From contig OX424566.1 in the NCBI GenBank assembly GCA_949152475.1, positions 28,186,423 to 28,250,422 on the forward strand: a stretch of DNA of 64,000 bases, written 5' to 3'. Both the position numbers and the translations under genes were made by a program. The notes under the pieces are model-generated. The model did not search any database and was not told the origin of the DNA. It saw only the letters and a program-made list of their open reading frames with translations. Positions 1 through 64,000 of this stretch are shown here, one piece after another (the first letter of the stretch is position 1; the number at the start of each line of letters is the position of its first letter). The stretch is from Terebella lapidaria (Eukaryota > Annelida > Polychaeta > Terebellida > Terebellidae).

Positions 1-2642
1 TCAGCAATCTAATGTAGTCGCGCAAGAAACCCAATGGTACTGCAATCATCGTGCCATAAAGTTGCCAAGGGCATTACTGCAAGCTATATAAATCATGATG
101 CAGTTATTATTTAGTCGGAGAAGCCTCTATCAAATTCAGGCAGGTATGTGTACATAACTTTCCCCTCAAATAACCTTTGTCCTCGATTCCCCAAGGAAAA
201 CTATTGAATTTGCAAGCATGGGCTTGCTCTGACTCCCTGCTGATAAGCCCTGTTATTATATTTATTGAGCATTGTCCATTATAGGATATTACCAATAATT
301 TGCTATTGTCCGTGGACCTTGGCAGACGGACTATGATTACACTAACCGACCAGACCTCCCCCCCCCCCCCCTCCCCCCAAGAAGCTGCCAACATTTTTTT
401 CGAACCCCCATTACCCTGCAGCAAACCAACCATCTCTAGCAGTATCTCAGACCTGCTGAATATCGTAGAATCGTTGGTGCCGTATTTGTCCAACGTTGAC
501 CATGCTTGGTGACTGGGATCAATATTTGGATTCTTGTGAGAAGCCCTGCTTCGGTGCTGCCTTCGCAGTTTGTACAAGGTTTCTTTATTCAGATCTCTAT
601 CCTATGCGGCCCAAAGAATGATTTTTTTTTTCGGAGATACCCTGGATTTCTTCTGGGACTTGTCCTCGAGACTTGGGCACATGCTGGGGCAGGTTTTGTC
701 GAGTTGATTGAACAAAAGATCACACACTAGCTTACATCAAATTTGGAGAACTTTGAAATATGTTATAATTTATTGGTTTTCAGCAGAATTACAAATGCAT
801 TTTCCAAAGTACTGGTAGATGAAGTCATGGAATATTTAACATATAATTTAGTCAGAACCCCCATGAATGCCATGATGACAGATTCTGAAGACCACATGAG
901 CAGTGCACTTGTGTGCATTAACCTTGTGCCATTGCCACAAAAGCACATATTTACTGGAAGTTTTGCTCAGAAGTCAGAAGGAACCAAAATAAACACATGG
1001 CACCAAGCATGCTCTATCTTGCAGGTGGAGTTTGTTGTTTTCAAAACGTGCAGAATAAAATTCCTATATTCTCATGATATGATTCTTAGCTTTAGATACA
1101 TCTACAATGTACAACGTTGAGTTTGATGAATCAAGGTTATCTTGTTTATTCAAGTTCGCCATGTGATTCCATCATGTGATTCCATACATGTATGCATGTT
1201 TTTGTGGTACAAAACTGAACTTTATGTCGAGGCATTCACGATCAGCATGTTTATTAGGCAATTGTAGGATTTTTAGATGGACAAGATCCAGCATGCTTTT
1301 TGATTACCGGTACCGGTACTCTTTTGTCGGCTGAATGTTCACTGAAAAGTCCAGCATGCTGAAAAAAATGTTGGCAGACAGATGACGCACATGAGTCTGA
1401 CAGAAATGCACGACATTTATTTTTCAGCCCATAAAAACTGATAAACTATAAATATATAGCAGCACAAAGAACTGATAACAGGAGCATTGATACACGTACA
1501 TTATATATCTGCGTGTGCAGTGACTGTGACCATCAATGACCAAAAAATCATGTGGAGGGCTTATAAATCGGGACAGTAGTTTTATTGGCCAGTGTAGTGG
1601 AGTTGGATACAACATTCATAGTAATTTCAGTGCATGAAAGTCCTTAAACATGAAATGTTCAGTTCATGCGTTATCATAAATTTATAACTTGTTGAAGCCC
1701 ATACCATAAAGAAATGGGTATATGTCATATACATATTGTAGTCTGGAAACGCTTTGCTGTGTGAATACTGTACTCGAACTTTTTCTGATACATGTAGGTT
1801 TACATATTTGAACTGATAGACATTTGAGATTAGAAATCAGCAGAAGAAACACTTCAAACAAACTTTAAATGGTTTTGATGGAAGAATATGGTATTGATAT
1901 TGAATATTTTTTGCAGGCACTCCTCTAAATTTTTTGCCAAATATTACCATCATGGTAATATGATGGTAACAATCCATGTTACAAGTCATTTGGACATAAG
2001 TCATTTGGACATGTTACAATCCAAATCCAAATGACTTATTCGAGAGTAATCATGGTAATAAACGGCTGATAAGCCATCAAAGAACATTATGATCGACACT
2101 TGATGAAGAAAAAAAGATGATCATGATGATAGGGGAGAAAAAAAAAATTATATTATGCACCTGTGCAAGTTAGTACCAAGTGGTATCAGTCTATTTCTGT
2201 ACACACACGATGTATAACTGAAAATATACTGATATGATATTGAGTGTCACCAGTGTATCACATGTGGCTGTTAATATAAATCTGAATCACAGTGCATTAA
2301 ATAACAAACATTAATCAACTAAGATTACATGCTTATGTATATTTCGTTCCTAGGGGTTTGTGTACATGTATGTATAATAATAATAATACCAGTACATAAT
2401 ATATTGTCAATATGCTCTTGAAAAATATGTTGAAGCCTATTTCGCTTAATTACAAATAGCTCCAATGACAAAGTACATGTATATTGTGTATTTTTTGCCA
2501 TACTTGTAGTTCTACCTTTATATTGTAATAAATACTTCTAGGAAAAAATCATGAGTTAGGAAACGATTGGGGTAGGAAAGTAGTAAATGCTGGTTTTCAT
2601 GGTTTTGAACAAGGTGACACTCCCCTCTCCCTACTCCTGCAG
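1..2642. other. Upstream intron of the ABCA2-like gene, no coding exon recognised
   Basis: The first recognisable ABCA2-like exon starts at 2643 in the middle of extracellular domain 1, so this stretch should be intron, with exons 1 to about 5 beyond the left edge. Open frames here (for example 743-1120) are short and resemble no family I know. There is a C-rich tract near 359-379. A small foldback at about 1945-2045 contains a 15-bp direct duplication of AAGTCATTTGGACAT followed by its inverse. I see no other feature. Confidence 0.6.
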
Positions 2643-5600
2643 ATATCAAAGTGGACAGCATTCTCACAAACGCCACGGACCTGAAGCGGATTCTAGTCAA
2701 CAACTTCTCCCTCCCAGGGCCTGACGTAGACGTCCTCTACCACTCGCAAATCAACTTCACTGAGGTCTGTTTCCGACTGTTTGCCGATTTTATTTCATAG
2801 TTAAACATGTATGTTTGAGGTATATTCAGTCACTGATACTTTGATATTACTGTTGAATTTTTATAATTTGTATTAATAATAATAATAATATGTGAAAAAT
2901 TTTTGTGAAGGAGACATTAGTTTCAAGAGCTTGTCAGACAATCTATGTTTTGTGGATTCTCGTTACAGGTGTACAATATCGTATTTGGCCAGATAGAACC
3001 ATATGCCGGCAGTTTTCCTACAGGGGAGATATCATCTAACAACATACCTACAAACAAGATTGAAAGTAATGAGATTCCAAGAAACAAACGAACAACGAGA
3101 GAAAGACGATCTGGACGACAAAAACGCTCAGCGGCTGACGACACTCCACAACATAGTTTTCTGAGTGGTCTCAAAAATTTACCAGATCTGAATCTGAAAA
3201 GTGCCAAAGAGTTGATAAACCATCATCGTCAAAAATCCTCAAAGATCGCCGACATAGCCGGTAGCTTCTTCCCTACTTCTAATGGTGCTTCGGGTGGAAT
3301 TTTTGGGAATTACGGGAATGGCCTGCTATTTAACATTCTTAAGCAGCATCCGGAGATGTTGTTTGATCCGGAAGTGCAGGATGTCATCGGAGCTCTGTAT
3401 GGATTCGGCGGCAGGAAAGTTACGCCCGACCCTACGGAAGTGGTCGACGTACTTGAGGTCAGTCCAATATACGCTGAATGTGGGGGTGTCAGGTTGGTTG
3501 GTATCAGTTTATACAAGTACACATGGTGCAAATTCAGGAAGATCACACTTGAAAATAATTTTTGCCCCCTCAACCCACCTTCCCCCCTCCCTGTAAGCAG
3601 AAGGTGCTCCTGACCCCTGACAGTCTCCAGTATATCATCTGTGAGGACGACCATGAGCTCTCTCGCATCCTGATTCCACCTCATCCCGAGGACGAACAAA
3701 ACCTGGTAAACTATCTCTCAAATCGATGGATGAATTGATATATTTATGTCTTGGAGACACTGTTTTGTGTTTTACTATATTTCTCCAAATGTTTTATGTC
3801 AATAAATTCACTACCAGTCCACTACTACTAACAAATATTCTGACCTAAAATTTGGGACATTTTGTGAGTTATGTAATGTGTTCTGTGATTCAGATACAGA
3901 CGGAGGCCATCCTATGTAACATGACACAAGCACAGTGGCAACAGTTAGCAACCACGCTCAAACAACACATCAACTCTACAGAAGTCGTAGAGAAGGTAAG
4001 AAATGTTAATGTTTTTCTTTCGCAACTTATCATTTTACCACGAACATGAATACTTTTCATATTGATAACGATTTCAGCTGATTTGTACTGGTGTCACAAT
4101 ACTCATGAATAATATAATGTTGACATAATTGTGTCACATCTCTACTTTTAGTTACATTTGAACCAACTGAATTACACCGTCGCTTCAACTCGAGTAGCTG
4201 AGTTCAAAGCTAATGTGAGTATACATTATCAATAGGTAATGTACATACCTGAGGTTGTGTTGTCACTGGATAGAGATTGATTTTCTGTTGTTTTTTCATG
4301 GTAAACAGTTAAAAAAAACGTTACTTGTCACTCAATGTACCTCTATTTCGGATGTCTCATCAATGCATGTATTGTGAAAATGCCACATATCATACTTTGT
4401 CTTATCAAGAACATGTACAGGTATAGAAAACAAGAATTCAATTGATGGGACAATATCAGTCACATGAATTGAAACATTTCTCCCTCCAGTTGCAAGAGTT
4501 CATCCTGTTTGAGAGGAACATGCTGCTGATGACACAGGTTGCTTCATCTCTACCGTTGTCACAGTGTGGCACGACTGAGGAGATTACCACGGAAACCCCT
4601 GGTAACGCGACTAGTGTCTATGGCAACACAACACGTGGAGCAACCGAGAGGGACGCATCACAGGACACAAATCACAGGAGCAAGCGGGCAGTGAGTTTCT
4701 CATAGGTTCTGTTAATGGGGAACACTTTTCCGCAAGTATGAAACTCAATTCATCGCCAAGTTGATAAATACATACCATAAATAAATAATAAACATTTTTT
4801 TGCCACACATAAAAATACGTGAATTTTCTCGTCATAACTGACATGTATCTGATTGTTCTCTCCCCAGGCTATGGAAGGTTCGCTGGGGCTGTTGGAAGTC
4901 TGGATGTCAATGCAGAAAACTGTGTGTGGCCACGTATCGATAACAGAGGAAAAACTGCGCAAATTCCAGGAAACTTCCAATATTGGTATGTATATATGCT
5001 AATTACACAGGAATGGCAAATGCACGTTGGATAAAAATTATGTAAATGTCCACATTAGCAAATGGTGTGTAAATCAAGGAGAATAGTGATGAACATTTAC
5101 GTAACATATCGATCATTTCTTAGATCCTTCGCATTAATTAGTTGGTTTCAAACATAAAAAACAGCTTGATGTTATAGATTTAACAGAGCCTTGGACACAA
5201 ATTAACAACAACAAGAAAGGTATCCTAGATAAGGATTATATAGTTTTGTACATGGTACATGAACTTATGGCTTCACCAAGGCTGAAGTCCTGGTCGCTAA
5301 GCTGTATATTTATTGCCATACCACTACCTCTATAATAAACTCTTTGGGTAATCTTACCTTGGCATTCAAAGAAGAGGAGAGAGAAATGAATGTCACAAGA
5401 ATTTTCTCAAAATTCCTGACATCCATCTCGAACTCGAAATTGAAAGAAATTACTCTCACACATCTCAGATTCCCCGCGGTGTAGATGTGACGTCACACCG
5501 GTCATATGATTGACCTTAGCCGCCATTAATTTGCTCCTCCATTGTTGGATGTGCAGCAAGTCTTGCTTTCGGCATTCAAAGTCGATTTTCTTCACGTCTA

Positions 5601-8600
5601 CGATCGTCTTTAGGCTGTTCTTTGCACAGCTTTTTCTTCAGTAGATCGTTCTTACGTTGTTAGCTAGCTTAGAGTTAGTGATTTGCGATTTTTTTGGGAG
5701 GAAATGGTAAAGCCTCCCCAGGCCCCTTTCCTTCCCCCATTATCGCCCGTTTGTACTTCGATGTTTGATATGTTTCAGATATGAAGTGCATCGTGTGCAA
5801 ACACTACCTTCCTAAGTGGGAGGTTCATAACGCCTGCTGGCAGTGTAGGGACACTGTCTATTGCCGTCCTTCAGCCACCTGTGAGTTGTGCGCGGATTGG
5901 TCCATCGACGAGTGGAAACTTTGTCTGCAAGGCTTACGGGAGATTCAGGCCCGCAGGTTTGCTGGTTGCCCTACTCCCCCTTCCCCGTCAGATTCTGATA
6001 GCGCCAGGCCGCGTCCCAAGGCGTCTGAGGAACGCAAGCGGCGATTAGATTTGCAGTTATCCAATGCTGTTTGTGCTGTAAGTTTTGATTTATCATTGTC
6101 ATTTTCTTTCAGCCAGGTACGGGTCCCGGGAGCCGCGCGTTCGGCTCTCGGCACCCTAACTTCCCCACAACCTACGGGTTTGTGTGGCTCACTTTTGGCT
6201 CCCTCTCTACTGGCCCCTCGTTCTCATGCTTCTCTGGCTGAACGACCTGGGTTTCAGTGTCCGAGTGTGGTTTCGGGGTCTGCCGGTTCCGTCGGGCTCA
6301 CGACGGTTCCCTGCGCCCGGGATCCCTCTGGACAGAGAGTGTTGTTTCCCCCTCCGGGTCGGGCGCCTGCCCCCGGAGCTGGGTTTCAACCCCATAGCCA
6401 GGGCGGATTTCGGTCCGGGCCCGTGTCGCTTGTGATACGGCCGCCGGCACCCGATTTCCCGTCGGTTACTGGACCCCAGGCCGTGGCTACCGGAGCCGTG
6501 GCCAGTAGGGGCCGGGAGCCAAGGGCCATGAGCCGTCCAAACCCATGGGTTCCTGGAGTTTCCATGTCTCCACGGTTTCCAGTGTTTCCTTTTTCTGATT
6601 CGCCCTGTGTGTTTCAGATCGCCGAGGATATCAAGGACGATTCCCCTCTTACGGCCCTGCCCTCCGGTTTCGTCGCCTCCAGCCAGGGTATGTTGTCTTT
6701 CGCCCAGTTGGCGGACCAAGGGTCTTCCCGTGCGTCGGAGCCGTCCGGTGTTCCTGCCCAGGGGAGCTCTCTCCCGACGTCAGAGCAGCGCCTTAGGGGC
6801 GAGCTTGAGTCTTTTCGGGCGGAGATGTTAGGCCAGTGGCAGCAGTTTCTGGCGAGGTTCCCGCCTCCACAGCCGCCACCGCCCCCATCTTCCCCTCTGC
6901 CTAGGGACGAGCCGTCATCGGATAAGGAGCCTTCCCTACAGGGCTCTCAGACGGCTGACCAGCCGTTACCTGGCCCGTCAGGCCTCACGCTTCCGCGAAA
7001 GCGTAAGGCAGACCCGGACCAGGAGGCGGACCAGCCCGAGTCCGACGACCCTCTCTCTTGGGGGGAGAAGTTGGACTTTGTGAAGAGGGTCCTCCCGGGT
7101 TTGTGGCCCGAAGAGCATGCTCCGGCCCCAGTCAAGAAGGTAGCTCGGTCGATGATATCTTCTGAGTTGGAGCACCCCCGGCCGTCGAAGGACGCCCTAC
7201 GATTCCCTCTGTCGCAGGGAGTTCGCGGCTCCATGCAAGAGCGCATGGACGAGACCATCAGGTCCAACAAGTCGGCGATTGGCGCGTATCCTGCTCGCCC
7301 GTCTGTCAACGACTACTATACGTCGTCGGAGCTGGATGTCAAGCCTACAGCTTTGAGGAGGCATCACCCCCATTACGCCTTTTTCAAGGAGCCTAAGGCC
7401 GTGGAGATTCCATGGGCGGCCTTGGCGGAGCTGCAGCACACGTTTCGAGTGGGGCTGGCCACGGATTCGGCCATGGATTGGCTGTCGATGGCTACGAGAC
7501 GGGCCATTCTTCAGTGCCGTGACCAGGTCCTGGACAACCCTGACGTTGACCGAGATGATTTGGCAGAAGCCTTATTGAGCTGCGCTTCGTTGGTCACCTC
7601 CATTGGTAAAGGTGTGGGTGACAAGGTGGCCCTAGACTCCCACTCACTCTGGGTGTCCGAGTTGTGGCGGCGTGACGCTTTCCTCTCGTCCCTCAAGTTC
7701 GAGGTTCCGGACCAGCTCATGACGGACATGAGAGTTCTCCACCCCGTGATCCCCTCTTCTTGAGCCCCTACTTCACTTCTTCTCCCTGACCGTTCTGCGG
7801 AGTTGCGGGAGGTGAAGAAGGAGGCCGACGAGAAGGCCGCGAAGTCTTCTACTTCCAATGCCCTCCTGAGCCAGTCAAAGTCTCTGGAACGTCTGACGCA
7901 ACAGATGGTTTCGGCCTTTAAGAAGCCCCAGTCTTCAGCTCAGCAGTCTCAGCCTCAGCAGCAGCCGGCTCGTGGCCGTGGGAGAGCTAGAGGCAGGGCC
8001 TCAGGGCTGCCCTTTCGCGGGGCCCCTGCCGGCAGCACCCGAGGAGACCGTGGTCGTGGCCGAGGCCGAGGACGCGGAGAGGCTCCCAAGCCCGCAGGGG
8101 AAAAGAAACCGGGTACGTATAGCTTCGGATTCCGGGCCGGATCCTTTGCTCGAGTGTCGAGGAGAGCTGCATGGTCAGCTCGTTTCGGTCGATATTCCTT
8201 CCTCAGACGAGCCCGTAGGAGCTCGTTTAACTCTGTTTTGGAAAGAGTGGGAGCGGCTCGGGGCTTGCCCCTGGGTCGTCTCGACGCTCCGTCGAGGATT
8301 CGGTCTGAAATTCGAGAAATTGCCACCGTTATCGCCCGTCTCAAGGGGTTTCACTCTTCCAAACGATCCAGAACGCCGCCGTGTTCTCCAGGAGGAGATA
8401 ACGGCGATGATCGAGAAACAAGCGATAGAACCTGCTCCCGGGGACACTCCCGGGTTTTACAGCGTGTTGTTTGTGGTTCCCAAAGCGTCGGGGGGTTGGA
8501 GACCAGTGATAGATCTTTCTCCGTTGAACAAGTTCTTAATCGTGCCAACGTTTTCCATGGAAACGCCGGAGCAAGTTCGTTCAGTCATGCCTCGCGATTC

Positions 8601-11600
8601 GTGGGTGGTAACGATAGATCTCAAAGATGCCTATTTCCATATTCCAATGAAACCTGCAGTTCGCAAATACCTGAGATTTCTCTATCTCGGCCGCGTATGG
8701 CAGTTTCGGGCGCTCCCGTTCGGATTATCGACAGCGCCGTGGATTTTCACCATGGTGGCTCGGGAAGTCCAGATTCTCGCCCACAAGCAGGGGATTTTCA
8801 TCCACCAGTATCTCGACGATTGGCTAATCCGGCACCATTGTCGCGAAACGCTGATCGTCCAAGCACAGTTTGTGGTAAATCTATGCTCACTGATGGGGTT
8901 CAAAATCAACCAAAAAAAGTCCGACTTGTCACCGCGTCGGGACTTCGTCTTCTTGGGGTATCGTTATCAGACTACCTCAGAGACTGTTTTGCCGACACTG
9001 GATCGTCAGTCAAAATTATCCGTGCTGTCAGAAGGGTTCCTTCGTCGCATTCCACAGACGGCCAGACGCTGGCAGTCCCTTCTCGGGATGCTAGCTTCCA
9101 CGGAAAAGTTAGTTCCGTTGGGCCGCCTGCACATGCGGCCTATTCAGCGGCATCTACACTCCCAATGGTCCCAGGTCAAGGGAGACAGATCCCAGCTCGT
9201 GCAGGTCTCTCCGGAAGTCGTTTCCCATCTGCAATGGTGGCTGGATCCCGTCAATCTGCTCCGAGGGTCGTCATTCCGCCGGCCGCCTCCATCCAGGCAC
9301 GTATTTACGGATGCCAGTATGGACGGCTGGGGCGCTCACTGGGACGACAGCGAGGTCTCGGGCACCTGGTCTTCGTCTCAGCAGGAATGGCACATAAACC
9401 TGTTGGAACTGGAGGCCGTGTTCTTGGCTCTCAGGCATTGGGAAACACATTTCCTCAATCAGGCTGTGTTGGTGGCCACCGACAACTCCACGGTTGTCGC
9501 CTACATCAACAAGCAGGGCGGTACGAAGTCCCAGTCGCTGTGCCAAGCCGCTATCGACCTCCTGCTCTGGTGTCACGACCGGGGTATTTCGCTTTTCGCG
9601 AGGCATATCCCTGGTCATATGAATGTTTGGGCGGACCGCCTCTCCCGGAGGGGCCAGGTCCAGGCCATGGAGTGGAGTCTTTCCCCCAGGGTATTCCAAT
9701 CTCTCTGCGGCCTATGGGGCACGCCGATGGTCGATTTGTTTGCGACCCGGTGGAACCACAAACTTCCTTCGTTTGTGTCTCCCATTCCCGATCCCACGGC
9801 CATGTCAGTGGATGCGATGTCGACGTCCTGGGAGGGCATGTACGCGTATGCTTACCCCCCAGCGGTGTTGTTGGACAAGGTGATCGCCAAGTTTCGGACT
9901 CACCAGTGTCGCCTCCTGCTGATTGCTCCGTGTCTGCCGCAGAGGTCGTGGTTCCCGGACCTTCTGGAGTTGATAGTAGACTTCCCTCGTCAGCTTCCGG
10001 ATCGGTGGGACCTCCTCAAACAACCTCGCTCCAGCATGTTTCATCAGGCTCCCGCAAGTCTGAAACTTCATGCCTGGATATTGTCGAGCGATGTTTCCGA
10101 AAGAAGGGATTTTCAAGGGAGGTGTCCGCAAGGATCGCCCGATCAAATCGAAAATCTTCTTTGGCAGTCTACCAATCGAAGTGGACTTCCTTCTGTGCTT
10201 GGTGTCGTCGCCGGAAGGTTAGTCCTTTCAGAGTCGATGCTCCCCTAATTTCCGAATTTCTTCTCGAAAAGTTCAATGAAGGGCGAGCTCCATCCACGAT
10301 CGCAGGTTACCGTACGGCTATCGCGAAGACTCTAAAACCCAAACTTGGGATCGATTTTGGTCATGATCAAGGTTTGACTGCGTTGATTAATAGTTTCGAG
10401 ATCGAAAGACCGAAGGCTAGGAACCCGGTTCCTGAGTGGGATCTATCGCTTGTTCTCAACGTCTTAAGAAAAGATCCGTTCGAACCCCTTGAGCGGGCCT
10501 CCCTAAAGTTTCTGACGTTTAAGATGGTCTTCCTTTTGGCTCTGGCTTCCGGGAAGCGACGGAGTGAGCTCCACGCCCTGTCCTTTTCCAAAGTTAAGTG
10601 GAAGTCGGATGGCTCCTCGGTTCTCCTCGGAGTCATTCCCTCCTTTCTGGCCAAAACTCAATTAGCAGGTACGCCATTATTGAGCTTTTCCATTCCCGCC
10701 CTGACTCCTTCTCTGGGGCCGGGCCTGGAGGAAGACGCGAAGCTTTGTCCCGTGCGAGCCCTCCGCATCTACGTTAATCGTACGCGTGAGCTGCATCTCG
10801 GCAAGCGTTTGCTTTTCGTGTCCTATCTTAAGGATTTTCCAAATGATATCCGTCCTGCTACGATCTCATCTTGGATCAAGAAGTGTGTTAGATTTTGCTA
10901 TGAAAAGTCACAGGCGAAAAAATCCACAGGTTTCAGAGTCAAAGCGCATGATGTGAGGGCTCTCGCGGCTTCACTTGCCTTTACGAATAAAGTATCTCTG
11001 AATGATGTCATGTCGGCCTGTACCTGGAAATCTCATTACACATTCACTTCTTTCTATCTCAGGGAGTTAGCTTGGGAGGATGACTCCGGCCTCCAGCTAG
11101 GACGACTGGTGGCGGCGGAGAGTGTAGTCCAGCTGTAAATACCTGTAGATAGCTCAACACGCCTCTGTACAGATGCACCTGAGGTCGGCTCCCAGGGGAG
11201 TTGCTCCTCTTCTTTGGCGAGGGAAATTTTTGTTCATCTGCAAGAGGAAAGTCACCTCTGCAGACCCCCTGCTCGTCTCCATGCATCTGAAGGTAATTCA
11301 GGCGTGTATTATGGTATGGTTGTAAATATCCTGTAAATATGTATTTTCGACTTAAAATTATAATTTCAAAGTAAAACACAATATTTACTACTTTCAATGG
11401 ATATTTCCTACTCTCACACATCGGTGATGAATTCCCGGGAGAGGGTTAAACCCACCTCCTTTGGTTATTCTGATATAACCCAAAGAGTTTATTATAGAGG
11501 TAGTGGTATGGCAATAAATAGGAAGTTTTAACTTGTTTAAAACCAGTATTTATTACATACCTACCTCTATAATAAACACGATTATTCTCCCTCCCGCCTC

Positions 11601-14600
11601 CCCTGCCTTAACCAGGTGGGCAAATTAATGGCGGCTAAGGTCAATCATATGACCGGTGTGACGTCACATCTACACCGCGGGGAATCTGAGATGTGTGAGA
11701 GTAATTTCTTTCAATTTCGAGTTCGAGATGGATGTCAGGAATTTTGAGAAAATTCTTGTGACATTCATTTCTCTCTCCTCTTCTTTGAATGCCAAGGTAA
11801 GATTACCCAAAGAGTTTATTATAGAGGTAGGTATGTAATAAATACTGGTTTTAAACAAGTTAAAACTTCCTATTATATTAGGAATAATTCCAATCATGTA
11901 TTCAAATGTTACAAACCATCAGAATATGGCGAATAGTCAAGTGTACATGTAGATAATAAGTTTGTTGTCAGTTTGGAAAATGCCGTAATCATAGCTTGCA
12001 TTTATTTGCACTCCTTGCAGAAAGTTTAGCTTTTGGAAGCCAAAGCTTTCTGGAATGAAGAATAAACATGCATATTATTATTATAAGAATAAATGTTGAT
12101 ATCATGATTGTGAAAATTCTATATATATGTTTGTATAAAAATTCTAGGCGCAATGTTAGAAATTGCCTATACTGCTATATTGTTTGAATCTTGAACGAAG
12201 CATTTATAATCAGGTATGGATGTGTATTTCACCATTAATGTAGAATGCCAGATTGTATGGCAAAAGCGTACCATACACTTGGTTTCCTGTTGTTGAAAAT
12301 GAATTATGCAATATTCCTGTCGTGGCAGATGACTTGGGTATAACCCAAGGAGAGAAGTATCGAATCGGGATTCTAAAGCAAGCGCTGTACAATAATCCGA
12401 CGGTCCTGTATGCTCCGAACGAGACTAGCGCTGACACGGTCATCAGCAAGGTTAGAGTCACATCATACACAATTTCAAATTCAAGTCAGTGTTCAAAATG
12501 ATGGTTGTTATGTAAAATTGTTGGTGTATCATGTCATATTAGGTGTAGAGTCTATTGTAGTTGATTTGATGTCAAATGTAACTATTTTTTGTTATATTTA
12601 CCTCTATAATAAACACCTCTGGCTATCCTCGCCTTGGTATTGTAAGACAATGGAGAGTAGGACAAATTATGTACATGTTGTAACTGTCTGCTTCATATTC
12701 TAGGCTAATGAGACTTTTGCCCTGATTGATCTCATCACTAACTACGCGACAAGATGGCTGAATGTATCCGGGGATATTCGAACGTATCTCATGAAGAACT
12801 CCACAAGACACAACTTGGCCTCCATCAGAGAGGTTTGTGGCTACTTTATCTCGAAAACCAGAATATTTATACATTTATACGACATCTCAATGAATGGCAA
12901 CCAACTTCTTGTCTTTCTCTTCACAGATGCAGTTTCAGTTACGTCAGAGGCCAGACCTGATTAATCTTATTGACAATGCCACGATTGCCTACTTCATTCG
13001 GAACCAGACCGTCCCAGAACCAGAGTTCTTTCTGGCTCAGCTCGACATCATGGATAATGCAGCTTGCGGATGGCTCAATCTAGTGAAGGGTCTCAACATG
13101 AAAGTGTTCCGAGGCTTCAGGACTGAGGACGAGCTTGTCAAGTATTTCTTGGAGGATGCTTACAGCGACGGCGTGACAGTGTTTGCTAGTGAGTGAAAGA
13201 CTTTCAGCTGCAAATCAGGTTTTGAAAAGGCCTTAACATATACCTACCTCTATAATGAACACTTTGTTTATCATAGGGGTAAGTATGGGATATATACTGC
13301 ATGGTAACTTTTTTTCAAAATTTTTCATTTGGTATTTCTTCATATTTTGTGGTTCTAATACATGTTAGCATGCAGAAAACAAAACATCTCGGAAAAATTT
13401 CTTGCAAATATGTATTCATAGTTATGAATTGTACAGCTTCGATGCTACACATTTAATCCATTCATATCTCACAATTCCCAGGTGTGATCTTCACCAACTT
13501 GAAGCCAGATGGGAGTCTGCCCCCTCATGTGGTGTACAAAATTCGTCAGAATGCCACCTTCACCCCCACCACGAAGTTTGTACGAGATCGCTACTGGCAC
13601 CCAGGGAACGGGGGACAGGGCAGGAACTACTACATGGCTGGATTCGTCTGGATACAGGTCTGTGAATATGATATTGTAGGGTCAAAGTAAACTTTATACA
13701 AAGAGCAATCATGTGATATGGGCCAAAATTATATTCATTGTTCAGTACATGTTGCTCAATATTGGTCAATATTCCACCTCTATGTTTGAATATCATCATG
13801 GGTTTGGTAGAATGAACTGATTTACAGAACAAAACTGTTTTTGTGTTAGCCAACTTGTCATTACTATCCATGGACTGATTTTCGACTGTTTTGACATGTT
13901 TCAGGACATTTTGGAGCGAGCGATTGTTGATATACAGACGGGCCGAGACGTGAGGAATCCTGGGGGTTATGTGTGGGAGACTCCATATCCCTGCTACACC
14001 ATGGACCAGTCAGTACACACTCTCACATGCAACACTGTTGGTTATCACAGAAATGTATAGGTCTAAGAGTGAGAGAACTTGCGAACAATTATCAACAATT
14101 ACATTTACAATTGTTATCAATTTCTTGCAGTTTCCTGTTTATGATCGAGCACGTGATGCCGCTGTGTCTGACCATATCCTGGGTGTACAGTGTCGCGATG
14201 CTTGTACAGAATATTGTCTACGAGAAGGAACAACGACTCAAAGAGGTGGGCGAAAAGCTGTTTTCTACGAAGAACTTCCTAAGTTTGGTTGAATGCCATT
14301 AAATATGAAATATGAGTCCAAGGAATGATTTCGTTGGAAGTCTGAATGAATTAAGTTCGAAGAATTAGGCTATTGAGTGTAAGATAGGATTGGAAATTTT
14401 GAAATCCATTTCTCAACTTTTGATTCGCCCGCAGGTGATGCGTATGATGGGATTGAGTAGCTCCGTACACTGGCTCGCCTGGCTCCTTACAACCTACGGA
14501 CAGATGTCCATCACCATGGCGATTTTGACGATCATACTAAAGTTCGGCCAAGTTTTACACTACAGCAATGCCTTGATTATCTTCATGGTTCTGGAGGTGT

Positions 14601-17600
14601 TTGCCATGGCAACCATTGCATTCTCGTATGTATAAACACTGAAATATTGATGTTTTATTTACCCGTTAATGAAGACAATAGATCATGACATATTCCAATT
14701 ATATCAGTTCGCGATGAACATGGCAGGTTTTCTGTGAAATACCTAAATTATACATTTTAATATTTAAATGAATGAATGTTGCTGTTACAGGTTCCTGGTG
14801 AGTGTTTGTTATTCCAAGGCAAAGGTCGCGGCCGCTTGTGCTGGGATCCTCTATTTTCTGACCTACGTCCCGTACATGTACATTGCCATACGAGAAGATG
14901 CGGCTGGAGACAGAATATCCTCCTGGGCCAAATCCATTGCGGTGAGAAAAATCTTCGTCAAAATATTGAAATGATGTTGATCTCTAAATCTGTACAATAT
15001 TGGTTTCATTATGGAAAGTTTTTCTTCTAAGATAATCATGTTCAAGTAGCCGGGTTAAATGTTGATCGTCAGATATTTGTGGATGGTATATGAAAAAAAA
15101 TAAAAACACAAGGGAAAAAAGTTTGTTCCAAGAAATAAATAAAATGTTTTTGTCTTTCACAGTCCCTATTCTCAACAACCGGTTTCGGCCTGGGAGCCAA
15201 ATACTTTGCGTTCTATGAGATCGAGGGTATCGGTGTACAGTGGGACAACTTCAACAAGTCCCCAGTAGAGGGCGATGAGTACAACTTGTTCCTTGTCACG
15301 CTCATGATGGTCATAGACACGCTGATCTACGGAATTCTGACTTGGTACATCGAAAATGTGCACCCTGGTGAGTAATTGCGGAACTACTGAGAACATATCC
15401 AAACGTTTTCACTTTTATCAATTCTCCATATTTTCCATTACCCTCCATCATGCCGATGCATTTACTATAATAGGTGTATACATTCCAAATTGAATTGGAA
15501 TTCAAGCATTCTGTTTAATTAATTAAAACTATATATAAATAAGTCAACCTCTTAATAAGTTTACTGAATGAATCCCCCACTTCAGCTTGTGTCGAGTTAG
15601 TTGAAAGTGTATGATGTGAACAACAATCAATGAATGCACTGGTAAATAAAAGAAATTAATTTAATGCATGTTATTTATGAATAGAAGCAGACATCATTAA
15701 CACAAGGAGAATAAGTTTATTGTCTACACAACAAGTGAAAGTCTTGATGCAATGAAAGGGTCAGTCACTTTTCTTATGCACATGCTCACAGTGAAAACAA
15801 ATTACAATGACAAAACTCTGTGGGGTCAGAAAAGTTCACTGTGACAAAACGACGGTCGTCAGTGCTGAACATTCCTGAAACGGTCAAATTTCATGGTTGA
15901 TATGTAGGCTAATGGGGTCAATTGTTCCACTCTAAACTATCTAACTTTCGCCCTTTGCTGCAGGTGAGTGACCGGACATACACTGATCATAGCTCACCCA
16001 TGATATCCCTTGAGAAACATCTATAAGTAATTAGTTATACATGTAGATACATCAATCTTCAATTCAATCCTAGTTAGAGCTTTTTGTACATACATAGTAT
16101 AGTTTGACTGTTAATGCACATGTGAATTATTTGTTTATTAAAGGATAGCGTAGCAGAATAATATATTTACTCACACTACTTCTGAACCAGCACACTTCCA
16201 GATAAAAAAATAAGCTTTCTTCTCAAAGAATCCATTCGTATAATTCAATATATTAGTCTATGACAGTGTCAATTGGGGAAGTTTGGTCTGATTCTCATCA
16301 TGGTTTTAGTGAAGCTGTACCTCGGTCGGAGCGGGTCCCACTCGATTCCCCTGTCGGCAGGCGTGCCCGACAGAGCGGGATTCTCGTTGTACGGCCCGTT
16401 CAGGTTGCAGTTATCGCAATTGTTGTACCACCAGCCACCGAGATGTTTCTCGGCGCAGTTATCTCGCGAAGACGCATCGTTGTCGCGATCGAACGTCGAG
16501 AAGTTCATGCCCTGGTGGTAGCTTCCGAGCGCGTTTCCGGCGTTTCCCTCGTAGGTCGAGTAGTGGATTGAGTAGTACTTGTCTTCACCACTCAACTCAA
16601 AGCACATGTATTCAGCATAGTTCTTCAATTGGTTGATGTCTTCCAAGTCAATGCGCAGTCGGTACTGACGTTGTCGGGTGATCAGGTGGATTTTCTCATT
16701 GCCAAGCCATTGGTTGTTGTTGAAGATGCCGAATCCATTGCGGTACTCTGCCCAGTTTCGGTAGAAGTCGACTGTGTCGTCAGATCGTTGCTGGATAACG
16801 GTCCATTTCCCCTCAGAGTCGAAAATACAGTAGACCTATGTGATGTGAAAGATGGGGAACAATTTAGACCTTTATCATTTGCATGAACGGTTTTATTTTT
16901 TGCTTCAAGTAAGCCAAATTATGAAGATTTTTTCTGAAGATGTTCAATTTGAATACTGGAAGCAGAGAAACACATAACAACTGTTTTAAATTGGAATATT
17001 CACATGTATGATGGTTTCCATGGAAACAGACCTGGAATGGTTTGGGGCTACCCTCAGGAAAGATAGTGTACACTCCATCATTACGGTTCCCATTGTTGTA
17101 CACATCAGAGCAATCTATCGAACAAAACCAAAACAGTGACAAATTACATTCCATTTGGTGACACCGGCACAATACATGCAATTATTTATTGAGAAACATC
17201 CTCCGTTATCCAAAGTGAGAAATATAAACATAATTTCAAAAATACATGTAGTGCAAAATAAATCATGATTGATGGGGAAAAAAGGGGGAGAAGAATTGAC
17301 CAGAAAAAAACTAATGATAATTAATTTTTCTACAACAATTTTGCTGGAAGATCTACAATAAGTGATCATACCTCTAGTATAGTTGACATTCTGTGCATAT
17401 TCCGCTCCACCTCGCATACTCAACAAGTCCAGCTCCACCTGACGTATCCTCAACTCCAAGTCCTGACTGGGACTGGCGCAGTTTTCATACGTGTTTACGA
17501 TCACTGGCGATCTCTCCGTATTGGTGTTGCTATTGGCAACGTGGAAGCATATCAGCAAAAGTAGTAGCAGCTTCATCATCATCAGTGTCAGGTATTTGAT

Positions 17601-20600
17601 AGTCGCTGATAACGGACAGCTAGAAAAAAAGATTGATATAAAAAGTATTGATTGAAATGTATCGGTTGAAATTTGTTACATATTTTAGCAACTTTTACAA
17701 AAGTTCTTTAAATACTTTCAAATGCATTCCAGGTGCATTAATAGCTAAATGCATTTAAATAATTGATATTTTACGAGAAAGTAAATGATAAAAAAGCCAA
17801 ACCTTGTCCCAACTTCAACAATGCTTGGTTTTTCTGCTCCCCTGATATTACTTGGACAGGCCACTTTGCTTGACTGGCCACAAGACATTAGAGGCCTCAC
17901 ATTTATAGTGACCACGGGCTGACCTCCTACCCTGGACATGTTCTCACACCCTGCTTTCAAATCACTGGTCTACAAAATATTCATTAATGGGGGTGGAATT
18001 CTGTAGGGGGGTGGGAGTGGGGGGAGATGGTGTTGGCATGCAGGCAGATGTATGTATGAGGCCATCTATATGTATAGATGCAGTGAAAGTCATTGCTCCC
18101 GAGACGTAAAATTAGCAGGTTTTTTTTGCAGATTCCACAGTGATAATTATAATGATACAGCAGTGCTAATCGACTATTTCGTGCTTCAACAATGACTGAG
18201 CAAACTGCAGACTTGTTAATTAGTTAGACTTCGTATAATCAGTAATTCGTTATGTTGAGGTAATGACTGAACAATATGGGTGCAAATTGTTAGGAACAAT
18301 ATTACAAAATGGTCAGCATGTAATTTTGCAACAATGTAATTATTAGTTCAATAATAATCTTTTGCTGTAGGCACATATAGTAGATCTATCATGTTTCATC
18401 TATCTGTTTTTTTTTGGCTACTCTATGAGAAAAGTGCTCCTAACAAATTGTTTTCAACACCTACAATATATCTCTCAAGTATTCTGAATCAATTATTAAT
18501 GGGATTTGTTAAGAAAATAGTGCCATTATGACTTTCATGCCACCAGCTACTGATTGCCAAAGAAAACACCATTCACGCTGATAAACATAATAATAGATAG
18601 CTTATCTCCCATCTTAAGTATCATTTCAGATGTGTGCATGTACTTGACTCAAGTCCTTGATGAATTTAAGGCCTCACAGTAGTCAATAGTTATTGCCTGA
18701 TTATGTATTTCGATATTTCTGTCCTTATGAGACTCTTTATAATAATGATAAAGCAGGATTGACAACAATGTTATGTGTTTGTAAATAAAGCAGAATAGGA
18801 AATCCTCCTATGCAAATGACATAAGCAGGAGTGATAAAAATTCTTTACCCGTCACTCAAGCCAAAATTTCATACATATAATACTTAATAATGGTAACCAT
18901 TTCAATATATTTTTTTCTTGATATAAAATAAGAGCCTGTGCAAAATTTGCTAAATTAATTGATATAAAGTGATTACCGGTATGAACCCTGGAGTTGCAAG
19001 ATTGCGTGCAAATTGATAGTGACATTTTACTGGTAATTTGCTTAAAATCAGATATACTGCTGTAAAATTTATTGAGTGGGAAATCTGAAGATATTTACCA
19101 GCAATTTGGCCTGTCATTAGGGTTGGGTGTGTTAGGGGTGGGGGGGGGGGGGACAGGGGTTCTGAGCATTGTCTAAGGTGTGAACATCAGGCAAGGTACA
19201 AGTAACTCTGTCCTTAAACTGCCTACAGCATAGCTTTTCACTGAAGTTGGCACTTTATTGTGGATGGAATGACTATTTGATGGCATCGATTCACGACAAT
19301 GCCAGGAATTTGTGTGAAAGTTGTATAAAGATGGAGGAAGCCGTTTTATTGAGGGATGGGGCTGGATGTGTTGTGCTAGAGAGAAAGGGCGGTGAATGGG
19401 GGTAAGGGGGCACACTTTTAACAATGAACAGTACCCACCGACAAACGCCAAATGTACCAAATATAAAATTAAAGTAACAGATAAATTTCTGCTTTTGCTT
19501 GGGATGTTTGCTGTTTATTGACTGATTCCAGTTCAAATAAGGTTCATACTGGTTTTAAACAAGTGATCCTCCTATGTATAGCTGCAACCACAGTAAACTA
19601 ATAAATATATTTGTTGTGTGTCCACCAATACAACCACTTACTCACTACAATACATCCCTAACACTATACATGGCAAATGCAATTCTTCTATTTTAAAACC
19701 ACAAAAGGTACACTAAAGACCCTAAATTAGGTCCGAAACCACAAGTGGTCCTTTACACCAGGATCCTTCATAGGAACCAAGAAAACTTTTGACCTACTGA
19801 AGTGGCCTTTATTCCAGCGTAGTCTCTCACGACAGGTTTAATATTCAACATATCAGTCATCATATATGTACACTGACATCAAGTGTTTACTCTATTCCTA
19901 GGTTCCTATGGCCTGCCGAAGCCGTGGTATTTCCCAGTGACGAGATCATACTGGTGGGGACATCCTAAAACAGAGTCGGAGCAGTGCAGCTGGCGAAGAT
20001 GTTTCCGCAAAAACTACGAAGCGCTTTCCGTGATGGAGGAGGACCAGGCTTGTGCCATAGACGGGGCACATGGTGAGTACGGAGGAATGCCTATCTGCAG
20101 TGTATAATATCATATACTGGTAGTGGTTTTGTTGTATTTGCCAGTAGCCAGATGGTATGCTATTCTACAGGCTAAGAGATAATTCATCAGCAATTGCATA
20201 GACTGGTCATGAGTATTTAACAGGCGATACAACATGGGTACAATTCAGTATTCGCTGTATGGACAGGCATATAATATATGAATGGTATTCCACTCCTGGA
20301 GCACCAAGCCTCTATGGCATAATATTGACCTTTCTCGTAATCTGCTGCACCGATTACAGAGCTCCAGCAGTACCTGGAGACCGAGCCCAGTCACCTTCCC
20401 CTCGGAGTCAGCATCCAGAACCTCTCCAAGGTGTGCATTAGTGTATTGTGACAACTACACAATAAGAGGAGGATATTTTCTTATCGATTTTCCCACTTTT
20501 GTCAGTATCATTGTACTTTGCAAATATTTCCCAAGTTTACAAAGGATTATCAACTTTACATGCATCTAGTACTTTTGAAAATATTAAAATATGAACGCAT

Positions 20601-23600
20601 TGTCAAAAATTATCACTGTCATAAAATATCACAATAAAGTTGAATTTATGTTTGATACTTTTGTATCGATACTTGCAGGTTTACAAGACAGGAAAACGAG
20701 CAGTGAATCACCTGAGTCTGAACTTCTTCGAGGGACAAATCACTTCATTCCTTGGTCATAATGGCGCTGGCAAAACCACGACCATGTATGTGTTGTCAGC
20801 ACATTTTCTATTTGAATTTTACGCGAGAAACGACACTATTGAACACTAGAAACATGAAAAATACAAAAGTATTCAATAGAACTCTTTTCGCCATATTTTT
20901 GTCACAGGTCGATCCTGACGGGACTTTTCCCGCCGACCTCCGGCTACGCCACTGTCTACAACAACGACATTCGCACAGACATGGAGGAGATACGCAAAAG
21001 TCTGGGGATGTGTCCGCAACACAATGTACTCTTTGACAAGTGAGTCATTTGGTAGAATGAGTTAGTTCGGTGAGAGTGAGTTATGAGTTAGTTTGAGCTT
21101 GCACCAAATAATCTGTTTTGTCCTGGTAAATTCATTACATGTATATAATGATCAATAATATTTCAGATTGACAGTTGAGGAACATTTGTGGTTCTATGCT
21201 CGACTCAAGGGGTTAGACGGTGATTGCATCAAGGAAGATACGGACAGGTGGGTACAGTGCTTGTATTGTATTGAATTTCATCTATTGTGATGAAATGTTG
21301 CCAAAAAATTACCACTTGGTTGAGACAAAATGCTGACAAAAAATGCTGATGTTTCATTCAGGATGATCAATGATCTGAACTTGCCGAAGAAACGTCACCA
21401 CACGGTTGACTGCCTGTCAGGTGGGATGCAGCGTAAACTGTCGGTGGCTATTGCTTTTGTCGGCGGATCTAAGACTGTTATCCTAGACGAGCCTACAGCG
21501 GGGGTGGATCCATATGCTAGAAGAGCCATCTGGGACCTTCTCGTTAAATACAAACAAGGTACACTCTCCATTCAGTACTGCACTATGTGATGAATGTTGA
21601 TAAACATATTATCAGTGGATGTGTTCAGTTGTGGAATATAAAGTATAAACAGCATATATTAGGATCATAAAAAATTCTTCAAAGGTCGGACAATCCTACT
21701 ATCCACTCACCACATGGACGAAGCTGACATCCTCGGTGACCGTATCGCGATCATCTCAAACGGACAACTCAAGTGTTGCGGCTCATCCCTCTTCCTGAAG
21801 AACATGTTCGGGGACGGCTACCACCTCATGCTCGTCAAAAAACCATCCGAGGAGGATCTTAGGAGCATGGGTGAGTTTATAGAGATTGCAATCGACTTGT
21901 GTACTGTTGTTGACTTGTTGTACAGTTTTTGAGAGAATAATAATATGTCTTGGTGAATATTTGTAGCTTGTAGACGAAATCATGCCATGTTTCGTGCATT
22001 TCTTTTATATCATCCCTCCTCTGGGAGATTCAGTTGACTTTCATGATGAAAGCCTTGTCAGTATATACGAAACTGATATATTCCGGATTTTTCGTTCATT
22101 TCACGTGCAGATACTCTCTCGAACGATGACTTCCCTATCTTGGAAGCAAGTACGATGTCGTTCCACACCCGGTGTATGGAGACTGACGTGACAGAGTTCA
22201 TCAACCGTCACGTTCCGACAGCTTACCTTCAGGGTGAAAACCATCGAGAACTCCATTACATTTTGCCCTTTGAAGAGGCCAAAAAGGGCCACTTTGAGAA
22301 GCTCTTCAAGGCCCTAGACAAAGAGATGGACTCGATCCATGTCGGGAGTTATGGGGTGATGGATACGTCCCTAGAGGAAGTGTTCCTGAAGGTCACAGAG
22401 AGGGCACAGTCCAGTGCTGAGGCTGGTGAGTTTGTAGTCTGTTTGGATTATTCAGCTAACTGAATGTTTGGTAATTTTGAGGTTCCTGTACTTCATGTTA
22501 ATGTGTTTCAACTTGCAGATGGGTCTTTTGACAACCTCTATATATAGGGGGAATTATGATACATGTAGCTTAAATGGTTTCTCCACACTGTTGAGATTTG
22601 ATACATACATTGTACTTGAATAATATAAATGAGCGAATAAATCCACACTCTGGTTTTCAGAGAATGAGTCTAATGATGCCAAGGAGGTTACCATGACTCC
22701 AGCACCGGAACCTGTCCCATCATCTGCACCAGTGGCAGTCCCACTAAGTCAACCAGACGCAAGCACGGACAACAAAGACGAGGCCTCTTTGAGTGGTGGC
22801 AGTATTCTCCTGGGCAGTAACGCTGCCCATGACCTTGAACTTGGCACTATCGCCAGGCACGCCCGGTCAAGTTCCTTCACCCATCGACGCACGGCATCGT
22901 TCCAGCTCTCCGCCACAGAGTCATACTCGAGAAGTGGCCAGCAGGTACAAGAAACACCGGAAGTTGGTGGCGGAGGTCCCGTCTACCCCTCCAGTGGGAT
23001 AAGTGAGCCAAAGTTCGTTCTGCGTCATCGCCGGTCGATGTCCGGAACGTCTTGGACGCCGCGATTGGCCCAAGCCCACCAGGACCGCGAAGAGGCTCTG
23101 AGTACCGCGGTTCCCCGAGGCCATCGCAGAGCATGGTCCGGGTCGTCCTGGTCGAGACTGTCACAGTTCAATGGACCAATCACAGCACCTGTACCGGGCC
23201 AAGCACCGGTTCACCCGAGGGTGGCCCAAGTCCAGCAGGACGCTGATACTCAGTCAGTGCTGTCAGACGGAAGTGATGTATCGTTACTTGGAGTCAACTC
23301 AGCATTGAGGAAGAAGAAAGGTCACCAGAGACAGGGATCTGATGTCAGTCTGATTGGTAAGTTACTTTTGACCTTCAGGCAGCTATCTTGTATTCAGAAG
23401 TAAAACCTTCCAGAATATTGCCATAATTGGGTGGTTGGGTGGTTTACCATGGCAGTTTGATTGTTGAATCACTTTGATACTATACTAATACTAAACCCAA
23501 CATGACAGCTTCGATATGATGTTCACAACTAACACTGCATAAAATTCCATTTATATGTGTACATCATCTGCTGACACAGGAGACGGTGATGACACGAGTA

Positions 23601-26600
23601 TGGCGACATTGGATGGGTACAGCTGTCACATGGTCTATGGCTATCGACTCCTCCTGCAGCAGTTTATGGCGGTCATCGTAAAACGCTTCTACTACATCCG
23701 ACGCAACTGGCGTGGCCTCTTCTCCCAAATCCTGCTTCCCGCACTGTTCGTGTGCATCGCCATGACTGTGGCTCTCACTGCCCCAAAAGTAAGAATTTTA
23801 GTGTAGTTGGGGCAGATTAGAAATTCAAAATTCACCTAAAAGTTTGGAGTGTTCCACCGAAAGTGTAATCATGTTGAATATATCTTGAAAGTGCTGTGAA
23901 CAGTTTTCCTGAATCACCGTCCCTATGCATATTCTGATTTCAATGTTGCCATGGTTACCCTGCATTTCACTGTTGCCATGGTTGCCAGGTGGAAGATCTG
24001 CCCGCGATGACACTGAGCCCAGCCCAGTACTACAACAACACACTGACAGGGAACTTCATCACTCTCCGCCTTGCCCAACCTGAGCCAGACACAGCCCCAC
24101 TTCTCCCAAGATCTGCCACTATTGACCCCTACTGGAGCGAAGATGCAGACGCACAGAAACTTCTGCAAACCTTCCACATGCCAGCCGGCGTGGCAGCCAC
24201 TTGTGTTCTTAGGAAGGCATTCAACAGCTCATTCAATGATGCCATCTTGAAGCAAATCAACATGACTCACAGAGACTTCAGGTGTGTATCATTTTGCGAT
24301 AGTCACCCTATAGTGAAATCTTCATACTTGACCACTCAAATTGTGTACTTGTTTGTGAAACTCTTGGAACGTCTCCCCTAGAGATTGTGTTTTGAGAAAA
24401 TTTTTCACAATTTCTTACAGTGTATTGGAGAAGTACTTTGAGCCAGAATGTGAGAGCGTTTTCACGAGGGGAATAAAACTAGAGTATTTCCTGCCTGCAG
24501 CTCCTACAATCGCTCCATCTGACGCCATCAACGACACAGAAATGATACCACTTGGTAGGCTCATGAAGCATATGTCATGTTGTTGCCACTTGCTTTTGAT
24601 GAGTCTTACATCTTTGGTGCTGTGATGGTCTGTGTTTGTTTCCAGTGACAGCAGGGCCACACCCCAACTATTACCCAGAATGCCAGTGTGCTGCTGATAA
24701 ATCAGGTCAAGTTTGTAACAAAGGGGGCTTCTCAAAACCCCCAGAGTTCAAGGTCATCACCGGGGACCGTCTCCAAGACATCTCAGGCCAGCCGGAGGAA
24801 AACTATTATCTCAACACATATGACTTGTATAGACTGAACAGGTTCGTACAAAATGATAGCGCACTTAAATTGTGACATCAAATATATAAATAATACTGCT
24901 CATAAAATTTCTGGGACTATTCGTATACATTGTTCACCCACAGATATGGAGGCTTGTCATTGGGCAAAACAATCAAATATGTTCCTGAGGACTTCGGCAC
25001 AAATGCCCCAAGTGAATTTAGGAAACTTGGTTCTCATGAGGCTGTTCAGGTATTACAAATACTACAAACATTCAATATTACAAATTGTGATATAATTAGC
25101 ATTCTTTGCTTGTATAAAAGACAACAACTGGGAAAAAATCTTTGATGCGGAAATATTTTGACTGATAACTCAAGAAAGTTGAGTTGATAAGTAAGTTTGA
25201 AACAGAAAATACGAAGAAAAAATCTGCTTTCTGTAGGTACAACACACGATCAAGGGTTACCACTCTATGCCCATCTATGTCAATGTTCTGAACAACGCTA
25301 TACTGCGGGCGAACCTCCCTCCAAAGAAAGGCAATCCCTCCGCATATGGTGAGTGAAAATGAGGATCATGTATGATGTGTAATTTTCTCATATCAAATTG
25401 CTCACAATTTCCTATCTGAAAAATGTAGTAAACACCAAGGGAAATAAATTGAAATGTATCCCTTACCTCAACAGGTATCACAGTGATCAACCATCCAATG
25501 AACAACACCAACAATGGACTGTCAATGGCTTTTATGTAAGTGATTCAAGTAAACCTGTAGTGTTCAAGTACAGTACGAAATACTGGAGTCACATGAAAAT
25601 ACTCAGTACATATGATTAATTGACTGATTCTATAAAATGTGATTAAAATCTAAAATTTCCTGTGTATTATTCCAGTCAGCAAGGCTCTGATGTTCTGATT
25701 GCTATCTTCATCATCTGTGCGATGTCATTCGTTCCGGCGAGTTTCGTCGTTTTCCTCGTCTATGAGAAATCAATAAAAGCCAAACACCTCCAGGTCGTCA
25801 GCGGTATCAACCGCGTCATCTATTGGCTTGCTAATCTCGTCTGGGATATGGTATGTATAAGTGCATGGTTAAAATATTGTGAATATTATCCATTATACCA
25901 GTACTATGACTTGTGCTGATATAATAGGATGTAATTGAATGTATGAATCTTCAATTATTTTGAGTAATGAAGATTTCCTAATCAGCATATATGAATAGCC
26001 ATTCTTTTTTTGCAGTGCAACTTTATAATACCTGCAGCCTGTTGCATAATGATCTTGAGGATCTTTAACATTCCTGCATACGTCTCCGGATCAAACTTTC
26101 CTGCAGTTATTTCACTGTTCCTGCTTTATGGGTAGGTGTTGTTATAGTTAGTTTGTTTCTTTCAACATATACTACCCTTCATAATGAACAATTTCATTGA
26201 CCTCTATAATAAACACTGAAAAAACACTGAATATTAACCACATCACCCATGCATCTAGTATCTGATCGTTTCTTACACCCTCATTCTCCCTCACACAACC
26301 GATATAGCTGGTCAATCACACCCATGATGTACCCAGCGTCGTTCTGGTTCAAAGAGCCGAGCTCTGCATACATCTCGCTCATCGTCATCAACCTCTTCAT
26401 CGGTATAACCTGCATCATCACCAGCTTCCTGCTGGAACTCTTCCAGACCAATGACGAGGTATGTCTGGATATAAATACATGGATATATGGTGAAGTCTGA
26501 AACTTGTATATGGAAGGTAATGAACTATCATGTCATAACAGGAAATTACTGAGATGAGAAAAATTACACAGATCTATCATAATTTATGTCTTTGGTTTTA

Positions 26601-29600
26601 GGAACTGAAACAAATTCACGAGGTGTTGAAGAACATCTTTCTGATCTTCCCAAACTACTGCCTCGGCCGGGGTCTGATGGATATCGCCTTCAATGAATAC
26701 TTGAATGAATACTTCTTTAAAACTGGTAATGAAGGAATTTCTTTTACAGTTACATACGTTCAGTGGTTTGCAGTTCTATAGATATGTTTATGTTGGTTGA
26801 GGATTTTTGATTGAGCATATTTATTGTCATCATCTCTATGAAAAACGCTTTGGATTATCTTCTTCGAATGTCAAGTTGGGATCACCAAAAATGTTTATTT
26901 TAGAAGTAAGTATGTAACATGTGGGCTACTGGTTTTAAATAAAATAACCTGTGTTCCACAGGTCAATATGGGAGAATGAAGTCTCCATTTGAGTGGACTT
27001 TGATGTCAAGAAATCTGGTTGCCATGGCAGCAATGGGCTTCATATTCTTTGTCATCACCCTGCTGTGTGAATTCAACTTCTTTAGAAAACGAAAGTAAGC
27101 AACCAATGTGATCAGACTGACAAAATCATGTCTTCATTGACAACATAGTCATGTAATATAAGACCTCTATAATAAACACTACCGGTATTGAACTTGTTGA
27201 GGTGATCAATACTATAATATGTTCAAGCGTTTACAATTTTGAGTTAATCTCACTTATTCCCCATCACCATGGATACAGAGCTGCCCCCAGCCAATCATAC
27301 CAGACGCCCCAGACTGAAGACGCGGACGTTGCCGATGAACGCAAGCGGGTGTTACGTGGGAGGGGACGTCGTGACATGCTACGCCTGGAAAACCTTACAC
27401 AGGTCAGTAAATAGTCAATTATCATGGATATGAACTGTCAGATACTTATACATGTATTCCTATATTTATTGCCATATTATGATAAACATTTTGTTCATTT
27501 TAGAGGTACATATGTAATAAATACTGGTTTTGAAGAAGTTACAACTTTTCATGCTATCTATTGAATATTTTCTGTGTCCATTATGCATAGAGAAAATTTC
27601 TCATTCAATAACAACAGTAATGTTAATAATATTTTGACTATGATTTCGTGTTTGCAGGTGTACGTAACTAAGAAGCTCGGCCGACACTTGGCTGTGGACA
27701 GACTGTGTTTGGGTGTGCCTCAGGGCGAGGTGAATAACAGTATACAATCTGTGTCATAAATTAGAAACACATGTACCAAGAAAACTCTCGCTTTTCAGGG
27801 CCGATTTAATTGATTAAATTAATGTTGGATATCTTATTTGATAATGATACGTCATTTTCTACAAACGCACATAGACTAAATCATATCAGCTGGTATTTGA
27901 ATAATTCTTTGAAACTATCCCCTTGCAATCACTATTGTTACTGTTCTGTTTGTTTTCCCTGTCAGTGTTTTGGTTTACTGGGTGTTAACGGAGCTGGAAA
28001 AACAACAACATTCAAGATGCTGACTGGAGATTTACTGCCGACAGGAGGAGACGCAGTCATAGACGCCAAGAGGTACAGCTACATCTGTAGGGCTACGTTG
28101 ATGCAGTAAAATCAGAGATCTGCTTAAAAACCAATCAACAGTATACCATGTATACTGGAATAATGACTGACAGATAATCCTCTGAAAGCTTTCAATGCGA
28201 TGCAAAGTTGTAGAAACATCTCTGAATATCACATACCAGTGCTGGTATTAAGTCTAACATCCCACTTGTAACTATGATTTACAATAATGAAGACAGTGGA
28301 GCAATGCCTTACAATATACTCTCATTCTTTGGCAGCATCCTGAAGGACATACAGAAAGTCCAGCAGACAATCGGATATTGTCCACAATTTGATGCACTTT
28401 ATGATGAACTGACAGCCAGAGAACACCTTCAGCTGTACGCTAGACTGCGAGGAATACCCTACCACGAACAGAACAAGGTGAGCGAATGGGAAAGGTGACC
28501 TCTGGGGGACTTGTACTGACATCATTACCCCTATAATGAACACTATCTTCAGATTACATTATTATCCACCATGAATTCTTGACTTACAAATTGACCTTAT
28601 ATTCTGATTTGAGTGTCCAGTTCTAACACATTGACAGCTTGATTGGATTCACCATACCGACCTACAAGTATGACACAATTCTGTGATCTCTTCATAGGTA
28701 GTTGAATGGGCCATCAAGAAACTAGGACTAGCGACTGTGGCCGACAACCTGTCCATGTCCTACAGTGGAGGCTTCAAACGCAAGCTGTCGACTGCTATAG
28801 CACTAGTGGGCAACCCTCCTGTTATACTGCTGGTGAGCAGATGATTTCCAAGCTTACCTATAACTCAATCAAAGTTTATATGTATTGCTAACCTCTATAG
28901 TAAACACCCACTATAATAAACACTCAAGGGTTTCTATTCAAATCAATATTAAAAAAGAAGAGTATTCTTCGGTGTTCAAACTATTGATAATCCAAATACC
29001 AAAACAGTCATGGTATGCACTATCCCTACAAACATATTATCAAACACATCTCCTGCCCCATCCCCCTACCCCCAGGATGAGCCCACAACTGGAATGGACC
29101 CACACTCCCGTCGATTCCTGTGGACCGTGATACAGAACCTGGTGCAGAGCGGACGGTCCGTCATCCTCACGTCACACAGGTAAGGTCGCGGACAATCCAG
29201 TGGGGGTACTTGTAGATAGATACATCTGTTGTTACGTGTGGTAAACAGGAACAGTGTGATAAAAGATAATAATGGATATAAAGTCTTGGGAAACATGAAA
29301 AATTTTCTGCTTTCAAGCAAAGGTCACTACACTTCAAATTTTTTCTTCAAACACAAGAAGACATGGTCATTGTTCTGCCCAAAGCACAGATTAACTTAAA
29401 GGCATGAAGTAAAATGTTTGAATTATGTAGCACATATAGCATGGTATAAATTCCATATGATATAAACATACAGTATAAACATTTCCCATGTATGTATTGA
29501 CAGTATGGAGGAGTGTGAGGTGCTGTGCACTCGGATGGCAATCATGGTCAACGGTCAGTTCAAGTGTCTCGGTAGTTCTCAGCACCTCAAGAGTCGATTC

Positions 29601-30780
29601 GGCGACGGTTACACTGTGTCGGTACGGGTCAGAGGGCCGCAGGAAGAGAGGGACGTCACCGCGGTCAAACGCTTCATGGCAAGACACTTCCCCGCATCCA
29701 TTCTAAAGGTAGGTATCAGTACCTGTTATGGATTTGGGAATTTTAATCAAGGTGCTTCTGTTGATAAACATCTCATGTTACATGTTACATGAAGTAAGGC
29801 CATGATCGATTGATTCTAGGGCCATTCTATGCCAAACTATGCCAGACTGTTACATACAATAGTTCTATCCAGTTGATTCTTAACATTGTCAATTACCAAC
29901 TGATGATTGCCTCACTATTGACATGACACCCCCGTACCTCTCTATTTTGGATCCATTCCACCCCTGAAACCTTCATTACATTGTACTACCTCTCTCTGAT
30001 AGGAGTCGCACCACAACATGGTCCTGTATGAGCTTCCGTCGTCGGATCTGTCCCTGTCGTCACTGTTCTCAAAGATGGAAGACGCGGCTCAGAACCTCAA
30101 CGTAGAGGATTATTCCGTGAGCCAGAACACCTTGGATAATGTGAGTCCTTGTCACTTTATATCCTATTCTTTATGCATAGCAATCCAGTCATGTATATTG
30201 TGATGTTAAATATAGTAGATGTATTTTCATGTATGTCTATAATCAACAATTGGGGTAAGACCTGGTCAGTTTTCAAATAAGATGGAGAAATACATACCAT
30301 TGAGAGTCACGAGAAATTCCGATACTTGCTCTGATGTGAGAAAAAAACATGATATTGAGTGTGTTTTATGTATTCATAAAATTCCACCACGTGTATCTGT
30401 TATCAGGTCTTCATCAACTTCGTGAAGAAGCAGCAGGAATTGGTGCAGGAATCTTGTGAGACTGCCACGCCCACCTCTGTTGCCCCTAGCAACCAGTCTT
30501 CCCCCGATGTCTCAGTGCCGACTGAGCTTCAGCCGCTTGTTCAAGATTCAGATGACGTCTTGTTGGATTTGGAAGATGATAGTGGGATGGGAAATTCCGT
30601 TGTGGGAAATTCCGCACAAGGGCCATCAGTAAGAGTGAGTATTTTCGAGATAAATTTGTGCTCACCCCTTAAAAAACTCATTGATAGCTAGCTTCATTGA
30701 TGGATTAAATGATGGACATATATATGTTCACTTTTCAGAGTCGTCTTGCATTCCTGGATGCTGACTTAATCGACTGTTGA
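2643..30780 (+). CDS. ABCA2: ABCA2-like ABC transporter, 47 exons, 5' end outside the window
   Basis: This is a full-length-type ABC-A lipid/sterol transporter, membrane-bound and in vertebrates endolysosomal. About 2571 residues are encoded here (7718 coding nt); the N-terminus and first membrane helix lie upstream. All 47 exons have AG/GT borders and compatible phases. ABCA2 rather than ABCA1/4/7 is indicated by the stretch around [11 protein letters not shown], by [20 protein letters not shown], by the [12 protein letters not shown] segment before NBD1, and by the acidic tail after TLDNVFINF ending in DADLIDC, which parallels the vertebrate ABCA2 tail. Exon coordinates are given in the domain entries. 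Oddities are two large introns filled by a retrotransposon and by an antisense gene, and a linker about twice the length of the human one. Orthology is inferred from remembered family motifs, not from a search. Confidence 0.93.
4986..5306. other. Intron sequence left of the DIRS insertion
   Basis: AT-rich intron DNA between the donor after 4985 and the left end of the retrotransposon. No exon, repeat or motif is recognised. Confidence 0.6.
5324..5534 (+). repeat. Left inverted terminal repeat of DIRS element 1
   Basis: 211 bp, inverse of 11620-11830 with no mismatch found by eye. It contains the perfect CRE palindrome TGACGTCA at 5488-5495. The outer 17 bp (5307-5323) are unique to the left end and recur inverted in the internal complementary region. 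Confidence 0.92.
5781..7763 (+). CDS. DIRS gag-like protein, N-terminal part, ended by TGA
   Basis: The frame starts at 5781 with a Cys-rich segment (CxxC repeats in [11 protein letters not shown] and CELCADW, zinc-finger-like). A Pro/Ser/Gly-rich stretch of about residues 100-279 follows, then a conserved helical gag region (residues about 500-650, including [11 protein letters not shown]). A TGA ends the frame at 7761-7763, but the same frame continues immediately with typical gag C-terminal sequence, so this looks like one disrupted gag. Residues 100-279 coincide with a candidate 540-nt intron (6078-6617). Gag should package the element RNA; that is family knowledge. Confidence 0.8.
   Translation: MKCIVCKHYLPKWEVHNACWQCRDTVYCRPSATCELCADWSIDEWKLCLQGLREIQARRFAGCPTPPSPSDSDSARPRPKASEERKRRLDLQLSNAVCAVSFDLSLSFSFSQVRVPGAARSALGTLTSPQPTGLCGSLLAPSLLAPRSHASLAERPGFQCPSVVSGSAGSVGLTTVPCARDPSGQRVLFPPPGRAPAPGAGFQPHSQGGFRSGPVSLVIRPPAPDFPSVTGPQAVATGAVASRGREPRAMSRPNPWVPGVSMSPRFPVFPFSDSPCVFQIAEDIKDDSPLTALPSGFVASSQGMLSFAQLADQGSSRASEPSGVPAQGSSLPTSEQRLRGELESFRAEMLGQWQQFLARFPPPQPPPPPSSPLPRDEPSSDKEPSLQGSQTADQPLPGPSGLTLPRKRKADPDQEADQPESDDPLSWGEKLDFVKRVLPGLWPEEHAPAPVKKVARSMISSELEHPRPSKDALRFPLSQGVRGSMQERMDETIRSNKSAIGAYPARPSVNDYYTSSELDVKPTALRRHHPHYAFFKEPKAVEIPWAALAELQHTFRVGLATDSAMDWLSMATRRAILQCRDQVLDNPDVDRDDLAEALLSCASLVTSIGKGVGDKVALDSHSLWVSELWRRDAFLSSLKFEVPDQLMTDMRVLHPVIPSS
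6078..6617 (+). other. Candidate spliceosomal intron inside DIRS gag
   Basis: The donor GTAAGT is at 6078 and the acceptor TGTGTGTTTCAG ends at 6617, with a branch-like CTGAT about 20 nt upstream of it. The length of 540 nt is a multiple of three, begins after codon 99 in phase 0 and contains no stop, so spliced and unspliced RNAs both stay in frame. The encoded part is low-complexity. The second DIRS element has GTGAGT at the matching place (34664). Splicing itself is inference. Confidence 0.5.
7764..8150 (+). pseudogene. DIRS gag-like C-terminal part, downstream of the in-frame TGA
   Basis: Same frame as 5781-7763. It encodes a charged, probably coiled segment ([16 protein letters not shown]), a Gln-rich stretch, then an RG-rich basic tail ([12 protein letters not shown] and [13 protein letters not shown]) suited to nucleic-acid binding. 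The real end is unclear because the frame stays open into the RT region in a different register. It overlaps the start of the RT/RH frame by roughly 150-180 nt. Confidence 0.65.
7972..10248 (+). CDS. DIRS reverse transcriptase/RNase H polyprotein, intact
   Basis: 758 codons, uninterrupted. RT spans about residues 140-335, with [14 protein letters not shown] (first Asp, D216) and the YLDD box at 280-283. RNase H spans about 443-560, with TDAS (D447), LELEAV, ATDNST (D504) and ADRLS (D555), all acidic residues present. After it comes VDLFATRWN and [11 protein letters not shown], the region that in DIRS1-like elements has been assigned to a DAM-like methyltransferase. The start at 7972 is the first Met; as the frame is +1 relative to gag, expression may need frameshifting or internal initiation. 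It copies the element RNA to circular DNA (family knowledge). Confidence 0.92.
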   Translation: MAVGELEAGPQGCPFAGPLPAAPEETVVVAEAEDAERLPSPQGKRNRVRIASDSGPDPLLECRGELHGQLVSVDIPSSDEPVGARLTLFWKEWERLGACPWVVSTLRRGFGLKFEKLPPLSPVSRGFTLPNDPERRRVLQEEITAMIEKQAIEPAPGDTPGFYSVLFVVPKASGGWRPVIDLSPLNKFLIVPTFSMETPEQVRSVMPRDSWVVTIDLKDAYFHIPMKPAVRKYLRFLYLGRVWQFRALPFGLSTAPWIFTMVAREVQILAHKQGIFIHQYLDDWLIRHHCRETLIVQAQFVVNLCSLMGFKINQKKSDLSPRRDFVFLGYRYQTTSETVLPTLDRQSKLSVLSEGFLRRIPQTARRWQSLLGMLASTEKLVPLGRLHMRPIQRHLHSQWSQVKGDRSQLVQVSPEVVSHLQWWLDPVNLLRGSSFRRPPPSRHVFTDASMDGWGAHWDDSEVSGTWSSSQQEWHINLLELEAVFLALRHWETHFLNQAVLVATDNSTVVAYINKQGGTKSQSLCQAAIDLLLWCHDRGISLFARHIPGHMNVWADRLSRRGQVQAMEWSLSPRVFQSLCGLWGTPMVDLFATRWNHKLPSFVSPIPDPTAMSVDAMSTSWEGMYAYAYPPAVLLDKVIAKFRTHQCRLLLIAPCLPQRSWFPDLLELIVDFPRQLPDRWDLLKQPRSSMFHQAPASLKLHAWILSSDVSERRDFQGRCPQGSPDQIENLLWQSTNRSGLPSVLGVVAGRLVLSESMLP
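10062..11138 (+). CDS. DIRS tyrosine recombinase
   Basis: Lambda-integrase-type recombinase domain, with the arm-binding/SAM-like part from about 10080 ([29 protein letters not shown]) and the catalytic part from about 10540. Catalytic residues are visible: Arg in [11 protein letters not shown], HxxR in [11 protein letters not shown], and Tyr in [11 protein letters not shown]. The stop is at 11136-11138. It lies in the same register as gag and overlaps the end of RT/RH. The start is not defined; the given left edge is where similarity begins. It inserts the circular DNA copy without target duplication (family knowledge). Confidence 0.88.
   Translation, partial: ETSCLDIVERCFRKKGFSREVSARIARSNRKSSLAVYQSKWTSFCAWCRRRKVSPFRVDAPLISEFLLEKFNEGRAPSTIAGYRTAIAKTLKPKLGIDFGHDQGLTALINSFEIERPKARNPVPEWDLSLVLNVLRKDPFEPLERASLKFLTFKMVFLLALASGKRRSELHALSFSKVKWKSDGSSVLLGVIPSFLAKTQLAGTPLLSFSIPALTPSLGPGLEEDAKLCPVRALRIYVNRTRELHLGKRLLFVSYLKDFPNDIRPATISSWIKKCVRFCYEKSQAKKSTGFRVKAHDVRALAASLAFTNKVSLNDVMSACTWKSHYTFTSFYLRELAWEDDSGLQLGRLVAAESVVQL
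11476..11577. repeat. Internal complementary region of DIRS element 1
   Basis: The first half is the inverse of the left end, from the repeat through TATTTATTGCC (5307). The second half is the inverse of the right end through AAAACTTCC (11870). The two halves meet at a shared ATA/TAT. This is the DIRS arrangement that templates rolling completion of the ends. Confidence 0.9.
11620..11830 (-). repeat. Right inverted terminal repeat of DIRS element 1
   Basis: Inverse copy of 5324-5534, carrying TGACGTCA at 11659-11666. The right outer tip continues to about 11873 (ends AAAACTTCCTAT). Confidence 0.92.
11874..12328. other. Intron sequence right of the DIRS insertion
   Basis: AT-rich intron DNA leading to the ABCA2-like exon at 12329. 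An open frame covers 12253-12501, but only the part after 12328 aligns with the family. Nothing else is recognised. Confidence 0.6.
12598..12660. repeat. Relic of a DIRS left terminus
   Basis: CCTCTATAATAAAC followed by CCTTGGTATTG and GGAGAG, in the same order as the left repeat of element 1 (5327-5385). About 60 bp, diverged, inside the ABCA2 intron 12451-12703. Confidence 0.55.
13238..13312. repeat. Miniature DIRS-end relic (left tip fused to right tip)
   Basis: TACCTACCTCTATAATGAAC is followed within about 15 bp by an inverse-type TTTATCATAGGGGTAAGTATG, resembling the two termini of element 1 without any interior. It lies in the intron 13189-13481. Confidence 0.5.
13905..15367 (+). other. 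ABCA2: ABCA2-like: end of ECD1 and transmembrane domain 1 exons
   Basis: Exons: 13905-14008, 14131-14245, 14435-14625, 14791-14941 and 15163-15367. The first finishes ECD1 (PYPCYTMD). The next ones encode hydrophobic helices: [20 protein letters not shown], then the [15 protein letters not shown] coupling segment, [20 protein letters not shown], an Ala/Met-rich helix, SILYFL-like [16 protein letters not shown], and [18 protein letters not shown]. Order and spacing fit TM2-TM6 of ABCA proteins. The codon split at 15367 continues at 19902 across a 4.5 kb intron that contains an antisense gene. Confidence 0.9.
15368..16268. other. Intron of ABCA2-like gene; 3' flank of the antisense fibrinogen-domain gene
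   Basis: No coding signal. On the minus strand AATAAA lies at 16139-16134, about 130 bp beyond the stop of the antisense gene, and is a plausible poly(A) signal for it. Confidence 0.5.
16269..17582 (-). CDS. Secreted fibrinogen-related domain protein, three exons, nested antisense in an ABCA2 intron
   Basis: Exons 17582-17372, 17114-17032 and 16835-16269 join in phase to 286 codons plus a TGA. Exon 1 starts with three Met and a signal peptide ([13 protein letters not shown]), then a short heptad-like region ([17 protein letters not shown]) that may oligomerise. The fibrinogen C-terminal domain begins at [20 protein letters not shown]. It includes WTVIQQRSD, the calcium-site region [24 protein letters not shown] and CNLNGPY, and ends [10 protein letters not shown]. 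It is a ficolin/tachylectin/FREP-like secreted lectin; vertebrate relatives bind acetylated sugars. The specific ligand is unknown. An acceptor-like TTTTTTTCTAG on the minus strand near 17619 hints at a non-coding 5' exon. Confidence 0.92.
17583..19901. other. ABCA2 intron remainder and upstream region of the fibrinogen-domain gene
   Basis: No exon recognised on either strand. A 65-codon minus-strand frame at 17745-17960 ends near a GT but resembles nothing known. A G-tract lies near 19139-19152. A short ATACTGGTTTTAAACAAGT at about 19547-19565 matches the right tip of DIRS element 1 and is probably a relic. Confidence 0.5.
19902..21870 (+). other. ABCA2: ABCA2-like: nucleotide-binding domain 1 exons
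   Basis: Exons: 19902-20072, 20360-20430, 20679-20785, 20908-21039, 21167-21247, 21362-21558 and 21685-21870. The first two encode the juxtamembrane segment ([23 protein letters not shown]). NBD1 contains Walker [12 protein letters not shown]-loop [10 protein letters not shown], signature [10 protein letters not shown], Walker [13 protein letters not shown] and the switch histidine in [10 protein letters not shown]. All catalytic motifs are intact, so this half-site should bind and hydrolyse ATP. Confidence 0.93.
22111..23788 (+). other. ABCA2: ABCA2-like: post-NBD1 regulatory linker and TM7
   Basis: Exons: 22111-22425, 22661-23356 and 23580-23788. The first ends the NBD1 subdomain ([12 protein letters not shown]). 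The 696-nt exon encodes about 232 low-complexity residues rich in Ser, Pro, His and Arg. Basic-serine motifs recur ([22 protein letters not shown]), as does the pair GSDVSLLG and GSDVSLIG. The third exon leads into TM7 ([20 protein letters not shown]). The linker is clearly longer than I recall for human ABCA2. The repeated R-R-x-S sites suggest basophilic-kinase phosphorylation, which is inference. Confidence 0.88.
23989..27094 (+). other. ABCA2: ABCA2-like: extracellular domain 2 and transmembrane domain 2 exons
   Basis: Exons: 23989-24281, 24421-24554, 24646-24841, 24944-25049, 25237-25348, 25475-25535, 25676-25850, 26016-26131, 26308-26458, 26602-26725 and 26962-27094. ECD2 includes PSQYYNN-like SPAQYYNN, a cysteine pair (PECQCAAD) and the [20 protein letters not shown] segment. 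Membrane helices follow: [20 protein letters not shown], the [10 protein letters not shown] coupling segment, [12 protein letters not shown]-like helix, [37 protein letters not shown], and the last helix after [10 protein letters not shown]. The donor at 24842 (GTTCGT) is non-consensus but the phase fits. Confidence 0.9.
26818..26952. repeat. Miniature DIRS-end relic
   Basis: The left part TATTTATTGTCAT..CTCTATGAAAAAC and the right part GTTTATTTTAGAAGTAAGTA then CTGGTTTTAAA resemble the outer tips of element 1 in the correct order, 135 bp apart. Intron 26726-26961. Confidence 0.55.
27279..30140 (+). other. ABCA2: ABCA2-like: nucleotide-binding domain 2 exons
   Basis: Exons: 27279-27402, 27658-27729, 27966-28072, 28336-28477, 28698-28832, 29076-29179, 29504-29708 and 30003-30140. 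The leader contains [17 protein letters not shown]. Motifs in order: Walker [16 protein letters not shown]-loop [20 protein letters not shown], signature [15 protein letters not shown], Walker [14 protein letters not shown] (split by the intron between 28832 and 29076), and switch histidine LTSHSMEECE. The last exon carries the conserved SVSQNTLDN. The site looks catalytically complete. Confidence 0.93.
27463..27552. repeat. Miniature DIRS-end relic
   Basis: Begins TATTTATTGCCATA, exactly as the left tip of element 1, and ends GTAATAAATACTGGTTTTGA with AGTTACAACTT, as the right tip. The whole unit is about 90 bp with no interior. Intron 27403-27657. Confidence 0.65.
30407..30780 (+). other. 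ABCA2: ABCA2-like: C-terminal tail exons and stop
   Basis: Exons: 30407-30634 and 30739-30780, with a TGA stop at 30778-30780. They start with VFINFVKKQ, the ABCA C-terminal VFVNFA-type motif. A Ser/Pro/Thr-rich stretch, an acidic cluster ([14 protein letters not shown]) and a short end, DADLIDC, follow. This matches the architecture of the vertebrate ABCA2 tail, which also has an acidic cluster and ends in cysteine. Confidence 0.88.
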
Positions 30781-32705
30781 GCGAACCCTGCCTTTTGAAT
30801 TTTTCTGTGATTGGTTGAAATATTCAGTAACCATGACAACCATTCCGCTATCACAGTCACTGCCTTTGTGATGCTTCCAAAATCGAGACACAGTAACAAT
30901 GTTTTCTAGCGATTAAATACAATTTGTTTTCTCTCATAAACAAACTAGTCTGAATTTTTATTGTATGTAATGTATGATTTTAGTCATATTTCATTTACAA
31001 TTTTACTGATATTTGAAACCTTTGCGGTAGTTTTCAGTTTCCTTCTAGTTTTGCTGTGTACAGCTTAGTCATGTTGATGTATATAGAATGTGTTTATTGG
31101 TGATATTCAATAGTATTGCATTTGTCCATTCTTCAATATTCTTTGCTTGTGTAGGTGCTATCACTTTACATGTATTGTAAAAAAAATTCAAAATTGAAAT
31201 GGCGGCAATAATGAGATGAATAATACATGTAAGATGTACAAAATTAAATTTTTATGATTGAAAACGTTGATCACATATTTTACCATATGTCATGCTGGAT
31301 ATGACATTTTCTATCAAAATTGGTTGAAACTGTCCACATTACTGTGCTGCTAGATGTTTTGTATTGTGAAGAAGCTGTAAATGCTAAATGCAATATGTAT
31401 GTGTTCTTTTGCTTTGCTCATTGACACATAATGTTCTTTAGGTGTTGTAAATTGATTTCTTGTGCATGTATAAATGCTCTAGATTACAAAAGTGTCATCA
31501 TAAATGTTGATAGTTCCCTGCAGTATATCAATGCGAAAAAAAGTCATTTCTCTGCATGGAATGTTCTCTGCATGTGTTTTATGAGGTGTCTTAGTCAATT
31601 TTCATGAAACAAACTTTAAGTTTTTAACGTAGCAGTGGCTTTTAATCTACTTAAGATATCTCAACTGTGGAATTCCCATCACGAACCGTGAGCTGCGACC
31701 TGCGAGCTATAAACTGATATAGACATGTGACCTGTTAGGTAAAAACTGCAACCAGTGAGGTACAAAACTGCGACCTGCGAGCTAACTTTACAAACGGAAA
31801 AAGCCATATATACAAGATCATTTCTCGTTTCCATACTAGCTTGCCAGTCGCAGCTCGCAGTTCGTAATGGGAATTCCATACTCAACAGTTTGTTTAGTGT
31901 TGAGAGATGGGACATTGTTTATACAAATCTATTTTCCCCCATACGAATATACAGATGTAGACTGTCTTCAAAAGAATTTGTTTAGTCATATTTCTCTGTA
32001 CTTTTGTGACCAGTAATCATGGTATTAAGAAGAACGTATTTTATACATTAAATTTTGATTGCAATCTCTTTTAATTACAGTGTTACTTGAGACAAGTACG
32101 GGAATGGGTATCTAATTTTCGTTCTATATTTCTCGATGTTTTGATGAGTGGATCATGATGCAGAATTGAGGTTTCAATGCGACTTATTGATGATTTTCAT
32201 TTTGTGCACGAAATATGACGGAGTTGAGTTTGCTCAGGTAATTTTATGCCCCCTGACCCAAAAGTAGGCGAGAGGTATAGTTTTGTTAGCGTTGTGTGCT
32301 GAAATAGTATCTACATTCATATTTGCTTAGTTATAGTTATGGAGTAACTTATTGTGTGTTGAACATAATCATCTATACTGTCATTTCTGAGTTGAAACTT
32401 TGCATAAATTTAATGCATTATTTCCTCAGTATTAGATCACATTAAACCTACTAATGAAGATGGCAATATTTAATATATATAAATATTAATGAGACATGCA
32501 TGAATATTCATGTGGAACATAGGCGATTTTAGGATTAGTACTGATAGTGGTTTATTTATGTGGGTCATTTGCCTATTGAAATGTTGTTGATAATGTATCA
32601 ATTGTTTATTTGTTTATCGTGTATTCATGCCTGATATTGTGTGTACATTGTATCTGTATACGCACATGACTTGTATAACTGAATAAATGATCACATTGAA
32701 GTGAA
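30781..32705 (+). other. Probable 3' UTR of the ABCA2-like gene with poly(A) signal
   Basis: No reading frame of interest follows the stop for about 1.9 kb. AATAAA at 32682-32687 is followed by a GT-rich stretch (GTGGTGTTTTTGG), a good cleavage context, so the transcript may end near 32700. An earlier ATTAAA at 30912-30917 could give a short form. A small inverted-repeat element sits inside at 31669-31877. The UTR extent is inferred from these signals only. Confidence 0.5.
31669..31877. mobile_element. Small inverted-repeat element (MITE-like) in the ABCA2 3' UTR
   Basis: The left end (GGAATTCCCATCACGAAC.. then GAGCTGCGACCTGCGAGCT) and right end (AGCTTGCCAGTCGCAGCTCGC..TAATGGGAATTCC, written in pieces) are imperfect inverted copies of about 40 bp. 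The 209-bp interior repeats CTGCGACCTGCGAGCTA twice (near 31692 and 31769). There is no coding capacity. Flanks show no clear target duplication. It would fold into a long hairpin in the mRNA. Confidence 0.6.
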
Positions 32706-33081
32706 AACTGTGGTGTTTTTGGCACATATTGACCATTTTATGCTATTGTTATCACTTTTTCCCGACTGTTCTTTCAACATCTGCTTGAAATTCATGAATG
32801 AGATTTGTAAAAAATATAGTACATGTATTGTATACACAGTTATGTCAACCACAAAGAAGGCTATGTGGTGAAACATTATTGGACTTGCACTTGAGTTGTA
32901 GATAACCAGTATCCTGACAAGGATGACGTAACAATTTGTGCAAAGATACAACATACCCTGGTTAGAGCAATCAATACAGGTCTAAGAGTTTGTTACACAG
33001 GCTTGCCAATTATTGTCCTATACATTACCTCCATAATACTACATGGGTAACCCGAACAGCCTACTTAAATTAGGCTCCCCC

Positions 33082-33277
33082 ATAGAGAAACCCTCTTATG
33101 AGGGAGAATAAAGAATGACCCCTCCCTTGCTGCCAACAGGGGCAGCACCGTACCCACTACCTCCATACCCAATTCCCCATAGAAAAACCTCTCTTATGAG
33201 GAAGAATAAAGAATGACCCCTCCCTTGCTGCCACCAGGGCAGCACCGTACCCACTTCCTCCATTCCCAATTCTCCTC
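33082..33277 (+). repeat. 98-bp tandem duplication in left repeat of DIRS element 2
   Basis: Two copies (33082-33179 and 33180-33277) of a segment containing GAATAAAGAATGACCCCTCC and GGGCAGCACCGTACCCACT. The right repeat of the element has only one copy. Confidence 0.75.
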
Positions 33278-33531
33278 AGAGAAAACAGCCACACTTTTAT
33301 GCCTATATTAGATCTATTATTCATATTTTTCGTGTTTGGATTTTTCCAGCCCTGTTGGAACTTATCAGGAAAGGATCCTTTAGTGTTAGGGGTGTCCTTT
33401 AACATGTGTGACGGTGGTCTATGCCCAGATTCCTCTGTCTATTCAGTCGAGCTGACCATGCCCACCCGGGTGTGTGGCCGATGCCATGTGGGAAGTGCAC
33501 GATTTCTGCTGGCGGTGTGTAAAAACACATA

Positions 33532-34454
33532 CCGTAATGGCCCGAAATACCGCCGGTTCTCGTTTACCCGCCGGCCTCGTTTAAGCGCCGGGAGTATGTC
33601 TTTAAAAGCATTAATAAGCGCCGGTCTCGAATTAGCGCCGGTTCAAATAACCGCCGGGTGTAAGTCTATGTACCGGTGCACGTAGCACACAAGAGTCCCA
33701 CGGTGATTGTAATTGATTGCACATGTGTGAAACAACACAACTGACACTTACTTACCGATATTGGATTTTCATTATGACAATAGAACACCTGCTAACCAAT
33801 TAGGTGATGCAATTGAGCAGCTGCATGTATATATAATTGCACTGACTAACTTAATGATATCCATTCCCCAAGACCCAACATTACATTACATTTATATCAG
33901 CATAATATAAATAACCATTACCATATATCTTTATTGGTTGCATGTATTGCGGCGCCATGCGACATCTACTACGCACATAACGTATGCAGTAGGTCTGTGT
34001 ATGAACCGGTCATGTAACACACCGATCTCATAATAAATCCAAACTCTCTGAAAAGCTGACTGATTTACAGAATATCGGCAGGTACCAGCACCAGTAGTTT
34101 TTTTTTAATGAATTTGCAAGCTTCATCGCGATGTATTTTACTATAATTTATAAGTTTATCTACCGTGTATCTGCTGTCCATAGCCATTGGACTAACACCA
34201 TCCTCGATGCAACCGCCCGTCATTATGCCCTCAACTCCCATTCCCCCCTTCCAGCCGTGCACCGCGCGCTGGATATCACTAAATACAGTGAAGAAAATCG
34301 GTGCGTTCACGCGCACAAGTATTCAAAATATATCGTTTTTGCTCATTGTATTATTAAGCGCCGGTCTCGTTTACCCGCCGGTCTCGTATTAGCGCCGGGG
34401 CTGAAACATGTAAAACACTATTAAGCGCCGGGGCGGTATTTCGGGCCATTACAG
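33532..34454. mobile_element. TA-flanked inverted-repeat transposon inside DIRS element 2
   Basis: The left end CCGTAATGGCCCGAAATAC and right end GTATTTCGGGCCATTACAG are inverted copies, flanked on both sides by TA (33530-33531 and 34455-34456). That suggests a Tc1/mariner-type non-autonomous element. Next to both ends are clusters of subterminal repeats built on AGCGCCGG and TTTACCCGCCGG. 923 bp with no transposase frame. It interrupts the gag-like sequence, so it arrived later than element 2. Confidence 0.8.
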
Positions 34455-35825
34455 TAGATGCGTTTCCGTGCGAGCAGTGTGAGTCAAGATCTTCAGCCAT
34501 CTGGTCAACCGTTTACAGGGAGCTTCGTGACCTACTTCATTTAAGGGAGCGTCCGTCCCCGTCCTGCGCCGACTGCTCCACGTCAAGAAGGCTCGCCACC
34601 ACACCGTCATTCGTCCTTTTGACTCGGGAGTCGGCTCGGATCAATTTAGCGTTACAATCCCCTGTGAGTTTAGATGCCCTGTCCCACAGGAATATTGTTG
34701 TAAATTTGATGATAATTTGGCTTATGTTCCACCCTCCCTTCCACCTGTTTGTGCACCTCTTGGCCTCACAGGTGTGGTGAGCGATGTGGTGGACGATCTG
34801 ATGTCACAGATGTGGTGGGCCTTGCGCCCTCAGTTGTCAAGCGTTCGGAGTTTGCTTGATTTTCCAGCTAGTCTGGTCTTTCAACTTCGTTCCCTCTGTG
34901 CGCCGTGTTTCCAAGTCTGCGTCTGACACTCGTGTGTCACACATGGGCGCTCGGCTCCCGGGACCTGATAGGAACATGTCTTCCGTTCCCATGCCTATCT
35001 TCAACATGCATGTGTTTCACGATGTTGCTCGGCTTCCGGGACCCGGTGGGTATCCGAAATCGTCTTCCGAGTCACCGTCGGCTGTTAAGCTGCACGATGG
35101 AGCTCGGCTCCCGGGACCCGATAAGAACACGGCCCCTGTTCAGGTACCGGGCTCTGATTGACTGCACATGTGTTTTCCTCGCTGCTCATATACCTGTTCA
35201 GAGATGTCCCTCGATGCTATGGCGTTGCTTCCCTGCCCACCTCGGGACCTGGGAACCGGCGATAGTGTGCTAGAACCGCAACTGGTTCGGTCCCTGGCCC
35301 CTGTAGCTCTGGACCCGGGTCCCGATAGCGTCCTGGGATCTGACCGGTCACCGGGTCCTGTGTGGACAACTGGCTCTTATGCCTGTAGTGAGTGCTCACC
35401 ACGTCTCCCGCCACATCTGTATGCCTCGGGGCTCGATGTTCAAGTGGAAGTGGGGGGGGGGGGGGGGGGGGTGGGAGGGTGTTTGATTGTCGGGGGATGA
35501 GGTTATGATATCATGTTTAACTCTCACTCTCTCTTCCAAACGATGTCACAGCGCAGCAGATCCTTTCTGCCTCCTGTGTAGTGGATCTCCTTGCCGTCGC
35601 CATTGGACAGTTCCACCGTCCAGGCCTTCGGGCCACTCCATCGCAGCCACTGCTCCCTCGGGCCGCTCTTCAGCAGAGTCCATCTCTGGCTGCTATTTAG
35701 CGGAGTTCGGTCCTGCGTGCTGCTTTTTAGCGGCATCTGGGCATTTGGGCCACCCTCTACCTGCTACTTCGGGCCGTTCTTCAGCGGAGTCCGTCCCGGG
35801 CTGCTCTTGAGTAGAATCCGTTACT

Positions 35826-36461
35826 GCTCATCCAGCAGCTTCCTCCATGCCTGAGGAGATTCAGCATCTCGAACTGGACATTTCAACACGTATCACTGCT
35901 CAGATGCAGTTGATGTTTACCCAGCTGTTGACCCAAATGCATCACAGTCTCCTTCAGGGTCGACAACCTACAGCTCCTCCTCCTGGCTTCCTGCCTCTTG
36001 CGGGTCGTGTGAGCGAGGCCACTTGTGGACATCTGTCTATGCCACTACAGCGGACCCAGTCCCTGCAGCCTCCAGGCATCGTACCTCCGGAGCAGCTCCT
36101 TGCTACGTCTTCGCTGGTCCTCATTCCTCAACCCGACTCCTGGGCTCATCCAGCAGCTTCCTCCATGCCTGAGGAGATTCAGCATCTCGAACTGGACATT
36201 TCAACACGTATCACTGCTCAGATGCAGTTGATGTTTACCCAGCTGTTGACCCAAATGCATCACAGTCTCCTTCAGGGTCGACAACCTACAGCTCCTCCTC
36301 CTGGCTTCCTGCCTCTTGCGGGTCGTGTGAGCGAGGCCACTTGTGGACATCTGTCTATGCCACTACAGCGGACCCAGTCCCTGCAGCCTCCAGGCATCGT
36401 ACCTCCGGAGCAGCTCCTTGCTACGTCTTCGCTGGTCCTCATTCCTCAACCCGACTCCTGG
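35826..36461 (+). repeat. Perfect 318-bp tandem duplication in DIRS element 2 gag
   Basis: Copies 35826-36143 and 36144-36461 look identical over 318 bp (106 codons, so in frame). Each contains MPEEIQHLELDISTRITAQM. A third, diverged copy lies near 37027-37330. Confidence 0.9.
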
Positions 36462-38370
36462 GCCTTCACGTGTTGTTACACCAGCGCAAGTCCTCCAGGT
36501 GCCACTCTTACCACCTCCACCTCATTCCGTCGCTACCTCTATGGCTTCCCAAAAGCGCCGGTACCCGGACACAGATTTGGACGAAGAAGACGAAGAGGAT
36601 TTGGATGTAGCGTCCAGTCTTTGCCCCTCGCGTGGGGAAGACCGCCTGTCTCGCCAGGAACTACTCTTCTGGCAGAAGTTCCCTCCAGAACCTCAAGCGG
36701 ATACCTCATCCTCGGTCGATCCGGTCTCTTGTGGTCAGCCGGTGCCTCCAGCGAACTCACGCCAGCAATTGCCCCTCAGCCGCAGCGTTCGTCAGGCCTT
36801 CAAGTGTCGGGACACGGCCGCAGTCAAGTCCAAGGCAGACCACTGCTCCCTCGGGCCACTCTTCAGCGGAGTCTGTCTCGGGCTGCTTTTTAGCGGAGCC
36901 TGGTTCCTGCGGGCCGTTTTTAGCGGCGTCCGGGCCTTCAGGCCACCCTCTACCTGCTACTTCGGGCCGTTCTTCAGCGGAGTCCGTCCCGGGCCACTCT
37001 TCAGCAGAGTCCATTACTGCTCGTCCAGCAGCTTCCTCCACGCCTCAGGAGATTCAGCAGCTCTAACTGGATATTTCAGCACGTATCACTGCCCAAATGC
37101 AGTTGATATTTACCCAGCTGTCGACCCAAATGCAGCACAGTCTCTCTCAGTGTTGACCACCTAAAGCTCCTCCTCCCGGCTTCCTGCCTCTTGCGGGTCA
37201 TGCGAGCGAGGCCACTTGTGGACTTCTGTCTATGCCACTACAGCCTACCATGTCCCTGCAGCATCTAGGCAACGTACCTCCGGAGCAGCTCCTTGCTACG
37301 CCTTTGCAGGTCCTCAACCCGACTCCTGGGCCTTCACGTGGTGTTACACCAGCGCAAGTGCTCCAGGTGCCACTCTTACGACCTCCACCTCCTTCCGTCG
37401 CTGCCTCTTAGGCTTCCCAAAAGCGCCGGCACCCGAACACAGATTCGGACGAGGAGGATTTGGATGCAACGTCCAGTCTTTGCCCCTCACTTGAGGAAGA
37501 CCGCCTGTCTCGCCAGGAACTACTCTTCCGGGAAAAGTTCCCTCCAGAACCTCCGGCGGATACCTCATCCTCATGATCTGGTCTCTTGTGGTCAGCCGGT
37601 GCCTCCAGTGAACTCACGCCAGCAATTGCCCCTCAGCCGCAGCGTTCGTCAGGCGCAAGTCCAAGGCAGACAAGATAAAGCACCCAAAACTCTCCACTTT
37701 GTATGAGCCTTCGCACAAGGATTTCACGGAGAAACCTACCAAGCCCTCCAAGGAGGCCCTCCAGTTTAATGTCAAATCCAACATTACAGCTGACGGACGT
37801 ACGGCAGTGGCTACGCTCGGCCATCTTGATCGACTCGACTCAAGACTGGCTCATCGCCGCAGCTCGAGACCTTCTCGAAGGACTGTCAAGCCAGGGCTCA
37901 GCGGGCCCAATCCCTCCAGCCTCTCTACAGGAGCTGCTCACCACAGCTGTCAGGCTCCTTTCCAGCGCTGGTGTAGCCATCCGCGATCACCTACACCAGC
38001 TCACCTACAGGGCTTACACAATGGAACAGTGGCAACAGTGGGATAAGGGAATCCTTCATCCAGTCCATGTCTTTCTGGCCCACGGCAGTCTTGAAGTCTT
38101 CCTTCGTTCAGCCCGTATGTTGCTCTCTTGCACTCAGGAAGCTCTGACAGGTCCCTCGCACAACTCCTTGTTTCATGGAGAGGACCTCGACCTCGTCCGC
38201 GAGGAGCATCAGGTCTCTGACCATGTACAGTGGGCCAACGCCCATGCAGTTAGTGTCGGAGCTGCTCGCCAATCAGAAGTTGTGGACGCCGCTCGCTCCA
38301 ACACAGACCTCTTCGGCCGCTTCTTCCAATCCCAAGAAGAAGAACAAGCCTATCGTGGGGTGTTGATGCT

Positions 38371-40650
38371 CTGTCCATGGACTGGGAGGGTCTGTATGCT
38401 TATGCTTACCCTCTGGCCAGTTTGATACCGCAAGGGATCGCCAAGATCCGAGCACATCATTGCCACCTTCTGCTGAATGCTCCTCTGCAACCCGAAAAGC
38501 CGTGGTTTCCAGAGCTTTTGGATCTACTCATCGAGTCTCCCATGCAGTTGCCTCCCCGAGGAGATCTGCTACGGCAGCCATGGTCTCTGGTGTTTCACCA
38601 GAGCCCGCACCAGCTGGCACGTCACGCGTGGATGTTGTCCAACAATCCTTCCGCGCAAAGGGTTTTTCTGACGAAGTGTCCTCTCGGATCGCACAGCCAA
38701 ATCAAAGGTCTTCTTTGGCGGTCTACGAGTCAAAATGGACAGTCTTCAGTACTTGGTGTGAGCGCAGACTCATCCTTTCACGGCCAATGCCCCCTTAATA
38801 GCTGAATTTCTCATGTTAAAATTCAATGAAGATCGGGCTCCGTCTACCCTAGCGGGCTACAGAACGGCTATCGCTAAGACGTTTTTGCTGCGACAGGGTG
38901 TTGACTATGGGATTGATCAGGCCTTGACTTTGTTGCTCAAAAACTTCGAGGTAGATCGTCCTATGGCGCGCAATTCCACTCCAGCGTGGGACTTGTCAAT
39001 GGTTCTGAACCGTCTGGCTTCGGCCTAATTCGAGACATTGGCGTTGGCGCCCCTCAAGTTGACTGTTTTCCAAGTGACCAACTTGAGGGACGCCGACGCC
39101 AATGGCTCGAATAAGGCCGAAGCCAGACGGTTCAGAACCATTGACAAGTCCCACGCTGGAGTGGAATCGCACAGCCAAATCAAAGGTCTTCTTTGGCGGT
39201 CTACGAGTCAAAATAGACAGTCTTCAGTACTTGGTGTGAGCGCAGACTGATCTTTTCACGGCCAATGCCCCCTTAATAGCTGAATTTCTCATGTTAAAAT
39301 TCAATGAAGATCGGGCTCCGTCTACCCTAGCGGGCTACAGAACGGCTATCGCTAAGACGCTTATGCTGCGACAGGGTGTTGACTATGGGATTGATCAGGC
39401 CTTGACTTTGTTGCTCAAAAACTTCGAGGTAGATCGTCCTATGGCGCGCAATTCCACTCCAGCGTAGGACTTGTCAATGGTTCTGAAACGTCTCGCTTCG
39501 GCCTTATTCGAGACATTGGCGTTGGCGTCCCTCAAGTTGACTGTTTTCCAAGTGACCAACTTGAGGGGCGCCGACGCCAATGGCTCGAATAAGGCCGAAG
39601 CCAGACGGTTCAGAACCATCGACAAGTCCCACGCTGGAGTGGAATTGCACAGCCAAATCAAAGGTCTTTTTTGGTGGTCTATGAGTCAAAATGGACAGTC
39701 TTCAGTACTTGGTGTGAGGGCAGACTGATCCTTTCACGGTTAATGCCCCCTTAATAGCTGAATTTCTCATGTTATAATTCAATGAAGATCGGGCTCCGTC
39801 TACCCTAGTGGGCTACAGAATGGCTATCGCTAAGACGCTTTTGCTGCGACAGGGTTTTGACTATGGGATTGATCCGGCCTTGACTTTGTTGCTCAAAAAC
39901 TTCGAGGTAGATCGTCCTATGACGTGCAATTCCACTCCAGCGTGGGACTTGTCGATGGTTCTGAACCGTCTGGCTTCGGCCTTATTCGAGCCATTGGCGT
40001 CGGCGCCGCTCAAGTTGGTCACTTGGAAAACAGTCTTTCTCCTGGCCCTAGCCTCTGGCAGGCGTCGAGGTGAGATCCACATGCTGGATGTGTCTAAGGT
40101 TAGCTGGAAGGAGAATTATGCTCAGGTCAGACTAGACGATCTCCTGTCTTTTCTGTCGAAAACCCAGCTCTCTACAGCTCCTCCGTTATCGATTGTGATC
40201 CCGGCTCTCGATGCCTCTCCTGGCACGGACTTGGAGAGTGATGCGAAGCTCTGTTACGTATGTGCGTTGCATTGCGTTTTACCTTGACAAGACTAAAGAC
40301 TTTCGTCAAGATAAAAAGCTCCTTTTCGTCTCTTATCTGAAGAGTTTCAGGAATGATATTTGCTCTCGAACTATCTCTTCTTGGATTAAGAAATGCATTC
40401 GGCTGTGTCACGATCTAGCCGATCAGACGACTGGTTCTTCATTCCGGGTACATGCGCATGACGTACGGGCCATGGCTGCGTCATTGGCTTATATCGGTAA
40501 TACTCTGTTGTCTCAGGTTATGAGAGCATGTTCTTGGTCCTGCCATAACACTTTCACTTCTCATTATCTCAGAGACATAGCCTGGACGTCTGAAGTCTAC
40601 AGCTGGGCAATGTTGTTGCAGGTCAGCACGTCATCCCCAGCCGCTCATTT
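38371..40650 (+). pseudogene. DIRS element 2 tyrosine recombinase region, rearranged
   Basis: A fragment matching only the segment after RNase H (WEGLYAYAYPLASL..) joins directly to gag at about 38370, so the RT and RNase H domains are deleted. Recombinase sequence begins near 38640 (AKGFSDEVSSRIA). Its N-terminal part is repeated as 478-bp units, each ending in a foldback. The final copy continues through LASGRRRGEIH, HAHDVRAMAAS and FTSHYLRDIAW, but with a frameshift near 40255-40265. Catalytic residues can still be seen, but no intact frame exists. Confidence 0.8.
38691..39760. repeat. Tandem 478-bp foldback units in the recombinase region
   Basis: GCACAGCCAAATCAAAGG begins at 38691, 39169 and 39647, exactly 478 bp apart. 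Within each complete unit the last part (for example 39057-39163) is the inverse of the preceding part (38970-39055), so each unit contains a roughly 90-bp-arm palindrome. Confidence 0.9.
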
Positions 40651-40859
40651 TCTCATTGAGGATTTTGGTTTCCTTTTGCTCTACCGAGAGCTGTTTGTTT
40701 TGTTGTATATAGCTTTTCTAAAAAGAAAACTGCAAAAACAAAAACAAAAAAACAATGGAAAACCACAAAAACATCAAGGGTTGTTCATACTGTTCGTTGC
40801 TTTATTTGATCCGGATGGATTCCTAAGTTGTGTTGATACTAGTGCAAGAGGATTTTGAA

Positions 40860-41320
40860 CTGTATATACTCCTTTGGATATATTGTTCAGGGAAGATTCC
40901 TAGATTGTCCCAATTTAAGTACCATGGGTACCCTCGGACTTGGATTTATTTGACACTTACTAGCATGGCGTGAGGTAGTGTACTCATACCATTGGATGGA
41001 AGACAGTTCAAGTCTCGGGAAGTGAAGAGAATTCAGGACTGAAGACTTCTTCACAGGGTAAGTACTTTTTATGTATTAATTGTAAAGAAATGACCTCCAA
41101 AGTACTATTCGGGTAGACTCCTAGGGACGGGTACAAATCCCAACTCCTATGATTTTACCCGTGTAGTATTATGGAGGTAATGTATAGGACAATAATTCCT
41201 CGTTTTAAAAGTTAAAACTAGTATTATTTACTATACTCACCTCCATAATACTACCAAAGTGCCCACCCAACCTGCCCCTTTGCCTTTGTACTCGTCCCTG
41301 AGACAATGTATTACTAAGTA
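40860..41320. other. 3' non-coding part and internal complementary region of DIRS element 2
   Basis: No gene. GTAGTATTATGGAGG..GGACAATAATT (inverse left tip) runs directly into CCTCG..ACTAGTATTATTTAC (inverse right tip) between about 41165 and 41245. Confidence 0.8.
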
Positions 41321-41939
41321 AGTATCGGGAATGGAGGAAGTGGGTACGGTGCTGCCCGTGGTGGCAGCGTTGGAGGGATCATTCTTTATTCTTCCCCATA
41401 AGAGAGGTTTTTCTATGGGGAAGCCTAATTTAAGTAGGCTGTTATGAGTTACCCGTGTAGAATTATGGAGGTACATGTAAGTATAATAAATAATACTAGT
41501 TAGGTTACCGGACCTATGGTCCGATAACCTATTGGCATGGCGTTGCGTCCGTCGTCTGTCGTCCGTCGTCGTCGTCCGTCGTCGTCGTCGTCGTCCACAT
41601 TTTTATCTTTTTTGTTTACAGGCGAATTCTTCTGAAATTTTGCACAAAAATACTTAAAAATAATTCAAGAAGGAGGTATTTTTTAGTTTTTTGATTTTCG
41701 CTTTTTTTTCAAAATGGCGGCCGTTTTCGACGAAAAATGCCTGATTTTGGACTTTGGTGGCCATTTTCTCAAAATCTGTTCAGTAACTTTTTTTCTTTTT
41801 GATACATAACACTCCTCATATGTACTCCTATGATGTCTATAAATTTTGTTTCGCTTGAATCGCTCGAAGTGGACCATTTTGGCCCAAACTCGGCCCAAAT
41901 GGGACTTTCCCATGTTAAATTCTCCTATGCTTTATAATG

Positions 41940-43020
41940 GGACACATTATGCCTAATATCTCACTAAATATTGAGATTAGAGACTAGGAATCAATTGTGG
42001 ACATATAGGAAATGATATATGCTGAATATTCTCGTGACCTTGAATTTGACCTCTGACCTCAATTTCAAGGTCAGAGCACAAAATGGCTGATATCTCGCTT
42101 ATTATCGACTCTACAGCTTAGGAATCAATTGTGGACATATAGGAAATGATATATGATGAATATTCTGATGACCTTGAATTTGACCTTTGACCCCATTTTC
42201 AAGGTCATAGGACAAAATGGCTAATATCTCGCTTGTTATCGACTTTACAGCTTAGGAATCAGTTATGAACATATAGGAATTGATATATGCAGATTATTGT
42301 CATGACCTTGAATTTGACCTTTGACCTCATTTTCAAGGTCACAGGACAAAATGGCTAATATCTCACTTATTATCGACTCTACAGCTTAGGAATCAATTGT
42401 GGACATATAGGAAATGATATATGCTGAATATTCTGATGACCTTGAATTTGACCTTTGACGGCATTTTCAAGGTCATAGAACAAAATGGCTAATATCTCGC
42501 TTGTTATCGACTTTACAGCTTAGGAATCATTTATGAACATATAGGAAATGATATATGCAGATTATTGTCATGACCTTGAATTTGACCTTTGACCTCATTT
42601 TCAAGGTTACAGGACAAAATGGCTAATATCTCACTTATTATCGATTTTACAGCTTAGGAATCAATTGTGGACATGTAGGAAATGATATATGCTGAATATT
42701 CTCGGACCTTGAATTTGACCTTTGACCTCATTTTCAAGGTCCAAGGACAAACTGGCTCATACCTTGCTCCTCTATTGACTGTATGGCTTGGGAATCAATT
42801 GTGGACATGATATAGATATACACTTAGTATTTTGATGACCTTGAATTTGACCTTTGCCCCTCCATTTTCAAGGCCACAGCACAAAATTGCTGATATCTCG
42901 CTGATTATTGAATTTACAGCTTAGCAATCAACTGTGGACATGATAATGCTTGATGTTATATATGCTGAATATTCTCTTGACCTTGAATTCAACCAGTGAC
43001 CTGGCTAACATCTAAAATAT
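41940..43020. repeat. 134-bp tandem array in copy A
   Basis: Eight units, with CCTTGAATT starts at 42038, 42172, 42306, 42440, 42574, 42707, 42839 and 42981, mostly 134 bp apart. Each has TGACCTTGA, usually TGACCTTTGACC or a variant, and TCAAGGTC. The third and fifth units share CAGATTATTGTCATGACC, unlike their neighbours. Related arrays lie at 43980-44800, 45340-45600, 45800-46740 and, reversed, 55850-56830. Confidence 0.92.
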
Positions 43021-43529
43021 TAAACATTGTCCGGTAACCTATCTTTGGCCCTTGGCCTAATTTTATCTTTAAAGTTTACAGTCGAATCGTTCTGAAATTT
43101 TTTAGTTCGAAAGTGAGGTATTTTTTAGTTTTCTAATTTTCAATTTTTTTTCAAAATGGTGGCCATTTTTGACGAAAAATGGCCAATTTTGGACTTTAAC
43201 GGTCGTTTTCTCAAAATCTGTTCAATAACTTTTTAGGTTACCGGACCCATGGTCCGATAACCTATTGGCATGGCGTTGCGTCCGTCGTCTGTCGTCTGTC
43301 GTCCGTCGTCGTCCGTCGTCGTCGTCGTCGTCCACATTTTTATCTTTTTTGTTTACGGGCGAATTCTTCTGAAATTTTGCACAAAAATACTTAAAAATAA
43401 TTCAAGAAGGAGGTATTTTTTAGTTTTTTGATTTTCGCATTTTTTTCAAAATGGCGGCCGTTTTCGACGAAAAATGCCTGATTTTGGACTTTGGTGGGCA
43501 TTTTCTCAAAATCTGTTCAGTAACTTTTT

Positions 43530-45631
43530 AGGTTACCGGACCTTTGGTCCGATAACCTATTGCCTTGGCGTTGCGTCCGTCCGTCCGTCCGTCCGTCCGT
43601 CCGTCCGTCGTCCGTTCACATTTTTATCTTTAAAGTTTATGGTCGAATATTTATGAAATTTTGCACAAAAATACCTAAAAATATTTCCAGGAAAGGTTTT
43701 TTTAAAGTTTTTTGATTTTCGCATTTTTTTCAAAATGGCGGCCTTTTTCGTCGAAAAATGGCCAATTTTGGACTTTGACGGTCGTTTTCTCAAAATCTGT
43801 TCAGTAACTTTTTTTCTTATTGATGCATGACACTCCTCCTATGTACTCCTTTGACATGTATAAATTTCGTTGGCCTCGAATCGCTCGAAGTGGGCCCATT
43901 TTGGGCCCAAACTCGGCCCAGATGTGACTTTCCCATGTTAAATTTTCCCATGCTTTATAATGGGACACATCAAGCCTAATATCTCACTTAATATTGAGAT
44001 TAGAGACTAGGAATCAATTGTGGACATATAGGAAATGATATATGCTGAATATTCTCGTGACCTTGAATTTGACCTTTGACCACATTTTCAAGGTCACAGG
44101 ACAAAATGGCTAATATCTCGCTTATTATCCACTTTACAGCTTAGAAATCAATTGTGAACATATAAGAAATGATATATGCTGAATATTCTCGTGACCTTGA
44201 ATTTGACCTTTGGCCTCATTTTCAAGGTCACAAGACAAAATGGCTAATATCTCGCTTATTATCGACTTTACAGCTTAGGAATCAATTGTGAACATATAGG
44301 AAATGATATATGCTGAATATTCTCGTGACCTTGAATTTGACCTTTGACCTCATTTCCAAGGTCACAGGACAAAATTGCTAATATCTCTCTTATTATCGAC
44401 TTTACGGCTTAGGAATCAATTGTGAACATATAGGAAATGATATATGCTGAATATTCTCGTGACCTTGAATTTGACCTTTGACCTCATTTTCAAGGTCACA
44501 GGCAAAATGGCCAATATCTTGCTTATTAGCGACTTTGCAGCTTAGGAATCAATTGTGAACATATAGGAAATGATATATGCTGAATATTCTAGTGACCTTG
44601 AATTTGACCCTTGACCTAAATTTCAAGGTTAGTCATTTTATTTTCAAGGTCAGAATACAAAATGGCTTATATCTCGCTTATTATCAAATTTACAGCTTAG
44701 GGGTCCATAGTGAACATATAGGAAATGATGTATGCTGAATATTTTGGTGATCTAGGATTTGACCTTTGATCTCATTTTCAAGGTCAGAGAACAAAATGGC
44801 TAATATGTCCCTTATTATCATCTTTACATCTGCCGCTGATGACGCCAGTGTGTCTTTGGATAAACTATTTGGTCGGGCTTTGTTTCTATTGCAAAATGTT
44901 TTTTTTTACCTTTCTTATTGGCATCATCAAAATTTGATTGTATTGGTGGTAATAGATTGATACTTACATTTATACCACTGAGTCGGTGTCACTGCTGGCG
45001 GACGTTAAATCTGTCCCCGAGGATACCATCAACTCAGTAGCCTTCGGGCTTGTGATTGGGTACTTTTGTACTTGTCATGTATCTATTCCATGGGGTTAGA
45101 TTCGGATTTCTAAATTATTTTCATAGGTTGTTGGGCAGTTGTATACTAATTCCATCTGGTGTACAGTAGAAACAACTACATTTAACACATTGTCTGCCCC
45201 TGAAGACGCCAGTGTGTCTTTGGATAAACTATTTGGTCGGGCTTTGTTTGTTTCTATTGCAAAGTGTAGTATTTTACGTTTCTTATTGGCATCATCAAAA
45301 TCTGATTGTATTGGTGGTAATAGATTGGTACTTACATTTACAGCATAGGAATCAATTGCGAATATAGAGGAATGATATATACTGAATATTTTCATAACCT
45401 TGAACTTGAACTTTGACCTCATTTTCAAGGTCACATGACAGAATGGCTAATGTCTCACTTATTATCGACTTTACAGCTGAGGAATTTATTGTGGACATAC
45501 TAGAAGTGATATATTTGTTGAAAATTTCATGGCCTTGAATTTATCAGTGACTTTATTTTCAAGGTCACTGGACAAAAGGCTAATATCTAAAATGTATATT
45601 GTCCGGTAACCTTTCTTAGCCCTTGGGCTAA
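43530..45631 (+). mobile_element. HINE-like copy C nested inside copy B
   Basis: It starts AGGTTACCGGAC after CAGTAACTTTTT and ends GGGCTAA at 45631. Copy B sequence (TTTTTCTTTTTGATACATAAC) resumes immediately after. It contains a CCGT microsatellite (about 43570-43612), about eight 134-bp units and a foreign 508-bp insertion (44829-45336). Confidence 0.8.
44829..45336. mobile_element. Short element with terminal direct repeats inside copy C
   Basis: A roughly 140-bp sequence (starting TCTGCC, containing GTGTGTCTTTGGATAAAC, ending CTTACAT) occurs at both ends (44829-44971 and 45193-45336) in direct orientation. The insertion splits a 134-bp unit and is flanked by TTTACA on both sides (44823-44828 and 45337-45342). 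It resembles a miniature LTR-type or Penelope-type element. No coding frame is recognised. Confidence 0.6.
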
Positions 45632-46805
45632 TTTTTTCTTTTTGATACATAACACTCCTCATATGTACTCCTATGATGTGTATAAATTTCGTTGCGCTTG
45701 AATCGCTCGAAGTGGGCCATTTTGGCCCAAACTCGGCCCAAATGGGACTTTCCCATGTTAAATTCTCCTATGCTTTATAATGGGACACATTATGCCTAAT
45801 ATCTCACTTGATATTGAGATTAGAGACTAGGAATCAATTGTGGACATATAGGAAATGATATATGCTGAATATTCTCGTGACCTTGAATTTGACCTCTGAC
45901 CTCAGTTTCAAGGTCAGAGCACAAAATGGCTTATATCTCGCTTATTATCGACTCTACAGCTTAGGAATCAATTGTGGACATATAGGAAATGATATATGCT
46001 GAATATTCTCGTGACCTTGAATTTGACCTCTGACCTCAGTTTCAAGGTCAGAGCACAAAATGGCTTATATCTCGCTCATTATCGACTCTACAGCTTAGGA
46101 ATCAATTGTGGACATATAGGATATGATATATGCTGAATATTCTGATGACCTTGAATTCGACCTTCGACCTCATTTTCAAGGTCACAGGACAAAATGGCTA
46201 ATATCTCGCTTGTTATTGACTTTACAGCTTAGCAATCAATTATGAACATATAGGAAATGATATATGCAGATTATTGTCATGACCATGAATTTGACCTTTG
46301 ACGTCTTTTTCAAGGTCACAGGACAAACAGGCTAATATCTCACTTATTATCGATTTTACAGCTTAGGAATCAATTGTGGATATATAGGAAATGATATATG
46401 CTGAATATTCTCGTGACCTTGAATTTGACCTCTGACCTCATTTTCAAGGTCCAAAGACAAACTGGCTCATATCTTGCTCCTCTATTGACTGTATGGCTTG
46501 GGAATCAATTATGGACATGATATAGAAAATGATATACATTGAATATTTTGATGACCTTGAATTTGACCTTTGCCCCTTCATTTTCAAGGCCACAGCACAA
46601 AATTGCTTATATCTCTCTGATTATTGAATTTACAGCTTAGCAATCAACTGTGGACATGATGTATGCTTAATGTTATATATGCTGAATATTCTCTTGACCT
46701 TGAATTCAACCAGTGACCTGGCTAACATCTAAAATATTAAACATTGTCCGGTAACCTATCTTCGGCCCTTGGCCTAATTTTTTTATTTTTTAAAACGACG
46801 AAATT

Positions 46806-48313
46806 ATACAAATTTTCTGGCTGATAAATATGTTATGCCCACATGTTGTGTATAAGGTTTTGATATATATTTTCGATCACTGGTAGATGTCCAGCTGAAC
46901 CTACAAGTTATAGGCATATCACCCCACATGGTATGGTCACATCACCTCACATGTTATGGCCGAGGTTTTGACAATATAGTGGTCACTGAAACTTTGCAAA
47001 GTTGGCCAAGGTTGTGACAATGTAGTTTCAGAAAATTGGTACATGTTTGCACTCATATAATATAAACAGTCAACTCAACCCACAAGTTATAGTCTGAGTC
47101 ATATCACCCCACATGGTATGGTCACATAACCTCCAATATTATGGCCCAGGTTTTGACAATTTAGTGGTCACTGAAACTTTGCAACGTTGTCCAAGGATTT
47201 GTTGTCCAAGGATTTGACAATGTAGTTTCAGAGAATGGATACCGTACATGTTTGCACTCATATAAACAGTTCATAGTTCATAGCAGAATAACAGGAAATA
47301 GTACCGGGTATTTGAATTCTATCAGCTTTGTTACCTAAGATTTAACTGTTTAAAATCGATAAAAACAATCTGTGTCTTGGCAAAAATATGTTTTGCCGTC
47401 AAAAACATAACCCTGGAAATTAGGAATGTAATATTGAGCTGATGGGAGATCTTTTAGGGACCTTGCTGCTGACAGCAAACGCTCTTGAGTTGTGAACTTA
47501 TAGGCCACGTCTGACGTGAAATATGGTTGGCCAAACCGGTGTATGTAAAATGTGTAAACTTGCCTCTGCAGACGATACACGTATGCTTAAGGTTACGCGT
47601 GTTATATCGGTATATGAATATCGGTATATGAATCTTTTGTCGAACGAGGATGACTCCAAGATGATACCTGGTTTGAAATAATCTCACGGCTGTATTGTGA
47701 ACAAATAGAAACTCATATATTGCATCTTTTGATGATCTTGAATTTAATCTCAAATGACATTAAGTAGTAAATCTCAAGGGACTGGAGCAGATATATACAC
47801 TGTAATTGGTTCAAACCCCGTCAAGTGATCAAATGATATAATATTTGTCCATTTTGTCAGATCACGCTCTGCCACGAAATAGTCTTTGGTACTATCTCCC
47901 GGTCGTGTGATAGAACGTTTGCCGGATCCTGTTCACGACACGTAACAACAATCACAATGCGGAAACCGCACACAAAGTCATCCTGAATTTCAGAAACAGT
48001 ACTGTGCTACACAACCTCAAACACTGTACTCCTTGTCCCCAAATTCATATTCGTGCTGTGTAAACAATATTTAAATTCATTATTCTTGTGTTCAATGGTG
48101 TTTTACTAACGGTATTGTTAGATGTTCTGTATCATATTCAAAATAAAATGTATGTGCTCTCTGGAGATGGGGAATGTAATCACTGTAAGCATGCACCATT
48201 GAGCTTCGATTGGCTTTAATGCATTGTAAGTTTTACGCGGTATAATAATAAAACAACTTTTGCCTGTTTACCCAGGGTAGAAACCGGATTATTTGGGCCT
48301 CTGGGTGTGACAG
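46806..48313. other. Intergenic, with a two-copy 180-bp tandem repeat
   Basis: Two copies of a unit with ACAAGTTATAG, CACATGGTATGGTCACAT and GTTTTGACAAT start near 46897 and 47078 and run to about 47275. The rest (47276-48313) has short minus-strand frames at 47350-47753 that I do not recognise. Confidence 0.6.
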
Positions 48314-49443
48314 CAGGGGCGGATCCAGGATTTTTTAATAGGGGGGGGGGGGGGGGTGCTCTTCTTAAATGTACGTAATCTTGAAATAGTGTGAGCGAGC
48401 GAAGCCTTATGCGGTCTGGGGGTTTGTGCGCCGTAAGCCCGTCGATAATTTTTTTTAATTTAGTGTCTCTGAGATGGTTTCTAAGGTGTATTTTACAACT
48501 GTACCTTGTGAAATCAATAAGTAGAATTTTACTTTAGAAGTCTGCTTAGTTCTGTTGTAGGATAGATTTTCAAAGAAAGGAAGGTCTAATAGTCCTACCA
48601 TTCTAAGGCTGTTCTAAGGTTCTTATGCATCAGACATGGTGATGGTCAATCGTTTAATAAAAAAAGATAAGATATAATTATCTTCCAAGTTATGCCGACC
48701 TCCAGAATTATATCCAGAGTTATAAAGAACCCTGTCTGTAACAAATAAATAAAATACCAAATATCCCCTGTGTATATTCAATGACAGTTTCAGTATGAAG
48801 TCAAGTGTATCGGACTAGATTTATTATTGGAGGGTTGGGGTTTGGGGTGGCAAGCTAGTTAGAGGAGTCTAGCGACCGAGCGAAATGAGGTGGATAGGTG
48901 GTAGCTCAAACGGCGTGGGGTCAGAAGCCAGAGCTTTTTTCATGTTCTATGGTTGATTCTGAGCTCTCTCTGGTTCTGATTGAGTATTTGTCATTCCACA
49001 CATGCATGTAAATATTGCTGGTATTTAAATTTATTTATCCCAAAACTACTCATTGTCACTTTACATATCATATGTCATATAACTTGAGGAACTCATGATT
49101 AATGACACTCAATTGCATAATTATTGACCAACGAATGTTAGGCCTATGTAACGCTGTAATGCACCTTAACATATTTCTGAGGCACAGATTTTTTTGTTGA
49201 AAATATATTGTGGGGCTCTACCCCCTCCCTCCGCCCCCCCCCCCCCCCGGTCAAAAATATCAAACGAGGAAAATTACACTCTGTTTCGCTACATAGGTGC
49301 ATACCCACATTTTCTATAGCTTTTTGCTCTTTTTTTCTTTTCTTCTTGCTCTCTTTTTTTTCTTTTTCTCTTTTTTTCACGGCCCAATAGGGGGGGGGGG
49401 GTGCGCGCCGGGTGCACCCCCTCCCCCCCTGAATCCGCCAGTG
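48314..49443. mobile_element. DNA transposon with 16-bp inverted ends and GACAG target duplication
   Basis: The left end CAGGGGCGGATCCAGG (48314) and right end CCTGAATCCGCCAGTG (to 49443) are inverted with three mismatches. GACAG flanks both sides (48309-48313 and 49444-49448). Poly-G and poly-C runs lie just inside and near the ends. About 1.13 kb without transposase, so non-autonomous. The 5-bp duplication does not settle the superfamily. Confidence 0.7.
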
Positions 49444-49448
49444 GACAG

Positions 49449-50514
49449 TGTAAATGAACTAACACTTTGGGTCAAATAATTTGGTCAATTTCCTGGGTTC
49501 GGCAAAAGTTGTATAATATACTGAGTGATGACCGAAGGTATACAATTTTTTTCACTATCAACAAGCTTGAACAGTCATTCCGCAACCAGATGTAAGTCCA
49601 CGAACACTATGTCATAAATAACTCCACTCCAAACTACAGTTCATCGACCGAGAGACTGGGGTAAAAAATTGATCGTTAAAACATCGTGTTTTCGTGTTTT
49701 GAAATGTCATATTATTTCATATCATTTGGTTGATTTTATCAGATTGATAGATTATGCAACGTTTTCTTTTAATATTGATGATATTATGTGTGGATACGAT
49801 ATCTATCTAGGTATTGGAAATGACTCATATTTCCAGTCTGAATGACATGCTTAATACCATAATTGTTGCAAAGAGGGAATGGTTTTGCAAGCAATAGCAC
49901 TGTGGCACGGAACGAAGTTCCCAGTCGGACGCAAGCATAATAATCATAATAACCAATATATTTCATAAATATATGTTTTATTACCCTATCACCTACGTGT
50001 GCTTTCACTCACAAGTAGGCTTTCAGGCTAATACCAACATAAAACAGTTTCACATGTACGCACACACGTACATGTATAACTAAACACACTTCATTCTACG
50101 AGTATGACATAAGTGCTCGTACATTCAATGAAATGTGTCATATGAGCTGCTGACATGGAATGAATTTGGAATTATTTGTTTCCATGTAGATTTACTCCCA
50201 TACGTTCTTATATCTGCAGAATCATGAAAAATGTGTCTGCCATAAATTGATTATTTCATTGACTGTAAGAGCACTAGTCTCTGTTCGACTACTGGTCACT
50301 TTATGCTACGTTAATTTCACATTTATATTTTTTGGAGTTGCATAAACTACTAATATTTATATACTATGCAAATGGAACATTTTTTTGTCAGAACACTGTA
50401 TATATTCATAGCGGCACTAGTATATGAAAATAATTTGACACAAATATAATAACTAACTGACGATCTTACAAAGCCATATAAAAATTGAAAAAGTATATAC
50501 TGACCTATATCATA
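49449..50514. other. Intergenic, 3' flank of the first sulfatase gene
   Basis: AT-rich, no gene recognised. On the minus strand an AATAAA at 49983-49978 is a possible but distant poly(A) signal for the sulfatase ending at 50515. Confidence 0.45.
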
Positions 50515-52218
50515 TCACGTATCTAATATGAGCCCTGAAGGCGGTTGACCTCTCCTAATATCATGGATATAATTCCCACAGTGTTTATGTAGCTTTTGAC
50601 TGAGCACTCGCACAACCGGCTTCAAGCTGTGCTTGTCCACAACGTTCACGTTTTCTTCCGGATCTGTGTCATGGTCGTACAACTCAACCGCATCTGGCTC
50701 ATCCCAGCGTATCATATAGTCCCAGTCAAAATTCTCATTGGCGATTCGATCATACCTCACCCATTCAGTATACCGCCATCGATCCGTGCGCAAAGTGTAA
50801 CCCATCCTGAGGCCCATTCTACGATGTTGTGAAATCGCAATGTCTTTGATTTCCAGTTCCGGATCGTCAATCAGCGGGATGAGACTCGCGCCGTCCGTGC
50901 AAACTTCGATATGGGTAGAGTTTCTCGGACAACCCGGCAGAGTGGGGAGACCCGCGGCCTCCGCAAGAGTCGGGTACAGATCGACGAGTTCAGCCAAAGA
51001 TCTGGATCTTATCCCACGGTCCGTCCTGTTGGGGATGTGTACCATGATAGGCGTATGTACGCCTTGTTCGAAGTTCGAGTGTTTGGCCCACTGACCGTTT
51101 TCGCCCAAGTGGAAACCATGGTCGCCAATGAAGGAGACTACAGTTGACTCTGAGAGGCCAAGATCATGGAGTTCGCCTAGGATTTCTCCTACAAGAGAAT
51201 CAACGTACGAGACGGATGCATAGTACGCCCGGCGAAGGTCTTTTGTGACTCTAGTTGAAAACGTTTCATTGATCGTTCCAGAATGTTTCAGCTTGCGAAG
51301 GTCGGTGAATCTCCGAAGTTCGGGAAAGTCTTGCCAGGCCAATTCAGGCATCTTGTACGGGGCGTAGTAGTTATGTGGCATTTCCGTGTTTCTGTATGGG
51401 TAGAAGTCTAGAAACTCTTCAGGGAAAACAAAAGGAAGATGCGGCTTGTGGAAACCGGTCGCCAAGAAGAATGGCTCTTCGCAAGATTTAGCCTTAGCTG
51501 CGAACTTCCTCAGAAGGTGAAGTGTCTCGTTCGTGGTCTGTTGATCCTCCAAAGGCATCTTCTTCTGCTCTTTCTTGGTAACCGCCTTCCAACTTACACC
51601 AACCGTGAAAACATAGGACCAATACGGCATGTTGGGCGGATGATAGTACGGCTCAGTCCATGAAATGGGATCGTCAAAGTTACTCGCTTTCTCCGGGTGG
51701 AACACCTTACCAACGCCTGCTGTGCGGTAGCCGTGCTCCTTGAAGTATTGAGGCAGTGTGGTGAAGTTTCCACCGCTGTATCGCCAGTAGGTCTTCAAGT
51801 CCCAGACCTTGGTAGTGTCCGGACGTCTACTAGTCAGGAAGGACGACCGGCTGGGTCCACATGAGCTTATCTGGGAGTAGGCTCTCGTTAGAAGCAGACT
51901 CCTACTCGCGAGTTTATCAAGGTGAGGAGTGTACATTTCCGGTGGATTTAATGGCGTCGGAAATTCGGGACCTTTGAATGAGTTCAGCTGAGGTCTGAGG
52001 TCATCGGATATCAGTAAAAGAACGTTCTTTCGTTTGCATTTTGTCTGGTCGTCTGCAGGAGCATCCCCAATCTTTTCTTCCTCTAAAGCAGTTCTGGATT
52101 CTATCCTGATGCTTTCAAGTGTCGAATTTATTCTGGAGTATATTAGGTAAGTGATTGAAATTAATGCCAGCATCAGCAAGATATTTCTTATTCGTATCAC
52201 TCTTCTTCTTGAAGCCAT
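50515..52218 (-). CDS. Iduronate-2-sulfatase-like protein, intronless, signal-anchored
   Basis: 567 residues in one exon. The N-terminus is basic then hydrophobic (RNILLMLALISITYLIY, about residues 11-27), a type II signal anchor rather than a cleaved lysosomal signal. The sulfatase core has metal-binding DD at 72-73 (LLLISDDLRPQL), the formylglycine cysteine C120 in SSCGPSRSS, FHKPHLPFVFPEE (about 256-268), GDHGFHLGENG (D366, H367) and AKHSNFE (K379). KVWDLKTYWR and SVSYVDSLVGEI fit the iduronate-2-sulfatase subfamily, which removes 2-O-sulfate from iduronate in heparan/dermatan sulfate. Substrate and Golgi-type location are inferred. It is paralogous to the gene at 61215-62987. Confidence 0.9.
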   Translation of the reverse strand: MASRRRVIRIRNILLMLALISITYLIYSRINSTLESIRIESRTALEEEKIGDAPADDQTKCKRKNVLLLISDDLRPQLNSFKGPEFPTPLNPPEMYTPHLDKLASRSLLLTRAYSQISSCGPSRSSFLTSRRPDTTKVWDLKTYWRYSGGNFTTLPQYFKEHGYRTAGVGKVFHPEKASNFDDPISWTEPYYHPPNMPYWSYVFTVGVSWKAVTKKEQKKMPLEDQQTTNETLHLLRKFAAKAKSCEEPFFLATGFHKPHLPFVFPEEFLDFYPYRNTEMPHNYYAPYKMPELAWQDFPELRRFTDLRKLKHSGTINETFSTRVTKDLRRAYYASVSYVDSLVGEILGELHDLGLSESTVVSFIGDHGFHLGENGQWAKHSNFEQGVHTPIMVHIPNRTDRGIRSRSLAELVDLYPTLAEAAGLPTLPGCPRNSTHIEVCTDGASLIPLIDDPELEIKDIAISQHRRMGLRMGYTLRTDRWRYTEWVRYDRIANENFDWDYMIRWDEPDAVELYDHDTDPEENVNVVDKHSLKPVVRVLSQKLHKHCGNYIHDIRRGQPPSGLILDT

Positions 52219-53227
52219 TGTCGCATATTCGCAAGATGCACCTCGGAAATTACGCCGGTACCCGGCAAGTTTCAGTTTTGATATTGCATTGTTATATCAC
52301 AGCTACATGTAGGCCCCTATTGCTCCGCCAGTACGAAGTTTGTCTTTGGTGGCGTCAGTCAATCACAGTGGAGTGACACTTGAAAACTGACGGTGAGTTG
52401 TTCTCGAGAGGAAAAACACGTATCACCACTTGGTGAGTGATCATTCTGAAGTGAATTTTTCTGTCCACGCAGAATCGATCTTTACATATCGTCATATGCA
52501 ATTACCATCAAGTTTGTATTGATACAGCACGCTGCTAAAGGCATTTGATATAACAGGAGATGACACGCACGGAGATAGAATAAAACACACAGAAGTACCA
52601 CCTCACTTTGGAATAGAAAAGCCATTATGACATTGATTATCGCTAGGATATTGAGCGCCCCCATCGCATCATCTAATAAAATCAATCATTCGCATAGCAT
52701 CATTCTAAGCATAAACCACAGCTGATCGACAAGCAAAGCTGTCCAAACTACGGCCGACCTCGCCGAGTATGGGGGCGCGGGGCGAGGGCCGACGCGGGGA
52801 ATATAATCAAAGCTAAAGGGGCAAAAATAGTTATTGGTAAACCACACGTGTGCTCGGATGCGTTGAGAAATTACTTTTAAAACACCATATGTGAGGACGA
52901 TATGCTACCATTGCAGGTCAAATGTCAATCATTGTTCTATAAAACATGGCTAGTGCCAACATATATAGACCAACTGTCATCAACATACGTCAGGGGCACG
53001 TGTACACTATTATGGGCTAATCGTCCTTATCAGCGTGTTCTGGCACGCAAAACCACTATTACTGTTCTGTCTATGAAGTTATCAGCACATTTGAACAAGA
53101 AAAGGATTTCCCGAAGTATTTGTTAATGCTGTTTTTCTCATCAATTATTATATTAGGTGGAAATCGGACCAGTTTTCGTCCGTTTGCTACCGACAATAAA
53201 GAAGCCAAAACTGGACAAAACTGAAAG
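52219..53227. other. Intergenic, 5' flank of the first sulfatase gene
   Basis: No gene recognised. A GC-rich patch (GGGGGCGCGGGGCGAGGGCC, 52770-52789) lies about 550 bp upstream of the sulfatase start. No convincing TATA box. Confidence 0.4.
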
Positions 53228-53579
53228 TTAGCCTAAATGCTAAGGAAGGTTACCATACAATCTATGTTTTAGATATGATTAGATATTAGCCCTTTTGCCG
53301 CCGCATCCAGACCGGTGATTCAAGGGCAACGAAACTTATACACGTCACAGAGGTATATGAGAGGAATCTTTTGAAACAAAAATCTCAAATCTAATCAGAC
53401 AGTTTTTGTGAAAATAGCCGCCAAAAACCCCAAATTGACCGTTTTTCGACAAAAATGGCCGCCATTTTAGCAAAAAAAGCTCAAAGATACAAATGTAGAT
53501 GGCCGACGCTAAGTTGCTAACGGACGACTGACGCAACGCCAAAGCAACAGGTTATCGGACCCTATAGGTTTGGTAACCT
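53228..53579 (-). mobile_element. Reverse-oriented short HINE-like copy (E)
   Basis: Reads inverted relative to copies A-C: it starts with a TTAGC..GCTAA hairpin and GGTTACC, contains AAAATGGCCGCC and CAACGCCAAAGCAAC, and ends GTTATCGG..GGTAACCT. The 134-bp array is absent, leaving about 350 bp. Confidence 0.7.
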
Positions 53580-53589
53580 AAAAAGTACA

Positions 53590-54430
53590 TAAAATATTCA
53601 AAACTTGTACATGTATGTGGATGAACATATCAGCGTGTAAAACGGAATTCATGTCACTAGGCAGTAGAAGCCAATTTTCTTGTATCGACTCTATCACAGT
53701 TTACTCTGCCGTTGTAGACTGTACCTGTACTCTCAAGTACCTCGGAGTTACTTCAGATAATCAACTGTCATTCAAACGACATATTCGCGACATTTGCAGG
53801 TCCCTGGATTGCATCTGGCAATCTATATTGTATAAGACAGATACGTGAATTCCTTTCCGCTAATGTCTGTCAACAGCTGGTTCAGTCTCTGGTCATCTCC
53901 TACATCGACTATGCTAACGTGCTACTGTACGGGCTACCAGCGGCAACGTTGGCTCCACTTCGTAGGTTACAACACCAGGCAGCAATCGTCGTCTTGAAGA
54001 GGCGAAAATACGATAGTACCAATGAAGCTGTGTGTACTCTTCATTGGCTTCCAATTCAATTCAGGATCAAGTACAAGATTTCGTGTATAGTTTTTCAGGC
54101 TTTTCGTGGAACTGCTCCTTTGTGCTTGACCAACCTTCTATCAATCCAACGAGCACCTCGTACTACACGGTCGGCTGCAGGCACCCTCAAACTAACGATC
54201 CCTAGAACGACTAGAAATCGCTCTTTTGTTGTGGCCGGTCCTACATTCTGGAATTCTTTACTCGACCACCTCCACACTATTACAGACTTTCCTATATTTA
54301 AAACTAAACTTAAAACACTATATTTCACACAAGCTTACGCATAGTATCCATATTCATTGTACAGAGCCGCAGATTATAAAGTCTAGTTGTAAAAATGAAC
54401 GCTATATAAATTTCAATATGTATGTTGTAT
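53590..54430 (+). mobile_element. LINE 3' fragment (L2/CR1/Jockey-like)
   Basis: Two frames (about 53600-53846 and 53847-54344) carry the C-terminal end of a non-LTR reverse transcriptase: MNISACKTEFMSLGS, LKYLGVTSDNQLSFKRHI, then SLVISYIDYANVLLYGLP, LHWLPIQFRIKYKI and GPTFWNSLLDHL. A frameshift lies near 53830-53850. The 3' end GCTATATAAAT resembles tails of L2-clade LINEs. It is 5'-truncated and dead. Confidence 0.85.
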
Positions 54431-55794
54431 TGTTATATATTTTCCCACGCAAACGCCAATCTAACATATAGCTGAGTACGTGATGATCGAACATTATGAT
54501 AATATAGTATTTTTTTTTCAAATAATGAGAAAAAAAACTTAGATAAGTTATGCATGAATTGCCCTAGAGACAATATAAGATAAACTTCAATGTATAAATG
54601 AACATAGTGAGACATGAAAATAATATCTCCTTTGATGACCTTGAACTTAACGTCATATGATCCTGAATGTTCAAATCAAGCTCGTGCCTATATCATATGT
54701 GTAAATTAAACACTCTGGCAAATTATGGAAAATCGAACTAATTAAGGTTTGCATCATGACTATATGGAGAGGGCTATGGTGCATTTGGTTATTTGGGAAT
54801 TTCTCACCACGAATATCTCGCTTCTAAAACGAGAGTTGAATATGAGGCTTACATGTATGTGTATAATTATGAGCACATCTTTCGGGGACCACGGTCTTGA
54901 TTTACGACGTAACAGAAGCCTTCAACGTGTCGAAACACAATGTTATTTTTAGAAAAAAAGAGGTTGGCTACCTGTTGAAGTGCTTATATTTGTATCATAC
55001 GCATACGGTTATTCATGTATGGAATATCTTCTGGTGACCTTGACCTGATCTCAGAAGACCGTTGGTGCTAATATTCACGGTTTTGTCCAATACAAATTGT
55101 GCATATTTGTCTGTGGGGGACTGAAACTTGTATAGAGGACAAGGTTGTATCGAAAACAAGTAGCAATGCTTATAAATAAGTGCGCTTTTGAAGACCTTGA
55201 ACTTGATCCCAGCTGACCATAAACGTCGCTATCTGCCATCTAGGCACTAAACGTACGACTGTGACACTGTAAACTTCTAGATTTGCATCACAAGTACATG
55301 ATTCATAAATTCTACTGGTGATCTACCTCATACATGTATAGTCTGAACGTAGGTCCGAGTGCGGGACTCGTACATTAGACTAAATTGTCACTTTTCCTTC
55401 CTATTTATCATTGCAAAAGTGATACGTAAGTAGGAGTTCCGCACGTGGCCCATAGTCTTCCAAAGAGACACGAAGTCGCAGATTACATAATATTTTTCGT
55501 TCTACATGTCAACTGTCACACCGACCGGTATCAATGTGTGCGTACTACTGAATTATACCACTACATGTGTCGCCAAATTGATCGACGGAGTTGGCCTTTC
55601 TGGGCGATTATTCAATGATAAGGTCGCGATCGTATATAGATTTCAGTGGTTATTCCGCTCGCATTCCAGTGGTTATAGTTTAGTCCTGGTTTGGAGACAG
55701 TGTTAACTGACTAATGAAAATTAAATAAAAAAATCGGAAGTATTCAGGGATTTCGCCGAAATCAATTCTAATCTATAATACTCATTTATTAAAA
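54431..55794. other. Intergenic, no gene recognised
   Basis: AT-rich. Scattered GACCTTGAACTT/TGACCTTGACC words (near 54637, 55036, 55192) could be old remnants of the 134-bp unit but are too diverged to assign. Confidence 0.4.
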
Positions 55795-57256
55795 TTAGCC
55801 CAAGGGCTAAGATAGGCTACCGGAAAAATGTTTAGTTTCAAACCATAACTTTTTTCATCGATATTGGCGTATTGACCTTTCAAGGTCATTGAAAGTGAAC
55901 TTTAAGATTACCATTGGAACTGCAATATGATTTCTCATTTGATACTGCCAATATTTAAGCTTTATCTTGAAGTGCTCTACGAGTTTACTCCATACAGCTC
56001 CCATTATGAAAGAAAAATGAGGTCAAGGGTCAAATTCAAGGTCATAACAATATTCACCATGCATTATTTCATATATGTTCACAATTGATTCCCAAGCCGT
56101 TAAGTTGATAACAAACAAGATATTAGCCATTTTGTGCTCCGACCCTGGAAATAAGGTCAAAGGTCGAGTTCAAGATCATGAGAATATTCTGTATATATCA
56201 TTTCCTATATGTGCACAACATATTCCCAAACTGTAGAGTCGATAACCAGATATTACACAACTGATTCCTGAGCTGTAAAGTCGATAATATGCAAGATATT
56301 AGCCGTTTTGTGCTCTGACCTTGAGAATAAGGTCAAATATTCAAGGCCACGACAAAATTCAGAATATATCATTTCTTATAGCTTCACAAATGATTCCTAA
56401 GCTGTAAAGTCGATAATAAGCGATATATTAGCCATTTTGAGCTCTTACCTCGAAAATAAGATCAAAGGTCAAATTCAAGATCGTGAGAATATTCTGAATA
56501 TATAATCTCCTATATGTGTATAACTGATTCCTGAGCTGTAAAGTCGATAATAAGCAAGATATTAGCCATTTTGTGCTCTGACCTTGAAAATGGGGTCAAA
56601 GGTCAAATTCAAGGGCATCAGAATATTTGGATTATGTCATTTCCTATGTGCACAATTGATTCCTAAGCTGTAAAGTCGATAAGCGAGATATTTGCTAATT
56701 TGTTATGTGACTTTGAAATGAGGTCAAAGGTCAAATTCAAGGTCATGCCAATAATCAGCATATATCATTTCCTATGTGTCCACAATTGATTCCTAGTCTA
56801 TAATCTCAAAAGTAAGTGAGATATTAGGCATAATGTGTCCAATTATAAAACATGAGAGTATTTAACATGGGAAAGTCCCATTTGAGTCCAGTCAAGAAAA
56901 TGAAAATGCCCACCACACGCAGACCGGCGATTCAGGGGCAACGAAACTTATATACATCACAGAGGTATATGGGGAAATCTTTTGAAACAAAAATCTCAAA
57001 ACTGCCTGAACAGTTTTTGAGAAAATGGCCGCCGAAGTCAGAAATCGGGCGTTTTTCGTTCAAAATGGCTGCCCCCATTTTGAAAAAAAAAACCGAAAAT
57101 AATAATAATAAAAAAAATACCCTCTTTTCGAAGTATTTCTAGGCATTTTTGTGCAAAATTTCAAAAAGATTCACCCATAAACTTTAAAGATAAAAATGTG
57201 GACGGACACCGACGACGACGACGGACGACGGACACAACGCCATGGTTCGGTAACCT
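55795..57256 (-). mobile_element. Reverse-oriented HINE-like copy (F)
   Basis: Begins with the inverted terminal hairpin TTAGCCCAAGGGCTAA (55795-55810) and a GGCTACCGG subterminal repeat, followed by about seven reversed 134-bp units (AGGTCAAAGGTCAAATTCAA type). It then has AAAATGGCTGCC, an ACGACGACGG microsatellite, and ends TTCGGTAACCT at 57256. The most complete stand-alone copy, 1462 bp. Confidence 0.85.
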
Positions 57257-60200
57257 AAAAATTTAACAATTACACTCTTCCGTTTCATATTATCAATGGT
57301 ACATGTTACTCAATGATTTTGAATAGCATCGAAAATTACCAAAGTGTTAGGAGTTACGATACTCATTAAATTATTGATCCTACAATCAGTCAATCAGTTA
57401 TGTAATCTAAACATTGAAAAGTGCTGATGAGCTATTAGGTGGGTCAATTTTCGAATCAGTTATGCAATGTAAGCAGCAAAGAGTGTTTGGATGACCTATT
57501 GGGTGGGTTAATGTCAGAAATAAACAAGACTTGAGTAGTCGTCAACGGGTACTTATGAAAATGCGGAATTGCTATAATAATCGATTTTACTGAACTATTG
57601 AACTTTGTTTGAATTATCAGCAATATTAGTCACGAGGGTCATGTATGTGAAACGTATATATCGGACACTTACACTGTATCCCACATATAGTCCTATATAT
57701 TATTTGTTCACGAAAATAAACAAAAATGACATTATTATATTAAATGCTTCGAATCAAGACTGTACTAGACATATTTCTGTCCATGTTTGGTGGCCTTGAA
57801 CCATCGATTTCATATTTCAAATAAATTATTTGCATTGATCGTGATTTTTTTCTGCGTAGTGTGTTTGCGGAACATAGCACATACATCTATTCCAATGTTG
57901 TTTTTTTATTTACAATAATAATAAACAAAAATGATACATTGGGAGTGTTGGTGCTCTTGAAAGTGAGAACGAGTATTTGGTGCACACGGTGCACACGGAT
58001 GCTTAACCCCCCCCCCCCCCACCGACACAGTTTAATGACACATACCAATTTTTGCAACCTTGAAAGCTCTCACTCATTTGTCCCGCTGGCATATTTGATT
58101 AATTTACCTTAAATATCACATGTACTATCATTGTATTAACCTGTCAGGGAATGCACTTTCTTGCAAACTCGATAAAAATAAAACATCGACCTTGAATCTA
58201 AAAAAAACAAACAATACGTTTAATGTTTAGCGTGCAACATCACTTCTCATCTCCTCCAATATTGTCGCACATATGTAACATCCGAACCAATGGTGTAATG
58301 CCATCAAAATATGCAGTACCTAAACAAAAATAATGAACTTCTATTCGTGAGTAAAAATAGACGGAACTTAATTCCTCCACTATATTATGTCCATATAATA
58401 TATTGTGAGGGTTCAATTTATGAGGCTCAATTTATTCGAACTTCATAGCTTTGCATTGTACCACGTATAATCTATTTTAAGCCCACAAAACCCATAAATT
58501 GCACAGGTACATCTATAACAGAATTACAGAAAAATCCATAACGCAAACATTCGCTCCGCAATAAAAGCAAACAACACAAGTCATTGACTTTCGAAGCTCA
58601 GATCTTCTGCCCCGATGCTAATTTGACAGGTTACGTGCAAGTATCCTCGCCGGCCGCACAGATACCCGTCAAGCCCACTATTTAAACTCCCGCCTTTCCA
58701 TGAAAGTATTAAAATTCAGTAGCCGACTTTATATCGTCACACATGTATACCATAATTATATGACTTTCACATGAGAATATATCATGTATAACATGTGATG
58801 CATGTTAACATGGATACGTATAACGAAACAGCTGAAGTTGGTTAAATTTGAACAATAATCCCTGGCTTGATGTTAACATCACAGGAAATGTTTTTATTAG
58901 GTATTTTCAAATACCGGTATTCAAAACAGCGTCAAAATTCACATCAAGTAGACGGAGAGTTGATCTCAATTTTAAAATGAAGTCATTATTATCACTTTTT
59001 GGTGGCTGATTTCTGCCATCGGTATTTGTTTCATTGCAATTTTTTATTGCATTTTGAAGAGCAGTCAACATGACATGAAATTAAAAAAACTTGAACAAAA
59101 CTTAACATCATAGCTTGTCGCGATACACGGCAAATATAAAACTCGCCTAATTATTTTGTATCAACAATTGATAACATTAATTTCTGCGTTGATGTGACCT
59201 AGTTTCATGCCTTGATTCAGCTAGCTTCATCGCAGCGAGAACGAACAAGAAGGACAAATAACGATGAAAAAAGCTGTATGAAATATCATGAACAGTTCAA
59301 TATCTAATAGAACAACATTCTTTTTTCACTTCTTGTCAATAAATCGTGTGTGAATTCATTCTACGCGCATGACCTGAACACAACAATAGGGCATTCGAAT
59401 AGAATTATTGTTTTTTTTTCATCCCCTCCTCACATAGTTAAAAAAAAACAACGGGCAAAAATAAACAAATAATTTTACGTCCAAACATCGATTGAACCAG
59501 GCACTAAAGACATATTACTATGACACCATGTGGGAAATAACGAAAATAACACATTTGATCTGTATTTCAAAGTGGATTACCTGAAGGCTAATTGCCATGA
59601 TAATTGAGTATCGACTCACGAGTAATCGACGAAATTCCATAGACTGTAAATATCCCCCAAAACATTTAAAAATAAACTGCTGACATTCGGGACCGGTAAT
59701 TTATGACTAGATTATCACCCGAATTGGCAGTCCAATTATACCGAGGTGATATCATTTTTCATCGATTTGAATATAGCTAGTGTGTCCCTATAGGGTGTCC
59801 TTCGCGTGGCTACTAGAAGCACGTGGGCTCATACATGTATAGGAAAAAAGGTAAAATGTACGTCTTTGGTATGTAAAACATGTTTGGAATCGACATCTCT
59901 ATTATCTACTCCATGTTCGAAGTGATTATTTTCCAATGTTTTTGAAAACAATACTGGACATCGTTCTGGTATAAAATAAACATTACCAGACCTGAAGGTA
60001 CGTACAAGGACGTGCAAACTTGGACAGCGATGTCATCAGTGACTCATTGGGAATTAGCGACATAATATCTAGACATGTCTTTTAGTCTACCCAATGTATT
60101 CGTTCAAATAAAATAAAATAAATTACTGAACCGAGTTAATTATTACTAGGTGAGGATATATATTGAGATACAAATGAATGAATGTTGGCACACGTTTACG

Positions 60201-61214
60201 TTTATTGCAAATGAAGGTACATATACAATATTTCACAATATCACAATCTTTTTCATTGTAGCAATGAAGATACTGGCCAGATATCGCATGTCAGAAATGC
60301 ACACAGTATGAGACAAATTTACCTGGATTTTTATGGCAGGATTCGCATACTGACATCATATTTGTTCGATACTCATGGATTCTAAAGTGTGAACAACTGC
60401 AATGCTCAATGCTCAACGTTCAATGCACTGCTGTGAAAATAAATTACATCTTACCAAAAAGAATAGGTCTTGTCAGATCCCATCGGATTCCAATATAAAA
60501 AGTTAATCGGGTTCAATGAAATTATCATTATTCAAGTACACCCTTCAGAATTACCAACAATATAATCCACATTTCATTCAATTTTTGTCACAAATGTTAG
60601 CATTGTATGGCGCACAACAACAGATAATTTTTTATAGATTTGTTCTCATTTGCTGTTGGTTTTTATTTGCAAATTTATGTCTGTTTTTTATTCGCCACGC
60701 TGTTTGAATAGCTCACAGGGCAATGTCCGTGACACACTTCATCAATTGGTAAACAAATTAATCATTCAATAGGGCAAGATTCGCGACAATAATTTCTCTG
60801 AAGAAATTATTTTGTGGGATTATATTCCTGAGAACAGAATCACAAGAAAAAAACACAAATATCATTACGAGTTGTGATCATTCACACCAATGAACAAAGT
60901 ACTTTATATACAACACAGTGATTTTCGAAGCGATGTCGTGATTTCTTTAACTACAACACATAAAGTCTTACATAGATTGAACTTGCTAGCAATTGAAATA
61001 TTGAATATTTTTTTCTACAACATATAAAGTCTTATATATATTGAACTTACTAGCTATTGAAAAACTATGTGTGTTTTGTGTTCAGAACCCAAATTTCGAC
61101 ATGCTAACTAAATTTCTTTGGTAGTATCAACCAAAACATCAACCAAAAATCTGAGAAGAGTCACACACCTTCCTCCTCAACACTAATTACATTCACAAAC
61201 ATTCACAAAAATGT
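57257..61214. other. Long intergenic stretch, no gene recognised
   Basis: AT-rich DNA with only short unsupported frames on both strands. A C-tract lies at about 58007-58020. TTGAACTTGCTAGCAATTGAA near 60976 and TTGAACTTACTAGCTATTGAA near 61042 (each 21 bp, shown here as similar segments around CTAGC) suggest a small local duplication of about 65 bp. No promoter or RNA gene seen. Confidence 0.5.
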
Positions 61215-62987
61215 TCAGTAATCTAAAAACAACGACTTTGCATTGCGTGGAAAGTTATATACAATTTCTCTGAAATGAGTCCGTAATTTCGATCGCAGTT
61301 CTGACCTGACGAGTCTGTAGGCAGGATCATCCGCAATATTTACATTCTCAAGAGGGTCGTTCAAGTGGTCATAGAGTTCAGCTCCCAGCACATTTTCCCA
61401 GTTATTGTGGAAGTCCCAGCGTTCATACGATGACCAGGCTCGACTAATCTGGATCCATTCTGTGTATCTGAAGCGATCCGATCGCGCAGAGTAGCCCATT
61501 CTGAGCGAGTTTCGCTTGTGCTGAGAAAAGGCGATGTCTCTTATCGTCAGATCTGACTGATCCACAAGAGGCATCAGACTCATGCCTTCTGTGCAAAGTG
61601 GAATATTGGTGGAGTTGTCGGGACATGCTGGAAGAGAGCCCAAACCAGCTGCGTCGACCAATGAAGGGAAAAGGTCAACGAGTTCAGTTAATGACCTGGA
61701 TTTCGGTCCGTTATTTGTGACACCCGGCACGTGCAGAATTAGTGGCACGTGCAGAACTTGCTCGAAGTTGCTATGTTTAGCCCACTCACCGTTCTCTCCC
61801 AGTGAAAACCCATGGTCTCCCACGAAAGCAACTATAGTTGACTCGTCCAAGCCAAGATGTTTTAGTTCATGGAGAATAACTCCAACAAGGTCATCGACAT
61901 ATGACACTGAAGCATAGTAGGCTCGTCTTAACTGGCGTGAGGTTAGAGTGGGCAATGTTTCGTTGATCGTTCCTTTATTCCTGAGGCGTTTTATGTCGAG
62001 GTATCGTCTTAGCTCAATGAAATCGTCCCAGGCAATCTCTGGCATGTCCACGGGCGCTTGTGGGTTTGATGGTGGGTCGACCAATCCTGAGGGATATAAT
62101 TTCAAGTACTCCTCCGGGAAAACGAACGGTAGATGAGGTTTGTGAAAGCCTGCAGCGACGAAAAAAGGTTGTTGACATGATTTGGCACCTGGAGAGAGAC
62201 GTCTCAGAAGATTCAGTGTGTACTCTGTCGTCTGTTCATCTTCGAGCGGGTATTCGTGTCTCTCCTTCCTGTTGACCGCTTTCCAGCTTACGCCGACAGT
62301 GGAAACACGCGACCAGTGAGGTAAATTTGGCGGCTCGTAGAAGGGGAGCGACCACGATATTGGATCGTTCTCGTGAGCGCCTTCTATCGGGTGGAAAACT
62401 TTCCCGGCACCTGCCGTCAGATAACCCCGTTCTTTGAAGAGTTGAGGCAAGGAGGTGAAGTTGCCACCGCTGTCTCTCCAACTACTATGCAAGTCCCACA
62501 CTTTAGTCGTGTGCGGTCTCCTTCCTGTCAGCATGGACGCTCTACTTGGACCACAAGAACTCCACTGAGCATAAGTTCGCTTCAAGAGGAGACTCCTCGC
62601 CGCCAAGGCGTCCAGGTTGGGCGTGTGTATAGGCGGGTTGTGGATCGGATCTGGGAAATCCTCACCATGGTATGCTGCAATTTGTGGCCGCAAATCGTCC
62701 GCAATTAGAAGTAGTACGTTCTTCCTGGAACATTTCGCGGAGTCAGTGTCCGACTGAACCTCCCATTCAGTCTCTCCCATTTGCTCCACTGTAGCTTCCA
62801 GAGATCGGACTTCGCCCAGGGTGTCCATCAGTTGAAAATTTGGGTACAAGAAAGCCATGACCAACAGCGTGGCCAGAGTTATGCTCAAAGAGGACACCCT
62901 CGTGAATTGCTTCATGCGAATCATTTCGTTCTTCTGGATAGGTTCACAGCACCAGAACTCTAAACTATCCGTTGAAGTCTCCCACAC
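61215..62987 (-). CDS. Iduronate-2-sulfatase-like protein, intronless, second copy
   Basis: 590 residues from the first Met. A start at 62924 (MIRMKQFTRVSS) would put the signal anchor SLSITLATLLVMAFLYP next to the N-terminus and is more likely. Using the long numbering, metal-binding DD is at 97-98, formylglycine cysteine C145 in SSCGPSRAS, FHKPHLPFVFPEE at 281-293, GDHGFSLGENG with D391 and H392, and AKHSNFE with K404. All active-site residues appear present. The same family as the gene at 50515-52218 by motif order, spacing and type II topology. The sequences differ throughout, so the duplication is not recent. Substrate unproven. Confidence 0.9.
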   Translation of the reverse strand: MWETSTDSLEFWCCEPIQKNEMIRMKQFTRVSSLSITLATLLVMAFLYPNFQLMDTLGEVRSLEATVEQMGETEWEVQSDTDSAKCSRKNVLLLIADDLRPQIAAYHGEDFPDPIHNPPIHTPNLDALAARSLLLKRTYAQWSSCGPSRASMLTGRRPHTTKVWDLHSSWRDSGGNFTSLPQLFKERGYLTAGAGKVFHPIEGAHENDPISWSLPFYEPPNLPHWSRVSTVGVSWKAVNRKERHEYPLEDEQTTEYTLNLLRRLSPGAKSCQQPFFVAAGFHKPHLPFVFPEEYLKLYPSGLVDPPSNPQAPVDMPEIAWDDFIELRRYLDIKRLRNKGTINETLPTLTSRQLRRAYYASVSYVDDLVGVILHELKHLGLDESTIVAFVGDHGFSLGENGEWAKHSNFEQVLHVPLILHVPGVTNNGPKSRSLTELVDLFPSLVDAAGLGSLPACPDNSTNIPLCTEGMSLMPLVDQSDLTIRDIAFSQHKRNSLRMGYSARSDRFRYTEWIQISRAWSSYERWDFHNNWENVLGAELYDHLNDPLENVNIADDPAYRLVRSELRSKLRTHFREIVYNFPRNAKSLFLDY

Positions 62988-64000
62988 GTCACCTGTTTGC
63001 CGACATGTACATAGCCGGTGTTCACGACCGTGTCACCTCAACATGAATGTGCCTCATGTTTTTGACAAGTGCTTGAAAACGCATCATCACAAACAGCTGT
63101 TCCAAATCCATTACATATAAATCATGGTCAGTCCCTGAGTAGCAGCTCCTCCCACCGTTGAATTCACTGCAATTTACATCATTTTCTTCGTGAAGCCAGT
63201 TAAGTTAGATTCGATGTGTTTTCCTTTCCTATTGAATCATCCTCTCAATGACTACTTAGCCTATTTCAGTGTATGATGATCACTCCAAGGGGTTATTAGA
63301 AATACAACCATAGGCGATATCGCCTCCCTCTTCTGCAACGCGGAAGCAAACATAACCTCGGCTATGTGGCCAATCACCCAATCATGATCGATGTCAATTG
63401 CAAATATATGCCAAATCGATTTCAAGTGAAAACTATGAAATGGCGCAGATGTTACATTGGTACAGGTAATGCTGTTTACACCATGCTGCCACGATAAGGG
63501 GGGAACATGAAAAGTTGCCATTTCGGACGGACGCTGGAGAAAAACAAGTGTGCGTTTAGTGACCCCTCGACCACTGGCAACTCATCCCGCCTGGTACCTT
63601 GTATTGTCTGGCGGGGGTTGGGGGGGGGGGGGGGGGCGGGGTCGAGAAGTATCAGATTAAGGTATGGGTGACTGAGTAGGTCAACATGGTCAACGGATAA
63701 AATGCGTAGTAATCAATTTTTGGCATTCGATTTTTTTTCTGGCCGAATATTCTGTTTGAACACGTGATCAATGTTATATTAATGCCATATCAATACTATA
63801 TATATACTATATACTATCCCCAATGTGTAAAAAAAAGTAAAGAGCTGCAATCCCACTCAAATGTGTGAGCAGCTATATATACTCCTGTGGTGAAAACCAC
63901 GTATTAAAAATGAATCCTAAATGCTAAATGGCCACTCCCGAATTGACGAAGGCCCTACGAGGGAAGTTACAACCAAACGGCTGTATTGTCTCTGGCCCTA
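62988..64000. other. 5' flank of the second sulfatase gene
   Basis: No coding region recognised. A G-rich tract lies at about 63613-63640. The short minus-strand frame at 63261-63521 resembles nothing known. Confidence 0.4.

Follow-up and report, generated by a model that had tools for sequence, protein, structure and literature searches.

When a mobile repeat carries words resembling nuclear-receptor binding sites through an animal genome, are those words there to be read, or have they merely been copied along with the element that contained them? The question is raised by a stretch of 64,000 nucleotides from the annelid Terebella lapidaria (assembly GCA_949152475.1, contig OX424566.1, positions 28,186,423 to 28,250,422, forward strand), hereafter the window, in which tandem arrays of a 134-bp unit are dense in such words. 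These arrays constitute the central, satellite-like repeats of HINE elements, non-autonomous Helentrons of the rolling-circle class of transposons, an assignment made because the element anatomy and an empty site (E1 compared with E2 and E3) match HINE definitions given in the published passages used here (PMC4067079, PMC7492417). The features, with the outer limits of E1 and E2 set by reading, are as follows:

41951-46723, forward strand: 134-bp arrays, 23 units
56829-56014, reverse strand: 134-bp array, seven units, one of them partial
41501..43064, plus strand: HINE element E1; 5' subterminal inverted repeat (subTIR) GGTTACCGGAC at 41503 and its inverted partner GGTCCGATAACC at 41518; CGT/CGTC microsatellite 41546-41595; eight 134-bp units 41951-43006; 3' subTIR GTCCGGTAACC at 43029; palindrome GGCCCTTGGCCTAA at 43047
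43231..46780, plus strand: HINE element E2, interrupted by E3; 5' subTIR at 43236, partner at 43251; seven units 45794-46723; 3' subTIR at 46746; palindrome at 46764
43527..45632, plus strand: HINE element E3, lying inside E2 at a T run; 5' subTIR at 43531, partner at 43546; units 43974-44794 and 45336-45575; 3' subTIR at 45601; palindrome TTAGCCCTTGGGCTAA at 45616
55790..57260, minus strand: HINE element containing the seven reverse units, with its copy of the palindrome at 55795
53223..53587, minus strand: related HINE with the same type of ends, without a 134-bp array
47691..47751, plus strand: diverged relic of one 134-bp unit, outside the arrays
42035..42073, plus strand: example of the motif core, with TGACCTTGA, half-sites and an inverted TCAAGGTCA
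42315..42327, minus strand: example of the exact DR1 AGGTCAAAGGTCA, one of six

The subTIRs lie near both ends of E1, E2 and E3, the 3' palindromes can form a stem-loop, and both the microsatellite and the optional central tandem repeats of the HINE definition are present. The nesting of E3 was established by comparing the flanks of E2 with the uninterrupted E1, and at this one site the insertion left the T-run target unchanged except in the number of Ts. Cg_HINE of Crassostrea gigas, as described in the passages cited, likewise combines a 5' subTIR and inverted partner with a GTCC-type microsatellite, a 3' subTIR, a palindrome and genome-wide dispersal; its satellite-like array has consensus monomers of 138-181 bp, against a 134-bp period here, and those passages name no receptor-type core of the kind found in our unit consensus, the two being compared by description only (PMC7492417). 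The short inverted partner of the 5' subTIR is reported in the same portions of text as present in Cg_HINE and DINE-1 and absent from the mite HINE (PMC4067079, PMC7492417). The Cg170/HindIII satellite and the Pearl elements of bivalves, also likened by description from an excerpt, are again satellite monomers inside Helentron-type carriers, with a monomer of about 166 bp rather than a 134-bp unit (PMC7492417). Exact core and unit words gave 0 matches in virus and prokaryote contig collections, and a literature search over titles and the openings of abstracts, with few subscription papers and no supplements, returned no case of a satellite or mollusc transposon carrying receptor motifs.

The receptor-type words are carried by most units. 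TCAAGGTCA, the ERR monomer word, occurs 42 times in the window on either strand, where shuffled sequence gives 0.74 on average and at most 4, and the exact DR1 occurs six times where 0.01 would be expected. After removal of window units covering fewer than 95 of 132 columns (31 reduced to 29), at least one exact TCAAGGTCA was present in 26 of the 29 and both in 10, and the upstream TGACCTTGA was exact in 20. Across nine loci, where units elsewhere with less than 75% of columns were dropped (89 reduced to 78), at least one exact copy was found in 64 of the 78. A sequence-only reading of the locus had described about two dozen forward and seven reverse units, most of them with TCAAGGTCA and many with a DR1 followed by a second, inverted motif; the unit counts and the 26 of 29 bear this out, as does the inverted word, exact in 16 of the 26 window units that extend that far. 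Its statement that many units hold a perfect DR1 was too strong, since only 6 of the 29 units have the exact form, and 10 of them have it when any spacer is allowed (12 and 25, respectively, among the 78).

The abundance of the word extends well beyond the window. TCAAGGTCA is found 364,916 times in the 761.6-Mb genome, against 5,590 copies of the reversed word, a 65-fold difference, and AGGTCANAGGTCA 79,598 times against 228 for its control. Among 18 random 10-kb pieces (180 kb), 50 of 54 copies of TCAAGGTCA lay inside the 134-bp family; outside the family the word was not enriched (4 against 3 in the control). Judged from this random sample, nearly all genomic copies are transposon-borne, which upholds the proposal that a single mobile family disperses NR5A/ERR-type monomer words as regular arrays. 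The excess attaches to the extended word (54 against 3 in the sample) far more than to the bare AGGTCA half-site (180 against 112), and TCAAGGTCA ranks eighth among 79,420 9-mers, below poly-G, an AT repeat and five words confined to one to three of the 18 pieces. Chance as the source of the motif's abundance is rejected on its excess over shuffled and reversed controls, in the window and genome-wide.

Whether the words have been kept is a separate matter, and depends on which word is considered. As a set, the AGGTCA half-sites agree with the consensus at 93.1% of positions against 89.3% for other bases in the 29 window units, no significant advantage by circular shift of the mask: 13 of 132 shifts (true mask included) do as well or better, with ranks of 21/132 and 28/132 in further analyses and 9/132 on internal branches only. 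The DR1 ranks 84th of 120 13-mers in the 29 units and 102nd in the 78, and its variants include nine common to at least four loci (six singletons; p 0.29), and as a conserved unit it is rejected on its ranks. The two TCAAGGTCA monomer words do better, ranking 9th and 22nd of 124 in the 29 units and 4th and 14th in the 78, although TGGCTAATATCT is nearly as well kept. On a tree of 77 units (one duplicate removed from the 78; the units span only 132 bp and may exchange sequence) the monomer words show 6 internal and 53 terminal changes; outside the core the corresponding numbers are 109 and 291 (Fisher p 0.0036). Terminal rates per site are similar (2.9-3.0 against 3.2), and the internal-branch shift rank of the monomer words is 5/132; these units were not selected by their own motif, apart from the window, which supplies 29 of the 78 and was picked for the motif. 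Variants common to at least four loci are likewise few in the monomer words (2, with 16 singletons, against 53 and 65 elsewhere; p 0.008), a depletion seen at three or more loci (p 0.037) and not at two or more (p 0.33), these being three uncorrected thresholds. The retention of the monomer words and the scarcity of old shared variants hint at constraint in the copies that propagate. The observation from which the work started, that receptor motifs are dense in mobile arrays and form the best-conserved part of the unit, accordingly survives for the arrays, the monomer-word excess and, more tentatively, the conservation of the monomer words relative to their flanks; it is overstated for the frequency of DR1 and fails for the conservation of DR1 and of the half-sites taken together.

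We tentatively favour the reading that receptor-type words are kept in propagating HINE copies by NR5A/ERR-type binding that aids transposition, while recognizing that it may well prove wrong. HINE elements are non-coding and are presumed to be mobilised by a Helentron Rep/helicase. On this proposal, the two TCAAGGTCA words, and not the DR1, would be kept in propagating lineages because a monomer-binding orphan receptor of NR5A (FTZ-F1) or ERR type binds them, and would decay in dead copies; binding in the germline or early embryo would open the chromatin of the element and so help transposition, any influence on neighbouring host genes being a by-product. A precedent is offered by the mouse, in which, according to the passages cited, monomeric NR5A2 binds nucleosomal TCAAGG(C/T)CA and targets this motif in SINE B1, likewise a dispersed repeat, at zygotic genome activation; SINE B1 is a retrotransposon for which occupancy and nucleosome depletion were measured, whereas ours is a rolling-circle element known from its letters (PMC11102866). 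The Helitrons ISX and ISY of Drosophila miranda similarly disperse binding sites for a chromatin complex by rolling circle, with binding measured and selection inferred in the excerpts available (PMC4384637, PMC4067079). No passage on NR5A in oyster was found in the literature searched. It is conceivable, but unlikely, that several rolling-circle lineages of this genome have each retained, independently of one another, a satellite-borne site at which a pioneer-type orphan receptor docks, exploiting the opening of chromatin in the germline or early embryo in order to transpose, and that, as a side effect, most consensus NR5A/ERR sites of the genome are transposon-borne and act as a sink or network for that receptor.

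Ancestry alone is a possible account of the same pattern, although a somewhat doubtful one: a HINE that became successful would by chance have had the motif in its master repeat, rolling-circle amplification would have copied the motif, and nothing would read it. The half-site set and DR1 do decay like the remaining sequence, and the lack of enrichment outside the family is as ancestry would have it; less easily accommodated are the depletion of the monomer words in variants shared by at least three or four loci and in internal-branch changes. A second repeat, of 147 bp, bears on the choice. It has the same core, its carrier resembles a HINE but has other ends, and it is absent from the 18 random pieces; its units (158 kept of 191 under the 75% threshold) were left out of the motif-conservation test because the 20 loci and L001 had been chosen by motif. 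The cores of the two families match with a score of 29, a value that 4 of 500 dinucleotide shuffles also attain; nothing is detectable outside the core, the score there being attained by 94 of 500 simple shuffles. Ancestry would explain this sharing as fragment exchange between elements, and oyster HINE clusters with two segments common to otherwise dissimilar monomers, for which the portion of text cited discusses monomer replacement, offer a parallel (PMC7492417); restriction of the similarity to the core counts against it.

Conservation within the unit peaks at CTTGAATTTGAC, which reaches across the first and second half-sites; the four 12-mers that are best kept all overlap it, and together they span the first monomer word, the linker and the beginning of the second half-site. 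It is the linker TGAATT, not the half-sites, on which the best-kept 12-mers and 13-mers centre. This linker extends with its second half past the monomer word and shows 0 internal changes. The pattern is what might be expected if another DNA-binding protein, of the host or a transposase, read the segment around CCTTGAATTTGAC instead of AGGTCA. We regard this as quite improbable, the 147-bp family having TGACCTTTGACCTTGACCT without such a linker. Least probable of all is that the inverted arms GTGACCTTGAA...TTCAAGGTCAC serve as a hairpin or cruciform in rolling-circle replication or in the expansion of the array. In favour of such a structure, three of the four core pieces folded as DNA come out 3.3-3.6 sd below shuffles, the best-kept part of the arms is loop-proximal and, in a third family too, an inverted AAGGTCA directly follows the third half-site (read from the letters). 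Against it, the whole unit and the fourth piece, which its coordinates truncated, lie only 1.3 sd below shuffles, and the 147-bp consensus contains no inverted half-site. Nor is a hairpin with compensatory changes supported: the ten inner pairs show 0 double changes, with 11 one-sided and 13 broken cells, and the outermost pair has 2 double but 19 broken.

The spread of a receptor-type word through this genome is real; its role as a docking site for NR5A/ERR-type receptors, and any enhancer or decoy function, are putative. If receptors bind, the receptor biology of the host animal would be inseparable from its transposon, and the arrays would be an invertebrate rolling-circle counterpart to NR5A2 on mouse SINE B1. 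If they do not, predictions of receptor targets from motifs would, in genomes of this kind, be swamped by transposon copies, which would concern work on endocrine disruption.

The initial interpretation had also invoked DR1 sites for RXR/HNF4-type receptors, and here the scattering of monomer words by one family is the part that has held. The DR1/RXR/HNF4 part is the weaker half because spacing varies among repeat families and DR1 is outnumbered by another arrangement. The gaps between half-sites are 6 and 1 in the 134-bp unit, 1 and 0 in the 147-bp unit and 6 and 4, read from the letters, in the third family (L047-L049), so that no DR1 spacing is constant across families; the identical core of the third family is no evidence, because its loci were chosen by motif and its units cut by motif pattern. 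In the random sample, half-site pairs 6 bp apart (23) are commoner than DR1 (8).

It is clear from their anatomy that the 134-bp arrays are carried by a known kind of transposable element, the HINE. The interval 41.5-46.8 kb of the window contains three such elements (E1, E2 and E3), with one 134-bp array in each, and two relatives lie farther along.

HINE copies in the window
41501..43064, plus strand: E1
43231..46780, plus strand: E2
43527..45632, plus strand: E3
53223-53587: HINE relative without an array
55790-57260, strand opposite to E1-E3: fourth HINE copy, with an array

At the start of E1, E2 and E3 stand GGTTACCGGAC, its inverted counterpart GGTCCGATAACC and a microsatellite of CGTC/CGT; at the end come GTCCGGTAACC and one of two palindromes, TTAGCCCTTGGGCTAA or GGCCCTTGGCCTAA, followed by a T run. 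HINEs, which are non-autonomous Helentrons, are marked by subterminal inverted repeats, a 3' palindrome and either a microsatellite or tandem repeats; they insert into T-rich sequence and leave the target unmodified (PMC4067079). All five features tested were found here, T-run insertion being seen at one site. E3 is nested in E2, the flanks of which join, as read from the letters, at a T run that is unbroken in E1; at the insertion point the number of Ts is the sole difference between E2 and E1, with a few substitutions farther away, in a comparison whose aligned pieces extended a few bases into E3. The plan is identical to that of the oyster Cg_HINE, with its satellite-like monomers (PMC7492417). 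The E3 array is broken by two direct repeats of ~150 bp (44829-44977 and 45193-45345, spaced about 215 bp) with TTTACA at both junctions, and 44829-45345 resembles a small terminal-repeat insertion, of TRIM type or another. Between E1 and E2 (43065-43235) lies part of a further HINE leader, truncated at its 5' end, in whose T run E2 starts; by reading, the continuation of this leader is absent after E2.

The sequence-only reading had described these arrays as dense in receptor-type motifs, and the counts bear this out. The window holds 42 copies of the NR5A-type monomer word TCAAGGTCA, also the ERR word, against 0.74 expected, and 37 of them lie inside the 134-bp family. Genome-wide (761.6 Mb), there are 364,916 copies of TCAAGGTCA and 5,590 of its letters reversed, 79,598 of AGGTCANAGGTCA against 228, and 5,950 of TGACCTTTGACCTTGA against 0. 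Random sampling covered contigs C1-C13 up to 28 Mb: of forty 10-kb places chosen there, the first twenty, two of which do not exist, supplied the 18 pieces analysed. These pieces contain 180 bare AGGTCA against 112 reversed, 54 TCAAGGTCA against 3, 8 DR1 (the RXR/HNF4 type) against 0, and 23 half-site pairs spaced 6 bp against 0. Fifty of the 54 TCAAGGTCA copies fall inside the 134-bp family, the other 4 comparing with 3 for the control word, and near-complete units occur in 4 of the 18 pieces. Among 79,420 9-mers TCAAGGTCA ranks eighth, behind poly-G, an AT repeat and five words from 1 to 3 pieces, all five within the unit of an 88-bp array (L030, 8383-10000, reaching the end of the sampled piece); motif-free tandem families of 131-132 bp, 121 bp, 88 bp and other lengths are also present. 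The motif has been dispersed by a rolling-circle-type element.

The receptor-type core of the unit is found in two further repeat families. A 147-bp repeat, found via 16-mer matches and absent from the 18 random pieces, has the core TGACCTTTGACCTTGACCT; in its carrier the array is preceded by a AAGGCATTTC...GAAATGCCTT hairpin and a T-rich tract, and followed by GAAATGCC, the palindrome AAGGCCTTTAGGCCTT and GACGTCTAG, the 3' pattern being matched in 6 of 20 loci. This carrier is HINE-like too, and its ends, compared by reading, look unlike those of the first family. The 134-bp and 147-bp consensuses align over the core and nowhere else, at a score of 29 that 4 of 500 dinucleotide shuffles attain; once the core is taken out, the remaining score is matched in 94 of 500 simple shuffles. 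The third family (L047-L049, loci selected by motif) has a longer unit, distantly related to the 134-bp unit, and carries TGACCTTGAATTTGACCTT; in L047 and L048 the 3' ends are those of the first family. Half-site gaps are 6,1 (134-bp), 1,0 (147-bp) and 6,4 (third family, read from letters). DR1 spacing is not common to the three, and TGACCTTGA is present in every core. One core in two carriers with different ends, together with the scale of dispersal, appears to be new to us; a literature search on receptor motifs in satellites and mollusc transposons, drawing largely on papers outside subscription, returned no title or opening of an abstract that describes such a case. A well-kept ATATCTC block lies in columns 1-12 of both units (TGGCTAATATCT in the 134-bp unit, ATATCTCGGAAA in the 147-bp unit), 55 and 58 bp, respectively, after the core start, and ATATCTCGGAAA is the best-kept part of the 147-bp unit (L009-L028).

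The motifs had also been held to be the best-conserved part of the unit, with many perfect DR1, and for the half-site set and DR1 the counts go against this. Half-site columns match the consensus at 93.1% against 89.3% elsewhere in the 29 window units, where 13 of 132 circular mask shifts do equally well (21 of 132 by parsimony changes), at 92.0% against 88.8% in 78 units from nine loci (shift rank 28/132), and at 91.9% against 90.5% in 158 units of the motif-chosen 147-bp family (45/146); by internal branches only, the whole set ranks 9/132. Exact DR1 is present, with 6 in the window against 0.01 expected, but is intact in only 12 of the 78 units, ranks 102 of 120 among their 13-mers, and shows no deficit of shared variants relative to singletons across the loci of 134-bp units in a tree-free test. 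The top hexamers, CTTGAA, TCAAGG and TTCAAG, are off-centre relative to AGGTCA.

What survives of the conservation claim, suggestively, concerns the monomer words, which rank 4 and 14 among 124 9-mers. In a tree of 77 distinct units, internal branches carry 6 changes at these words and 109 at positions outside the core, and terminal branches 53 and 291 (p 0.0036); the shift rank of the words is 5/132 both by internal branches and by shared variants. Terminal-branch rates per site nearly equal those outside the core, the pattern predicted when dead copies are free to decay and propagating copies are held. When variants present in 2 or more, 3 or more, or 4 or more loci are set against singletons, uncorrected p is 0.33, 0.037 and 0.008 (0.33, 0.038 and 0.009 without CpG columns). 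These results suggest that the words may be held in propagating copies, and are not decisive because array repeats exchange sequence, the loci are few, p is uncorrected, the window supplying 29 of the 78 units was chosen on account of its motif, and TGAATT, the linker, has zero internal-branch changes.

The inverted words of the 134-bp core can also pair, as a possible hairpin: of four core pieces, three fold more stably than their shuffles, and an inverted AAGGTCA occurs in the third family. However, the shortened fourth piece and the whole unit beat shuffles only weakly, compensatory changes are absent from the ten inner pairs, and the 147-bp consensus is without an inverted half-site. On sequence grounds, a possible function as receptor sites is moderately favoured for the monomer words and disfavoured for DR1. 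A candidate receptor of the NR5A or ERR kind, binding as a monomer, would read the TCAAGGTCA words. As a monomer, NR5A2 binds TCAAGG(C/T)CA on nucleosomes, and at mouse zygotic genome activation it targets its motif in SINE B1 (PMC11102866). In Drosophila miranda, Helitrons have carried functional binding sites to new places (PMC4384637). RXR and ERR homologues are reported in oyster (PMC4070562), which has an HNF4 homologue as well.

Protein domains encoded in the window mark the host as an animal: a fibrinogen domain, part of an ABCA1-like domain and, in two frames, sulfatase.

Other features of the window
35826-36463, retroelement-like region: 318-bp unit, two copies, 100% identity
38688-40017, retroelement-like region: 478-bp unit, 2.8 copies
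50515-52293, minus strand: sulfatase frame (PF00884), about 600 codons, stop-free
61215-63029, minus strand: similar-looking sulfatase frame (PF00884), about 600 codons, stop-free

The two sulfatase frames are spaced about 9 kb apart, and the 318-bp and 478-bp duplicated units reflect either recent duplication or an assembly artefact.
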